The translations under genes were made by a program, and so were the position numbers. Positions 1-51,322 of a stretch of DNA of 51,322 nt are shown piece by piece. Source of the DNA: Bacteroidota bacterium (GTDB taxonomy: Bacteria; Bacteroidota; Rhodothermia; Rhodothermales; Bin80); the NCBI GenBank assembly GCA_026708685.1, contig JAPOUL010000078.1, positions 1-51,322 on the forward strand, in the 5' to 3' direction. Numbering within the stretch: position 1 is the stretch's first letter; each line of letters opens with the position of its first letter. The notes beneath the pieces are model-generated. The model was given only the letters and a program-made list of their open reading frames with translations, was not told where the DNA came from and did no database searches.

Positions 1-11
1 ACGTTTTTAAC

Positions 12-31
12 AAAAAAACCCTGTTTTCAGG
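12..31 (-). terminator. Possible intrinsic terminator (minus strand)
   Basis: Read on the minus strand, a short hairpin (CCTG, loop AAAA, CAGG; 20-31) is followed by seven T residues (12-18). An outer AACCCT/AGGGTT pair (17-22 with 39-44) could form a competing, longer-loop stem. The inner stem is only 4 bp, so the call is tentative. It could end transcription coming leftwards from the his/hydrolase operon, although about 630 bases separate them. Confidence 0.35.
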
Positions 32-54
32 AAAAAATAGGGTTAAGTTCAGGT

Positions 55-506
55 ATGATGAAAGAGCACGAAGATTTGAAACTGGAAGTAATGGAAAATC
101 ATAAATCTTTTCAGTCTAGCCATGATTGGTTTGACAAGCCCGATGAACAACAGGGTTCCTCAGGTCCATTTGAGATTGATGATACGGTGTCAAAAAACAT
201 CATAGATTTAATTGAGACGGCTAATACTACTCAAAAGTTAGAAGCTCAGATTACTATCAAGAGGAACAAAAAAACAAGAACCGATTCAAGTATGCTTTTG
301 CATTTGTATCCATATCAACGGCTTGGCTATTTTTCGTTGCTCTTATTATCGTTGCTCACGGTTTTCGTCTGTGGGGTTTTGAATTAGAGACTGGGGTGCT
401 TAATTTCTTACTGGGGTCAACTACGATAAATGTTTTAGGTCCCTACTTTTTGATTGCAAAGTATCTGTTTAATGGTAAAGACCACTCATCTTCCAACGCT
501 AGATGA
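55..506 (+). pseudogene. Small two-helix membrane protein, split by a one-base frameshift at an A7 run
   Basis: The frame opened by ATG at 55 codes for a hydrophilic, acidic N-terminal region and stops at 387, but its last 40 residues look wrong. From the A7 run at 268-274 the -1 frame continues open to TGA at 504-506. It encodes a basic stretch (KNKNRFKYAF), one hydrophobic helix (AWLFFVALIIVAHGF) and a second hydrophobic segment ending in LGPYFLIAKYLF. Joined, the product is about 150 residues with a cytosolic head and two membrane segments, a layout seen in many uncharacterised small membrane proteins. No family is assigned. One A missing from the homopolymer (mutation or sequencing error) explains the break. 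Ribosomal or transcriptional slippage on the A run is the alternative. No clear Shine-Dalgarno site precedes ATG 55. Confidence 0.6.
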
Positions 507-661
507 AAAACTTTTATGGGTAGATTGAGTTGAGTCATATTGGAGCACTCAAGGAGAGTTAGATCATTTTTGATATGAGGCATCAATAAGCGTACCATTG
601 GCTAACTGTTAAATCCAGAACTGACTAAAATGCATCCTGGGAAAAGACGCATTGAATTGTC

Positions 662-1552
662 CTAAGATCGCCCCCTCAATGCTGAATGCACGGCATGAGT
701 GATTTTCGCACCCAGTATTGCTGATTGAGTATCGTCGTCTAACCCTTCAATGAGAACTACCAGCACGTATGGGGGAGAGTTTGGTGGATAGATGATAGCT
801 GCATCGTGATGAATCTGAGTGATTTGACCAGTTTTATGAGCAACGATCACATCGGACGGTAGTCCAGCGGGAATCATTTCATTGAATTGCTGATCTTTAA
901 GCACATCAACCATAGTCTGATCAGCGAGTGAACCAATAGCTTCCCCATGACTGATGGCTTCCATGAGTGTTGCCAGTGCACTTGCGGTAGTAGAGTTACT
1001 CAGTCCTTGATTAAATGCTTTGATGTCTTCTACACCCCTGAGCACACGCATGCCAGATGCTCCCAACGAATCAACGGTAGCCTGAATAGATTCTGCCCCC
1101 AAAAAATCGATTAACAGATTCGTTGCAAGATTGGACGATACCGTAATCATTTGGTAAACTAATTCTGTGATCGTCATTTGTTGTCCTAATCGCTGATAAA
1201 TTGCATCATCAGAGTCGTCTTCAATTTGATAGATGCTCCCATCTACAATAGAACGAAAAGAATTTTTGACTTCAAGAGTAGAATCCAATGAAATGGATCC
1301 GGATTGGATCCTACGCCAAACCTCAATTTGTACAGGTACTTTCATGGTACTAGCTGCATGGAAGGAACGATCAGGCAAGATATCCAGAGATGTATTACTG
1401 CTCTGATCTCGTACAGATACTGCAACCGTAGCATCAGGATATTCACTAATAATGGCTTCAAGATTTTCTTGAAGCGTGACTGACGTATTGCAGGATAGGG
1501 ATATCCCCGCTATCAGAGCGAACATCAACGGATTGAATAATTGACGCAACAC
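662..1552 (-). CDS. Lipoprotein serine hydrolase of the class A beta-lactamase fold
   Basis: This 296-residue protein has the serine beta-lactamase/transpeptidase-like motifs in order: S-x-x-K (S68-T-M-K71), S-x-N (S139-S-N141) and K-T-G (K240-T-G242). The N-terminus is a lipoprotein signal with the likely lipidated Cys at 21 (ISLSC), so it should be anchored facing the periplasm. The start codon is GTG. The next ATG, at residue 10, would cut the signal peptide. I could not assign the class A general base Glu166 with confidence: the region after the SxN motif reads VEDIKAFNQGLSN. It may be a beta-lactamase, a carboxypeptidase-like enzyme or an inactive relative. It begins 4 bases after the hisG stop, so it is probably translated from the his transcript, an unusual partner for histidine genes. 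Confidence 0.85.
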   Translation of the reverse strand: MLRQLFNPLMFALIAGISLSCNTSVTLQENLEAIISEYPDATVAVSVRDQSSNTSLDILPDRSFHAASTMKVPVQIEVWRRIQSGSISLDSTLEVKNSFRSIVDGSIYQIEDDSDDAIYQRLGQQMTITELVYQMITVSSNLATNLLIDFLGAESIQATVDSLGASGMRVLRGVEDIKAFNQGLSNSTTASALATLMEAISHGEAIGSLADQTMVDVLKDQQFNEMIPAGLPSDVIVAHKTGQITQIHHDAAIIYPPNSPPYVLVVLIEGLDDDTQSAILGAKITHAVHSALRGRS

Positions 1553-1556
1553 AATC

Positions 1557-2405
1557 TTAGATTCTGCAGGTTCGAATTTCAGTAATCACAATGCTAGTGG
1601 CCCCAATGCTTTCAAGTTCATCCATAATTCGGTTGGTTTCCTCACGCTTGGCCAGTGCTTTCACGGCAACCCAATCTGGCTTGCTCAGAGGGGCTATGGT
1701 AGGAGATTCGATACCTGGAGTGATCTCACAAGCTTGTTGGAGGGCGGATCTGGGACAGCCATATTCGATCATCACATAGGTTCTAGCGAGGAGGATACCT
1801 TGGATTCGCCGAACGAACAGCTGTGCGGTTGGCTTGGTTTTAATGATTTCTTCATGACCAGCCAGAACGGCCTCCGTTTTCAAAATCGGTTCGCCGATGA
1901 TACACAATCCAGCATCTTCCAGGGTACGTCCACTTTGAACCAAGTCGGCAATAATATCTGCAACCCCCAGCTGGATAGAAACTTCCACCGCCCCGTCAAG
2001 GGGTACAATGTCTGCCTGCGTCTGTTTGCGAGCTAGATCTTTGCTGACCAGATGCGTGAACGATGTGGCAATCCGTAAACCCTCAAGGTCTTCTAAGTCA
2101 AGATGGGCACTATTAGGTCCAGCATAACATAACTTTGCCCCACCGAAGCCTAAAGAAAGGATTTCATGAAGCCCAGACTGCTGCTCCAAAAGAAAATCCC
2201 GACCAATGACCCCTAAGTCAAGCGTACCATTACTGACATAAGTAGCAATATCCCGAGGTCGCAGGAAATAGAATAGGATCTGATTTCCGGTATCTCGTAC
2301 TCGTAACTCTCGTCCAGATCTTTGACATGAATAGCCAGCCGCATGGATGAGTTTTACGGCATCATCAGCAAGTGCTCCCTTGTTGGGAAGAGCAATTTGC
2401 AGCAT
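1557..2405 (-). CDS. hisG: ATP phosphoribosyltransferase, long form
   Basis: HisG catalyses the first step of histidine biosynthesis, joining ATP and PRPP to give phosphoribosyl-ATP. The 282-residue length and the C-terminal extension (about residues 205-282, including ESPTIAPL) mark the long, hexameric HisG(L) type, which carries its own histidine-binding regulatory domain and does not need HisZ. The N-terminus (ALPNKGAL) and the periplasmic-binding-protein-like core (GVADIIADLVQSG) are typical. The ATG at 2405 is preceded by GGAG about 6 bases upstream, one of the few good ribosome-binding sites in the window. It follows hisE by 15 bases. No other his genes are present, so the pathway is dispersed in this genome. 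Confidence 0.95.
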   Translation of the reverse strand: MLQIALPNKGALADDAVKLIHAAGYSCQRSGRELRVRDTGNQILFYFLRPRDIATYVSNGTLDLGVIGRDFLLEQQSGLHEILSLGFGGAKLCYAGPNSAHLDLEDLEGLRIATSFTHLVSKDLARKQTQADIVPLDGAVEVSIQLGVADIIADLVQSGRTLEDAGLCIIGEPILKTEAVLAGHEEIIKTKPTAQLFVRRIQGILLARTYVMIEYGCPRSALQQACEITPGIESPTIAPLSKPDWVAVKALAKREETNRIMDELESIGATSIVITEIRTCRI

Positions 2406-2420
2406 TATGACTCCAATCGT

Positions 2421-2684
2421 TTACAGATGGCTATAGACATCTTCAAGTGAAAGGTCGCAGGCCAACATCATTACCTGAATATGGTAGATAAGTTGAGATA
2501 TTTCTTCCGCAGTCCTTTCTGGAGACTCGTGATTGGCCGCCATCCATACTTCACCAGCTTCCTCAAGAATTTTTTTCCCGATCTCGTGCGTCCCTTCATG
2601 AACTGCACGAACGGTAGAAGAAGATGGATCCTGTTGCTTTACCTTATCCTTCAATTCCTCAAAAAGATCTTCAAATCGTTTCAT
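2421..2684 (-). CDS. hisE: Phosphoribosyl-ATP pyrophosphatase
   Basis: HisE hydrolyses phosphoribosyl-ATP to phosphoribosyl-AMP, the second step of histidine biosynthesis. At 87 residues it is a stand-alone enzyme, not the HisI-HisE fusion common in enterics. The all-alpha MazG-like core is visible as KKILEEAGEVWMAA and EEISQLIYHIQVMML, which carry the acidic metal-binding residues (E41, E42, E45 region and the downstream E/D pair). It is the first gene of a three-gene minus-strand unit, hisE-hisG-hydrolase, with very short gaps. That places the enzymes for steps one and two together. Confidence 0.93.
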   Translation of the reverse strand: MKRFEDLFEELKDKVKQQDPSSSTVRAVHEGTHEIGKKILEEAGEVWMAANHESPERTAEEISQLIYHIQVMMLACDLSLEDVYSHL

Positions 2685-2860
2685 TTGATGGAACTATGTC
2701 ACTCATTAGAATAGAACAACAGACAACTCACATAGGATAATGTAAGTCTCCTGCCACAGAATCTTAACCAAAAGCAGACTCTGGTCAAATATAAGACAGA
2801 GTTCGCTTACAACAACTATATGATTGGAAGAGAAGAGATTGCGAGTGCAAGGTGTACACT

Positions 2861-3076
2861 TTAGATCGCCTCGGAAAGCAAACGATTGAGCTGGCAAGAG
2901 TTTTTCATGCTTGATCCTCCAAGGAGATCATCAAAGAAAGAAATCATCGCAGATCGCTCTGAAGGATTTGATTCGTAGGTTTCCAGAGTAGACAGGAAAC
3001 GTGTCCAGACGGACTCATCAATCTGGCCGTCTAGGTAACGAGCAAAAAGTCGTCCTAATGGATTTGAACGGTTCAT
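2861..3076 (-). CDS. Small protein of unknown function (71 aa)
   Basis: I do not recognise this family. The predicted product is a soluble, mainly helical 71-residue protein with no signal peptide or membrane segment. It starts with MNRSNPLGRLFARYLDG and ends with SCQLNRLLSEAI. The frame starts with ATG but has no evident Shine-Dalgarno site. It lies 176 bases upstream of hisE on the same strand. The residue composition is protein-like (balanced charges, periodic Leu/Phe), and no competing frame covers the region well. It could still be a chance reading frame. Confidence 0.45.
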   Translation of the reverse strand: MNRSNPLGRLFARYLDGQIDESVWTRFLSTLETYESNPSERSAMISFFDDLLGGSSMKNSCQLNRLLSEAI

Positions 3077-3424
3077 TTTTGAATCAGAAAATGGTTGATA
3101 GATAAAAGAATGCTACCTTCACTATGCAATACGGCAAAAATCAAGCCAAAGTTGCATTCTTCATCAACATTACACATTAAACGATCATGACACGCAATTC
3201 CCGTAATGATCTGATGCCGCAAAAATCATTTGGTAGATGCTTTTCCAAACTGATCAAGATAATGTGGAGGGGACTGGATGGACAGTAAACAGGGTGGTAA
3301 AAGGTTGATTGCAGTCGCGTTTGATAATTGATGGAAATCGATCAAAATATATGTAGGTGTCTTAGAGTCTTAGCAAGATTTCTAATCAAAAACGTTGTGT
3401 CAATTAGATTTGAGATCAAACCTG
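3077..3424. other. Intergenic, no gene seen
   Basis: This AT-rich stretch of about 350 bases lies between two small minus-strand genes. I found no convincing reading frame, tRNA-like fold or long repeat in it. It presumably contains the promoter of the 71-residue gene. Confidence 0.6.
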
Positions 3425-3679
3425 TTATGGGGCAGGTTTCACTTCCCAATCAGCAATATCATGGTTTATCGCACCCAATTGTCCTTTGACAATGTGAATT
3501 TCATGTTTCTGGAGATGGAAACTATCGGGGCTGAGGAAGTGCTTAAGTGCAGTTTCACCGACGAAGTCACTGACTTTGGCTTGCCGAACATGATGCCGAT
3601 TATTTCGCTTGTATTCCAGAGGTAAAGCGTCATTATCACTAATTTCAGATACAGTCCCATCGGGGTTAAAATATAGCAT
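3425..3679 (-). CDS. Hypothetical protein (84 aa)
   Basis: This is a plausible 84-residue soluble protein with no recognised domain. The sequence begins MLYFNPDGTVSEISDND and contains a basic middle segment (YKRNNRHHVRQAKV) followed by FVGETALKHFLSP. The start is ATG with no clear ribosome-binding site. Two other frames of similar length overlap it. This one is preferred for its more natural composition. It lies alone, with 80 bases to the Sel1-like gene. Confidence 0.4.
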   Translation of the reverse strand: MLYFNPDGTVSEISDNDALPLEYKRNNRHHVRQAKVSDFVGETALKHFLSPDSFHLQKHEIHIVKGQLGAINHDIADWEVKPAP

Positions 3680-3759
3680 TTGTCTAAGGTAGATAGAAGT
3701 AATCTACGTATTAATATGGGAAATTAGCGAAATATTATCTTTTCAAATGTGATTCATTT

Positions 3760-3954
3760 TTAGATTAATATCCTCCTGAGCATTTTCTGCGGGTTTAAAT
3801 CCGTTATCTGCCGCCCCTTCAAATAGTAAAGTGCTTTTTCAGAATCTTTTTCTACCCCACGACGACCACTATGGTAACATGCAGCTAATTCATATTGAGC
3901 GATTGGGTCGCCACCTTGAGCACTCTTGATTAATCTCTGAATATTGCGGGCCAT
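3760..3954 (-). CDS. Single Sel1-like (TPR-type) repeat protein
   Basis: About 64 residues from ATG at 3954. The core (GDPIAQYELAACYHSG, then VEKDSEKALYYLKG) matches one Sel1-like repeat, an alpha-alpha hairpin related to TPR repeats and usually used for protein binding. An in-frame upstream start at 4047 would add 31 residues, but it would overlap the end of rpoN by 26 bases and does not look like Sel1 sequence, so the inner ATG is preferred. Sel1 proteins normally carry several repeats, so this is either a minimal form or the surviving piece of a larger gene. It is co-directional with rpoN and could be on its transcript. Confidence 0.5.
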   Translation of the reverse strand: MARNIQRLIKSAQGGDPIAQYELAACYHSGRRGVEKDSEKALYYLKGRQITDLNPQKMLRRILI

Positions 3955-4021
3955 TAATGTTTTGGTAGAAGTTTGCAAAATAGCTTCTTTTCTCAAACAT
4001 ATGACAATTCTTGGATGTTTC

Positions 4022-5473
4022 TCAAATTGAGTCATCTTCCAATACAATCTCTCTACGAAGACGAGAGACGGGAAGTCCTAACTGCATTCGGTACTTGGAA
4101 ACCGTACGCCGTGCTACATGGTATCCCTGCTCTCTTAGAGTGGCGGTGATGGCATGATCGGTCAAGGGATTCGTCTTATCCTCCTGCTCTATCATCCCCG
4201 CTATGATGGATTTGACATGTTTGTTGGAAACATCCACTCCGGCATCGGTTGCCACGCCTTCTGAAAAAAAGTGTTTTAGTTCGTACACGCCATAATCACA
4301 CTGAACATATTTTCCACTCACGACCCTGCTCACCGTAGAAATATCCATTTCAATCCGTGCGGCAATATCCTTGAGGATCAGTGGTTTCAGATGTCCTTCG
4401 CCATGAGTGAAAAACTCTTCTTGGAAAAAGACAATCTCTCGCATCACCATGAGCATAGTATGACGTCGTTGCTGTACAGCGTCAATAAACCACTGTGCGG
4501 ACTCAAGTTTACTGCGGAGGAATTGCCGCGTCTTCGCATCAGATCCCTGATTTGAAGTTGGCTTATTCTTTGATGACAGCTGCTGAATCATTTCACGGTA
4601 AGATTTTGAGACCGTCAGTGTAGGAAAATTTCCAGAATTTAACTGAACCATGAACGAATCATCAGATTTTCGTACAAGAAAATCGGGCGTTACATAGTCT
4701 TCCTGTACGTTAAAGGCTCCCTCACCAGGCTTTGGATTACATGATTGGATCAAGTCAATCGCTGATTTAAGCATAGAGTCATCCATGTCTAGACGGTCCT
4801 TGATACGATTGTACTGTCTTTTTGAGAAAGCCGTAAACTGTCGTGTAAGTACTTCTTTGGCTGCTTCAAGACCGGAAGTCTCTTCGGGGAGCAAGTCTAG
4901 CTGGATCAACAAGCATTCCTGTACACTTCGTGCCGCAATTCCAGGAGGGTCCAGTCTCTGGATGTGATAAAGGACATTGAGTACATCTTCTTCGGTTAAT
5001 TCCTCCCGATAATTGAATGCAATATCATCAACGATAGAGGCAATTTCTCTTCGTAGATACCCATCTTCATCAATTGAGCCAATAATTTGCTCGGCAATCA
5101 ATGTATCACGACGGTTAAAGCGCAGGAATCCTTTCTGACTTCGTAGGTGGTCAACCATAGATTCTGCGGAGGTAATCGGTATTTCACGATCTTGTTGGTG
5201 ATTGTCCACTTGAGCTTTGTATCCATACACATCGTCAATATCGGGCAATAAATCCTCCAGACTAAATTCATCGTCGTGATCACCATCAGATGAATGATCA
5301 TCCATGTCAGATTCCGAACCCTCTCCTGCGTCTTCCAAAAGGGGGTTTTTTTCTAGCTCTTGTTGAATACGTTGCTCCAATACAAGAGTAGGTAGCTGCA
5401 ATAATTGGATATACTGGATCTGCTGAGGAGACAGCTTCTGCTGTAATCTCAATTCCTGATTCAAATTCAGCAT
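4022..5473 (-). CDS. rpoN: RNA polymerase sigma-54 factor
   Basis: This 483-residue sigma-54 recruits RNA polymerase to -24/-12 promoters that need an AAA+ enhancer-binding activator. All regions are visible. The Gln/Leu-rich region I is at the N-terminus (LQQKLSPQQIQYIQLLQLPT, then EKNPLLED). An acidic region II covers about 50-85, a core-binding region about 100-300. The C-terminal DNA-binding region carries the RpoN box, here ARRTVSKYR near residue 460. Sequence and length are normal. It is divergent from ruvB across a 116-base spacer. No sigma-54 activator gene is in the window. Confidence 0.95.
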   Translation of the reverse strand: MLNLNQELRLQQKLSPQQIQYIQLLQLPTLVLEQRIQQELEKNPLLEDAGEGSESDMDDHSSDGDHDDEFSLEDLLPDIDDVYGYKAQVDNHQQDREIPITSAESMVDHLRSQKGFLRFNRRDTLIAEQIIGSIDEDGYLRREIASIVDDIAFNYREELTEEDVLNVLYHIQRLDPPGIAARSVQECLLIQLDLLPEETSGLEAAKEVLTRQFTAFSKRQYNRIKDRLDMDDSMLKSAIDLIQSCNPKPGEGAFNVQEDYVTPDFLVRKSDDSFMVQLNSGNFPTLTVSKSYREMIQQLSSKNKPTSNQGSDAKTRQFLRSKLESAQWFIDAVQQRRHTMLMVMREIVFFQEEFFTHGEGHLKPLILKDIAARIEMDISTVSRVVSGKYVQCDYGVYELKHFFSEGVATDAGVDVSNKHVKSIIAGMIEQEDKTNPLTDHAITATLREQGYHVARRTVSKYRMQLGLPVSRLRREIVLEDDSI

Positions 5474-5523
5474 AATTCAGAGGTTAGCCTTAATTTATTG
5501 CTGTTAGACTTGAAACGTATGAG

Positions 5524-5565
5524 ATGGGTTAAGGGTTTGCAAGTCCGAAGCGTGATGTAACCCAT
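5524..5565. repeat. 8-bp inverted repeat between rpoN and ruvB
   Basis: ATGGGTTA (5524-5531) and TAACCCAT (5558-5565) are exact inverted copies separated by 26 bases, in the spacer shared by the divergent rpoN and ruvB genes and ending 24 bases before the ruvB ATG. It could be a split operator or a hairpin in the ruvB leader. No T-tract follows, so it is not a terminator. Confidence 0.4.
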
Positions 5566-5589
5566 GTATATGACTTTAAATCGATTTTG

Positions 5590-7158
5590 ATGACTCAGCG
5601 TCAAGAAACGACCGCTCCTGAGATGCAGGATAAAGACTTTGAGCGACGGCTCCGTCCTCGAAAATTGAAGGATTTTATTGGGCAGGATAAAATCAAAAGT
5701 AACCTAAGAATCTTTATTCAGGCAGCTCTTGAACGGGATGAAGCACTGGACCATGTCCTGTTGTCTGGGCCGCCAGGGCTCGGGAAATGTGTCACACCAG
5801 ATACGATCATTCAGACTTCAGATGGATCTGTACCCATGGAGAACCTGATCCCTGCCAACTTAAGGGCTGGTGAGTATAGAGAATTAGCAGTGACCGTTAT
5901 TGGCACTCGCGGACCAGAAGAGACATCCCATGTCTATGCAAGTGGCTATGGACCGACGATTCGTATTCATTCGGACTGTGGTCGTTCCATTGAGGGGACC
6001 CCTAAACATCCGATCCTTGCTGAAACCAATGGCATGGTTGGATGGCGATACCTTGATTCCATTAAAGGCGGTGATCATATCCTGATGGGAAATGCAAACG
6101 CTGATCCTACTATACCCGGTTGCATGCGAGGGCTAAGCCTCACATCCACTGAGGTTGATGCACTTGAGAATGTCGATTTTCATCGGCCTAAGGCGGATGG
6201 ACACTTTAAATGGAGTCGGGTCAATCAGGTAGAACCCTCCTTTGCGGAAACCTTTGACTTTGTGATCCCAGAGTCGCATTCATTCATAGGCAATGGATTC
6301 TTCAACCACAACACGACCCTTGGACATATTATAGCCGAGGAAATGGGTGCTAAAATTACCACATCTTCTGGCCCCGTTCTGGATAAACCTGCTGACCTTG
6401 CTGGAATTCTTACCAAATTAAAGAAAGGCGATGTTTTGTTCATCGATGAAATGCATCGACTCTCCCCGCTAGTAGAAGAATACTTGTACTCCGCAATGGA
6501 GGATTATTATATAGATATTCTGATCGATAGCGGTCCAAATGCCCGAAGCGTGAAAATTCCGCTACCAAGATTTACTATGGTTGGTGCCACGACCCGAAAA
6601 GGCTTGTTGACGGCTCCACTGCGAAGCAGGTTTGGTATTGACTTTCGGTACGACTATTACAGTGCAGCCCTGCTTCAGTCCATCCTTCAGCGATCGGCTG
6701 AGATTCTCCAGGTTCCCATTGAAGAGCGGGGAGCCATGGAAATTGCTCGGCGTAGCAGAGGAACCCCACGCATAGCAAATCGTTTGCTACGCCGTGCACG
6801 TGATTTTGCACAGGTGGAAGGGGACGGAAGTATCAGTCTTGAAACAGCAGACAGGGCCCTGACCGCCTTGGATGTAGATGCTGAAGGGTTAGACGAAATG
6901 GATACCCGAATTCTTTTGAGTCTGATTGATAAATTCAATGGAGGCCCCGCAGGACTTTCTACATTGTCCGTTTCCGTGGGTGAAGAAGCTGGAACCATTG
7001 AGGAAGTGTATGAACCCTATCTGATTCAAGAAGGATACATGCAACGTACGGCCCGCGGGCGCGTTGCAACCAAGCGTGCCTACAAACATTTTAACCGAAA
7101 AATTGCTGGTGAAATGCCAACACTCTTTCACAATCCGAACGATGAGACAGCAGAATGA
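5590..7158 (+). CDS. ruvB: Holliday junction branch-migration helicase RuvB, interrupted by a mini-intein
   Basis: RuvB is the hexameric AAA+ motor that, with RuvA and RuvC, drives Holliday junction branch migration. The 522-residue precursor begins at ATG 5590; a TTG lies immediately before it. The host protein is 347 residues after removing 175 intein residues, the usual RuvB length. Host motifs are Walker A GPPGLGK-TTL, Walker [10 protein letters not shown], sensor GATTRKG, arginine finger LRSRF and a C-terminal winged helix ([10 protein letters not shown] to YMQRTARGR). The intein sits inside the Walker A, between Lys66 and Thr, so unspliced protein should be unable to bind ATP properly. 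The stop codon overlaps the ATG of the next gene (ATGA), a translational coupling to a sugar dehydrogenase that is unusual for ruvB. Confidence 0.96.
5788..6312 (+). other. Mini-intein in the RuvB Walker A
   Basis: This is a 175-residue in-frame insertion with protein-splicing motifs. Block A begins with Cys1 ([13 protein letters not shown]). Block B has T71-P-K-H74. Block F/G ends with [20 protein letters not shown], giving the terminal His174-Asn175, and the first residue after it is Thr (+1). This is a class 1 intein expected to splice through Cys1 and Thr+1. Between blocks B and F there are only about 75 residues and no LAGLIDADG or HNH endonuclease motifs, so it is a mini-intein that has lost, or never had, its homing nuclease. 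A central segment (about 105-140) has no recognisable motif and may be a linker remnant. P-loops of ATPases are a common intein site. Confidence 0.93.
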
Positions 7159-8417
7159 AACAACTCTTCATTCTATGTTTGTTTCTTGTGGGTGCCTGTG
7201 CTACTGAGCTGCCCCCCCAATTCGCGTGTGCTCCAGATCATGATGGACTGAGCGTTCCTGATGGGTTTTGTGTCATTGTAGTGGCTGATTCTCTAGGACG
7301 GGGAAGGCATCTTACAGTACGCGATAATGGCGACGTTTACGTTGCCCTTCGTGAGCCTATTGGACATGGCGGGGTCGCTGCTTTACGCGATCACGACGGG
7401 GATGGAACCGCTGACTTGATAGAATACTTCGGGGAGATTGGAGGGACAGCCATTGGATTACGAGATGGGTGGATCTACTTTGGGGCAGATGATCAGATCA
7501 TTCGGTATCCACTTGATGAATCCGAATTCATTCCTGCCAGTGCACCTGAAGTTGCCGTTTCTGGCTTTTTAGAGCAAAATAGTCATGCTGCTAAACCCTT
7601 TGAATTTGATGAAGCAGGGAATCTCTACGTTAATATTGGAGGCCCTTCAAATGCATGTCAAGAGATGCGCCGTACCCCTGAGTCCCCTGGGGTTGATCCG
7701 TGTCCGCAGTTGGATTATTTTGGGGGCATATGGCGGGTAACGCCAAGTATTTTAGAGCAGAATATCCACGAAGAAGGGACCAGATATGCAACTGGAATTC
7801 GCCATGGAGTTGCCAATGCATGGCATCAGGGGCATCTTTTTGTGGTACAGCATGGAAGGGATGATCTCCACCGTTTGTGGCCAGACCGTTTTGAAGAGCA
7901 TCTCAACAATGAATTACCCGCTGAGGAATTTTTCTTGATTCGCGAGGGGGGCGATTATGGGTGGCCCTACTGTTATTATGATCCGGTCAAAGGTGCTAAA
8001 AAATTGAGCCCCGAGTATGGAGGCAATGGGGACATCGTTGGACGATGTTCGGAGGCTTCCATGCCTATTTATGGTTTCCCAGCACACTGGGCTCCCAATG
8101 ATTTAATGTTCTACACTGGAACGCAATTCCCTGAGAAATACAGGGGAGGGGCATTTATTGCCTTTCATGGTAGTTGGAATCGCTCTCCTAATCAGGATGG
8201 GTTTCAGGTTACATTCCTTCCCATGGAAAATACCGAAGTCACTGGAGAGCCAGAGATATTTGCAGGTGGCTTTGTGGGTTCAAATTCTATTTCCACCTCC
8301 AGTGAAGCAAGAGCTAGACCTACGGGTTTAGCAATGGGCCCTGACGGTTCCATGTATATTTCTGATTCCGTGAACGGGCGCATTTGGAGGATCATCTACA
8401 CCGGTAACGACGGTTAA
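7155..8417 (+). CDS. Lipoprotein PQQ-type sorbosone/glucose dehydrogenase-like protein
   Basis: The product is 420 residues, with a lipoprotein signal ending LVGAC (lipidated Cys15), so it is probably held on the periplasmic side of a membrane. The body resembles the sorbosone dehydrogenase branch of PQQ-dependent six-bladed beta-propellers: repeated D-x-D-G-D-G-T-type turns (HDGDGTADL), [20 protein letters not shown] and the C-terminal [15 protein letters not shown]. The substrate is unknown; members of this family oxidise aldoses or sorbosone. The ATG overlaps the ruvB stop, and its own stop TAA overlaps the next ATG (TAATG), so three unrelated-looking genes are translationally linked. No cytochrome domain is fused here, so a separate electron acceptor is needed. 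Confidence 0.85.
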
Positions 8418-11344
8418 TGCCCCAACGAGAGTTGGCTCTGACGGATTATGTTCGTGCACTTGAGAGAGAGTGTCAGGGTGAGGTGCGTACGGACGATTAT
8501 AGCCGAGTCCTATACAGTACAGATGCCAGTATCTATCAGGTCAAGCCCTATGGTGTTTTCTTTCCCGCTTCCAGAGATGATGTCCATGCGGCTGTAGCCA
8601 TTGCTTCAACCTATGGTGTTCCCATTCTCCCCCGTACCGGAGGTAGTAGTCTTGCGGGGCAGGCTGTTTCGGAAGCGGTCGTGATGGATTTTACTCGGCA
8701 CCTTCATCGAATTCTGGAAGTCAATGAGGCGGAGAACTGGGTCCGTGCCGAGCCTGGGCTGGTACTGGATCAGCTGAATCACCAGCTCATCCCAACGGGA
8801 TACCAATTCGGACCCGATCCCGCAAGCAGTAACCGAGCTGCACTGGGTGGAGTCGTCAGCAATAATTCAACGGGAAGCCATTCAATCTGTTATGGAATGA
8901 CGGCCGATCATGTGCTTAGCATGAATGTTGTTCTAAGTGATGGATCTCAGGTGCATCTCGGTCCAGTAGAGCGAGATGATTTGCCTCAACGATCACAACG
9001 GTCTGGATTGGAGGGTAGAATCTATCAAGAGATGATGGACCTGACACAGCCCTCCAATAACCGAAACACAATCATTGAAGAAACTCCCCGTCACTGGCGA
9101 CGCTGTGGTGGATATAATCTTGATCGATTGGTAGGAAATGGCCCGTCGTTCAGGGTTCCACAGGATCCCAGATTTAATTTGTCTAAACTGGTATGTGGAT
9201 CTGAAGGCACTCTGGCGGTCATCCAAGATGTAACATTGAACCTCGTTCCCATTCCGATCGCTCGTGGGCTAGCCATTCTGGATTTTGAATCCACCGTAGA
9301 AGCCCTCCGACAGATCCCCGCCATTCTTGAGGCACATCCAAGTGCGATTGAATTGATGGATAATTTAGGACTCCGCTTGTGCAGGGATGTCCCCGAATAT
9401 GCCCGACTTCTTCAAACATTTATTGACGGAGATCCTGATTGTATTCTGATCACTGAATTTTATGGAGAGTCAGAAACCGAACTGCTGTCAAAAATAGATG
9501 ATCTTGCCAAGATTCTTGCTGGGCAGGGATTCAGAGATTGCGTTACACCTGTCTTGGATGCTACGAGGCAAAAAAATGTTTGGGAAGTCCGTAAGGCCGG
9601 ACTCGGACTTTTGATGAGCCTCAAAGGTGATCATAAACCCATTCCCTTTATTGAGGATGCTGCTGTCCCAACAGAGCATCTCGCAGAGTATGTGGACAAG
9701 ATTGGGCGGTTCTGTGGGGAAAGAGACACGAATGTCGCATATTATGCTCACGCAAGCGCGGGATGTGTTCATATTCGGCCGATCGTCAATACAAAAAAGG
9801 CTTCAGAAATTGCTAAGATCCCTGAAATTCTTGATTTTGCGATCGACTTACTGCATGGTTATGGGGGTGCACTGTCGAGTGAACATGGCGATGGGCGGGC
9901 GAGGAGTTGGATGAATGAACGATTTTTCGGACCTGAGTTGTATCGCCTCTATCAGAGTGTGAAGCAGGTATGGGATCCCAATAGACTACTCAATCCTGGC
10001 GTTGTGGTGGATGCACCCTCAGGAACGGAGAATCTACGATATGGTGCAGACTACAAGGTGATCCCTCTGGACTTAAACCTTGACTTCAGCGCAGAGCATG
10101 GATTTGATCGGGCGATTGAAATGTGTAATGGGGCTGGAATCTGTCGTAAAAAAACGACGGGTGTCATGTGTCCCAGCTTCATGGCAACCAATGAGGAAGA
10201 ACACTCAACGCGCGGCCGTGCCAACGCTCTGAGAGCAGCACTTTCGGGTCGTTTGCCTGCAGAGGAATTGACCAGTAAGCGTATGTATGAGGTCATGGAT
10301 CTGTGTATTGAATGCAAAGCCTGTAAGTCTGAGTGTCCTTCCTCGGTGGATATGGCAAAAATCAAGTTTGAATTTTTAGCCCAGTACTATCATCAGCATG
10401 CCCTTCCGTTGCGCACCCGAATGTTTGGTGATATAGCCAAGGTGAGCCGCATGGCCAGTGGCTCTTTGGCTCCAATGGCGAATGGGATCTTGCAGAGTAT
10501 GCCTGTGCGATTCCTACTTGACCGTGTCGTCGGAATTACGATGGAGCGTAAAATGCCGTCCTTCGCAAGGACTCCATTTACCAAATGGATCAAACAGCAC
10601 CATAGAAATGGGCAAAAGAGGCCTCAGGTAGTTCTGTTTCATGATACCTTTAATACCTTTAACGATCCCCATATTGCAATCGCTGCTGTTGAAGTGTTGG
10701 AAGCCGCAGGGTTTGAGGTGATTCCGTCAAGACATGGTTGTTGTGGTCGGCCAATGATTTCAAAGGGGTTGGTCAAAAAAGCACGAGATGCGGCAACTAA
10801 GACTGTTGAACAACTGTTCCCCTATGCCCAACAGGGCTTGCCGATCATTGGACTGGAGCCGAGCTGTCTACTGTCTTTACGAGACGAATATCTTTATTTG
10901 TTACCCAAGAGCGAAGAAGCGAAGATCGTTGCTGAGCGTGCAGTTCTCTTTGAAGAATTCATCGCCAATCTTGCCGAAGAGGGGCGGCTTAAGATGACCT
11001 TTACATCCTCATCAAGAGATGTTCTTCTACACGGGCATTGCCATCAGCGTGCGCTTGTAGGGACTGAATCTACGCATAAAGTCCTCTCTCTACCTGAAAA
11101 CTATCAAGTGCACGAGGTGGATAGCAGTTGCTGTGGAATGGCAGGTTCTTTTGGATACGAGAAAGAACACTACGATGTTTCCCGAAAGATGGCTGAACGC
11201 AGATTAATCCCTGAAATGCGTAAAGCAGATAAGGACACGATCATTGTTGCTCCGGGGACGAGCTGCCGTCACCAACTGGCACACTATGAAATCAAGAATG
11301 CACTGCATCCCGCAGAGGTTCTCCGGGATGCAATGATTCCGTAA
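8417..11344 (+). CDS. FAD-linked oxidoreductase fused to Fe-S (GlpC-like) domains, D-2-hydroxyacid dehydrogenase type
   Basis: This 975-residue enzyme has the YdiJ-like order of domains. An FAD-binding PCMH domain (about 30-250, with PRTGGSSLAGQ and GGVVSNNSTGSHS) is followed by an FAD-oxidase C-terminal domain (about 270-540, including SSEHGDGRARS). A ferredoxin-like region carries cysteines C570, C576, C585 and then C630-x2-C633-x2-C636-x3-C640-P for a 4Fe-4S cluster. Two CCG-type motifs follow (HGCCGRPM and SSCCGMAGS). Such proteins oxidise D-2-hydroxyacids such as D-lactate or D-2-hydroxyglutarate and pass electrons through Fe-S clusters to the quinone pool. The exact substrate cannot be read from sequence. 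It is the last gene of the ruvB operon and converges on the MFS gene. Confidence 0.92.
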   Translation: MPQRELALTDYVRALERECQGEVRTDDYSRVLYSTDASIYQVKPYGVFFPASRDDVHAAVAIASTYGVPILPRTGGSSLAGQAVSEAVVMDFTRHLHRILEVNEAENWVRAEPGLVLDQLNHQLIPTGYQFGPDPASSNRAALGGVVSNNSTGSHSICYGMTADHVLSMNVVLSDGSQVHLGPVERDDLPQRSQRSGLEGRIYQEMMDLTQPSNNRNTIIEETPRHWRRCGGYNLDRLVGNGPSFRVPQDPRFNLSKLVCGSEGTLAVIQDVTLNLVPIPIARGLAILDFESTVEALRQIPAILEAHPSAIELMDNLGLRLCRDVPEYARLLQTFIDGDPDCILITEFYGESETELLSKIDDLAKILAGQGFRDCVTPVLDATRQKNVWEVRKAGLGLLMSLKGDHKPIPFIEDAAVPTEHLAEYVDKIGRFCGERDTNVAYYAHASAGCVHIRPIVNTKKASEIAKIPEILDFAIDLLHGYGGALSSEHGDGRARSWMNERFFGPELYRLYQSVKQVWDPNRLLNPGVVVDAPSGTENLRYGADYKVIPLDLNLDFSAEHGFDRAIEMCNGAGICRKKTTGVMCPSFMATNEEEHSTRGRANALRAALSGRLPAEELTSKRMYEVMDLCIECKACKSECPSSVDMAKIKFEFLAQYYHQHALPLRTRMFGDIAKVSRMASGSLAPMANGILQSMPVRFLLDRVVGITMERKMPSFARTPFTKWIKQHHRNGQKRPQVVLFHDTFNTFNDPHIAIAAVEVLEAAGFEVIPSRHGCCGRPMISKGLVKKARDAATKTVEQLFPYAQQGLPIIGLEPSCLLSLRDEYLYLLPKSEEAKIVAERAVLFEEFIANLAEEGRLKMTFTSSSRDVLLHGHCHQRALVGTESTHKVLSLPENYQVHEVDSSCCGMAGSFGYEKEHYDVSRKMAERRLIPEMRKADKDTIIVAPGTSCRHQLAHYEIKNALHPAEVLRDAMIP

Positions 11345-11373
11345 AGGGCACATGATTTTGCAGGAGAGTACGT

Positions 11374-12825
11374 TTATTCACTGCCAATTTTTTCAGCCCG
11401 ATACCCGCCAGCTCGTAAGTCACGAATCAGTAGAATTCCAAAGACCAAGATCAGGATGAATCCAAAGGGGGCGAGCGTGCGGAAAGAAAGTCGTCCTCCT
11501 TCATTGTCAGCGGGATTTAACTGCTCCTGAGCACGGCCCACCACATCAGCATCAACTCCAGATCCACTCACGGCTCTGAGTGCTTGCATGGTGGCACCTC
11601 GTGGTAGCTCTCCGCTTTGTGAATATTCGTTGAGGACATCTTGCGTGGTCGTATTTACTGCCATGATATCTTCTGCCTGAGATCCAGCATCCTCAGCAAT
11701 GGATGGAAATGTGGTCGTTACTTCTTGAAATATTTCAACCACTACACCAGTACTGAGAACATCATGCCCCTTATCATCAGCAACACCTCCAAGCCACGGA
11801 GTGACAAAAAAGGCGGCAAGCATCCCGACGGCTCCCATTACGCCCAATCCTAATGCACCGCTCTTGGGATTTCGCTCGGACACGTATCCCAGCATGGTTG
11901 GCCAGAAATATGCAATCCCTGCGGCCCAAATGGCAGCAGTCAAAAATGCCATGAGTGTCGTTTCAGCCATGCTGAATAGGTAAAGTCCAAGGGTTGCTAA
12001 GATTGCACCCGTAAACAGGATTCCAGTAGGGGTGAGGACTCGAACGACTGGGCCTGCAAGTAGACGCAGTGTACCCATAATACCAAACACGAAACCGAAG
12101 ACCAAGAGACCATTGATTCCACCCGCCTTAAGGACCGAAGGAACCCAACTTGAAGGTGGGAGCTCCATGGAAGCAGTCAGTAGCATCATGGGTAGCATGA
12201 TGATCATAATTGGGGCAAACAGAGCCTTGAACGACTGTCCAACGGATACACCTGCTGAGACTCCTTCCGTTTGAGGGAAGGGTGCACTGAACATCATCAC
12301 GCCATATCCTAGAGCTGGAACCAACACCAGTAAAAGTTGGGATCGCCATCCAGCTCCAAGTTGAGCAAAGACCAAGGTTAGCAGAATAGCAGCAATCAGG
12401 TTTCCATACGGAAACCACATATGGAAATGATTCAGTTTGGATGTCTTGTTGTCAGGATACAGGGCTGCAACGAGAGGATTACAACCTGCTTCCACCAGAC
12501 CTGCACCAAGTCCAGCACAAAGTGAGCCTGCCACAGCCACAGCATATCCCTGAGACGTCATGATCAAAATGGCACCAGCCACATGGGTCACAAATGCTCC
12601 TCGCACGATCCATCGCATTCCAATGATATCGCAGAGGGGGGAGAAGATGGCTTGGCTGATGGTGAATCCGATGAAGAAAACTCCAGTAAAGACTCCCAAC
12701 TGGGCGTTAGTGAGAACAAACTCGGTTTTCACCGAGAAGGCGATTCCAGCGATTACTGTGAATGCAAATGCTGTCGTGAGTAGGGCCAGACAACTGCCAT
12801 AAAAGAGACGATTCTTATTAATCAT
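11374..12825 (-). CDS. Major facilitator superfamily transporter, sugar type
   Basis: The 483-residue membrane protein has about 12 hydrophobic segments. The first pair is followed by the MFS loop-2/3 signature region (FSPLCDIIGMRWIVRG), as in sugar:proton symporters of the FucP/glucose-galactose type. One oddity is a hydrophilic insertion of about 95 residues between the last two membrane segments (GGVADDKGHD to GGRLSFRT), acidic and rich in Gln/Thr. It is probably a loop exposed outside the cytoplasmic membrane. The substrate cannot be assigned. It stands alone on the minus strand, convergent with the FAD/Fe-S gene 29 bases away. Several antisense frames of 60-100 codons within it are shadows. 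Confidence 0.9.
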   Translation of the reverse strand: MINKNRLFYGSCLALLTTAFAFTVIAGIAFSVKTEFVLTNAQLGVFTGVFFIGFTISQAIFSPLCDIIGMRWIVRGAFVTHVAGAILIMTSQGYAVAVAGSLCAGLGAGLVEAGCNPLVAALYPDNKTSKLNHFHMWFPYGNLIAAILLTLVFAQLGAGWRSQLLLVLVPALGYGVMMFSAPFPQTEGVSAGVSVGQSFKALFAPIMIIMLPMMLLTASMELPPSSWVPSVLKAGGINGLLVFGFVFGIMGTLRLLAGPVVRVLTPTGILFTGAILATLGLYLFSMAETTLMAFLTAAIWAAGIAYFWPTMLGYVSERNPKSGALGLGVMGAVGMLAAFFVTPWLGGVADDKGHDVLSTGVVVEIFQEVTTTFPSIAEDAGSQAEDIMAVNTTTQDVLNEYSQSGELPRGATMQALRAVSGSGVDADVVGRAQEQLNPADNEGGRLSFRTLAPFGFILILVFGILLIRDLRAGGYRAEKIGSE

Positions 12826-13199
12826 TTGAAGAGTACGGATAAAATGAATGTAATAACCTTATTGAAATTCTTCTTAATATACATCAACCAACAACTAAAT
12901 GTGGGGATTTTCAAAACTACGAATAAATCCTACCCACCACATGTGAAATCCACACTCAGAACGATGTTCTGTGATGGATCTGTTTGATGCTTCAAGAGTG
13001 TGGAATTAAGATGAAGAGATGCGTCATTGAAAACGAAACAATGCTAACATCTCATAGAGTCAATTGGGGGAGTATCTATTCACATGGAATTACGTTCTCG
13101 TATTACAAAGATGAGTTTGGAGTCAGGATTATATCACTACTCAAAAGAAACCAGAGATCAAAGCCTTCGTTTACAGGTTTTCACCTTTCCTTTCTTTTC
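12826..13199. other. Divergent intergenic region, no gene seen
   Basis: About 370 AT-rich bases lie between the divergent MFS and DUF2911 genes. The DUF2911 frame stays open upstream to 12984, but that part (Cys/His-rich and irregular) does not look coding and precedes a clear signal peptide. The region probably holds both promoters. I could not pick out a specific site. Confidence 0.55.
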
Positions 13200-13784
13200 A
13201 TGCATCGTTTTATTTCATACACTTTTATACTTGCTTTCTTGCTTCTGCTGACCGATCATGCCTATGCTCAGCGGCCATCATCTCCCCGTGGAGAAGCCTC
13301 TACCCAGATTGGTGAAGATTGGATTATTGTTGATTATAGTCGTCCAATCCTGCGTGGTCGCACAGAGATTTTTGGATCTGGAGATGAATATGGTCAAATG
13401 GTTACAGGCCCCGCTCCTGTCTGGCGTGCTGGTGCGAACAAGTCTACACGATTCCACACTGAGACGGACCTCATGATAGGAGGTGTTAATGTTGTTGCAG
13501 GAGAATACAGCATCTTCGTTGAACTGGCCCAAGATGGTTGGACGTTTATTCTATCCTCTCACGAAGCGAAAGAATCCGGTAGAGAAGAAGGAGATGGACT
13601 TTGGGGAGCCTATGGGTACACAGATGATAAGGATGTTGTTCGGGCCCCTATGACGGTTTCTGAATTGGACATCAGTTTAGATCAATTCACGATTGGATTT
13701 ATTAATGTCACGGATCAGGGAGGAATTCTCGTGATGGTCTGGGAAACAACGATGGCAAGTATCCCTTTCATGATCGCCCAGTAG
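13200..13784 (+). CDS. Exported DUF2911 protein
   Basis: This 194-residue protein belongs to the DUF2911 family, common in Bacteroidota and of unknown function. ATG 13200 is chosen because it gives a textbook signal peptide (MHRFISYTFILAFLLLLTDHAYAQ) directly before the mature start. The family core follows: PSSPRGEASTQIGEDWIIV, DYSRPILRGRTEIFG, VWRAGANKSTRFHTETDL and VVAGEYSIFVEL. The predicted fold is an all-beta exported or periplasmic protein. It has no close functional partners; the next gene, a GHKL-nuclease, is 130 bases away on the same strand and differs in character. Confidence 0.9.
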   Translation: MHRFISYTFILAFLLLLTDHAYAQRPSSPRGEASTQIGEDWIIVDYSRPILRGRTEIFGSGDEYGQMVTGPAPVWRAGANKSTRFHTETDLMIGGVNVVAGEYSIFVELAQDGWTFILSSHEAKESGREEGDGLWGAYGYTDDKDVVRAPMTVSELDISLDQFTIGFINVTDQGGILVMVWETTMASIPFMIAQ

Positions 13785-13914
13785 AGTAGCAATACATAGA
13801 AAATCCCCGATGATCGTAGGTTATGATTCATAGAGACATTTGCTATTTTCTGCGATCAGATATGAGAGAAGTGCGTAACCATTAAGCATAGCTTTAAGTA
13901 CATGATTGCCCTCT

Positions 13915-15936
13915 ATGAGTAGAATTAATATCGGATGTGCCGTTCAGAATATTGTAGGCAAAACTGAACCTTACTCTCCACTTGTTGAGTTGGCTGTCAA
14001 CGCCGTTGAGTCCATTGAAGAAGCAGGTCAACAAAACGGATGTGTTACTATTCGTGTATTGCGTAGCGATCAAATCAAAATTGACCAAGCTCTACCGGAT
14101 GTGGTCGGGTTTGAAGTTGAGGATAATGGCATTGGATTTAATCAGGAGCATCTTCAATCATTTGACACCCTCTATACGGATTTAAAGATACAGCAGGGAG
14201 GCAAAGGATTTGGGCGCTTTGTGTGCCTAAAACACTTTAAAAATCTCTCCGTCCATAGTGTATATGAAAGGGAACATCAGTTTTTCTTTCAAAAATTTTC
14301 TATGGGAGAGGATCACGAAATTATACACAATCTTGAACATGACGTAAGCGAGATAAAGAAAACAGGAACAACCGTCTCAATCCGTCATCTTCGTACTGGT
14401 CCCTTCCCCGACAAAAAGCTTGATACCATAGCAAAGGTTCTGGTTCAGCGCATCCTCCCGTTTTTCCTCTCTAATCAGGAAAGATTCCCCAAAATTATCC
14501 TTTGTGAGGATTCAAGTGTGACTCAGGATCATCAAGAACCCATTTGTTTGAATGATTTTTTGGATAATCAAATAGGGAATTTCTTGGAGAGAATAGAACC
14601 TAAAATTTCTACATTTTCATTACCTACGAACACAGGTGATCAAAAACAATGTGACTTTTCAGTTCACATCTTTAAGCTCTATACTCCAAGAAATTGGACA
14701 AATCGTATTAGCCTTGTTGCTCACAAGCGGGAAGTATTACGCACCCAGCTATCGGACCATGTTCCAGAATTTCAAGATGCCTTTGACGAAGACAATGGCC
14801 AAGGAGAACTTCGCAAATACATCATCAAGGCCTACGTATGTAGTGACTATCTAGATGAAAATGTATCGGTGGAACGCGGAGGATTTAGATTCAAGAAACA
14901 TCGTGATTTGGAGTACCCCATTGGACGTTTACAAATTGAAGAAGAGGTTGCCCATATTGTCAAGAGTGCACTTGGTTCCGACATTACGACCCGTGAAGAT
15001 CAAAAAAGAAAAACCTTTCAAGATTATGTTGACAATAAGGCTCCGTGGTACAAACGAACTTTAGCCGACACAGATCTATCCAAGTTACCCTACAGACCTA
15101 CTGAAGAGCAAATGGAAGGTCATCTTAGAGTAAGTACTTTTCGAAGAGAGGCTGAGCTCAAAACTCGCGTAGACAAAATAATGTCAGATGTTGATTTAGA
15201 CTCCAGAGATCATGATCTGGCAGAAATCGTCAGTGACATATCTGATTCCAGTAAGGAGAAACTCGCCGAGTATGTTGTGTTTCGAAAAATTATTCTTGAT
15301 CTGTTCAAGCGAAACCTCGGACTGTCAGATGATGGGAATTATTCATATGAGCGAGTTCTTCACGATATTATCTTTCGTCGAAAAGGAGATACGGATTCAG
15401 TTTCTTATGAGGATCATAATTTATGGTTGATTGATGAGCGTCTCAATTTTACGAGCTATGTTGCATCCGACAAACCACTTGGTGATGGAAATCAGAAACG
15501 TCCAGATATTTTGGCATTTGATCGGGCCCACATGTTTAGAGGCGACAATGTTAAAAGCAATCCAATCACCATTTTTGAATTCAAGCGACCTCGTGAAGAT
15601 GGTTTTACAAATCCTTCATCTCTTGAAGATCCAATAATGAAAATTGTACGATATGTGAATGACATTAGAGATGGAAAATTCAGCACACCCGAAGGTCGAC
15701 CCATAGAAGTGACTGACCATACACCTGCCTATGGCTTTATCGTGTGTGATATTAGTCAAAAAGTTCGTAACTGGCTCCTCCGTGAACGAGATTTTAGGGA
15801 CCTTCCCGATAATTTGGGTTGGTATCGATGGTATGATTACAATAGTCTTCTGATTCAAGTGATTCAATGGGAGAAAATTTTACAGGATGCTGAGATTCGT
15901 AATAAGATTTACTTCAAAAAACTAGGCTTAGCCTAA
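13915..15936 (+). CDS. GHKL ATPase fused to a PD-(D/E)XK-like nuclease (solitary)
   Basis: This 673-residue protein starts at ATG 13915; an in-frame TTG lies 9 bases earlier. It carries a Bergerat-fold ATPase at the N-terminus: N-box E25-LAVN29, Mg/adenine motif D70-NGIG74 and the glycine lid G96-KGFG100. A long helical and mixed middle follows. Near the C-terminus a restriction-endonuclease-like core appears as R529-P-D531 and E555-F-K557 (D...ExK), then a Q/K-rich helix. This is the architecture of MutL/MORC-type ATPases found in prokaryotic restriction and defence loci, not of sensor kinases, since there is no receiver, His-box or membrane segment. No methyltransferase is adjacent, so self-protection, if needed, must come from elsewhere. 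A second protein of the same build but low similarity lies at 30051-32024. The role in defence is inference. Confidence 0.8.
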   Translation: MSRINIGCAVQNIVGKTEPYSPLVELAVNAVESIEEAGQQNGCVTIRVLRSDQIKIDQALPDVVGFEVEDNGIGFNQEHLQSFDTLYTDLKIQQGGKGFGRFVCLKHFKNLSVHSVYEREHQFFFQKFSMGEDHEIIHNLEHDVSEIKKTGTTVSIRHLRTGPFPDKKLDTIAKVLVQRILPFFLSNQERFPKIILCEDSSVTQDHQEPICLNDFLDNQIGNFLERIEPKISTFSLPTNTGDQKQCDFSVHIFKLYTPRNWTNRISLVAHKREVLRTQLSDHVPEFQDAFDEDNGQGELRKYIIKAYVCSDYLDENVSVERGGFRFKKHRDLEYPIGRLQIEEEVAHIVKSALGSDITTREDQKRKTFQDYVDNKAPWYKRTLADTDLSKLPYRPTEEQMEGHLRVSTFRREAELKTRVDKIMSDVDLDSRDHDLAEIVSDISDSSKEKLAEYVVFRKIILDLFKRNLGLSDDGNYSYERVLHDIIFRRKGDTDSVSYEDHNLWLIDERLNFTSYVASDKPLGDGNQKRPDILAFDRAHMFRGDNVKSNPITIFEFKRPREDGFTNPSSLEDPIMKIVRYVNDIRDGKFSTPEGRPIEVTDHTPAYGFIVCDISQKVRNWLLRERDFRDLPDNLGWYRWYDYNSLLIQVIQWEKILQDAEIRNKIYFKKLGLA

Positions 15937-15950
15937 CTTGGCTTCGCCAA
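15923..15950. repeat. Two tandem palindromes at the end of the GHKL-nuclease gene
   Basis: TAGGCT-T-AGCCTA (15923-15935) overlaps the last codons and the stop, and TTGGC-TTC-GCCAA (15938-15950) follows at once. The second can form a 5-bp hairpin. No T-tract follows on either strand, so a Rho-independent terminator is not proven. They could stabilise the mRNA end. Confidence 0.35.
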
Positions 15951-16041
15951 CATCCACAGCTCACTGTTGATGAATGATAATGGGCAGGTTGATTCACCAT
16001 TGCCCAGATGATCCAAATGCTTGATTTATCCAACTCAATGG

Positions 16042-16766
16042 TTATCGCATAAACAGTCCACCATTGATGTCAATGGTTTCCCCTGTCATAAAGATGTTTT
16101 CAATCAAGAACTCCACCGCCCGTGCTATATGATCACTCTCACCATTGAATTCAAGTGGAGTCTGATTCGCAATGTCGGCTAGTTTTTCTTTGGTGGAATA
16201 GCGGTCATGAAATGGCGTGAGAATCACTCCAGGTGTAATTGCATTGACTCGTATCTGTGGGGCGAGCTCGCGTGTTGCTCCCCGAGTAAATGAATCCATA
16301 GCACCTTTAGCCGCTCCATAGATAGTTGCTGTAGGTGCACCATGACGCATTGCAATGGAGGTCATGTTCACATACAGGGATGTGTCCCTTTTCGTAGTAG
16401 AGGAATGCATAATTTGGCCAGTAGCATGGTCGAAAAAGTATTGAGTGAAAAGATCTGTTCCATCAGTGACCATGTCACATCTTCAACATGGTGACGTTGG
16501 ATCAAGCCTCCAGCATTGTTGACAAATACATCAAGATGTTGGGTTGCAGTGGATACGTTTTGCATCAGATGATAGCAACCATCTTCATCGGCAAGGTCCG
16601 CCTGAATGGGTATTGCAATTCCACCCAAGTTGCTCACCTGCTCTGCAACATCGTGAATGGGTGACTGATTATGATGCAAAATCAGCGTGTTTCCTTCAGC
16701 AAGACGAAGAGCGGTGGAAGCACCGATACCAGTACTGGCTCCAGTGATTAGAATGGTACGTTGCAT
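16042..16766 (-). pseudogene. Short-chain dehydrogenase/reductase broken by a frameshift
   Basis: Two overlapping minus-strand frames together make one SDR of about 240 residues. The first (ATG 16766 to a stop at 16368-16370) holds the Rossmann cofactor motif TGASTGIG and the NNAG motif. The second continues in the -1 frame with VNMTSIAMR, the active-site Y-x-x-x-K (Y-GAAK), NAITPG and the C-terminal INGGLFMR. The switch falls close to an AAAAGGG run at about 16384-16391, and a single missing base restores the gene. All catalytic elements survive, so the lesion is recent or a sequencing error. The substrate is unknown; these SDRs act on sugars, steroids or acyl groups. It is co-directional with the upstream sulfatase. 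Confidence 0.82.
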
Positions 16767-16913
16767 TAATGATAGATCAGGATACAAGGATGCTTTAACC
16801 AACGATGGTGAACCATACGATCCATTATATCATAGCTTCTACGATATTTGAGTTCCAGTTGCGATCAAGAATATCAGTGAAAAAATACTTCATAACGCCG
16901 AGCCGTACCACCT

Positions 16914-18449
16914 CTACTCAGACATTCTGACACCTAATGAATCTGCCCACCTTGCCCATTGATGTTGCAATCTTGACACAATTTCGGGAAATTCAACGGA
17001 AAGATCATATAATTCTGTGGCATCCATCGCCAGATTATATAGCCGCCACTGTTGCTCGTTGCGTTCCAGAACTAATTTCCAATCTCCTTGGCGAATGGCG
17101 CGATTCCCGATATGCTCCCAGTACAGAGTTCGCTCTGGCCAATGGTCCTGTTGGGCTTGGATGAGAGGTAACAGGTTAATGCCATCGGAGTGAGGAAGTG
17201 TCGTCTGGGCCGCTGATGCAACGGTTGCCATCAGATCAATCACATGTCCAGGTGTATCAATGATTCTCCCAGGCCGTAGAATTCCTGCAGGCCAGTGAGC
17301 AATCAAAGGGGTGGCAATTCCTCCTTCATGCATCCACTGTTTATAGAGTCTGAATGGGGTATTTGAGGCATTCGCCCATGCTTCTTGATAGGCAAGATAG
17401 GATCCACGCTCCCCCGCGACCGTCTCTGGATCATGCAACTGACGACTCTCTACACTCTCTGAACTTCCGCCGTTATCTGACAGAAATATGATGAGTGTCT
17501 GATCCATCGCATCCATAGCGTGGATTTGATCCATGACTCTTCCAATCCCTTGGTCCATACGATCTATCATTGCAGCATAGACAGCCATGCGAAGGGACCA
17601 GTCGTTCTTATCCATCATTTCTTGCCAAGATGCAAGCCCAGAGGAGCGAGGAGAAAGAGAGTAGGATTCATCAATGACTCCTAATTCCAGCATCTTTTCA
17701 TAACGCTCACTGCGTAAATGATCCCATCCGAGATCATAGACATGTTCGTACTTGGAAATATCCTCGGGCAAGGCGTGTAAAGGCCAGTGAGGGGCAGTAT
17801 AGGCTAAGTACAGCAAAAATGGTTGATCTGTCGGATGTGATTGTAAAAATTCAACTGCGTAATCTGTAAATGCATCCGTCATATAGAAACCCGAATCTGG
17901 TGGGATCCATGGAGCATCATCAAGAACCATTTGTCTTTTTCGTGGCTGATCGGTGATGATCTCATAATAACTGCTCGCACCACTGATCAATCCAAAATAA
18001 CGCTCAAACCCGTGCACTTGAGGCCAATGTTGAGAACGCTCCCCGACATGCCACTTCCCCGACATATACGTACTGTAACCAGCATCCTGAAGCATTTCTG
18101 CAAGAGTGATGGCGGATTCACTGAGGTACCCCTGATAGGGTCCAGTGGTCAATTCGCGATCAACGGGGGAGACCATGGACCCCATTCCAACCCCGTGGGG
18201 GTAGCGTCCTGTCAACAATGAGGCTCTGGTGGGGCAACACCGTCCAGCGTTATAGAACTGACGAAAGCGAACGCCATTGGTAGCCAAGGCATCCAAATGA
18301 GGAGTATCAATCTCACCTCCGTACGCGCCAAGATCGGAATAACCCAAATCATCGGCAAGAATAATCACGATGTTGGGACGATCCGTAGCTGTTCTGCAGC
18401 TGCACATGATGCCCATCAACAATAATGCAATCACTCTCAAACCCTTCAT
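16914..18449 (-). CDS. Exported sulfatase (alkaline phosphatase superfamily)
   Basis: This 511-residue type I sulfatase has the maturation signature C71-C-P-T-R75, where Cys71 should be converted to formylglycine by a separate enzyme, and the metal-binding Asp pair ILADDLGYSDLG near the N-terminus. Other family motifs are SGKWHVGE and LIIFLSDNGG. ATG 18449 is preferred over an upstream TTG because it opens directly into a lipoprotein-type signal (LLLMGIMCSC, Cys18). It probably removes sulfate esters from carbohydrates in the periplasm. No formylglycine-generating enzyme or glycoside hydrolase gene is adjacent, so the substrate is open. A position next to other sugar-oxidising genes fits use of sulfated glycans. 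Confidence 0.93.
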   Translation of the reverse strand: MKGLRVIALLLMGIMCSCRTATDRPNIVIILADDLGYSDLGAYGGEIDTPHLDALATNGVRFRQFYNAGRCCPTRASLLTGRYPHGVGMGSMVSPVDRELTTGPYQGYLSESAITLAEMLQDAGYSTYMSGKWHVGERSQHWPQVHGFERYFGLISGASSYYEIITDQPRKRQMVLDDAPWIPPDSGFYMTDAFTDYAVEFLQSHPTDQPFLLYLAYTAPHWPLHALPEDISKYEHVYDLGWDHLRSERYEKMLELGVIDESYSLSPRSSGLASWQEMMDKNDWSLRMAVYAAMIDRMDQGIGRVMDQIHAMDAMDQTLIIFLSDNGGSSESVESRQLHDPETVAGERGSYLAYQEAWANASNTPFRLYKQWMHEGGIATPLIAHWPAGILRPGRIIDTPGHVIDLMATVASAAQTTLPHSDGINLLPLIQAQQDHWPERTLYWEHIGNRAIRQGDWKLVLERNEQQWRLYNLAMDATELYDLSVEFPEIVSRLQHQWARWADSLGVRMSE

Positions 18450-18806
18450 TCTTTGCAAGTCTATGGATACAAATATAAGTATGTCCGTAGCATTGTGTGC
18501 TTCCGATCAAGATAAAACTAAAACGCATCTATTTTGTAAGGTAAGATGACAGCAAACCAATCTGCCTACTTTCTTTCCAGTCAACCATCAGAAATGATAA
18601 GGATCACGCCTACCTTAGGCAATGAATCAGCGATACCTTGAATGAAACGGAAGAGGTGGTAGATCAAGCATTTTATGGTCATTAAAGAGGAACCCACGGA
18701 TGAGCAATGGCTTGTTTGATAGGTTGAAACAGAAATCTCAAACAATTTTACTCTGCATGTTTGACCCTAAACGTATTAGCAGATTGAACGAACTTAACCC
18801 CATTCA
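18450..18806. other. Divergent intergenic region with an ATTGAACGA element
   Basis: About 357 bases separate the sulfatase and LarA-like genes. I see no coding sequence. An ATTGAACGA sequence occurs at 18783-18791, 15 bases before the LarA-like ATG. The same nonamer appears three times before the ThuA gene. A shared control element is possible but unproven. Confidence 0.4.
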
Positions 18807-20066
18807 ATGGAACCCATGAAGTCCACTCCACTGTTTAGACATTCAGATATTTTCAGAATTCTGAAGCAGGGTTTGCATGGACAGTTTCAACAGAGTGATC
18901 GCATTCTGGTGATCATTCCAGATGCCACGCGTACAGCTCCCATCCCTACTCTATTTCGAGGGATCTGTGACCATTTATTGGGCCATGTGGATGCATTGGA
19001 TTTTATGATAGCCCTCGGAACCCATCCTCCCATGAGTCCAGAAGCAATCTTGTCTCATGTAGAGATTTCAGATCAACAAAAGACAGAGTCCTATGGCAAC
19101 GTAAACATCTTCAATCATACATGGGATGATCCTGGTTCACTGGTCAATTTGGCCGTCATCTCGGCAGAGGAAGTTTCGCATATCACGGATGGACTGATTG
19201 AACGACCGCTTCCTGTCACCATCAATCAAAAAATACTTGAGTATGATACTGCCATAGTTTGCGGCCCAGTGTTTCCTCATGAGGTCGTCGGGTTTTCAGG
19301 AGGAAACAAGTATTTTTTTCCAGGAATCAGCGGCCCAGAAATGATTGACTTTACTCACTGGGTTGGTGCAATGATGTCAAGCCGAAAGATTATCGGCACA
19401 TACGACACCCCTATCCGGAGACTGATCAATCGAGCTGCACAGGAAATTCCGTGCACACGCCTTTATGTAAACCTGGTTGTGACCGATGATGGGTTAGCAG
19501 GAATGTATATGGGCAATGATGGGGGTGAGTCATGGCTGAGGGCGGCCACACTTTCTGCTCAGCTTCATATCTCATGGATGAAGCATCCTGTACAGAGGGC
19601 ATTAGCCGTAATTCCATCTATGTATGATGATCTCTGGACGGGAGCAAAGGGGATGTATAAGCTTGAACCCGTCATTGCAGATGGTGGAGAAATTCTTCTG
19701 TATGCTCCACATATTTCTGAACTATCGTATACCCATGGCAAAATCCTTGACCAAATTGGTTTCCATGGCATTGAATATTTTAAGGCGAACTGGGAAGCCT
19801 ATCAGCACTATCCTTGGACGGTCCTTGCCCACGCTGCCCATGTTCGCGGTGATACCACCTATAAAGACGGTATAGAAACTCCAAGAATTCACGTATCTTT
19901 AGCAAGTCAGATTTCAAAAGAACGCTGTGAAAGCGTTGGACTCAGATATTGTAACCCATACTCGGTTGATCTATCTTGGTGGGAGGCATGCAAGGACCCG
20001 GAAGTTTTGTATGTGCCAAAGGCTGGTGAGCATCTTTTCAAACTGACCGAGAATGCAGGTATTTGA
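18807..20066 (+). CDS. LarA-like nickel-pincer racemase/epimerase
   Basis: This 419-residue protein belongs to the LarA (DUF2088) family, which interconverts 2-hydroxyacid stereoisomers using a nickel-pincer nucleotide (NPN). The cofactor residues of lactate racemase are present at the right spacing. H158 (PHEVVGFSGG) is 10 before K168 (GGNK), the lysine that bears the cofactor, and H184 (DFTHWVG) is 16 after it. The upstream GTHPPM gives H73, matching the first catalytic His region, and IPDATRTAPIP is the N-terminal family motif. The substrate need not be lactate; many homologues act on other hydroxyacids or sugar acids. The larB, larC and larE cofactor genes are absent here and must lie elsewhere. 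It precedes a hydroxyacid dehydrogenase, suggesting a small 2-hydroxyacid pathway. Confidence 0.85.
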   Translation: MEPMKSTPLFRHSDIFRILKQGLHGQFQQSDRILVIIPDATRTAPIPTLFRGICDHLLGHVDALDFMIALGTHPPMSPEAILSHVEISDQQKTESYGNVNIFNHTWDDPGSLVNLAVISAEEVSHITDGLIERPLPVTINQKILEYDTAIVCGPVFPHEVVGFSGGNKYFFPGISGPEMIDFTHWVGAMMSSRKIIGTYDTPIRRLINRAAQEIPCTRLYVNLVVTDDGLAGMYMGNDGGESWLRAATLSAQLHISWMKHPVQRALAVIPSMYDDLWTGAKGMYKLEPVIADGGEILLYAPHISELSYTHGKILDQIGFHGIEYFKANWEAYQHYPWTVLAHAAHVRGDTTYKDGIETPRIHVSLASQISKERCESVGLRYCNPYSVDLSWWEACKDPEVLYVPKAGEHLFKLTENAGI

Positions 20067-20196
20067 ATAGATGATGTTGTCCCCTGATCATTTTTTCGTA
20101 GATGATGACGATTCTTGTTTCCAGCGGATCTCTTCGAGATGCCATTTCCCCCATCCTTGTTCATTAAAAACCCCCTCTGGTTAGTATATTGGGTTG

Positions 20197-21093
20197 ATGA
20201 AAGAATCTATCGGATTTATTGGTCTTGGCATCATGGGCAGTGGAATGGCTCAAAATCTCCAAAAGGCTGGGTTTGATGTGCATGTATGGAATCGGACCGC
20301 AAGCCGCATGGATCCCATTGTAGCAGAAGGTGCGATCCCCGCCTCTGATCCCGCAGATGTGGCATCAAAGTCCAGTATTGTGACCATTTGTGTCAGCAAT
20401 ACCCAAGATGTCGAAGATGTCTTGTTTGGTGATCGTGGAATCGTCGAAGGTGCACAGCCTAATACACTGATTATTGATACCAGTACCATTAGCCCACAGG
20501 CCACGATCAAAATGCACAGTCGACTCCATGAACTTGGACTCCGAATGTTGGATGCTCCCATTAGTGGTGGCAGTGAGGGTGCTACCAATGGAACCCTAAG
20601 TATCATGGTTGGCGGAGAGGTTTCTGATGTGAATCGTGCGATGGGAGTTCTCTCTGCGATGGGTCGCCAAATCACCCATGTCGGTAGTGCAGGTGCTGGG
20701 CAAATGGTGAAACTTGTAAATCAAATCGTTGTCGTAGGAACGATGCAAGCCATCAGTGAAGGGCTTCTGTTTGCTCAGAAAGGTGGATTAGATCTCAATA
20801 AAACCATTGAAGCCATTGAACATGGAGCTGCTGGGAGTTGGATGCTCAGCCATCGTGGGACCCAGGCCATTGTAAGAGATTTTACGCCGGGCTTTACCAT
20901 TGATCTCCAACAAAAGGATTTACGCTTAGTCCTTGAAGCTGCTGATGAAATGGGACTACCACTTCCCAGCACCAGTCAGATTTTCCAACTTTATCGTAGC
21001 CTACAAGAAAAGGGACTTGGACAAGAGGGGAATCACGCATTGATTCAAGCTCTGGAGCATCTCTCAGGTGTTACCATAGGATCTTCAAAATGA
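20197..21093 (+). CDS. Beta-hydroxyacid dehydrogenase (3-hydroxyisobutyrate / tartronate semialdehyde reductase family)
   Basis: This 298-residue NAD(P)-dependent enzyme starts at ATG 20197, just after an in-frame TTG. The dinucleotide-binding motif is GFIGLGIMGSGMA. The substrate-binding motif is DAPISGGSEGATNGTL, and the catalytic Lys is K172 within GQMVKLVNQ. These are the signatures of 3-hydroxyisobutyrate dehydrogenase, 2-hydroxy-3-oxopropionate reductase and glyoxylate reductase relatives. Sequence alone does not choose among them. Beside the LarA-like gene and a sugar lactonase it more likely handles a sugar-derived hydroxyacid such as glycerate/tartronate semialdehyde. Its stop overlaps the ATG of the lactonase gene (ATGA), showing co-translation. 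Confidence 0.9.
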   Translation: MKESIGFIGLGIMGSGMAQNLQKAGFDVHVWNRTASRMDPIVAEGAIPASDPADVASKSSIVTICVSNTQDVEDVLFGDRGIVEGAQPNTLIIDTSTISPQATIKMHSRLHELGLRMLDAPISGGSEGATNGTLSIMVGGEVSDVNRAMGVLSAMGRQITHVGSAGAGQMVKLVNQIVVVGTMQAISEGLLFAQKGGLDLNKTIEAIEHGAAGSWMLSHRGTQAIVRDFTPGFTIDLQQKDLRLVLEAADEMGLPLPSTSQIFQLYRSLQEKGLGQEGNHALIQALEHLSGVTIGSSK

Positions 21094-22153
21094 CATCAAC
21101 GGTATTTGTCGGCACCTATACGCAGCGTCTTCCTCATGTCAATGGTCGAGGCACTGGGATTTATGTATTCTCCTTTGAGGAGGGCTTATTACGCCCACAG
21201 GGGGTATTTCGCGGTCTTCCCAATCCGTCCTTCTTGGCAGTAGATGCCCAGCGTCATTGCGTCTATGCGGTGAGTGAGCTTCTATATTTTGAAGGATCTG
21301 CTCAGGGAGCTATTCAGGCTTGGTCATGGGATCCAGAGAAACATGTTCTTCAACCAACGGGGCACATTGGCAGTCAGGGTGGTGCTCCGTGTTATATCAG
21401 CATCACCGATGAGCATGTTCTGGTTGCCAACTATGTGGGGGGATCAGTCATTTGTGTCCATCGCAGTGAGACAGGTGAACTTGGATCCATTGACCGGGTG
21501 GTTCAACACGCTGGATCGGGGCCAAACCTTCCTCGCCAAAAGGCCTCTCATCCGCATGCGATTGTGCTAGATCCAACAGGAGTGTACGGTTTGGTTCCTG
21601 ATCTGGGAACCGATGAAGTGTATATCTACCATCTTCTTCAACCACAAGGTACGTTGACCCCGAAAGGAGATGCTGTTAAAATTCCATCGGGATCAGGCCC
21701 AAGACATTTGAGCTTTCACCCGTCTGGAAACTTCGTCTATGTGATGAATGAACTGACTTCTTCCATTACGCTCCTTTCTTGGAAGGAGGGTATTTCTGCG
21801 GTCATTCAAACGTTGATGCCTTGCCCAAAGATTACACCGGCAACCGTGCAGCAGCAGATATTCATGCCCACCCATCAGGACGCTTTCTCTATGCATCTCT
21901 TCGTGGCCCTTCAAGTATCGTCTGTTTTAAGGTTGATCCAGATACGGGCGATTTAGCTGACCCTGTTTGGTTTTCAACGTATGGACGGCTTCCCAGAAAT
22001 TTCGCCCTTGATTCCAACGGAGAGTATCTCATGGTAGCCCATCAGAATTCTGATAGTCTGATTGTTTTTAAAATTGATCAGGAGACTGGACATCTAACGG
22101 GGCCTTATCAGATCATCAATGTACCAAGTCCTGTATGTGTGAAGATCGTGTAG
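21090..22153 (+). pseudogene. Lactonase-family protein (6-phosphogluconolactonase, YbhE type) with a frameshift
   Basis: The 21090 frame encodes a seven-bladed propeller lactonase (MTSTVFVGTYTQR, SGPRHLSFHPSGNFVYVMNE), then loses homology near 21812. The family sequence resumes in the -1 frame (DALPKDYTGNRAAADIHAHP, GRFLYASLRG, HQNSDSLIVF) to the stop at 22153. Joined, the product is about 354 residues, close to the usual length, with every blade present. One missing base between about 21807 and 21815 explains the break. These enzymes hydrolyse sugar lactones such as 6-phosphogluconolactone. There is no signal peptide, so it would be cytoplasmic. It is the third gene of the LarA-like/dehydrogenase unit. 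Confidence 0.85.
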
Positions 22154-22488
22154 CCTATTACTGAAACCCGTTATCTGAATCTATTCAGAGATGTAGTGAT
22201 TCATGACTGGGAAGTTTTCATCAGGATAATAACCAGATTTCTTTCCAAACCCAACATGAATGATTCTACTCAGTAAAAGCCAATCAGCATTATTGATCTA
22301 TATTGAACGAATGATCTCCGCTCAGTGGACAGACCTGATTCATTCATAGGCTATATCCGATAATGATTGTTTTTCTTGATGGGCATACCCATCAATTCTC
22401 CATTGAACGAAGATTATTCTCAGTTAGAATTTCATGCTATTTATGCTAGCTCAGTACAAATTCTTACTACTTACTCATTGAACGATAC
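22154..22488. promoter_or_regulatory. Leader of the ThuA-dehydrogenase gene with repeated motif and hairpin
   Basis: No gene is visible in these 335 bases. They contain three direct copies of ATTGAACGA (22302-22310, 22402-22410, 22477-22485; spacing 100 and 75 bases), the last ending 3 bases before the ATG. They also contain an exact inverted repeat, TTGATGGG-CATA-CCCATCAA (22376-22395). The combination suggests a regulated leader, with the palindrome as a possible operator, but no regulator gene is nearby. Confidence 0.4.
22376..22395. repeat. Perfect 8-bp palindrome with CATA loop
   Basis: TTGATGGG and CCCATCAA pair exactly around CATA, 93 bases upstream of the ThuA-dehydrogenase ATG. There is no following T-tract on the plus strand. 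It could be a dimeric regulator site or an mRNA hairpin. Confidence 0.5.
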
Positions 22489-25344
22489 ATGTTTAAGACG
22501 ATACAGAACGTATTGATAGGGTTGATAGCCTTCTTGGTATTGATCGGATACCACACTGGCGATGCGGAGGGACAGCATCGCTATGAAGTACTCGTTTTTT
22601 CAAAAACCGAAGGATTTCGACACACTTCCATAGAGGCTGGTATTGAGGCAATCCAGACCTTGGGTGAAGAAAACAATTTTGGAGTTTTTGCAACAGAGAA
22701 CGCTGCATATTTTCATTCCGATTCTTTGCAGCGCTTTCAGGCGGTCGTGTTTTTAAATACGACAGAGGATGTTCTCAATGAGAGCCAAGAGCAAGCCTTC
22801 ATGAACTATATCCAATCGGGTGGTGGATGGGTTGGTGTTCACGCCGCCGCCGATACTGAATATGACTGGGAATGGTACGGGGGATTAGTCGGTGCATATG
22901 TTTCTACCCATTCCGATGCTCAACCAGCCGATATCATTGTAAGCGATCGCTTGCATCCGTCTACCAGTTCCTTACCCATTCAGTGGAATCAGACAGATGA
23001 ATGGTTGAATTTTTCTGTGAATCCTCGTAGCAATGTTCATGTTCTGGCAGTGGTCAAAGAATCAACCTATGAAGGAGGAACGATGGGAGATGATCATCCC
23101 ATAGCATGGGCTCATCATTATGATGGCGGGCGTTCTTGGTATACGGGCCTTGGGCATTCAGTCGAGAGCTATGTAGATCCATTGATGCGGTCGCATCTTT
23201 TGGGTGGAATTGAATGGGCCGCTGGAGCGGTGGAAGCAGATGTGACAGCAACCCTTGCATCTGCCTATGACGAAGTGATTCTTACTACGGATCTCACCGA
23301 TCCAATGGAGATTGACATTACTTCAGATGGACGTGTGTTTATCCTTGAATGGGCAGGAACCATTAAACTGTGGGAGCCTGATACGGGTACTTCCAGGGTT
23401 GTAGGGTGGTTGCCCGTGGATAAAAAAATTGAAGATGGCTTACATGGCATCGCATTGGATCCAAACTTTGATGACAATTCATGGATCTATATTTACTACT
23501 CTGCCATGACAGAAAATTCTGTCAACAGATTATCAAGATTTGTTTATGACGGTCATATGTTGGATACCGAGAGTGAGATTGTTCTATTGGAGGTTCCTGT
23601 CCAGCGGGTTAAGTGTTGCCATTCGGGTGGATCCATCCAATTTGACAAAGACGGATTGTTGTATGTAGCAACGGGTGATAATACAGGAGGTGACCGCAAT
23701 GCACCTGATCCCGATTTAAGGCGAATGTCAGACCAAGGCCGTACATCTGCCAATACCAATGATTTGCGCGGCAAAATTCTGAGAATTAAACCTCAGCCTG
23801 ATGGAACCTACTCCATTCCTGAAGGCAATTTGTTTGAGGCAGATTCTCTCCATCGTGGAGAGATTTACTCCATGGGGCATCGCAATCCGTTCAGGCTTGC
23901 GATTGATGACTCTACAGGTTGGATTTACTGGGGAGATATTGGACCTGGGCTCATCAACAGCTGGGATGAATTCAACCAAGCCAAAGAGCCTGGATTTTAT
24001 GGATGGCCCTATTTTACTGGATACAATGATCCCTACCCACACTACCATCTGGCAGAACAGGAGTATGTGGAACCTGATCCAATGGCTCCAGTGAATCATT
24101 CCGAATACAATACTGGTGCCAAGCAACTCCCACCTGCTCTGGGCGCTTGGATTCAGTATTATTATGGACCGAGTGAGGAGTATCCCGAATTGGGAGCTGG
24201 TGGAATCAACCCGATGGCTGGACCTGCTTTCCGAATTGATCCAGATAACGATCTACCGACTGCTCTTCCTCCCTATTATGACGGTAAGGTCATGATTTAT
24301 GAATGGATGCGTAATTGGGTGCAGGTTATTGTGATCAATGAGGATGGGAGTATTTTGGATATTGAGCCATTTCTTCCAGGGAAGGATTATTTCAGTCCAA
24401 TGGATATAGAAGTGGGACCAGATGGCAGACTCTATATTGTTGAATGGGGCGAAATGTTTTGGGGGAGTAATGCAAATGCACAACTGGTGAGGCTAGACTA
24501 TTATGGATCGTCTGCACCACCTCCAGATCCAATTCCCGCAGAGATGCCATCCTCTGTTCTACCGCTCTCCATTGACTGGCCGCCCGATGGCGCCCTCTTT
24601 GATTTTGACTCTACGTACAGTTATCGAGTTCATGTCCATGATCAGGCAGTTTCCAATGAGACCTCCATTCATGTTTATACGGGAATTGATACGTCTCCGA
24701 TTCCATTGTCCACCTCCTCTGGAACGGAAGGGGAGTTTTTGATCACGCGGGAGTTTTCGCATCCTCTTGAAGTCAATTATGTCGATCGGTTTGCACTCAT
24801 CAAGGCATGTCTTGACACCTCATGTGATAAAGTGAAATTACATCCTCGCCACAAGGAGGCAGAGCATGTCAGTCGTGCGGTCAACTCAATTCGGACGACC
24901 TTTTCTACTCACCCGGCGAGTAAACACTGGAGGGTATCGGCTCTGAGTTCAATGCCCCTCAAAAATGAGTCTCAATTGATTTACAACCCTTTGAATCTCA
25001 CTGGAATTGACAGCCTGCTCCTTCGTTTTCGAACCACGGGAAACGGCATTCTTCACTTTGGTACTGAGGACAGCGACTCCACGATTGCACATCTTGAGAT
25101 CACTCCTGAGACGGGCGTCTCTGTGACTCCCCGACAGGCCGAAGCACTTTCTGAAGTTCCTGAAGACTTTCCTGGAATGGAAACATTGGCTGAAGGGGCT
25201 TATGATCGTTGGCGTGAGGTTTCGGTTCCAATTCCCGCAATAAAAAAAACTATTGCGTTAATGCTTACCTTTACATCTCCTGAAGAGGATACTGTCATGG
25301 AACTGGACTGGATTCGATTTGAAGGTCCAGCTCTGAATAACTAA
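22489..25344 (+). CDS. Exported ThuA domain fused to PQQ-type sugar dehydrogenase
   Basis: The 951-residue protein has an N-terminal hydrophobic signal or anchor (FKTIQNVLIGLIAFLVLIGY). Residues about 32-245 are a ThuA (trehalose-utilisation type, glutamine-amidotransferase-like) domain: SKTEGFRHTSI, GGGWVGVHAAAD and HPIAWAHHYDGGRSWYTGLG. Residues about 255-670 are a glucose/sorbosone dehydrogenase propeller (LEWAGTIKLWEPDTG, CCHSGGSIQFDKDG, SMGHRNPFRLA). Residues about 690-951 form a beta-rich, probably carbohydrate-binding tail. The ThuA-dehydrogenase pairing is known from planctomycete and Bacteroidota exported proteins. ThuA homologues are linked to 3-keto-sugar metabolism, so sugar oxidation in the periplasm is likely. 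The next gene follows after 18 bases. Confidence 0.9.
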   Translation: MFKTIQNVLIGLIAFLVLIGYHTGDAEGQHRYEVLVFSKTEGFRHTSIEAGIEAIQTLGEENNFGVFATENAAYFHSDSLQRFQAVVFLNTTEDVLNESQEQAFMNYIQSGGGWVGVHAAADTEYDWEWYGGLVGAYVSTHSDAQPADIIVSDRLHPSTSSLPIQWNQTDEWLNFSVNPRSNVHVLAVVKESTYEGGTMGDDHPIAWAHHYDGGRSWYTGLGHSVESYVDPLMRSHLLGGIEWAAGAVEADVTATLASAYDEVILTTDLTDPMEIDITSDGRVFILEWAGTIKLWEPDTGTSRVVGWLPVDKKIEDGLHGIALDPNFDDNSWIYIYYSAMTENSVNRLSRFVYDGHMLDTESEIVLLEVPVQRVKCCHSGGSIQFDKDGLLYVATGDNTGGDRNAPDPDLRRMSDQGRTSANTNDLRGKILRIKPQPDGTYSIPEGNLFEADSLHRGEIYSMGHRNPFRLAIDDSTGWIYWGDIGPGLINSWDEFNQAKEPGFYGWPYFTGYNDPYPHYHLAEQEYVEPDPMAPVNHSEYNTGAKQLPPALGAWIQYYYGPSEEYPELGAGGINPMAGPAFRIDPDNDLPTALPPYYDGKVMIYEWMRNWVQVIVINEDGSILDIEPFLPGKDYFSPMDIEVGPDGRLYIVEWGEMFWGSNANAQLVRLDYYGSSAPPPDPIPAEMPSSVLPLSIDWPPDGALFDFDSTYSYRVHVHDQAVSNETSIHVYTGIDTSPIPLSTSSGTEGEFLITREFSHPLEVNYVDRFALIKACLDTSCDKVKLHPRHKEAEHVSRAVNSIRTTFSTHPASKHWRVSALSSMPLKNESQLIYNPLNLTGIDSLLLRFRTTGNGILHFGTEDSDSTIAHLEITPETGVSVTPRQAEALSEVPEDFPGMETLAEGAYDRWREVSVPIPAIKKTIALMLTFTSPEEDTVMELDWIRFEGPALNN

Positions 25345-25362
25345 TCACTAATCATTGTACAA

Positions 25363-26277
25363 ATGCATTCTACTCGCAGAAATTTTCTAAAAACAAGTGC
25401 GCTTGCACTTGCTGCACTTCCTCTCACCACACCAGTGTGGGGCATGCCATCCAAAGAACTGTTCAAGATTTCGCTTGCTCAGTGGTCCCTTCATCGCTTA
25501 CTATTTGCAGGTGAGATGGACAATCTCGACTTTGCCGCTGTTGCTGCAGAAAGTGGAATTCTTGGGCTTGAGTACGTCAATCAATTTTTCATGGATAAGG
25601 CAGAGGATACCGACTATCTCAATGAAATGAAAAAACGTGCTGATGATCTGGGTTCCACCAGTATTCTCATCATGTGTGATCGTGAGGGGAACCTTGGAGA
25701 TCCCGATGCCGATCTGCGCCGTGAATCGGTGGAACGCCATGTAAAATGGTTAAGTGCAGCTAAACATTTGGGTTGCCACTCCATTCGTGTCAATGGCTAC
25801 AGTGAGGGAAGCTATGACGAGCAAATGAAACTCGTTGCAGATGGACTCCATCAACTCTGTGAAATCGGGGAGGAGTACGGCCTGCATGTCATCATTGAGA
25901 ATCATGGTGGCTACTCAAGTAATGGAAAATGGCTTGCCGATACGATTAAGATGGCCGATCATCCAAGAGCGGGCACGCTCCCTGATTTTGGTAATTTCCG
26001 CATAGATGCTGACAACACCTACGACTCCTACCGTGGCGTGGAAGAACTCATGCCTTACGCTACGGGCGTGAGTGTAAAAACGACGGTGTTTGATGATGAA
26101 GGCAACTCCAGTCCGCTGGATTATGAACGCATGACTCGAATTGTGTTGGCAGCTGGCTACAATGGCTATTTTGGCATTGAGCATAGCCCAGCCGATCGTG
26201 AAATCGAAGAGATTCGCGAAGTCAAGGCCGAGCTTGAAGCCGTCCATGAACTGCTCATGTCTGAAATGGATCAGTAA
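25363..26277 (+). CDS. Exported sugar isomerase/epimerase-like TIM barrel
   Basis: This 304-residue protein has a Tat-like leader (TRRNFLKTSALALAALP) followed by an AP-endonuclease-2-type TIM barrel, the fold of xylose isomerase and 3-keto-sugar epimerases. Metal-ligand segments typical of the family are seen: GLEYVNQFF early in the barrel, HVIIENHGG, TLPDFGNFRID and, near the end, GYFGIEHSP. Such Tat-exported family members sit in clusters with ThuA, Gfo/Idh/MocA and DUF1080 proteins, as they do here. It probably isomerises or epimerises an oxidised sugar. It is the second gene of a transcript with the ThuA-dehydrogenase. Confidence 0.88.
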   Translation: MHSTRRNFLKTSALALAALPLTTPVWGMPSKELFKISLAQWSLHRLLFAGEMDNLDFAAVAAESGILGLEYVNQFFMDKAEDTDYLNEMKKRADDLGSTSILIMCDREGNLGDPDADLRRESVERHVKWLSAAKHLGCHSIRVNGYSEGSYDEQMKLVADGLHQLCEIGEEYGLHVIIENHGGYSSNGKWLADTIKMADHPRAGTLPDFGNFRIDADNTYDSYRGVEELMPYATGVSVKTTVFDDEGNSSPLDYERMTRIVLAAGYNGYFGIEHSPADREIEEIREVKAELEAVHELLMSEMDQ

Positions 26278-26581
26278 ATCTGTTCATTTGATTGTAATTC
26301 ATGAAGTCAATATCTTCGGGCAATTATCACATGTAAGTATGCTGGAAAACCTGTTAGGATTGTGATGAGTCCTGAAGTCAATTCAACTTCGCTTTTTATA
26401 CTCATCGTAGTCTTACTCATGCACTAGTGATGATTCTTGTCATCCTATATGGAGTGGTATGTGGTTCCACTCCAGAACGATTAGGTTAGAGATAGATGAT
26501 CACCGTACGAGTTGTGTGGAGTCCTAAAGCGTTGTTAAGCGACAAATTAGATGCACTTTACAGCTCATAATGGATTGAATC
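26278..26581. other. Intergenic region containing an 8-bp inverted repeat
   Basis: These 304 bases show no coding sequence. TGGAGTGG (26450-26457) and CCACTCCA (26467-26474) form a perfect 8-bp stem with a 9-base loop, about 110 bases before the propeller gene. No T-tract follows, so this is more likely a regulatory or structural hairpin than a terminator. Confidence 0.45.
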
Positions 26582-27718
26582 ATGAGGTTATATTCTGCTT
26601 TAATATGGAGTATTGCTGTCGGTTTTTTCGGCTCCACAGCGTGTCGTACTGCAGATGACGAAACTGTAATCGAAGTATTGGATGCACCAGAATTCATAGA
26701 ACTATTCCGGCTTGGTAATGAACTTGAAGGCGACTCGGTTCTTTTCGGTAGAGTTGGAGAATTGCTTGCAGTTGATGGATCTGGAAGAATATTCATAGGA
26801 GATCATCAAGTTCCTGTGATTCATGTATTCAATAGAGATGGTGTCTTCCAGACATCTATTGGTCAATCTGGCAGTGCACCTGGAGAATTCAGTAGGATTC
26901 AGTCCATTCATGTTGAGCATTCAGATAGTCTATATGTTTTTGATTTCGGTTTGAATAGAATTTCTGTATTTGATACTGATCAATTTGAAATCCAAAGAAG
27001 TATTTCTGTCAGTCAAGACTCACTTGGTTTACCATTTAGCCTTTTAGGTTCAACCGATACGGGTTTTCTGATGACGTATGGGTGGCCCATTTCGCCTGGA
27101 GATGCGTCCGAAGATCGTTATATCCATGTCACACATGTGGGATGGGCAGCAGAGATGATTGATCTGCCAATCCATTCCGTTCAGGCATCTGAATGGTTGA
27201 CATCCTCTGAAGGCGAACAGATCTATGCGATTAGAATACCCTTTGGACGCAAGCCTGTCCTACGCAAGGGATCTTCTGGCAATCTCTATTCGGGTTGGAC
27301 AGATTCACTTAGCATCTCCATTTTTTCACTTGATGGAATTCTTCAACATTCAATCAACCATTCTCTGAAACCTGTGACTCTCACCCGCAGTGAACTTGAA
27401 CTTGCCGTAGAGGGACGTTCGGATTGGGTTAGAGATGCGATAATCAATGCTGATTTGGCTGATTTTAAGCCTGTCTATGATCATTTCATAGTTGATGATC
27501 TTGAACAAATATGGTTGAGAACAACTCCGCCCTCTATCGCAGACAGCACTGTGGAGTGGCTAGTGTTTAACGAAAAAGGACACTTATCCCATCGATTTCA
27601 TCTCCCTGTAAGCACCAACCTTCTTGAAATTCGTGATGACAGAGTCTATGCTGTTGATAGTCAATATGGGGATCAAGTCATCGTATATCAACTTAAAAAG
27701 AGTGAACTCAATGTGTGA
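26582..27718 (+). CDS. Six-bladed beta-propeller lipoprotein (NHL-like)
   Basis: The 378-residue protein has a lipoprotein signal (SIAVGFFGSTAC, Cys21). NHL-type blade motifs then recur: FGRVGELLAVDGSGRIFIGD, VIHVFNRDGVFQTSIGQ, PGEFSRIQSI and SDSLYVFDFGLNRISVFD. This is the 6-bladed propeller family abundant in Bacteroidota and Rhodothermota, of unknown function and possibly ligand-binding. It is preceded by a 304-base spacer, so it is probably a separate transcript, and is followed by the restriction-modification-like island. Confidence 0.82.
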   Translation: MRLYSALIWSIAVGFFGSTACRTADDETVIEVLDAPEFIELFRLGNELEGDSVLFGRVGELLAVDGSGRIFIGDHQVPVIHVFNRDGVFQTSIGQSGSAPGEFSRIQSIHVEHSDSLYVFDFGLNRISVFDTDQFEIQRSISVSQDSLGLPFSLLGSTDTGFLMTYGWPISPGDASEDRYIHVTHVGWAAEMIDLPIHSVQASEWLTSSEGEQIYAIRIPFGRKPVLRKGSSGNLYSGWTDSLSISIFSLDGILQHSINHSLKPVTLTRSELELAVEGRSDWVRDAIINADLADFKPVYDHFIVDDLEQIWLRTTPPSIADSTVEWLVFNEKGHLSHRFHLPVSTNLLEIRDDRVYAVDSQYGDQVIVYQLKKSELNV

Positions 27719-27841
27719 TGCTGGTACCATTAAGTTTTACCAATATACTCAGATTATAAATGCATTGTAGGGATAAACACTCCTACATTATCCACGCGAT
27801 GTTACTCTCTTGGCAGGGACTCAACGTATATATATATTCTA

Positions 27842-28822
27842 ATGAAGAGTATCCAGTCATCTGTTCCTCAGAATCCAGATAAGGACTTAAAACTTGAGTC
27901 AATGGAGAGCATGCTTCTTCAAGAGGGCACGGGAATGGGGATGAAGACATTGGACCTATTTCCTATATTTCAATCTGAGTTGATTCACGGGGATGTTGTA
28001 GATGTTCTCAGTAAGTGTGATAGACAACATAAATTTGATGTAATTATTGCTGATCCTCCCTACAATATCGGCAAAGATTTTGGTCAGAGAACTGGGAAGA
28101 TGACACTTCCAGATTATGTTGAATGGTGTAAGGACTGGCTATCATTATGTTTCGAATTTTTATCTGAAAATGGAATCATATACGTGTACGGGTTTTCAGA
28201 AATACTTGCTCGGATATCTGTCTTGTATCCTGTTGAAAAACAACGGTGGCTCGTTTGGCATTACACCAACAAAACAGTTCCTTCGTCCAAGTTTTGGCAG
28301 AGATCACATGAAAGTATTCTTTGTTTGTGGAATTCAGAAACTGTACCGAATCTCGAAATAGACCAGATTCGTGAACCATATACGGAAGGATATAAAACTG
28401 CAATCGGTCGGACAAGGGCAGGTACGAAATCACGCTTTGGCGATGGCAAAGAAACGGTTTACCTTGATCATGGTGGGGCATTGCCTCGTGACGTTCTGAA
28501 AATACCCGCATTGGCTGGGGGTGCGGGTGCACGGGAAAGATGGTTTATGTGTTATGATCACGACAGGAAAGTCCTTCCTCCTTCAGAGATCAATAACTAT
28601 AGAAACTGTCGAATAATGAAGCACCCAACTCAAAAGCCCATGGAACTCACTCGTAGATTGATTCAGTCTCGTATTAAAGGATCGGATGGTAGAGTGCTGA
28701 TTCCTTTTGCTGGATCTGGTTCTGAATGTGTGGTAGCGAATGAATTGGGGATTGAGTGGATTGGCATCGAAATTAATGAAGAGTATGTAGAATTCGCAAG
28801 AAAATGGTTGGATCAGTATTGA
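27842..28822 (+). CDS. DNA amino-methyltransferase (N6-adenine or N4-cytosine), beta class
   Basis: This 326-residue methyltransferase has the catalytic motif D71-P-P-Y74 before the AdoMet-binding motif F289-AGSG293, the order of beta-class enzymes. It also has HPTQKP, the conserved segment just before the AdoMet site, and GIEWIGIEINEEYVEFAR after it. DPPY can serve either N6-adenine or N4-cytosine methylation, so the target base is uncertain. An alternative start at residue 21 or 24 is possible. It opens the restriction-modification-like island, and the 183 bases between it and the C5 methyltransferase hold no convincing gene. An AT-rich tract (27829-27836) lies just before the ATG. Confidence 0.93.
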   Translation: MKSIQSSVPQNPDKDLKLESMESMLLQEGTGMGMKTLDLFPIFQSELIHGDVVDVLSKCDRQHKFDVIIADPPYNIGKDFGQRTGKMTLPDYVEWCKDWLSLCFEFLSENGIIYVYGFSEILARISVLYPVEKQRWLVWHYTNKTVPSSKFWQRSHESILCLWNSETVPNLEIDQIREPYTEGYKTAIGRTRAGTKSRFGDGKETVYLDHGGALPRDVLKIPALAGGAGARERWFMCYDHDRKVLPPSEINNYRNCRIMKHPTQKPMELTRRLIQSRIKGSDGRVLIPFAGSGSECVVANELGIEWIGIEINEEYVEFARKWLDQY

Positions 28823-29005
28823 GGCTAACGCCATGTATGGACCAACTCTTGCGTCAACTGATCAAACGGATACCATGACTGTTTTACCGCATGGGTAAGC
28901 GTACTCTGTTACGCTTGTCTGATGGAGAAAAAGTTACTCTGATTGAGAAATCATCTAAGTTAAGCGTATAAGTACTCGTTTGATCTATTTGTTGATTAGA
29001 TTCAA

Positions 29006-30064
29006 ATGTCTGAGAGTATTCCCATCAAAGCTTTTGATCTGTTTTGTGGCATAGGAGGACTATCCTATGGCATGCAGATGGCAGGCATTCCCGTTGTTGC
29101 CGGATTGGATAGCGATCCAACATGTCGTTATGCTTATGAGCAAAACTGTAATGCTACATTTATCCAAACGGATATCCGAACATCAAATTATTCAGATATT
29201 TCCTCTTATTTCAACGGAGCAAAGTATCGTATCCTTGTTGGATGTGCCCCATGCCAGCCATTTTCTGCTCACACGGCAAAGATTGGAGCAGATCGTAGAA
29301 GCGACAACAGATGGGATCTAATTGATGAATTTTTGAGATTCATTGTTGACGGAAGACCAGAAATCGCCTCCATGGAAAATGTACCCGGACTCAGAAAAGA
29401 AGATGTGTATGTAACCTTCAAGGATTCCTTGGAGGGTTTGGGATATCAGGTCGTGGATGGTATTGTGCAATGTGAACATTATGGAGTGCCTCAAAAGCGT
29501 CGTCGTTTAGTCTTAATCGCTTCCTTACTGGGTGATATATCCTTGCCTGAGAAAAGTCTGAATACACCGATCTCTGTAAACGAATCCATAGGGCATCTTC
29601 CCCATCTTGACAATGGTAAGGCGAGTCCAGAGGACGCAATGCATGTGAGCAGGCAGCTATCTCCTCTAAATTTGAAACGGATCAAGGCTTCTGTTCCCGC
29701 TGGAACATGGAACGATTGGCCAGAGGATTTGCTACTGGAGTGCCATAAAAAAAGTAGTGGTAAAACGTACTCCTGCGTTTATGGGCGAATGAGTTGGGAT
29801 AAACCCTCTCCCACGATTACCACGAATTTTTATTCATACGGCTCTGGGCGTTTTGGTCATCCCGAACAAGATAGAGCGTTGAGTATGCGGGAAGGAGCAA
29901 TATTGCAATCATTTCCAGAGGATTATAAATTTTCTTCTCCTGATCAGCCATGTTCTCTGAGTGCATTGGGCAGACATATTGGTAATGCTGTCCCTCCGCT
30001 ACTGGGTCAAGCGATTGGTCTATCTATGAGGAAACATATCGTACAATTTGATGGCACAATTTGA
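29006..30064 (+). CDS. DNA (cytosine-5) methyltransferase
   Basis: This 352-residue enzyme has the ordered C5-methyltransferase motifs: I (D11-LFCGIGG), IV (P82-C83-Q84-PFS with the catalytic Cys83), VI (E124-N-V), VIII (GVPQKRRRLVLIAS) and X (GRHIGNAVPP). The target-recognition region lies at about 215-280. Its 3' end overlaps the ATG of the GHKL-nuclease by 14 bases, so methylase and putative nuclease are co-translated, as in type II restriction-modification pairs. A second methyltransferase of different chemistry lies upstream. Two modification enzymes may protect the two strands of an asymmetric site or two bases of one site. Confidence 0.95.
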   Translation: MSESIPIKAFDLFCGIGGLSYGMQMAGIPVVAGLDSDPTCRYAYEQNCNATFIQTDIRTSNYSDISSYFNGAKYRILVGCAPCQPFSAHTAKIGADRRSDNRWDLIDEFLRFIVDGRPEIASMENVPGLRKEDVYVTFKDSLEGLGYQVVDGIVQCEHYGVPQKRRRLVLIASLLGDISLPEKSLNTPISVNESIGHLPHLDNGKASPEDAMHVSRQLSPLNLKRIKASVPAGTWNDWPEDLLLECHKKSSGKTYSCVYGRMSWDKPSPTITTNFYSYGSGRFGHPEQDRALSMREGAILQSFPEDYKFSSPDQPCSLSALGRHIGNAVPPLLGQAIGLSMRKHIVQFDGTI

Positions 30065-32024
30065 ATTGAAGTGTGGCTTAAATGCTCTGAATCATTTAGG
30101 CATTAATTTATATAGTAATGTTCCGGCTGTCCTATCTGAACTCATTGCTAACGCGTGGGATGCCGATGCAAGTGAAGTACGTTTGACGGTACACCAAGCT
30201 GGTGAAAAGACCAAGATCGTTGTCATAGATGACGGTTGTGGGATGGACGAAAATGATCTCAATGATAAGTTTTTAACCGTTGGTTATCAGCGAAGAAAAG
30301 ATCAGAACGATGACTATACGTCCAACAGGAATCGTAAAGTCATGGGTAGAAAGGGTATTGGTAAGCTTTCGATTTTCTCAATCTCCGAACATATTCAAGT
30401 CTACACGAAGAAGAATGGTGAAACCATTGGGTTAGAACTTGATCATGAAAGTATTAAACAGGATATTGAAAATGGTAACCCACATTATCCTCATCCAATT
30501 GATGATATTCCCAAAGATTATCAAGTGAGTACTTTGACGGGAACGATCATCGTCTTGTCTCAACTAAAAAAACGTATTCAGAAAACAATATGCAGGAATT
30601 TAAGAAAACGTATTTCTCGGAGATTTAACGTTTGGTCTGAAGACTTTCGCGTATTCGTTGATGGCCACGAAGTAAGCATCACCGACCGGGATTATTTTAC
30701 CAAGCTTGAATATGTTGTTGTTTACGGTGAGTATGAGCAGTCACATTTTAAGCATCTTCAGGAGCAAAATCGTTTTGAGATCCGCGATCATTTTATTGAC
30801 GAAAAAAGAAACTATAACATTAAAGGGTGGATAGGTCTTGTCAAAAGATCAAATGTATTACAGGAGGGTGACGATAACCTGAACAAACTCGCCATTTTAA
30901 CTCGTGGTAAAGTTGCTTCTGAAGATATTCTTGAGACCTTCAGATTGGGAGGGCTTTATACAAAATTCTTGATAGGAGAATTAGAAGCAGATTTTCTAGA
31001 TTTAAGCAACGAGGATGATATAATAACGTCTAGTAGACAGGATTTTATTCGGGATGATGAGCGCTTTATTTCTCTGCGTGGGTTTGTAGAAAACGAGCTG
31101 AGTTTTCTTGAAAAACAGCGTATTCAATACAAGCGTGAGGAAGGTGTGCAGAAGGCCGAGGAAATTCCTGCCATTAAAGAATGGTTCAAGGAGCTTAAAG
31201 GTGATGCACGAAAATCTGCCACTAAGCTCTTCGCGAAAATTAATGTTATCGTCACGGAAGAGGAGCATAGAAAAACAATGTATCAGTATGGAGTATTGGC
31301 TTTTGAACATCTTCATCATAAGAAAAGGTTGAATGATTTAGACCACCTTGATATTCGCCAGCTTGATGCAGTTGTCCGTTTGTTTTCTGAATTAGACGAT
31401 ATTGAGGCTTCTTGGTATCACCAAATCACGCAAGGTCGCTTGAATGTGATTCGGAAGTTAATTCGTCACATTGAAGATAATGCTTATGAAAAAGTGATTC
31501 AGGAGCATATCTATACGCATTTGTGGTTACTGGATCCATCCTGGGATATGGCAACCGAAACCCCATATATGGAGCGTACGATCAAGAAAGAGTTTCAAAA
31601 ACTTTCTGAAACGAAAGCATCAAGTTCGGAGGTAGAAGGGCGGATTGACATCATCTATAAAAAGTCAACGGGTAAACATATTATCATTGAATTAAAGCGA
31701 GCCAGTGTCTGGACAGACACTCTTACATTACTTCAACAAGTAGAAAAATACAGGGAAGCCGTGATTCGTGAGGCGAGACAGGCCGGCGAAAGCGACTCTG
31801 TTGAAACGATTTGTTTGGTTGGGTGTGAGCTTAGAGATTGGGGTACTTCAGAGTCAAAGAAGTTATCTGAAGATACTCTAAAACCCAGAAATATTAGAGT
31901 CGTTACCTATCAGCAGTTAATTAAGGATGCTGAGATTGCATATCGAAACTATCTTGAAAAATCTATAGATAGAGGGCGAATCAGAAAATTATTGAATGCA
32001 ATTGAGCAGTATTCTTTTGAGTAA
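30051..32024 (+). CDS. GHKL (MORC/MutL-type) ATPase fused to a PD-(D/E)XK nuclease, candidate restriction enzyme
   Basis: This 657-residue protein starts at ATG 30051 inside the end of the C5-methyltransferase gene. The Bergerat ATPase is complete: N-box E30-LIAN34 followed by AWDADA, D60-DGCG64, and lid G99-RKGIG104. The middle region is helical. A segment HLWLLDPSWDMAT leads into the nuclease core R531-I-D533 and E547-L-K549 (D...ELK). This domain set with neighbouring methyltransferases matches MutL/MORC-like ATPases described in prokaryotic restriction-modification systems. It may belong to the HgiDII/BbrUII group of restriction enzymes, which I recall as having this build but could not search. 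It would cut unmodified DNA in an ATP-dependent way. It ends before a terminator-like hairpin. Confidence 0.88.
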   Translation: MAQFELKCGLNALNHLGINLYSNVPAVLSELIANAWDADASEVRLTVHQAGEKTKIVVIDDGCGMDENDLNDKFLTVGYQRRKDQNDDYTSNRNRKVMGRKGIGKLSIFSISEHIQVYTKKNGETIGLELDHESIKQDIENGNPHYPHPIDDIPKDYQVSTLTGTIIVLSQLKKRIQKTICRNLRKRISRRFNVWSEDFRVFVDGHEVSITDRDYFTKLEYVVVYGEYEQSHFKHLQEQNRFEIRDHFIDEKRNYNIKGWIGLVKRSNVLQEGDDNLNKLAILTRGKVASEDILETFRLGGLYTKFLIGELEADFLDLSNEDDIITSSRQDFIRDDERFISLRGFVENELSFLEKQRIQYKREEGVQKAEEIPAIKEWFKELKGDARKSATKLFAKINVIVTEEEHRKTMYQYGVLAFEHLHHKKRLNDLDHLDIRQLDAVVRLFSELDDIEASWYHQITQGRLNVIRKLIRHIEDNAYEKVIQEHIYTHLWLLDPSWDMATETPYMERTIKKEFQKLSETKASSSEVEGRIDIIYKKSTGKHIIIELKRASVWTDTLTLLQQVEKYREAVIREARQAGESDSVETICLVGCELRDWGTSESKKLSEDTLKPRNIRVVTYQQLIKDAEIAYRNYLEKSIDRGRIRKLLNAIEQYSFE

Positions 32025-32055
32025 TGGTCTGTGAAGGCCTTTGCCTGTTCACAGA

Positions 32056-32086
32056 AACCCTCTCAGGAGCATCTGTCAGGGTTTTT
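32056..32086 (+). terminator. Intrinsic terminator after the restriction-modification-like operon
   Basis: AACCCT (32056-32061) pairs with AGGGTT (32078-32083). An inner CAG/CTG pair sits around the GAGCAT loop, and a run of five T residues (32082-32086) follows. It lies 32 bases after the nuclease stop codon and probably ends the three-gene transcript. Confidence 0.65.
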
Positions 32087-32284
32087 CTGAAAAGGTAATC
32101 AATACGGCTTTGTGAAAAGCATGACCATAGTTTGAAATTCGTAAGAAATCAATCTACGAGTGATTTGCGGTGTTAACGATTTACCTACTCATTTGTATGA
32201 GAGAAGGCAATGCGATCATCGGGGTTTGCCTCGTAATGACTTCTATAATCAAATCACTTGTAGAAAACAATTACGAATCAGTGT

Positions 32285-33613
32285 TTATTTTGCACTGAGT
32301 TGATGTCCATCCCAATGAACCATGGTTTCCATCTCAATGGAGGCGTTGATCAAGTGTGCACAAGCGGCAGCATGATGTCCAACTTCAGCATCTTCTTTCG
32401 TAGGGTTTCCACTACGAATAGCGTTCAACCATTCTTGAATATGGATGGACATAGAGTCTTTTCCCTCAGCATGATACACCTCTTCACCAGCAACCATTGC
32501 AGGGGAGCGACTGGATGGGATTTCTTCATGACGAATCTCCGAATCTGCAATGTAGGCATCGGCCAAATCCTTTGGCCAGCTTGCTGTAATCCAGCTATTG
32601 CTTTCGTTAACACGTTCGGGGATAAATCGCAATCCACCACCAAAGACTAAGGATCCTTCCGTTCCAAGAATCCGCATTCCACCAGAATTCCCACCTTGAT
32701 TATTAAAGGTTCCACTCAGATTGACCATAAAGCCGTCGGGATATTTCAGAGACGCATTAATTGTATCGGGGACATCTCTGGAGTTGATCCAACGGTAAAG
32801 ATCTCCCATTGCAATCACCTGTTCAGGAATGGCTGAACCCATCAAGTAGTTGATCGTCGTACAGGTATGGACGTAGAGATCGGTGGACAGTCCACCAGAG
32901 TAATCCTTGTAGCAACGCCAACGGAAAAAACGCTCGGGGCTGTAGGGTCGCTTCGGGGCAGAGCCAAGAAATAAATCCCAATCTACGGTTTGAGGAGATG
33001 CATCGGGAGGAATCGGATAGATCCAAGCACCCGAAGCGGTGTTACGATTTGTGCTTGCCCGAATCATGGTGACCTGTCCGAGCTTTCCCTCCTGAATCAT
33101 TTGACGTGCCTTTTGAATGAGGATACTGTTCGGTCCAGGACTTCCTACCTGTACAGCGAGTTGATTGCTTCTCTGGGCCTGGATTATGTCGGCTCCCTCT
33201 TCAATGGAATAGGTCAGTGGTTTTTCAATATAGGCATGCTTACCAGCGTTCAACGAATCGACAGAATGTTGATAATGCCAATGATCTGGACTGGAAATCA
33301 CGACCGCGTCAACATCATCTCTTGAGATGATCTCACGATAATCGGCCATGGTATCTACGTTTCCCCCAATGCGGTCATTGATTCGCTCTAAGCGACCAGT
33401 GTAGGCATCACATGCAGCGACAATCTCTACTTCGGGAAATGCTTTGAGCGATTCAACCAGTCCATGTGCCCGAGCACCCGCTCCAATCATTCCGATCGTG
33501 ATACGATCGCTTGGAGGGACAAATTCAGGGCGTGCTCCCAGAGCAAGTCCGGCAGAGCCGAGTGCACTGGAACGTAAAAAATCTCTTCGTGAAACGGTAA
33601 AGTGTTGAGCCAT
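32285..33613 (-). CDS. Exported Gfo/Idh/MocA-family oxidoreductase
   Basis: This 442-residue NAD(P)-dependent sugar oxidoreductase has a Tat-type leader (SRRDFLRSSALGSAGLAL). The Rossmann motif is IGMIGAGARAHG and the family catalytic-lysine segment is HAYIEKPLTYS. Exported Gfo/Idh/MocA proteins with Tat signals are typical of Bacteroidota and planctomycetes. They carry a tightly bound nucleotide and oxidise or reduce sugars, including at carbon 3. It ends a minus-strand operon CBM9-DUF1080-Gfo: the DUF1080 stop is only 4 bases before its ATG. With DUF1080 next to it, a 3-keto-glycoside pathway is a reasonable inference. Confidence 0.92.
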   Translation of the reverse strand: MAQHFTVSRRDFLRSSALGSAGLALGARPEFVPPSDRITIGMIGAGARAHGLVESLKAFPEVEIVAACDAYTGRLERINDRIGGNVDTMADYREIISRDDVDAVVISSPDHWHYQHSVDSLNAGKHAYIEKPLTYSIEEGADIIQAQRSNQLAVQVGSPGPNSILIQKARQMIQEGKLGQVTMIRASTNRNTASGAWIYPIPPDASPQTVDWDLFLGSAPKRPYSPERFFRWRCYKDYSGGLSTDLYVHTCTTINYLMGSAIPEQVIAMGDLYRWINSRDVPDTINASLKYPDGFMVNLSGTFNNQGGNSGGMRILGTEGSLVFGGGLRFIPERVNESNSWITASWPKDLADAYIADSEIRHEEIPSSRSPAMVAGEEVYHAEGKDSMSIHIQEWLNAIRSGNPTKEDAEVGHHAAACAHLINASIEMETMVHWDGHQLSAK

Positions 33614-33617
33614 CAGA

Positions 33618-34616
33618 TTATAGAATTGGAGTTAATATAAGATTACGATAGAGGATACGACCATGATCCCCTTGCAAATAAATGGGGCCGGGAGAGAATT
33701 CGTCAGCAGTCATGGCTCCACCTGTGACACCATGAATAGGCTGATTATCAATGATCTTGGTTCCATTTAAGATGACCGTCAGGTGCCTCTGGTAGAGGGT
33801 TATATCCATAGATTGCCATTCGTCTGCCGGTTTTTCAGCATTCGCGGAAGGTTGAATCCGACTGTAGAGTGCCCCCATATGATGTTGGTTGAGATCCATC
33901 CCATACGTATCTGCAACCTGAATTTCATAGATCCCCCGTAGATAGACACCACTGTTACTTCCCTTAGGGATATTGACATCAAGCGTTAATCGAAAATCTT
34001 CAAAGGTAGAAACGGTGCGAAGATTTCCGTAGGAAATATACTCACCATCCTCAGATTGTACTGGATCATTGATGAGGAGGCCATCTTCTGCCTTAAATCC
34101 ATTGACCTGATCTTCATTGATCAAACTCCATCCTCTAAGGTCTACCCCATTAAATAGCTCCATCGGATCACCAAAAGTGATTTGAGAAAGATCAGGAGCT
34201 GGGGGTAATTCGGGAATTCGCGTCGCCTCAAAGTCAATCATCTGAGATCCGAACCCAGAATGATCAGGAAAATGAGCTACTCCCTTTATCTGATCACCGT
34301 CTGATTGTAGAGTGAACGTATTGGTGACGGTGAAACTTCGCGAGCTCCCGTCTTCTACATTCTGGTTGACGGTTTCTACTCTGGTCACCGTTAACACATC
34401 ATCAGTAATATTGACACTGGCGACGGGCAGGACGCTTCCACCGTACCATAATAGGGAGGCATCAAGAAGGCCCTGGTCATGGGTAATCTCCAACCAGCCA
34501 GCTCCTCCGGGTAAATGAAGTGTCCAGCGGCCTTCAAAAGAATCAGCCATTTCTTGAGCGAACACTGGCGTGACACATAGAGAGATGAAGAAGAAATGAA
34601 CGAATCGTAACAGCAT
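33618..34616 (-). CDS. Exported DUF1080 protein (3-keto-disaccharide hydrolase type)
   Basis: This 332-residue protein has a cleavable signal (FVHFFFISLCVTPVFAQ). Residues about 25-140 are a beta-rich domain. Residues about 155-330 are the concanavalin-like DUF1080 domain: LFNGVDLRGWSL, DFRLTLDVNIPKGSNSG and GVYLRGIYEIQVAD, ending GPIYLQGDHGRILYRN. DUF1080 members have been shown to cleave 3-keto-glycosides, which are made by oxidising a sugar at C3. Its place directly before the Gfo/Idh/MocA gene, and near the ThuA and sugar isomerase genes, supports that role. The substrate is unknown. Confidence 0.92.
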   Translation of the reverse strand: MLLRFVHFFFISLCVTPVFAQEMADSFEGRWTLHLPGGAGWLEITHDQGLLDASLLWYGGSVLPVASVNITDDVLTVTRVETVNQNVEDGSSRSFTVTNTFTLQSDGDQIKGVAHFPDHSGFGSQMIDFEATRIPELPPAPDLSQITFGDPMELFNGVDLRGWSLINEDQVNGFKAEDGLLINDPVQSEDGEYISYGNLRTVSTFEDFRLTLDVNIPKGSNSGVYLRGIYEIQVADTYGMDLNQHHMGALYSRIQPSANAEKPADEWQSMDITLYQRHLTVILNGTKIIDNQPIHGVTGGAMTADEFSPGPIYLQGDHGRILYRNLILTPIL

Positions 34617-34665
34617 GATAGGTTATGGATAGGTTGGTCTGATATAATGATAGGTTGAAGAAGGA

Positions 34666-35511
34666 TTATTCAGCACGCCTTTCGATGGGTTTCTGTGGTC
34701 CTGTTAGGATCATTCGCCCCCATGTCGCATCATCATCACCCGTCCCATAGATCATGAAATGTCCACCATAGGGGCCACCGTCTGGATCACAGTGAACGAT
34801 TTCGAACCCGTACAAATCTCCCACCTGCGGTGGAGTCCATCGCGGATCACTTTTTCCTAATGTAGGCATCATGCGTACCTTCGCTTCCAAAATAAAATCC
34901 GCCTCCGAGGTTCCCCAAGGGTTGAAGGTGAATTCATACGATACATCCTCGGCAGGAATAGGCTCCTCAATGCGTTGTTCATTTGCAGTTCCATGTCGCC
35001 ACCATGCTCCATAATCGGGCTTGGCGGCATCAGCCACAAAGCAGAATGCATTGTCACCCTGCCCCCAATACTCGGGTGCTTCGTCTCGGGGAGCTTCAAG
35101 AAAAAAGCAAATACTATCGCGTAGATACCACGCAAATGGTTCCTCTCCAGGGGCATCAACATCATTGACATTATCCTTGACTTCCGCACCAAAATACAGA
35201 TATTCCGAATCCCATGCCACATAATAACGAGCTTGCAGATCATCTTCAGGATGAGGCTCATTTCCATGATCCGTAAGGCGATTGCGCCGTCCATCGTCAT
35301 ACCAGAATGTGTGACGAAGCCTGTAAATATCCCAGACTCCATCCGAGAATGCAAAATCTTTCCACTCCGTCAAGTCCCCATCAATGTCTGGCGACATTGT
35401 TAATTGGGGTACCAGAAGTTTTACGGTCTCTGTTGGTCGGGGAGCGTCCTGAGCCACGACTGTGAGCCCAAAGAAGGCAAGCGATAGGAAGCATATGGTG
35501 CACTTCATCAT
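34666..35511 (-). CDS. Exported CBM9-like carbohydrate-binding protein
   Basis: This 281-residue protein begins with a signal peptide (CTICFLSLAFFGLTVVAQ). The rest resembles a family 9 carbohydrate-binding module: DIDGDLTEWKDFAFSDG, YYVAWDSEYLYFGAEVKDN, RDSICFFLEAP, and the terminal FEIVHCDPDGG and WGRMILTG. Such proteins bind sugar reducing ends or are accessory subunits of sugar-oxidising complexes. It is first in the minus-strand CBM9-DUF1080-Gfo unit, 49 bases upstream of DUF1080. Two adjacent ATG codons (35506-35511) can both serve as start. Confidence 0.82.
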   Translation of the reverse strand: MMKCTICFLSLAFFGLTVVAQDAPRPTETVKLLVPQLTMSPDIDGDLTEWKDFAFSDGVWDIYRLRHTFWYDDGRRNRLTDHGNEPHPEDDLQARYYVAWDSEYLYFGAEVKDNVNDVDAPGEEPFAWYLRDSICFFLEAPRDEAPEYWGQGDNAFCFVADAAKPDYGAWWRHGTANEQRIEEPIPAEDVSYEFTFNPWGTSEADFILEAKVRMMPTLGKSDPRWTPPQVGDLYGFEIVHCDPDGGPYGGHFMIYGTGDDDATWGRMILTGPQKPIERRAE

Positions 35512-36003
35512 AAAATTGAATGGCTTGGGTCATAAAATACAAGTTTCTGAGAAAAAAAGTGTTCTCTTTCGTATTCTTAATGGAATTGAGGTCCTCAAGT
35601 TGATCAATGGTGGTGATCACATGTCTGGCCAGCCCCCTGAAGTTAATTATCCTGCATGACATCTAATTGTTGAATTGAACGGATACTACAGGCTATCTTA
35701 ATAAATCATATTTCAGCGAATGCATCTGGGTTCAACATCATAATAGAACCATTGAATCGCCACCACGGAGGCACTGTGTCATCAAGAATGTTTCTCATTA
35801 TTGTAGCATGTATGATGTACACTGAGACTCATTTGCATTGATGGATACTCACTGTCTCTCATCTTGATGCATTCTTTCTTATCATGAAGGGAATGATTCC
35901 AATAACTTGTACATGGATTCCTGAGAATTCCCAATTTATTCCCGATAAATTCGTACTTTGCAATGATCTGTGAGTATACTCCCTTAACTTTTTGATTATA
36001 GGT
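35512..36003. other. Divergent intergenic region, no gene seen
   Basis: About 490 bases separate the divergent CBM9 operon and the SGNH-dehydrogenase-cytochrome gene. Frames in this region are short and composed like non-coding DNA. An ATTGAACGG variant of the nonamer found upstream of the ThuA gene occurs at 35674-35682. Promoters for both directions are expected here. Confidence 0.45.
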
Positions 36004-39000
36004 ATGCGTCTATCCTTCAATTCATCCAGTTTTTCCCGTCAAGTGCATTACACCATCGCCGTTGTCTTTGCAGCGATGTGTGTGCAGTGTGCTTCCAGTC
36101 CCTCTGGACCTCTTCAACCCGTTGAAAAAGATGATCATATTGTCTTGATTGGCAATAATTTATGCTCTCGCATGATGAACTATGGACACTTTGAGACGGA
36201 AATGCATCTGCGATTCCCAGATCATCAACTCACAATTCGTAACATGTGTGACGGGGGTAACACTTCTGGATTTCGGCCGCATCCTGGGCGCATTTCTCCT
36301 TGGGCATTTGCCGGAGCAGACAGCTTTTATACCGAGTTGGCCCAACCCTCAGATAGTCAGGGACATTTTGAAACTCCAGATGAGTGGTTGACAAGATTAC
36401 AGGCAGATATCATTATCGCTTTTTTTGGCTTTAATGAATCCTTCGCGGGTCTTGATCATGTAGCCTCCTTTGAGGCAGAAATGGATGCGTTAGTTCAACA
36501 TACGCAAGCCCAACTCTACAACGGAGAAAGTTCGCCTCATCTGATCTTAGTTACACCAATTGCATTTGAAGATCTATCGCATCTCAAGGATCTCCCAGAT
36601 GGTTCTCAGGAGAATCTCCATCTATCCGCGTATGCAGAAGCGATTCAGCGAGTCGCCGAAAAGTATCAACTCCCCTTTGCTGATGTTTACTCCCCCTCTA
36701 GAAAGTGGTATCGTGGTTCAAAGGATCCGTTAACGATTGATGGCTCACAGCTCAAGGATGAAGGGTATCAGCTCCTAAGTGAGAGTATTGTTGATCAAGT
36801 GTTTGGTGGTCAACAGAAATTAAACCCTCCTGCACATAGCCAGATTCTCAAGGCTGTCCACGATAAAAACTGGCATTGGCACAATGATTTTAAGATCCCC
36901 AATGGCGTACATGTTTATGGACGAAGATACAACCCTTTCGGACCGGATAATTATCCAGCTGAGCTTCAAAAGATACGGCAAATGACGGCGATTCGAGATA
37001 CCGCAATCTGGTATGCCGCCCAGGGGATAGTCATGGATGTAGAGGTAGCCGATGCACGCACACTTGAACTTCCAGAAGTGGTCACCAACTATGTTCCCAG
37101 TGAGAAAAATGGAGAACTTAGGTATCTATATGGTGATGAAGCGTTAGCTACTTTGACAGCTGCCCCTGGATACAAAATAGAATTGTTTGCATCGGAAGTG
37201 GAATTTTCTGATCTAGCAAATCCTGTTCAGATGTCCTTTGATAATAAAGGTCGATTGTGGGTTGCAGTCATTCCCAGCTATCCTCACTGGAAGCCGGGTG
37301 ATCCTCTGCCGAATGATAAACTGATTATTCTTGAGGACACCGATCAAGATGGTATAGCAGATCACCAAACGACTTGGGCGGACAGCTTGCATCTACCCGT
37401 TGGATTTGAATTAGCACCCGAAGGGGTCTATGTGAGTCAAGGCACCAATCTGGTGTTGCTCTCAGACACCGATGGAGATGATCATGCTGATACAAAGGAC
37501 ATTATCCTCAGTGGTTTTGATGATCACGATACGCACCATGTCATCAGTGCATTTACTGCTGATCCATCAGGTGCCATTTACATGGCTGAGGGAGTCTTTT
37601 TGCATACGAATGTTGAAACATCCTATGGTCCTTCTCGTGGGACTCATGGTGGATTTTTCCGCTATAACCCTCAACGACATCACCTTGAACGAACGGCACA
37701 AGTTTCCATCCCCAACCCATGGGGCATTGCTTTTGACAAGTGGGGGCAACCATTCTTTGCTGAAACATCGGGACCTGATGTTCGCTGGATGTTGCCCGCA
37801 ACAGTCAAGCCCCTTTATGGAATCTCGACGCACAAGTCCTTTAACCTGATTGAGGAGGCACATAAAGTACGCCCCACTTCTGGACTAGAATTTGTGTCAA
37901 GTCGACATTTCCCCGATGAGGTGCAGGGTGATTTATTGATCAATAATACCATTGGTTTTTTGGGGATGAAGCAGCATACGATGGAGGATGATGGAACAGG
38001 ATATACGAGTTCACATCGTCAGGATTTAATTCAGGGATCGGATGGAAATTTCCGCCCTGTTGACATGGAATTTGCTCCCGACGGATCGCTTTACTTTATT
38101 GACTGGCATAACGTATTGATTGGTCATATGCAACATAATGCCCGTGATCCCTTGCGAGACCATGAACATGGACGAATTTATAGAATCACCTATCCGGCAA
38201 GACCCTTAGTAGAACCCGCTAAGATTGACGGAGCAACGATTGACGAGTTACTTGACAATCTTATCTTGCCTGAATACCGCACTCGCTACCGTACACGCCG
38301 AGAATTACGAGGGCGTGATGCTAATGAGGTGATCGCAAGACTTGGTCCTTGGATGAATCAACTAGATTCAAATAGCGAACATTATGAACATCATCTACTG
38401 GAAGCATTGTGGGTGACTTGGGGGATCAATCAAGTTGATGAGGCTCTCTTAGAACGGTTATTGAACTCAGAGGATTTTAGAATTCGTGCTGCGGCTGTTA
38501 GAGTGCTGCGATACAATCCACAACTTGAACGACAGATTGAGCTGCTCACAACTGCTGCAGAGGATCTACATGGGCGAGTTCGGACGGAAGTGATGACCGC
38601 TGCATCTTGGCTGAATCCTCAACAAGGACAGCCAATTACCGAGAAAGCAAGTCAGCAAACGCTTGATAAATGGAACATGAATGTGGCCGTGACTGCCCTT
38701 GCTCATTTACGGGGTGAACCCGTACCCCCCTCCAAATCAGATGAAGATGCCCCTGGATGGGCAGCACCATTTTTAGGGTTGTATACCATTGGAAAGGAAG
38801 TCTATTCCAGAGATGGATACTGTTCTACATGCCACATGCCAGACGGCAAGGGACTTCCACAGTCTGGGTTTCCTCCACTTGCAGGCACTGATTGGGTGGT
38901 AGGAGATCCTGAAAGGTTGATCAAACTGACTCTGGATGGACTCATTGGTCCAATTACCGTCCTCGGAGAAGAATACCCCGGACATGTTCCGATGACTCCA

Positions 39001-39171
39001 TTTCGCAACCTTCTCACGGATGAAGAGGTGGCCGCAGTGTTGACCTATGTACGCAATGCATTCGGTAATCGTGCCACTGCGATTAGTCCTGAATATGTTG
39101 CCAAAATTCGGACGGACACCGCAGATAGGCAAGGCTACTATACCGTAGAGGAATTGATGAGCAATGAATAA
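36004..39171 (+). CDS. Multidomain lipoprotein: SGNH hydrolase, PQQ-type dehydrogenase, HEAT-like, cytochrome c
   Basis: The product is 1055 residues from ATG 36004; an in-frame TTG lies 12 bases upstream. The N-terminus is a lipoprotein-like signal ending CVQCASS. Residues about 45-265 resemble an SGNH/GDSL esterase (IVLIGNNLCSRM, ADIIIAFFGFNES, DEGYQLL). Residues about 380-725 are a membrane-bound-dehydrogenase propeller (GYKIELFASEVEF, DTDQDGIADHQT, RPTSGLEFVSS, FAPDGSLYFIDWHN). Residues about 735-900 are HEAT-like helices. Residues about 920-1025 are a cytochrome c with haem motif C940-S-T-C943-H944 and an axial Met candidate in HVPMTPF. The protein would oxidise a sugar or alcohol and pass electrons straight to its own haem. 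Confidence 0.9.
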   Translation: MRLSFNSSSFSRQVHYTIAVVFAAMCVQCASSPSGPLQPVEKDDHIVLIGNNLCSRMMNYGHFETEMHLRFPDHQLTIRNMCDGGNTSGFRPHPGRISPWAFAGADSFYTELAQPSDSQGHFETPDEWLTRLQADIIIAFFGFNESFAGLDHVASFEAEMDALVQHTQAQLYNGESSPHLILVTPIAFEDLSHLKDLPDGSQENLHLSAYAEAIQRVAEKYQLPFADVYSPSRKWYRGSKDPLTIDGSQLKDEGYQLLSESIVDQVFGGQQKLNPPAHSQILKAVHDKNWHWHNDFKIPNGVHVYGRRYNPFGPDNYPAELQKIRQMTAIRDTAIWYAAQGIVMDVEVADARTLELPEVVTNYVPSEKNGELRYLYGDEALATLTAAPGYKIELFASEVEFSDLANPVQMSFDNKGRLWVAVIPSYPHWKPGDPLPNDKLIILEDTDQDGIADHQTTWADSLHLPVGFELAPEGVYVSQGTNLVLLSDTDGDDHADTKDIILSGFDDHDTHHVISAFTADPSGAIYMAEGVFLHTNVETSYGPSRGTHGGFFRYNPQRHHLERTAQVSIPNPWGIAFDKWGQPFFAETSGPDVRWMLPATVKPLYGISTHKSFNLIEEAHKVRPTSGLEFVSSRHFPDEVQGDLLINNTIGFLGMKQHTMEDDGTGYTSSHRQDLIQGSDGNFRPVDMEFAPDGSLYFIDWHNVLIGHMQHNARDPLRDHEHGRIYRITYPARPLVEPAKIDGATIDELLDNLILPEYRTRYRTRRELRGRDANEVIARLGPWMNQLDSNSEHYEHHLLEALWVTWGINQVDEALLERLLNSEDFRIRAAAVRVLRYNPQLERQIELLTTAAEDLHGRVRTEVMTAASWLNPQQGQPITEKASQQTLDKWNMNVAVTALAHLRGEPVPPSKSDEDAPGWAAPFLGLYTIGKEVYSRDGYCSTCHMPDGKGLPQSGFPPLAGTDWVVGDPERLIKLTLDGLIGPITVLGEEYPGHVPMTPFRNLLTDEEVAAVLTYVRNAFGNRATAISPEYVAKIRTDTADRQGYYTVEELMSNE

Positions 39172-39582
39172 AATTCACAGTTCTTCAAAAAAGTTGGAAG
39201 AATACGATTCATCAATGTCCATCCATACTTGGAACTAAATGTGGATTTAACCTAACAAGGTGAAGTTTGAATGGACATGATGTTGGCACTTGTTGATCTT
39301 CACGATATTGGACATTGTAGCCAGATCTTATTGAATGTTGGAAAAAACTGCCTTGAATCATATGGAGTCAATTTATAGGGGACTCTTCCTCTGCAAGAAT
39401 TTTGATTTGAATAGGTTGGATTGTAGCCTCCGCGTGAAAACTATGATTGTTAATGAGAGTGAGGGCTAATGCAGTTTTGAACTGGATTTTTGTACAAGTG
39501 TCGAACCTATTGAGAAAGAGGGATATCCTTGATCCCCTGCAATGTATGAATGTAAGATGGATCCGTGACATGAAGAGCGTAG
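39172..39582. other. Intergenic, no gene seen
   Basis: About 410 bases. TTCTTC...GAAGAA can pair across a 10-base loop shortly after the cytochrome gene (about 39182-39203), but there is no T-tract. A 67-codon minus-strand frame (39368-39571) exists; I do not accept it as a gene. Confidence 0.5.
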
Positions 39583-41964
39583 ATGTTAAGTATTGACATC
39601 GTCATTGTTCTCGTGATCGTTGGTTGTGCGATCGTACTCTTCGTCACTGAATGGGTACGCTATGATGGTGTAGCTCTGATCGTTTTACTGGCACTGGCCA
39701 TCAGCGGTGTGATTCCTATGTCTCGTGCTATTGAGGGATTTGCAAATCCCGCAGTGGTTACGATTGCAGCTGTACTTGTTTTAAGTGGAGGATTATATAA
39801 GACGGGGGTGGCGAATTTGATAGGATCGCATTTGATGCGATTAACGGGAGCATCTCCAGTGAGACTGACTGCGGTAATGATGCTCACGGCTGGATTGATG
39901 TCCGGCGTGATGAACAATATTGCTGCCACTGCCCTTTTGCTTCCTGTGGTGCTTGATATTGCTCGCCGCTTTGGGATGCGCCCTTCAAGATTGCTCATTC
40001 CGCTTGCGTTTGCATCGCTTCTTGGAGGGATGACAACCCTGATCGGTACTGGCCCCAATATTCTTCTTTCAACGATTCTTGAGCGTTCAGGGCAGGGAAC
40101 ATTCGGGCTTTTCTCATTCACTCCGGTCGGATCCGCTGCACTTGTTCTGGGCATTGCCTACATGATATTTTTAGGGCGACACTTCCTTCCAGATCGGCGC
40201 AGTAAGAATGATCAGCCCATTGGCGAAGTGGATCTTCGAGATCGATATGCACTCAGCGATGCAATCTTCTGCCTCAGAATTCCCAAGCGATCCGCATTGA
40301 ATGGACGGACTCTCATTCAGGCACAACTTGGGCGTGTTTTGGGAATTGATCTTCTTGCTGTTCAACGTCAAGGGCATTTGATCAGAGCCCCTGAACCGAC
40401 ATTTCAACTACACAATGGAGATATTCTCATTTGTGAAGGCCGTCCAGACAAGATGATGGATCTACAGTCTTGGGGGTATCTCAGAAACCAAGGACAGCCA
40501 GATGATGATCTTCAATCCCACCTGAAAGACCATACCACATTCGCTAAGGTTGAGGTTGCATCCACCGCAACGGTACTTGGAAAAACACCACGAGAGTTAG
40601 ATTTTCATCGTCGCTATTCGGCCTGTATTATGGCGATTGAGCGCGAAGGCCATATCCTTGGCGGATCTATTCCAGAGACGCAAATCAAATCGGGTGATAT
40701 TCTTTTGATGATCGGAGAAGAAGAATTGTTAGAGCAACTCTATTTTTCGAATGAATTCACCTCCATCGTCTTAATGAATACCGACGATGCCATGGATCTG
40801 TATGAACTGGATTCTAAGTTGATGGAGATCCAAATTCCAGACAATTCTACACTGAATGGGCGAAGTTTGGATTCAACGCGTCTCGGGCACGATTTTGGAC
40901 TTACCGTTCTTCAGATTTATCGAAAACAAGAATCAAGAACATCAAGTATCGTTCTTCCTGATGCCTCTGAAGTTCTGCATTCCGGTGATCGACTCATGGT
41001 TCAGGGGAGTCAAGACTCTTTGAAGGTATTTCGGGGGCTTCAGTTGCTGGAGTTGCATGATGCAGATGCGACCCCAATGGTAGAGGACTTAGAATCCGAA
41101 GATGTTGGTTTTGCAGAGGTCACATTATCGCCTACTTCAAATCTTGTTGGAAAGTCGTTGAGTCAGATCTTTTTTCGAGATTCTTACGGGTTGAATATCC
41201 CAGCTATCTGGCGAAGTGGAGAAACCACACACTCCAATATCCATCTCAGGGAAACTCCTCTTCAGTTTGGTGATGCTCTCTTGGTCTATGGGAAAAGGAA
41301 AAAAATCCGGTTGTTGGAAAAAGACTCTCGTTTTCTAGTTCTTACATCAGAATTGAGCGAAGTATTTAGAACCCGTATGGCTCCGATTGCCGGTATGATC
41401 ATGTTGGGAGTGATCCTGTGTGCTTCCATGAACCTTCTTCCAGTCTACATCGCAGCTCTTTTGGGTGCCTTGGCCATGGTGTTTACTGGCTGTGTGAGGG
41501 GAAACGAAGTCTATAAACTCATTGAATGGCGTGTAATCATTCTTCTTGGCGGCATGCTAGCCCTTGGCTTAGCTATGGAAGAATCTGGAGCTGCTGAATT
41601 ATTTGCACGTGAAGTGATTGGCAGAGCCGCAGAGGCCGGACCTCAGTTTCTCATTGGAAGTCTGTTTTTGCTATGTGCATTTGCGGCTCAATTCGTGCCT
41701 ACCTCCGCGGTTGCCGTTCTTGTTGCTCCCATAGCACTCAGTACCGCTACGGATCTCAATCTATCGGCACAGGCATTGCTCATGGTCGTGGCCGTAGGGT
41801 CCTCATGTGCATTTTTGACTCCATTTGGCCATCCAGTAAACCTCCTCGTGATGAGTGTGGGAGGCTACAAGGTCACAGACTATACGCGTGCGGGTGCTCC
41901 TCTATTTATTCTGCTCCTTCTATTAGTTGTTTTCTTTTTACCTATGGTATGGCCATTATCTTAG
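39583..41964 (+). CDS. SLC13/DASS-type anion transporter with four RCK_C domains
   Basis: This 793-residue membrane protein is in the divalent anion:Na+ symporter superfamily. The N-terminal membrane half (about 1-200) includes AIEGFANPAVVTIAAV, MNNIAATALLLPV and GGMTTLIGTGPN. A large cytoplasmic region carries four RCK_C (TrkA-C) regulatory domains, at about 228-290, 320-380, 413-480 and 508-575, each with the ...LNGRTL/VLGKTP...GD-x-L... pattern. The C-terminal membrane half (about 600-793) follows (AAQFVPTSAVAVLVAPIA, SSCAFLTPFGHPVN). Family members with RCK_C usually have two, so four suggests an internal duplication. Substrates are sulfate, dicarboxylates or similar anions. Sulfate would fit the nearby sulfatase, but that is speculation. 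Confidence 0.9.
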   Translation: MLSIDIVIVLVIVGCAIVLFVTEWVRYDGVALIVLLALAISGVIPMSRAIEGFANPAVVTIAAVLVLSGGLYKTGVANLIGSHLMRLTGASPVRLTAVMMLTAGLMSGVMNNIAATALLLPVVLDIARRFGMRPSRLLIPLAFASLLGGMTTLIGTGPNILLSTILERSGQGTFGLFSFTPVGSAALVLGIAYMIFLGRHFLPDRRSKNDQPIGEVDLRDRYALSDAIFCLRIPKRSALNGRTLIQAQLGRVLGIDLLAVQRQGHLIRAPEPTFQLHNGDILICEGRPDKMMDLQSWGYLRNQGQPDDDLQSHLKDHTTFAKVEVASTATVLGKTPRELDFHRRYSACIMAIEREGHILGGSIPETQIKSGDILLMIGEEELLEQLYFSNEFTSIVLMNTDDAMDLYELDSKLMEIQIPDNSTLNGRSLDSTRLGHDFGLTVLQIYRKQESRTSSIVLPDASEVLHSGDRLMVQGSQDSLKVFRGLQLLELHDADATPMVEDLESEDVGFAEVTLSPTSNLVGKSLSQIFFRDSYGLNIPAIWRSGETTHSNIHLRETPLQFGDALLVYGKRKKIRLLEKDSRFLVLTSELSEVFRTRMAPIAGMIMLGVILCASMNLLPVYIAALLGALAMVFTGCVRGNEVYKLIEWRVIILLGGMLALGLAMEESGAAELFAREVIGRAAEAGPQFLIGSLFLLCAFAAQFVPTSAVAVLVAPIALSTATDLNLSAQALLMVVAVGSSCAFLTPFGHPVNLLVMSVGGYKVTDYTRAGAPLFILLLLLVVFFLPMVWPLS

Positions 41965-42166
41965 AAATGTTAGAATATCTCTTCTACGACCATCTCAGTC
42001 CTCATCCCACAGCAGAAACAGTGTACGATCAAAGCAGTCTTTGGTAGGTCACGAATTACAGATCTCTGGGGTACTGCTCGCGTGGCTACGGTATAGGTTT
42101 GGTAACCTATGAAGATTTGGAGAGTTGACTAAATGAAAAGCGTTAACCATCACAGCATTCATTCCT

Positions 42167-43324
42167 ATGTCAAAAAAGAAAAACGTACTACCTGGGCGCA
42201 GTGCGTTTGACCGTGGACCTACCCCACACTTTCGCGGGCGAACCAGTGTTCTAAATAAATTCAGGATACTTAGGAAACGTGCCATGCGGGGGAAAGAAGG
42301 AACAACATTCATCATCCATGGAGCCCCTGGTGCTGGCAAGACTGCACTGTTAGATCAATGCCAGAAGCGGGCCGAAAAGGATGATTGGAACATCGTGAAA
42401 CTTTATACAACTGCCCTTTGGAATCCAGATGATCTATTGCACTGCCTTGGCAAAAGTCATACGCAAATCACTGGGTTGAAGGGAGAGATCGGGGTGGGGG
42501 CAGAGGTTCTTGGACATGCGAATATTGGTTTTGATGTTCAGCGAACCACGCGTACAATGATGAAAATTCTACAGGATGGCAAGAAGCCTCTGTTGCTGAT
42601 CTTAGATGAAGCTCAGGCTTTGGGTTACAAAGATGTGGTACCGTCTGAAATGAAAGGGGTTGTTACCAGTGTCCTCAACAAGATCCACAATGGTGACTTA
42701 GGGAAAGCGGCAATCCTGCTTGCTGGGGGGCTGAAAACAACTCTGGATGCATTTGAAATTTTCGGAATATCAAGGACAGCAATGAAGTGTGTGGAGGAAT
42801 TAGGCCCACTGAGCGAGAAATCTACCCGTGCCATCATTTATGCGTGGCTCACCAACGAAGGTGGAGCAAAGGGAGATGTTACTAAATGGGTTGGTTCAAT
42901 CGCCAAGGAATCGAATGGATGGCCCCAGCATATTGCAGCATATGTAGAATCGGCGATATTCCATCTCATGGAAAACGGTGGGCATCCAACATCCACAGGT
43001 TTAAACGAAGTGTTACATGAGGGCAGGATTGAGCGTGCCGAGTATTACGAGCAACGCGTCCGCAGGATTGAGGGAGGAGATGTTATATGTTTAGCCAAGG
43101 CGATTCTTGATCTTCCCGCTGGGAAGATCTTCAAGAAGGAGACGGTCATGTCAGAGCTTGAAAGCAAGCATAGTACAGAGAAAGCGGAGGGTATATTCTG
43201 TACGTTCATTGAAAAGGGTGTCATCGCAGAAGATGGTCGCGGATATTCAATTCCTATTTCATCCATGCATGACTGGTTGAAGTCAGAACTCAAACTATAC
43301 AAGGAAAGAATCTGGGAACCGTAG
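42167..43324 (+). CDS. Orphan P-loop AAA/STAND-like ATPase
   Basis: This 385-residue soluble protein has Walker A G52-APGAGKT59 and Walker B LLLILDEAQ (D147, E148) in an AAA_16/AAA_22-type ATPase. A C-terminal winged-helix-like segment (AILDLPAGKIFKKETVMSELES to GVIAEDGRGYSIP) follows. A charged N-terminus (KKKNVLPGRSAFDRG) and FRGR precede the P-loop, as in Orc/Cdc6-like and transposition ATPases. No transposase, nuclease or toxin gene is adjacent. It is flanked by spacers of about 200 and 450 bases, so it is a solitary gene. Its function is unknown: regulator, mobile-element leftover or defence ATPase are all possible. Confidence 0.8.
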   Translation: MSKKKNVLPGRSAFDRGPTPHFRGRTSVLNKFRILRKRAMRGKEGTTFIIHGAPGAGKTALLDQCQKRAEKDDWNIVKLYTTALWNPDDLLHCLGKSHTQITGLKGEIGVGAEVLGHANIGFDVQRTTRTMMKILQDGKKPLLLILDEAQALGYKDVVPSEMKGVVTSVLNKIHNGDLGKAAILLAGGLKTTLDAFEIFGISRTAMKCVEELGPLSEKSTRAIIYAWLTNEGGAKGDVTKWVGSIAKESNGWPQHIAAYVESAIFHLMENGGHPTSTGLNEVLHEGRIERAEYYEQRVRRIEGGDVICLAKAILDLPAGKIFKKETVMSELESKHSTEKAEGIFCTFIEKGVIAEDGRGYSIPISSMHDWLKSELKLYKERIWEP

Positions 43325-43771
43325 TAACCCAATCTCCAGACAATGATAAGGTAGAATAGAGATGGTAATTGGCAGAGCCCCTTGAACTATAGAGCACCTT
43401 GGAGTTATGCATCACAAAGGGATAGGCAGATTTTGGGCATTCCAAAATATTGTGAAGAATTTTAGAAGAAAACTGGGGTTATGCGGACATTGAGTCCAAG
43501 TTGATGAAGATCTTACAGATGAACAAGGGTACACAAGCATATTTGAAAAAGAATGCATTCCATGACTGAAGTTGATCATCATCTAACACAGCACTCGGCG
43601 AGGTATCTAACAAATCAGCCTATTGAGTGGTGAGGAAAAACCATCTCTCAACTCCGCAGGACCGATACTTCGGAGTCTGATCCATTGATCAACTCATGAG
43701 GTAAGGATCATCTAATAAATGACCCTAATCTCTAACTAATCTGTTTGAACCGTATCTTAAATAGAGTAACA
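43325..43771. other. Intergenic, no gene seen
   Basis: About 450 bases between the orphan ATPase and the PSD1-type cytochrome. I found no plausible gene, RNA or strong hairpin. The spacing isolates the ATPase gene from both neighbours. Confidence 0.5.
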
Positions 43772-46700
43772 ATGAATACCATGGTTGGAGTTCATGGCTT
43801 AAAATTCACGTATATGCAGTGGTTTACTTGCCTTTTTGCAGTTTTTCTGTTGGGATGCTCTTCATCACATACAGCAGAAGAATTGCCCGATCAGGTGGAT
43901 TTTAATTACCATATTCGACCGATCCTTTCCAATTCTTGTTACGTATGTCATGGACCAGATATCAGTACGAGGGAAGCAGATCTGAGACTTGATACCTACG
44001 CAGGAGCAACTGCACAGAGGTCGGGTGGTCCCGCAATTATCCCCGGTAGTGCACGGCGTAGTTTACTCATCCAGAGAATCACCGCGGAAGATCCAAAAAA
44101 TCAGATGCCACCTCCTGAGATGAACAAAGTCCTCACTGAATACGAAATTGCACTGCTATCCAAATGGATTGATCAAGGAGCAGAGTATAAAACTCACTGG
44201 GCCTTGATTGCTCCGCAAAGGCATCCCAACAAAACGTCTATTGATGAATTTCTGAACGAAAGACTCTCAAATGCCGGGATTGTGCCTGCAGAGACTGCCT
44301 CAAGGGACAACCTGATTCGCCGTGCCTCCTATATACTGACTGGACTTCCTCCTTCACCACAAGATGTCGAAGCATTTGAACGTGATCATTCTACTGATGC
44401 CTATGAAAACGTGATTGATAGCCTTTTAAATTCGCCTGCATATGGAGAACGCTGGGCACGTCACTGGATGGATCTGATGCGATATTCAGAATCCAGAGGG
44501 CATGAATTTGATTACACCATTCAGGGGGCGTGGCATTACCGTGATTATCTGATTCGCGCATTCAATGAAGATGTACCGTACGACCAGTTGATTCTTGAGC
44601 ATCTTGCTGGAGATGTATTGGAATCCCCTAGGATTCATCCTGAAGATGGATTCAATGAGTCTGTGATTGGAACCGCGTACTTTGCACTCGGAGAGGGAAA
44701 ACACAGCCCAGTTGATACGCGCATTGACGAGGCCGATCGTATAGATAATATTATTGATGTTACCACGAAGACATTTCAGGGCTTCACCGTCGCATGTTCA
44801 CGATGTCATGATCATAAATTTGATCCGATCCCGACCACTGATTATTATTCGCTTTATGGCATCATTGAAAGTGCACGATTCACGCCCACGCCAATCCTCT
44901 CCGAAAATGATTTGCACCGAATTCAGGCACTCGCCATGTTCAATCAACAGTTCAGACAGGAGGTAGCGACCAGTTGGCAATCCTCACTTGATCCAGTACC
45001 CGCTGTTGCAACATCTCATCAAGAGGAATCTTCGGACGCTATCCATCAAGATACATCCCAAACATGGGAAGTGCTTGGAGATTTTAGAGATGGTACTTTA
45101 GATGGGTGGATGGCACATGGTCCTGCATTTATGGGGGATGTACCTCAGAATGGATTTCCTATCGTTCAGGATAACCGTTTGGTTCAACTATCTGAGAATG
45201 TCATCAGTAGTAGGACCATTGCAAAAGGACTTCCAGGGGGATTACGCTCTCCAACCTTTACCCTCAGTCATGACAGCATTACGGTATTTGCAAGGGGATA
45301 TCAATCAGCACTCCGGCTGGTGATCGATAATTTTCAACTCATTCAGGCACCCATTCATGGGGAGCTGGATCAAGAACTCCATACCGATGTGCTGACTCCC
45401 TATTCATTTGGAGTGAGCATGTGGAAGGGAAGTAAAGCCTACATTGAATTACTGGTTGGAACCTATGATAAAGGTCGTTATGTCACCGAGCGACATACCC
45501 TTGCACTTCATGATTCGTCTTACTTTGAGATCGCTTATGCGATTGCACATGACGATATCCGCCCACCACTTCAACTTGGGTCATCCGTGGAGGCTGATGT
45601 GCAGGCATCGGTTCAAGCATGGGCAGAACACAAGGCGACTCCAAACCATATTTCTTCCATCAACCGTGCATTGGCAGCTGGCACCCTTCAGCGTCCAGTG
45701 ATTCCTACGATGCTCCGCCAACAGCGTGCCATTCTGGAGCAGATGTCCCCAATAGAGTTTTTTGTTGGAATGCGTGAAGGGGATAGGGTGACGAGTTCTG
45801 TTTTTGGACGAGGAAATTATCAGACACCAGTAGGTGATCCAGTCCCACACAGATTCTTGACTGCACTAGACACAACGGGTACTTACTTTACAAAGACATC
45901 TAGCGGTCGATTGGAATTTGCAGAAGCGATGCTAGATCCTGCGAACCCTCTCACAGCCCGCGTGATGGTCAATCGGTTGTGGCACCATGTGTTTGGTCGT
46001 GGAATCGTAGAAACTGTAGATAACTTTGGAGCTCAGGGAAGTCTACCATCGCATCCAGAATTGCTGGATTATCTTGCATTACGCTTTGTAGAATCTAGAT
46101 GGTCGGTGAAATCCATTCTCCGAGAAATGGTCCTCTCGGATGCCTTTCAAAGATCTACACTTGCATCGGATGGTGTGTCTGAGGAAGATCCTACCAACAT
46201 GCTACTGTCTCATTATCCAGTACGAAGGCTGGAGGCGGAGTCCATCCGTGATGGCCTCTTAGCTGTATCTGGACGACTCAATCCCACGATGTTTGGTCCT
46301 CCAGTACCCATACATCTCACTGAATTCATGGAAGGGCGTGGAAAGCCCGAAATCAATGGCCCCCTAGACGGAGATGGACGACGGAGCATTTACATCGCAC
46401 TACGTCGTAATTTTCTCTCTCCGATGATGCTTGCGTTTGATATGCCGATTCCATTCTCTGCATTTGGTGCACGTAATATGAGCAATGTGCCTGCTCAGTC
46501 CCTTACGATGCTCAATGATGAATTCGTCGCTGAGCAGTCCAGGGTCTGGGGAATATCTCTTATGACTCAACCGCACCCTGATATGAAGAGCAGGATTGAA
46601 CATGTGTACAGAAAGGCTTTTTCGCGACTTCCAGATTCGGAGGAACTTGCAGAGGCAGAATCCTTTCTGATTGCCGAAGCAGAGTATCTTGGGATACCAC

Positions 46701-46786
46701 GAGAAGATATCATGGTGACTCCTGAAGTTTGGATCGAGTACTGCCATGTCATTTTTAATCAGAAAGAGTTTATCTTTTTGATCTAA
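43772..46786 (+). CDS. Planctomycete-type cytochrome (PSCyt1-PSCyt2-PSD1) lipoprotein
   Basis: About 1004 residues from ATG 43772; starts at 43745 (TTG), 43781 and 43814 are in frame. A lipoprotein signal ends AVFLLGCSSS. PSCyt1 carries the haem motif C56-Y-V-C59-H60. PSCyt2 (DUF1549) covers about 150-360 (ASYILTGLPPSPQDVEAF, RWARHWMDLMRYSES, CSRCHDHKFDPI, a second CxxCH). A beta-rich insert lies at about 400-620. PSD1 (DUF1553) covers about 690-990 (ARVMVNRLWHHVFGRGIV, RRLEAESIRDGLLAVSG). The usual DUF1501 partner gene is absent; the next gene is a giant Ig-repeat protein. These proteins are thought to work in extracellular carbohydrate degradation by redox chemistry. The C-terminal FNQKEFIFLI is the normal family end, so the gene is intact. 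Confidence 0.9.
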   Translation: MNTMVGVHGLKFTYMQWFTCLFAVFLLGCSSSHTAEELPDQVDFNYHIRPILSNSCYVCHGPDISTREADLRLDTYAGATAQRSGGPAIIPGSARRSLLIQRITAEDPKNQMPPPEMNKVLTEYEIALLSKWIDQGAEYKTHWALIAPQRHPNKTSIDEFLNERLSNAGIVPAETASRDNLIRRASYILTGLPPSPQDVEAFERDHSTDAYENVIDSLLNSPAYGERWARHWMDLMRYSESRGHEFDYTIQGAWHYRDYLIRAFNEDVPYDQLILEHLAGDVLESPRIHPEDGFNESVIGTAYFALGEGKHSPVDTRIDEADRIDNIIDVTTKTFQGFTVACSRCHDHKFDPIPTTDYYSLYGIIESARFTPTPILSENDLHRIQALAMFNQQFRQEVATSWQSSLDPVPAVATSHQEESSDAIHQDTSQTWEVLGDFRDGTLDGWMAHGPAFMGDVPQNGFPIVQDNRLVQLSENVISSRTIAKGLPGGLRSPTFTLSHDSITVFARGYQSALRLVIDNFQLIQAPIHGELDQELHTDVLTPYSFGVSMWKGSKAYIELLVGTYDKGRYVTERHTLALHDSSYFEIAYAIAHDDIRPPLQLGSSVEADVQASVQAWAEHKATPNHISSINRALAAGTLQRPVIPTMLRQQRAILEQMSPIEFFVGMREGDRVTSSVFGRGNYQTPVGDPVPHRFLTALDTTGTYFTKTSSGRLEFAEAMLDPANPLTARVMVNRLWHHVFGRGIVETVDNFGAQGSLPSHPELLDYLALRFVESRWSVKSILREMVLSDAFQRSTLASDGVSEEDPTNMLLSHYPVRRLEAESIRDGLLAVSGRLNPTMFGPPVPIHLTEFMEGRGKPEINGPLDGDGRRSIYIALRRNFLSPMMLAFDMPIPFSAFGARNMSNVPAQSLTMLNDEFVAEQSRVWGISLMTQPHPDMKSRIEHVYRKAFSRLPDSEELAEAESFLIAEAEYLGIPREDIMVTPEVWIEYCHVIFNQKEFIFLI

Positions 46787-46985
46787 GCGATCGATTTTTC
46801 TTGATGAACAAAGTCCAATATCCTAATGGTTGGCTGATCGCACTTGGATCGCTTGATGAAAGAAGGGCATCTCACCATCAAAATGATCAATTGATACGAC
46901 AGAATGGTTTATATTACCGCAATTTAAGGTAGTGCTCTGCCCATAGTCCATCTGTAAAGATATCATTGTAGACAGCCCTTTATCA

Positions 46986-49900
46986 ATGAGAAACAGCTGT
47001 TTGATTTTCCTCTCATTGCTATCTCTTTATCTGACTTCTGCTCCTTGTGTAGCACAGCAGTCGGTACCCTCAGTAGCAGCTATCGCCTCCTTCATAAGCC
47101 CTATTGAGACAGGCCATGATGATTGGTTGGACCACTCCATTTGGGGTGTTTCACCCCTAAGAGGGTTCAACGTACTTGGGTCCCGGAACCATAGCCGACG
47201 ACAGAATCCTGTTTTAACCATTACCAATGCACCGCCCTATCATCGACTGGCTGTAGGTGGAAGTCATGTTTTGCGTTCAACGCTTGTTTCATCAGATGGA
47301 AATCAGATTTCTGATCATCCTGTAGCATGGCGAAGTTCAGATCCATCCAAACTGACCATTTCTAAGGTGGGGCGGATTCAGGGACTTTCCGAGGGTTTGG
47401 TTATGATTTCTGCGGTGACGGTCTACGACAATGAGACGATTGTATCGTCCAACGATGTTCCCATCGTTGTTGTCGCATCTATTGCGATTCCTTCAGCAAC
47501 GGCACAGTTACGGATTCAGGGAGGACATCGCACGCTCAGCATAAACTCCCCGCCCTTTTCATTGACAACTGCCTATACAGATGACTCTGGGCAACTCGTC
47601 ACCCAACCCTATACGGTAACTTGGACTTCAAGCGATCCAAGTGTAGCAACGATTAATCAGGATGGTTTCCTCACGATCTTATCCGTCGGTCAAACGGAGA
47701 TTGTAGCCCAAACGGGCGATCTACGAAGTCAGGCCATTCGGATTACGGTGGAGGGAACTGCATTCCTTCAGGTGGATGCAAGGAGTTTGCCCGATCATCC
47801 AATGAATACTGGTGGTAGCACACACACGATTCGCACCACTTTTTTGGACCCAACAGGTGCAGAAGATACGAATGTTGAAGTACGATGGTCATCCAGTGCC
47901 CCCGATGTGGCCACGGTCGATCGTGGAGTCATTACACCTATCTCAGCGGGAATTGCCCAAATTACTGCTAGCGTATCGTATCGTGGGAATCAGTATAGCA
48001 GTTCACCCATTACGATTAAAGTGATCTCGTTCACGATGAGCGGCATCCCCTCTGGAAGGATTGAAGTTGGAAGTCAAGGCCATCAAATAGAAACTGTATT
48101 TATAGATGAAACCGGGAGATCACCATCTCCTGCTCCTGCGGTGGAATGGGCCTCCGATGCTCCCGAAGTCCTCAGTGTTGTTCAAGGAAATCTGACACCC
48201 AGGACCGCTGGAACAGCTCAGATTACGGCAACGGTCGCCTATTCAGACACAACGTATTCGGTCTCAGTAGCAATCAGAGTCGTCAATTCAGGGGGGGCAT
48301 CTTCAACGATTCTTCCTGTGACGGAACATAAAATCAATAAAGACACTCAGGCTTCAGGGATCACCTTGAGATATACCGCTGAGGATGAAGATGGGAATGC
48401 TCCCACAGGAATGATATGGGAATGGTCTTCTTCTGATCCAACGAAATTGGCAGTGGATCCATCCACTGGTGCATTGACTCCAACGGAAGCGGGAGTAGGA
48501 AGTACCGTCACCATCACACTCCAGGCAAAAAGAAATAATGTGGTTCAATCAGATTACACCTCCACCTACAACATCCTGATCGTACAGACTCCGATCGTAC
48601 TGATCACGAATCTTCCTACAGATGACCGCATTCATGTTGACGACACAGGGCATATCTTAGGATTCAGCGTAGAAAATGAAAATGGGATTGCAGACTCTGG
48701 GTGGAGCCTCCGTTGGACCTCCTCGGATCCAAATAAATTAGCTGTGAATGCCAATACGGGTGAGCTGTCACCTCAAGCAAGTGGTGTTGGTGGGGGTGCA
48801 GTAACCATGACGGTAACGGCTACAAAAGAGGGGGAGAGGAATCTCGTGAGGACTGCTCAGATCACCGTGGTGCAGACACCCAGGGCATCTATTACTCCTA
48901 TCGCACAAAACAAGATCAATAAAGATACCCAGAGTTCTGGGGTAACGCTGACCTACACGGCCGAAGATGAACATGGAGATTCCCCCACGGGATTAACCTG
49001 GGAATGGACCTCCTCAGATCCTACAAAGCTTGGCATTAACAGCTCCACAGGCGAGTTAACGCCAAAGGATGCAGGTGTGGGAAGCACGGTTACGTTGACG
49101 TTATCAGGGAAAAGAAATGGCGTGCCGATATCCAATTATTCGGCAATGTATGATCTTCGGGTGGTACAGACTCCTTTTGGGAAGATCACCAATATTCCCA
49201 CTGGGCGGGCCATAGACCATGATGTGGCAGATCATAGGTTAGGATTGATCATTGAGGACGAGAATGGCAATACAGATACGGGTTGGACATTACGTTGGTC
49301 GTCTTCTGATGCGACCAAGTTAGGAGTTGGTGTAACGACGGGGATTTTAACCCCTCAATCCGAATGGACAGACGCAACTGCAGTCACGATCACTGTGACA
49401 GCACAAAAAGAGGGATCACCTGATCTGACTGCAACGGTTGACATTTCAGCGAAGCCACCCAGAATTGATCCCACTTTCCGTATTGATTCCGACCCAGGTC
49501 TTCAATTGGTGCTTCCACAGGATCCAAGTGCTGCAAAACCGACAGCCACCTTGTCAACCATCTTTACAGATGAAACGAATCAGCAGGTGAGTCCGACATC
49601 TATTACTTGGACCAGTACAGCCCCCGGTGTTGCGACCGTAGATGCGAGTTCTGGTTTGATTACGGCGGTCGCCAGAGGGATCACACTCATTGAGGCGGTG
49701 CCCGTCTATGGAGGTCAAACCATGACGGATTTGAAGTCTGGGTATCAGATCACTGTTGTGCAACCTGTCGTAGAGATTACAAATACAATTCGTACAACGT
49801 CCCCTCTCGGGTATTTGAATGGAAGTTTTCGACTCCTCAATGGTAGTGGTACCCAGACACTTGCTGTTCCAGACAGTGTCGTAGAATGGTCCACTGCTGA

Positions 49901-51322
49901 TGCTGGAATCTTAAGCCTCATTAATGCTCAGAGAGGGATCTTTCGAGGTGTAAAAATTGGGAGTACGCAGATATCCATCACGGTCCAATATGGAGATCAA
50001 CAATTCACATCGTCTGCAGACATAGAGGTAGAAGCGGGTCCAACTCTAACCGTACAAATGGAAGGTAGTGCAGTGACAGGGATCGTTTCTATCTTTGAGT
50101 CTCAGCCAGTCACAGTGAGATTTACTTTGAAGGATAGTGATGACTCCGATGTCATTCCGTTGCAAGTTGATTGGGCTCTTGGAGTCGGCTCTCGAGGAGA
50201 AGACTTTAAATCTTCGGACGATGATCTACTTCGTATTCAGCCTTCAAATGATGGCTTGTCTGCAATGATTACTGGTTTGAAGCCCGCAGAAAGTGTAGAT
50301 GCTTTTGTGTCGGTATCCTACGGTCAAAATCAGCCGTTTATTATTGGACGCATAGAGTTTGAGATCCGTCCAGGGTATGAAATGGTTTTTTCTGGGATTC
50401 CAACCAATCAGAAATTGTTGTATACCGACTCCTCTCAACGCTTGATGGTTTCGTACACCCGTGCAGGTTCTCCAGTAACCTTGCCTGTCGGGTCTGTATT
50501 GAGTTGGGAGAGTTCAAACCCAAATGCGTTGGCAGTCAGTACTCTTGGAGAATTGACTCCCAGTATCAATGGTATAGGAGAGAGGGTTACCATTACAGGA
50601 AAGGTGGTTCATCAGGGAGAGGTCATCTCCATCAACTCCTTGGAGATCAGGGTGGTTACTGTTCCATCATCTACCATTGAGGCTCCAGCGTCTATACAAG
50701 TTGGAGGCGATCTCAAGATCAACAAAGATACCCAGAGTTCAGGGATCCAATTAGGCTATCAAGCCCTAGACGAAAATAATGATCGGACGACGGGTGTTGA
50801 TTTCCAGTGGTCTTCCTCAGATAGTGATAAGTTAGCCATCACCTCAAGTACGGGAGAATTAACGCCCAAGGATGCAGGTGTTGGAAGTACTGTCACGATT
50901 ACACTCACCGGCAGGCAAAATAGTGTTCTACAAAGCGATTATACCTCTACCGTAGACATTGATGTAATCCAAATCCCTTGGTCCAGGGTGACTCCCATTG
51001 CAGAAAACAAAATCAACAAAGATACCCAGAGTACAGGGGTTACATTGACCTACACCGCCGAGGATGAAAATGGAGCTTCCCCTACAGGGTTAACTTGGGA
51101 GTGGTCTTCTTCGGATGCTACACAGCTGGCTATCCACGCCACCACGGGTGCCTTGACTCCAACGGACGCGGGAGTAGGAAGCACAGTTACGATCACCCTG
51201 CAGGCAAAAAGAAATACTGTGGTTCAAGCTGATTACACCTCCACCTACGATCTCTTGGTCGTACAGACTCCGATTGCTCTGATCACGAATCTTCCTACTG
51301 ATAACAAAATTCATGAGAGTGA
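46986..51322 (+). CDS. Giant exported Ig-like (BIG_2) repeat protein, 3' end outside the window
   Basis: From ATG 46986 the frame is open to the last base of the window, giving at least 1445 residues with no stop. A signal peptide (CLIFLSLLSLYLTSAPCVAQ) leads into at least a dozen bacterial Ig-like domains of about 90-100 residues, each with the BIG_2 hallmark of W-x-S-S-D/A-P then a turn and L-T-P/T-x-A-G. Two repeat types recur: type A (KINKDTQ-SG, TAEDE-G, DAGVGSTVT) and type B (LITNLPTD, SLRWTSSDP). The product is probably a surface or secreted adhesin or matrix protein. I checked the reading frame at many positions and saw no frameshift. The preceding gene ends 199 bases upstream. Any anchor or sorting domain must lie beyond the window. 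Confidence 0.92.
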   Translation, partial: MRNSCLIFLSLLSLYLTSAPCVAQQSVPSVAAIASFISPIETGHDDWLDHSIWGVSPLRGFNVLGSRNHSRRQNPVLTITNAPPYHRLAVGGSHVLRSTLVSSDGNQISDHPVAWRSSDPSKLTISKVGRIQGLSEGLVMISAVTVYDNETIVSSNDVPIVVVASIAIPSATAQLRIQGGHRTLSINSPPFSLTTAYTDDSGQLVTQPYTVTWTSSDPSVATINQDGFLTILSVGQTEIVAQTGDLRSQAIRITVEGTAFLQVDARSLPDHPMNTGGSTHTIRTTFLDPTGAEDTNVEVRWSSSAPDVATVDRGVITPISAGIAQITASVSYRGNQYSSSPITIKVISFTMSGIPSGRIEVGSQGHQIETVFIDETGRSPSPAPAVEWASDAPEVLSVVQGNLTPRTAGTAQITATVAYSDTTYSVSVAIRVVNSGGASSTILPVTEHKINKDTQASGITLRYTAEDEDGNAPTGMIWEWSSSDPTKLAVDPSTGALTPTEAGVGSTVTITLQAKRNNVVQSDYTSTYNILIVQTPIVLITNLPTDDRIHVDDTGHILGFSVENENGIADSGWSLRWTSSDPNKLAVNANTGELSPQASGVGGGAVTMTVTATKEGERNLVRTAQITVVQTPRASITPIAQNKINKDTQSSGVTLTYTAEDEHGDSPTGLTWEWTSSDPTKLGINSSTGELTPKDAGVGSTVTLTLSGKRNGVPISNYSAMYDLRVVQTPFGKITNIPTGRAIDHDVADHRLGLIIEDENGNTDTGWTLRWSSSDATKLGVGVTTGILTPQSEWTDATAVTITVTAQKEGSPDLTATVDISAKPPRIDPTFRIDSDPGLQLVLPQDPSAAKPTATLSTIFTDETNQQVSPTSITWTSTAPGVATVDASSGLITAVARGITLIEAVPVYGGQTMTDLKSGYQITVVQPVVEITNTIRTTSPLGYLNGSFRLLNGSGTQTLAVPDSVVEWSTADAGILSLINAQRGIFRGVKIGSTQISITVQYGDQQFTSSADIEVEAGPTLTVQMEGSAVTGIVSIFESQPVTVRFTLKDSDDSDVIPLQVDWALGVGSRGEDFKSSDDDLLRIQPSNDGLSAMITGLKPAESVDAFVSVSYGQNQPFIIGRIEFEIRPGYEMVFSGIPTNQKLLYTDSSQRLMVSYTRAGSPVTLPVGSVLSWESSNPNALAVSTLGELTPSINGIGERVTITGKVVHQGEVISINSLEIRVVTVPSSTIEAPASIQVGGDLKINKDTQSSGIQLGYQALDENNDRTTGVDFQWSSSDSDKLAITSSTGELTPKDAGVGSTVTITLTGRQNSVLQSDYTSTVDIDVIQIPWSRVTPIAENKINKDTQSTGVTLTYTAEDENGASPTGLTWEWSSSDATQLAIHATTGALTPTDAGVGSTVTITLQAKRNTVVQADYTSTYDLLVVQTPIALITNLPTDNKIHES
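48330..49450 (+). repeat. Ig-domain repeats A1-B1-A2-B2
   Basis: Alternating domain repeats inside the giant exported protein. Type A starts (KINKDTQ) are at 48330 and 48912. Type B starts (ITNLPTD or ITNIPTG) are at about 48600 and 49182. The A-to-A period is 582 bases, two domains. Nucleotide similarity between A copies is high enough to read by eye. Confidence 0.8.
50715..51322 (+). repeat. Ig-domain repeats A3-A4-B3 (B3 cut by the window end)
   Basis: Type A copies begin at 50715 and 51009 and a type B copy at about 51279. The A4-to-B3 offset is 270 bases, identical to the A1-to-B1 offset upstream (48330 to 48600). The DNA around the A/B joint is nearly the same in both places, indicating duplication of an A-B block. 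Confidence 0.8.

What the first reader, a model, noticed from the sequence alone, without database searches (positions are those of the whole stretch)
27842..32086. Compact island: two DNA methyltransferases of different chemistry plus a GHKL ATPase-nuclease
Seen: an amino-methyltransferase (DPPY), a cytosine-C5 methyltransferase (PCQ/ENV) and, overlapping it by 14 bases, a protein with a complete GHKL ATPase (ELIAN, DDGCG, GRKGIG) and a C-terminal D...ELK nuclease core, closed by a terminator-like hairpin. Known: MutL/MORC-type ATPases in restriction-modification systems were described by Iyer, Abhiman and Aravind (2008), and HgiDII/BbrUII-type restriction enzymes may share this build. Inference: an ATP-dependent restriction system in which two methylases of different chemistry protect one site or its two strands, which is not the textbook type I, II or III layout.
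Basis: partly seen in the sequence, partly recalled or inferred. Interest (0 to 1): 0.8.

Follow-up and report, generated by a model that had tools for sequence, protein, structure and literature searches.

The report
Two neighbouring restriction systems, one broken
The three genes are one complete restriction system of a known but little-studied type (a cytosine methylase plus a DNA-cutting enzyme built on a MORC-like ATPase), standing next to the surviving methylase of a second, separate system whose own cutting enzyme has been deleted.

Summary
In detail: all three proteins, their motifs, the 14-base overlap and the hairpin are there. The ATPase-nuclease scores 717 bits against NCBIfam's BbrUII/HgiDII restriction-enzyme model (cut-off 550). 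Its N-terminal ~400 residues model as a MORC ATPase module; its C-terminus is a PD-(D/E)XK nuclease with invariant E508, D533, E547xK549 and Q563xxxY567. A C5 methylase stands directly beside this enzyme in 60 of 75 relatives across phyla, so that pair is a known kind of system. The DPPY methylase is not part of it: it occurs beside none of the 75. In a sister species a 211-aa PD-(D/E)XK-like gene sits between the two methylases, and the window keeps its first ~24 codons as a remnant (28804-28878). The same methylase-nuclease pair lies alone on a Spiroplasma plasmid; related viral methylases mostly have their own small upstream ORF, two of TaqI type. With TCGA depletion in the two sister genomes that keep the methylase, this points to TCGA as its target (inference). 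'Two methylases for one site' is not supported as the design. One nuance remains: TCGA is the core of GTCGAC, the site of characterised family members, so both marks may still meet there. New member of a known kind.

The parts
27842..28822 (+). DPPY (beta-class, motif IV before FAGSG) adenine-type DNA methylase; surviving half of a separate type II system, TCGA inferred
   Evidence: PF01555 1.2e-35; 74% identical gene paired with a 211-aa nuclease-like gene in L063; conserved recognition block
28804..28878 (+). Remnant (first ~24 codons, then stop) of the 211-aa PD-(D/E)XK-like nuclease gene, overlapping the DPPY gene's end as in the sister species
   Evidence: tblastn 13/24 identical, E 5e-5 within the 230-base gap; position and translation
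29006..30064 (+). C5-cytosine DNA methylase, cognate of the downstream nuclease
   Evidence: PF00145 1.3e-51; same-strand C5 methylase adjacent to the nuclease in 60 of 75 loci
30051..32024 (+). BbrUII/HgiDII-family (paraMORC3-type) restriction enzyme, 657 aa: GHKL ATPase + S5-like domain + helical linker + nuclease
   Evidence: NF050001 717 bits, cut-off 550; AlphaFold2 model mean pLDDT 85.3; residues 7-404 align with MORC ATPase modules, Z up to 22.5
31530..32021 (+). C-terminal PD-(D/E)XK nuclease domain (residues ~494-657; E508, D533, E547, K549, Q563, Y567)
   Evidence: Residues invariant in 58 homologues; Pfam PDDEXK_4, SduA_C, HSDR_N_2 and NucS_C among 30 homologues
32053..32086 (+). 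Terminator-like hairpin
   Evidence: fold -27.5 kcal/mol for 32025-32095, z -2.83

Best explanation
Two independent restriction-modification systems lie side by side. (1) Complete: the C5 methylase and the 657-aa BbrUII/HgiDII-family nuclease. The methylase marks a cytosine in the family's site (GTCGAC in characterised members; not shown here). The nuclease probably dimerises through its MORC/MutL-like ATPase heads on ATP binding, clamps DNA, and cuts unmarked sites with its C-terminal PD-(D/E)XK domain. The domain build and conserved catalytic residues are shown; the clamp, the ATP requirement and the site are inferred. (2) Incomplete: the DPPY methylase belonged to a small type II system, probably TCGA-specific m6A, whose ~211-aa PD-(D/E)XK-like nuclease gene was deleted here, leaving ~24 codons and an apparently intact solitary methylase.
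For: System 1: NF050001 717 bits; model and fold match; invariant nuclease residues and Pfam nuclease hits; C5 methylase adjacent in 60 of 75 loci, 59 upstream. System 2: no window-type DPPY methylase beside any of the 75 nucleases; DPPY + 211-aa gene in L063, decayed in G005:C27 without C5/GHKL, and on a Spiroplasma plasmid without C5/GHKL; remnant in the window; viral relatives mostly with a ~200-270-aa ORF directly upstream, modelled best on solved restriction enzymes or TaqI-family. TCGA: recognition block conserved across partner types; TCGA observed/expected 0.50 and 0.47 with an intact gene, 0.63 with a pseudogene, 0.84-0.88 without; three TCGA hexamers rarest in G005 and G000 of ten genomes.
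Against: DPPY and C5 genes are linked in both species of the genus that have both, at different chromosomal places (L063 and the window), so some tie is possible. The remnant match is short. TCGA depletion rests on few, related genomes, and other palindromes are depleted too. No GTCGAC-specific depletion was seen. Nothing here shows activity.
Confidence: 0.82

Rival explanations
1. One reading: one ATP-dependent system in which two methylases of different chemistry protect one site or its two strands.
For: Close spacing and same strand; DPPY and C5 genes also neighbours in L063, at another chromosomal place; the inferred TCGA target lies inside GTCGAC.
Against: 0 of 75 nuclease loci have the DPPY gene; sister-genus systems L062 and L065 work with C5 + nuclease only; DPPY has its own partner nuclease and a remnant of it is in the gap.
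Confidence: 0.07
2. Nested protection: the solitary DPPY methylase is kept because TCG-m6A also covers GTCGAC, giving a second shield against the nuclease here and against two solitary nucleases elsewhere in the genome.
For: Inferred nested targets; solitary BbrUII-family nucleases over the cut-off at C170 and C148 with no C5 methylase or remnant beside them; the DPPY frame is open and its motifs intact although its nuclease is gone.
Against: Neither specificity is measured, and the effect of m6A on this nuclease family is unknown. The C5 methylase alone may protect against all three nucleases. Recent loss could equally explain an intact frame.
Confidence: 0.12
3. The GHKL protein is not a restriction enzyme but a chaperone or repair protein that happens to lie beside a methylase.
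For: Its ATPase part resembles Hsp90 and MutL; solitary copies exist.
Against: Equivalog match to BbrUII/HgiDII over the full length, invariant PD-(D/E)XK residues, overlap with a C5 methylase gene across phyla.
Confidence: 0.03

Closest known systems
HgiDII / BbrUII restriction-modification systems (NCBIfam NF050001)
   Same: Full-length match above the curated cut-off (717 against 550 bits); C5 methylase gene directly upstream and overlapping, as also reported for a BbrUII-like pair in Chania (PMC5005818).
   Different: Target not measured here; a solitary DPPY methylase and a nuclease remnant stand next to it.
paraMORC3 (Iyer, Abhiman, Aravind 2008, PMC2292703)
   Same: GHKL + S5 module followed by a RE-fold nuclease domain with E-D-ExK, in a restriction-modification context; standalone members were also noted there and occur in this genome.
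   Different: No helicase gene was seen among the neighbouring ORFs; the paper does not name HgiDII in its text, so the equation is mine.
MORC ATPase modules (Morc3, MORC2)
   Same: Fold of the N-terminal ~400 residues (Z ~21-22).
   Different: Low sequence identity (14-19%); a nuclease domain instead of chromatin-reader domains.
TaqI-type TCGA systems
   Same: Two relatives of the DPPY methylase (52-53% identical) lie beside TaqI-family nucleases.
   Different: The window's own former partner was of a different, 211-aa nuclease type; TCGA specificity is inferred only.

Membership tests
BbrUII/HgiDII family restriction enzyme | NCBIfam NF050001 score over the curated cut-off, full length | tested here: met
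   717 bits against 550, profile 1-659 of 659
BbrUII/HgiDII family restriction enzyme | Cognate C5 methylase gene adjacent | tested here: met
   Overlap of 14 bases; same arrangement in 59 of 75 relatives upstream
BbrUII/HgiDII family restriction enzyme | Recognises GTCGAC | tested here: inconclusive
   No GTCGAC depletion beyond that of TCGA (observed/expected 1.17); avoidance is not required of a protected site
BbrUII/HgiDII family restriction enzyme | Site-specific cleavage blocked by m5C | not testable with these tools
   Needs biochemistry
paraMORC3 (Iyer 2008) | GHKL and S5 domains plus C-terminal RE-fold nuclease with E-D-ExK | tested here: met
   Motifs and invariant E508, D533, E547, K549; MORC-module fold; PD-(D/E)XK Pfam hits
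MORC family proper | GhXhhpXXRhl motif in the S5 domain | not tested
   Only fold similarity was examined
PD-(D/E)XK nuclease (C-terminal domain) | Conserved catalytic residues and nuclease-family profile matches | tested here: met
   domain not folded or searched alone
YhdJ-type adenine methylase (NCBIfam PRK11524) | Score over the curated cut-off | tested here: not met
   109 bits against 292; general N6_N4_Mtase membership is met
TCGA-specific type II system (DPPY methylase) | Own nuclease partner | tested here: met
   L063, G005:C27 and the S. citri plasmid; in the window only a remnant
TCGA-specific type II system (DPPY methylase) | Methylates TCGA | tested here: inconclusive
   Indirect: TaqI-family partners of relatives, conserved recognition block, TCGA depletion that tracks the gene; no TaqI-family nuclease in the ten genomes of the genus
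Two-methylase, one-nuclease system | Both methylases co-occur with the nuclease in relatives | tested here: not met
   0 of 75 loci

The most novel reading that the evidence does not exclude
The solitary TCGA methylase has become a second, chemically different antidote (m6A next to m5C) that shields GTCGAC sites against a dispersed set of MORC-like nucleases, two of which have no methylase beside them: a nested-specificity protection network assembled from the wreck of a second system.
Probability: 0.12. Interest if true: 0.55.

Novelty: new member of a known kind. Interest (0 to 1): 0.36.

Why it matters
No solved structure of this enzyme family turned up in sequence searches of the PDB (hits were to the ATPase domain only), so a MORC-like ATPase fused to a restriction nuclease remains a good model for how prokaryotic MORC relatives use ATP on DNA. 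The case also shows how an apparent multi-methylase island can arise by stacking and partial decay of separate systems. It offers testable predictions: TCGA for an unassigned methylase clade, and a shared target for nuclease clades that swap partners.

Tried and rejected
(a) Three-gene co-occurrence: rejected by 75 nuclease loci. (b) GTCGAC avoidance as proof of the nuclease's site: no signal beyond TCGA. (c) The 211-aa gene in 394 genomes of the phylum: no match, but the sister genome known to carry it is not among the genomes listed there, so that empty answer says little; phages and viral contigs by peptide pattern: none. It was found through the methylase and on one plasmid. (d) A remnant C5 methylase beside the solitary nucleases C170/C148: none. 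(e) A TaqI-family nuclease as cause of the TCGA depletion: none in the genus. (f) PDB sequence search with the nuclease domain alone: no match; it was identified by Pfam hits and conservation instead. The nuclease domain was not folded alone, and the fold search of the full model was filled by the ATPase part. (h) A nuclease remnant beside the methylase pseudogene G004:C114: none found by tblastn. (i) The 2009 BbrUII paper is not held, so its data were not read.

Full report
OBSERVATION. The window holds three + strand genes: 27842-28822 (326 aa), 29006-30064 (352 aa) and 30051-32024 (657 aa from ATG; the ORF tool starts one codon earlier at TTG 30048). Pfam gives N6_N4_Mtase 1.2e-35, DNA_methylase 1.3e-51 and HATPase_c_3 2.5e-23. 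The hairpin is at 32053-32086.

WHAT THE LARGE PROTEIN IS. NCBIfam model NF050001 'BbrUII/HgiDII family restriction enzyme' is matched over its whole length with 717 bits (cut-off 550); PADLOC calls it a type II restriction enzyme. An AlphaFold2 model on 58 homologues has mean pLDDT 85.3. Residues ~7-404 align with Morc3, MORC2, SMCHD1 and Hsp90 (Z 22.5 for Morc3 with AMPPNP, 304 residues, rmsd 4.6). In 58 homologues from many phyla E508, D533, E547, K549, Q563 and Y567 are invariant. In 30 homologues the C-terminal domain hits PDDEXK_4 (8), SduA_C (7), HSDR_N_2 (3) and NucS_C (1). This is the E-D-ExK architecture that Iyer et al. 2008 described as paraMORC3 (PMC2292703). M.HgiDII is reported as an m5C methylase recognising GTCGAC (PMC5867850), and M.BbrUII is described as recognising GTCGAC (PMC5005818).

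NEIGHBOURHOOD TEST. A scan of GTDB species genomes gave 80 loci (L073 appears to be the same contig as L065, by length). Of the 75 in which the nuclease frame was recovered, 60 have a C5 methylase on the same strand within 300 bases, 59 of them upstream, mostly overlapping. None has a window-type DPPY methylase; two loci of one Latescibacteria genome have other, larger beta-class proteins nearby. So C5 + nuclease is the unit, and the DPPY gene is extra. Some loci end close to the gene, so 60 of 75 is a lower bound.

WHERE THE DPPY METHYLASE BELONGS. In sister genome G005 (L063) the order is DPPY (74% identical), a 211-aa ORF, C5 (78%), nuclease (37%). The 211-aa ORF overlaps the methylase end and carries GHDDMEDILIIENGNEYHIQIKSG, a D...QxK arrangement. 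The window keeps its start: overlapping the DPPY stop codon, 28804-28878 reads MVGSVLRLTPCMDQLLRQLIKRIP*, against MDRSVYRLTPRMEQNLRQSLS (tblastn 13/24, E 5e-5 in the 230-base gap). The rest is gone. The same pair stands without C5 or GHKL genes on a Spiroplasma citri plasmid (methylase ~60%, 211-aa homologue ~37%; both interrupted) and as a decayed second copy in G005:C27. G004 has a methylase pseudogene. On viral contigs most related methylases (44-60% identity) have a ~200-270-aa ORF directly upstream. Some are like the 211-aa protein (E, GxD and K conserved); a moderate-confidence model of one (mean pLDDT 65.5) aligns best with solved restriction enzymes (ThaI-like entry 3ndh Z 8.3, NaeI 6.5, EcoRV 6.3). 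Some form a second type (KTEIKFS). Two are TaqI-family (1.3e-35 and 6.5e-32).

LIKELY TARGET. The methylases' presumed target-recognition block (GRFGxGKETIY...GALPRDVxKIPALAGGAGxxER) is conserved whatever the partner nuclease, so the TaqI-family partners suggest TCGA. Independently, TCGA is depleted to 0.50 (95% 0.45-0.54) and 0.47 (0.43-0.51) of expectation in G000 and G005, which have an intact gene; 0.63 in G004 (pseudogene); 0.88 in G009, which has C5 + nuclease but no DPPY gene; and 0.85 and 0.84 in G003 and G001. Caveats: few genomes, shared ancestry, and other palindromes (CCGG, CTAG, in G000 also GCGC) are depleted too. GTCGAC is not depleted beyond TCGA.

PARTNER SWAPPING. In trees of 39 C5 methylases and 41 nucleases, the window's C5 is sister to L063's (96/93), whereas L063's nuclease groups with L064 and with the own-genome copy at C170 (80% and 78% identity), 37-38% from the window's. 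Nuclease partners have thus been exchanged while the methylase stayed, which suggests a shared target (inference). The own genome has three nucleases over the family cut-off (C21, C170, C148) but only one close C5 methylase; C170 and C148 have none beside them.

SITE. In G007 and G008 the orthologue of window 25363-26277 lies directly before the Gfo/Idh-like orthologue (window 32285-33613): an island-free arrangement, lacking also the 26582-27718 gene. G002 and G004 carry a different C5 + nuclease pair a few kb away, between orthologues of 34666-35511 and 35992-39171.

MECHANISM. Shown: gene order, domain build, conserved catalytic residues, family membership. Inferred: ATP-driven dimerisation of the heads around DNA (by analogy with MORC, MutL and Hsp90), cutting by the PD-(D/E)XK domain at unmethylated sites, m5C protection. 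ATP dependence of cleavage is an open question.

VERDICT. A known kind of restriction system next to the remains of another.

Noticed in passing
L054:5682-7709 (G000:C170), L055:5988-7946 (G000:C148), L056 (G000:C7): The same genome carries two more full-length BbrUII/HgiDII-family nucleases over the cut-off with no C5 methylase beside them, plus a broken one in C7. They may rely on the window's C5 methylase in trans.
   Followed up: partly
L057 (G000:C75), L059 (G000:C144), L058 (G000:C93): Further GHKL proteins in the same genome, two paired with other C5 methylases (GHKL gene before methylase in C75; methylase before a 768-aa GHKL protein in C144).
   Followed up: no
L063:4695-7717: Partner swap: C5 methylase 78% identical to the window's, but the nuclease next to it belongs to another clade (37%). 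L074 shows the reverse mix (nuclease 65%, methylase 47%).
   Followed up: yes
L113, L116, L117, L122, L124, L139 (uncultured Cenarchaeum, OY282369.1): At least six BbrUII-family nuclease loci in one archaeal genome, none with an adjacent same-strand C5 methylase in my scan; L117 has two GHKL nuclease genes close together.
   Followed up: partly
L155-L180 (viral contigs): One methylase clade with a conserved recognition block is paired with at least three unlike kinds of small upstream ORF (211-aa type, KTEIKFS type, TaqI family), sometimes between close sisters (L171 and L174).
   Followed up: partly
window 32285-39171; L060, L061, L317, L319: This stretch received BbrUII-type systems at two different points in different species, while G007 and G008 lack the island at the window's point.
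   Followed up: partly
window 28891-28971: A 26-codon ORF (MGKRTLLRLSDGEKVTLIEKSSKLSV*) in the gap behind the nuclease remnant; origin unexplained.
   Followed up: no
G000 genome sample (L184-L203): GCGC, CCGG, CTAG, TCGA and ACGT are all depleted to 0.4-0.55 of expectation, far more than in G001, G003 or G009, as if several restriction systems had shaped this genome.
   Followed up: partly
L153 (Spiroplasma citri plasmid pSciBLHMB-7, CP047444.1): An unannotated, interrupted DPPY methylase followed by a homologue of the 211-aa nuclease-like protein.
   Followed up: yes
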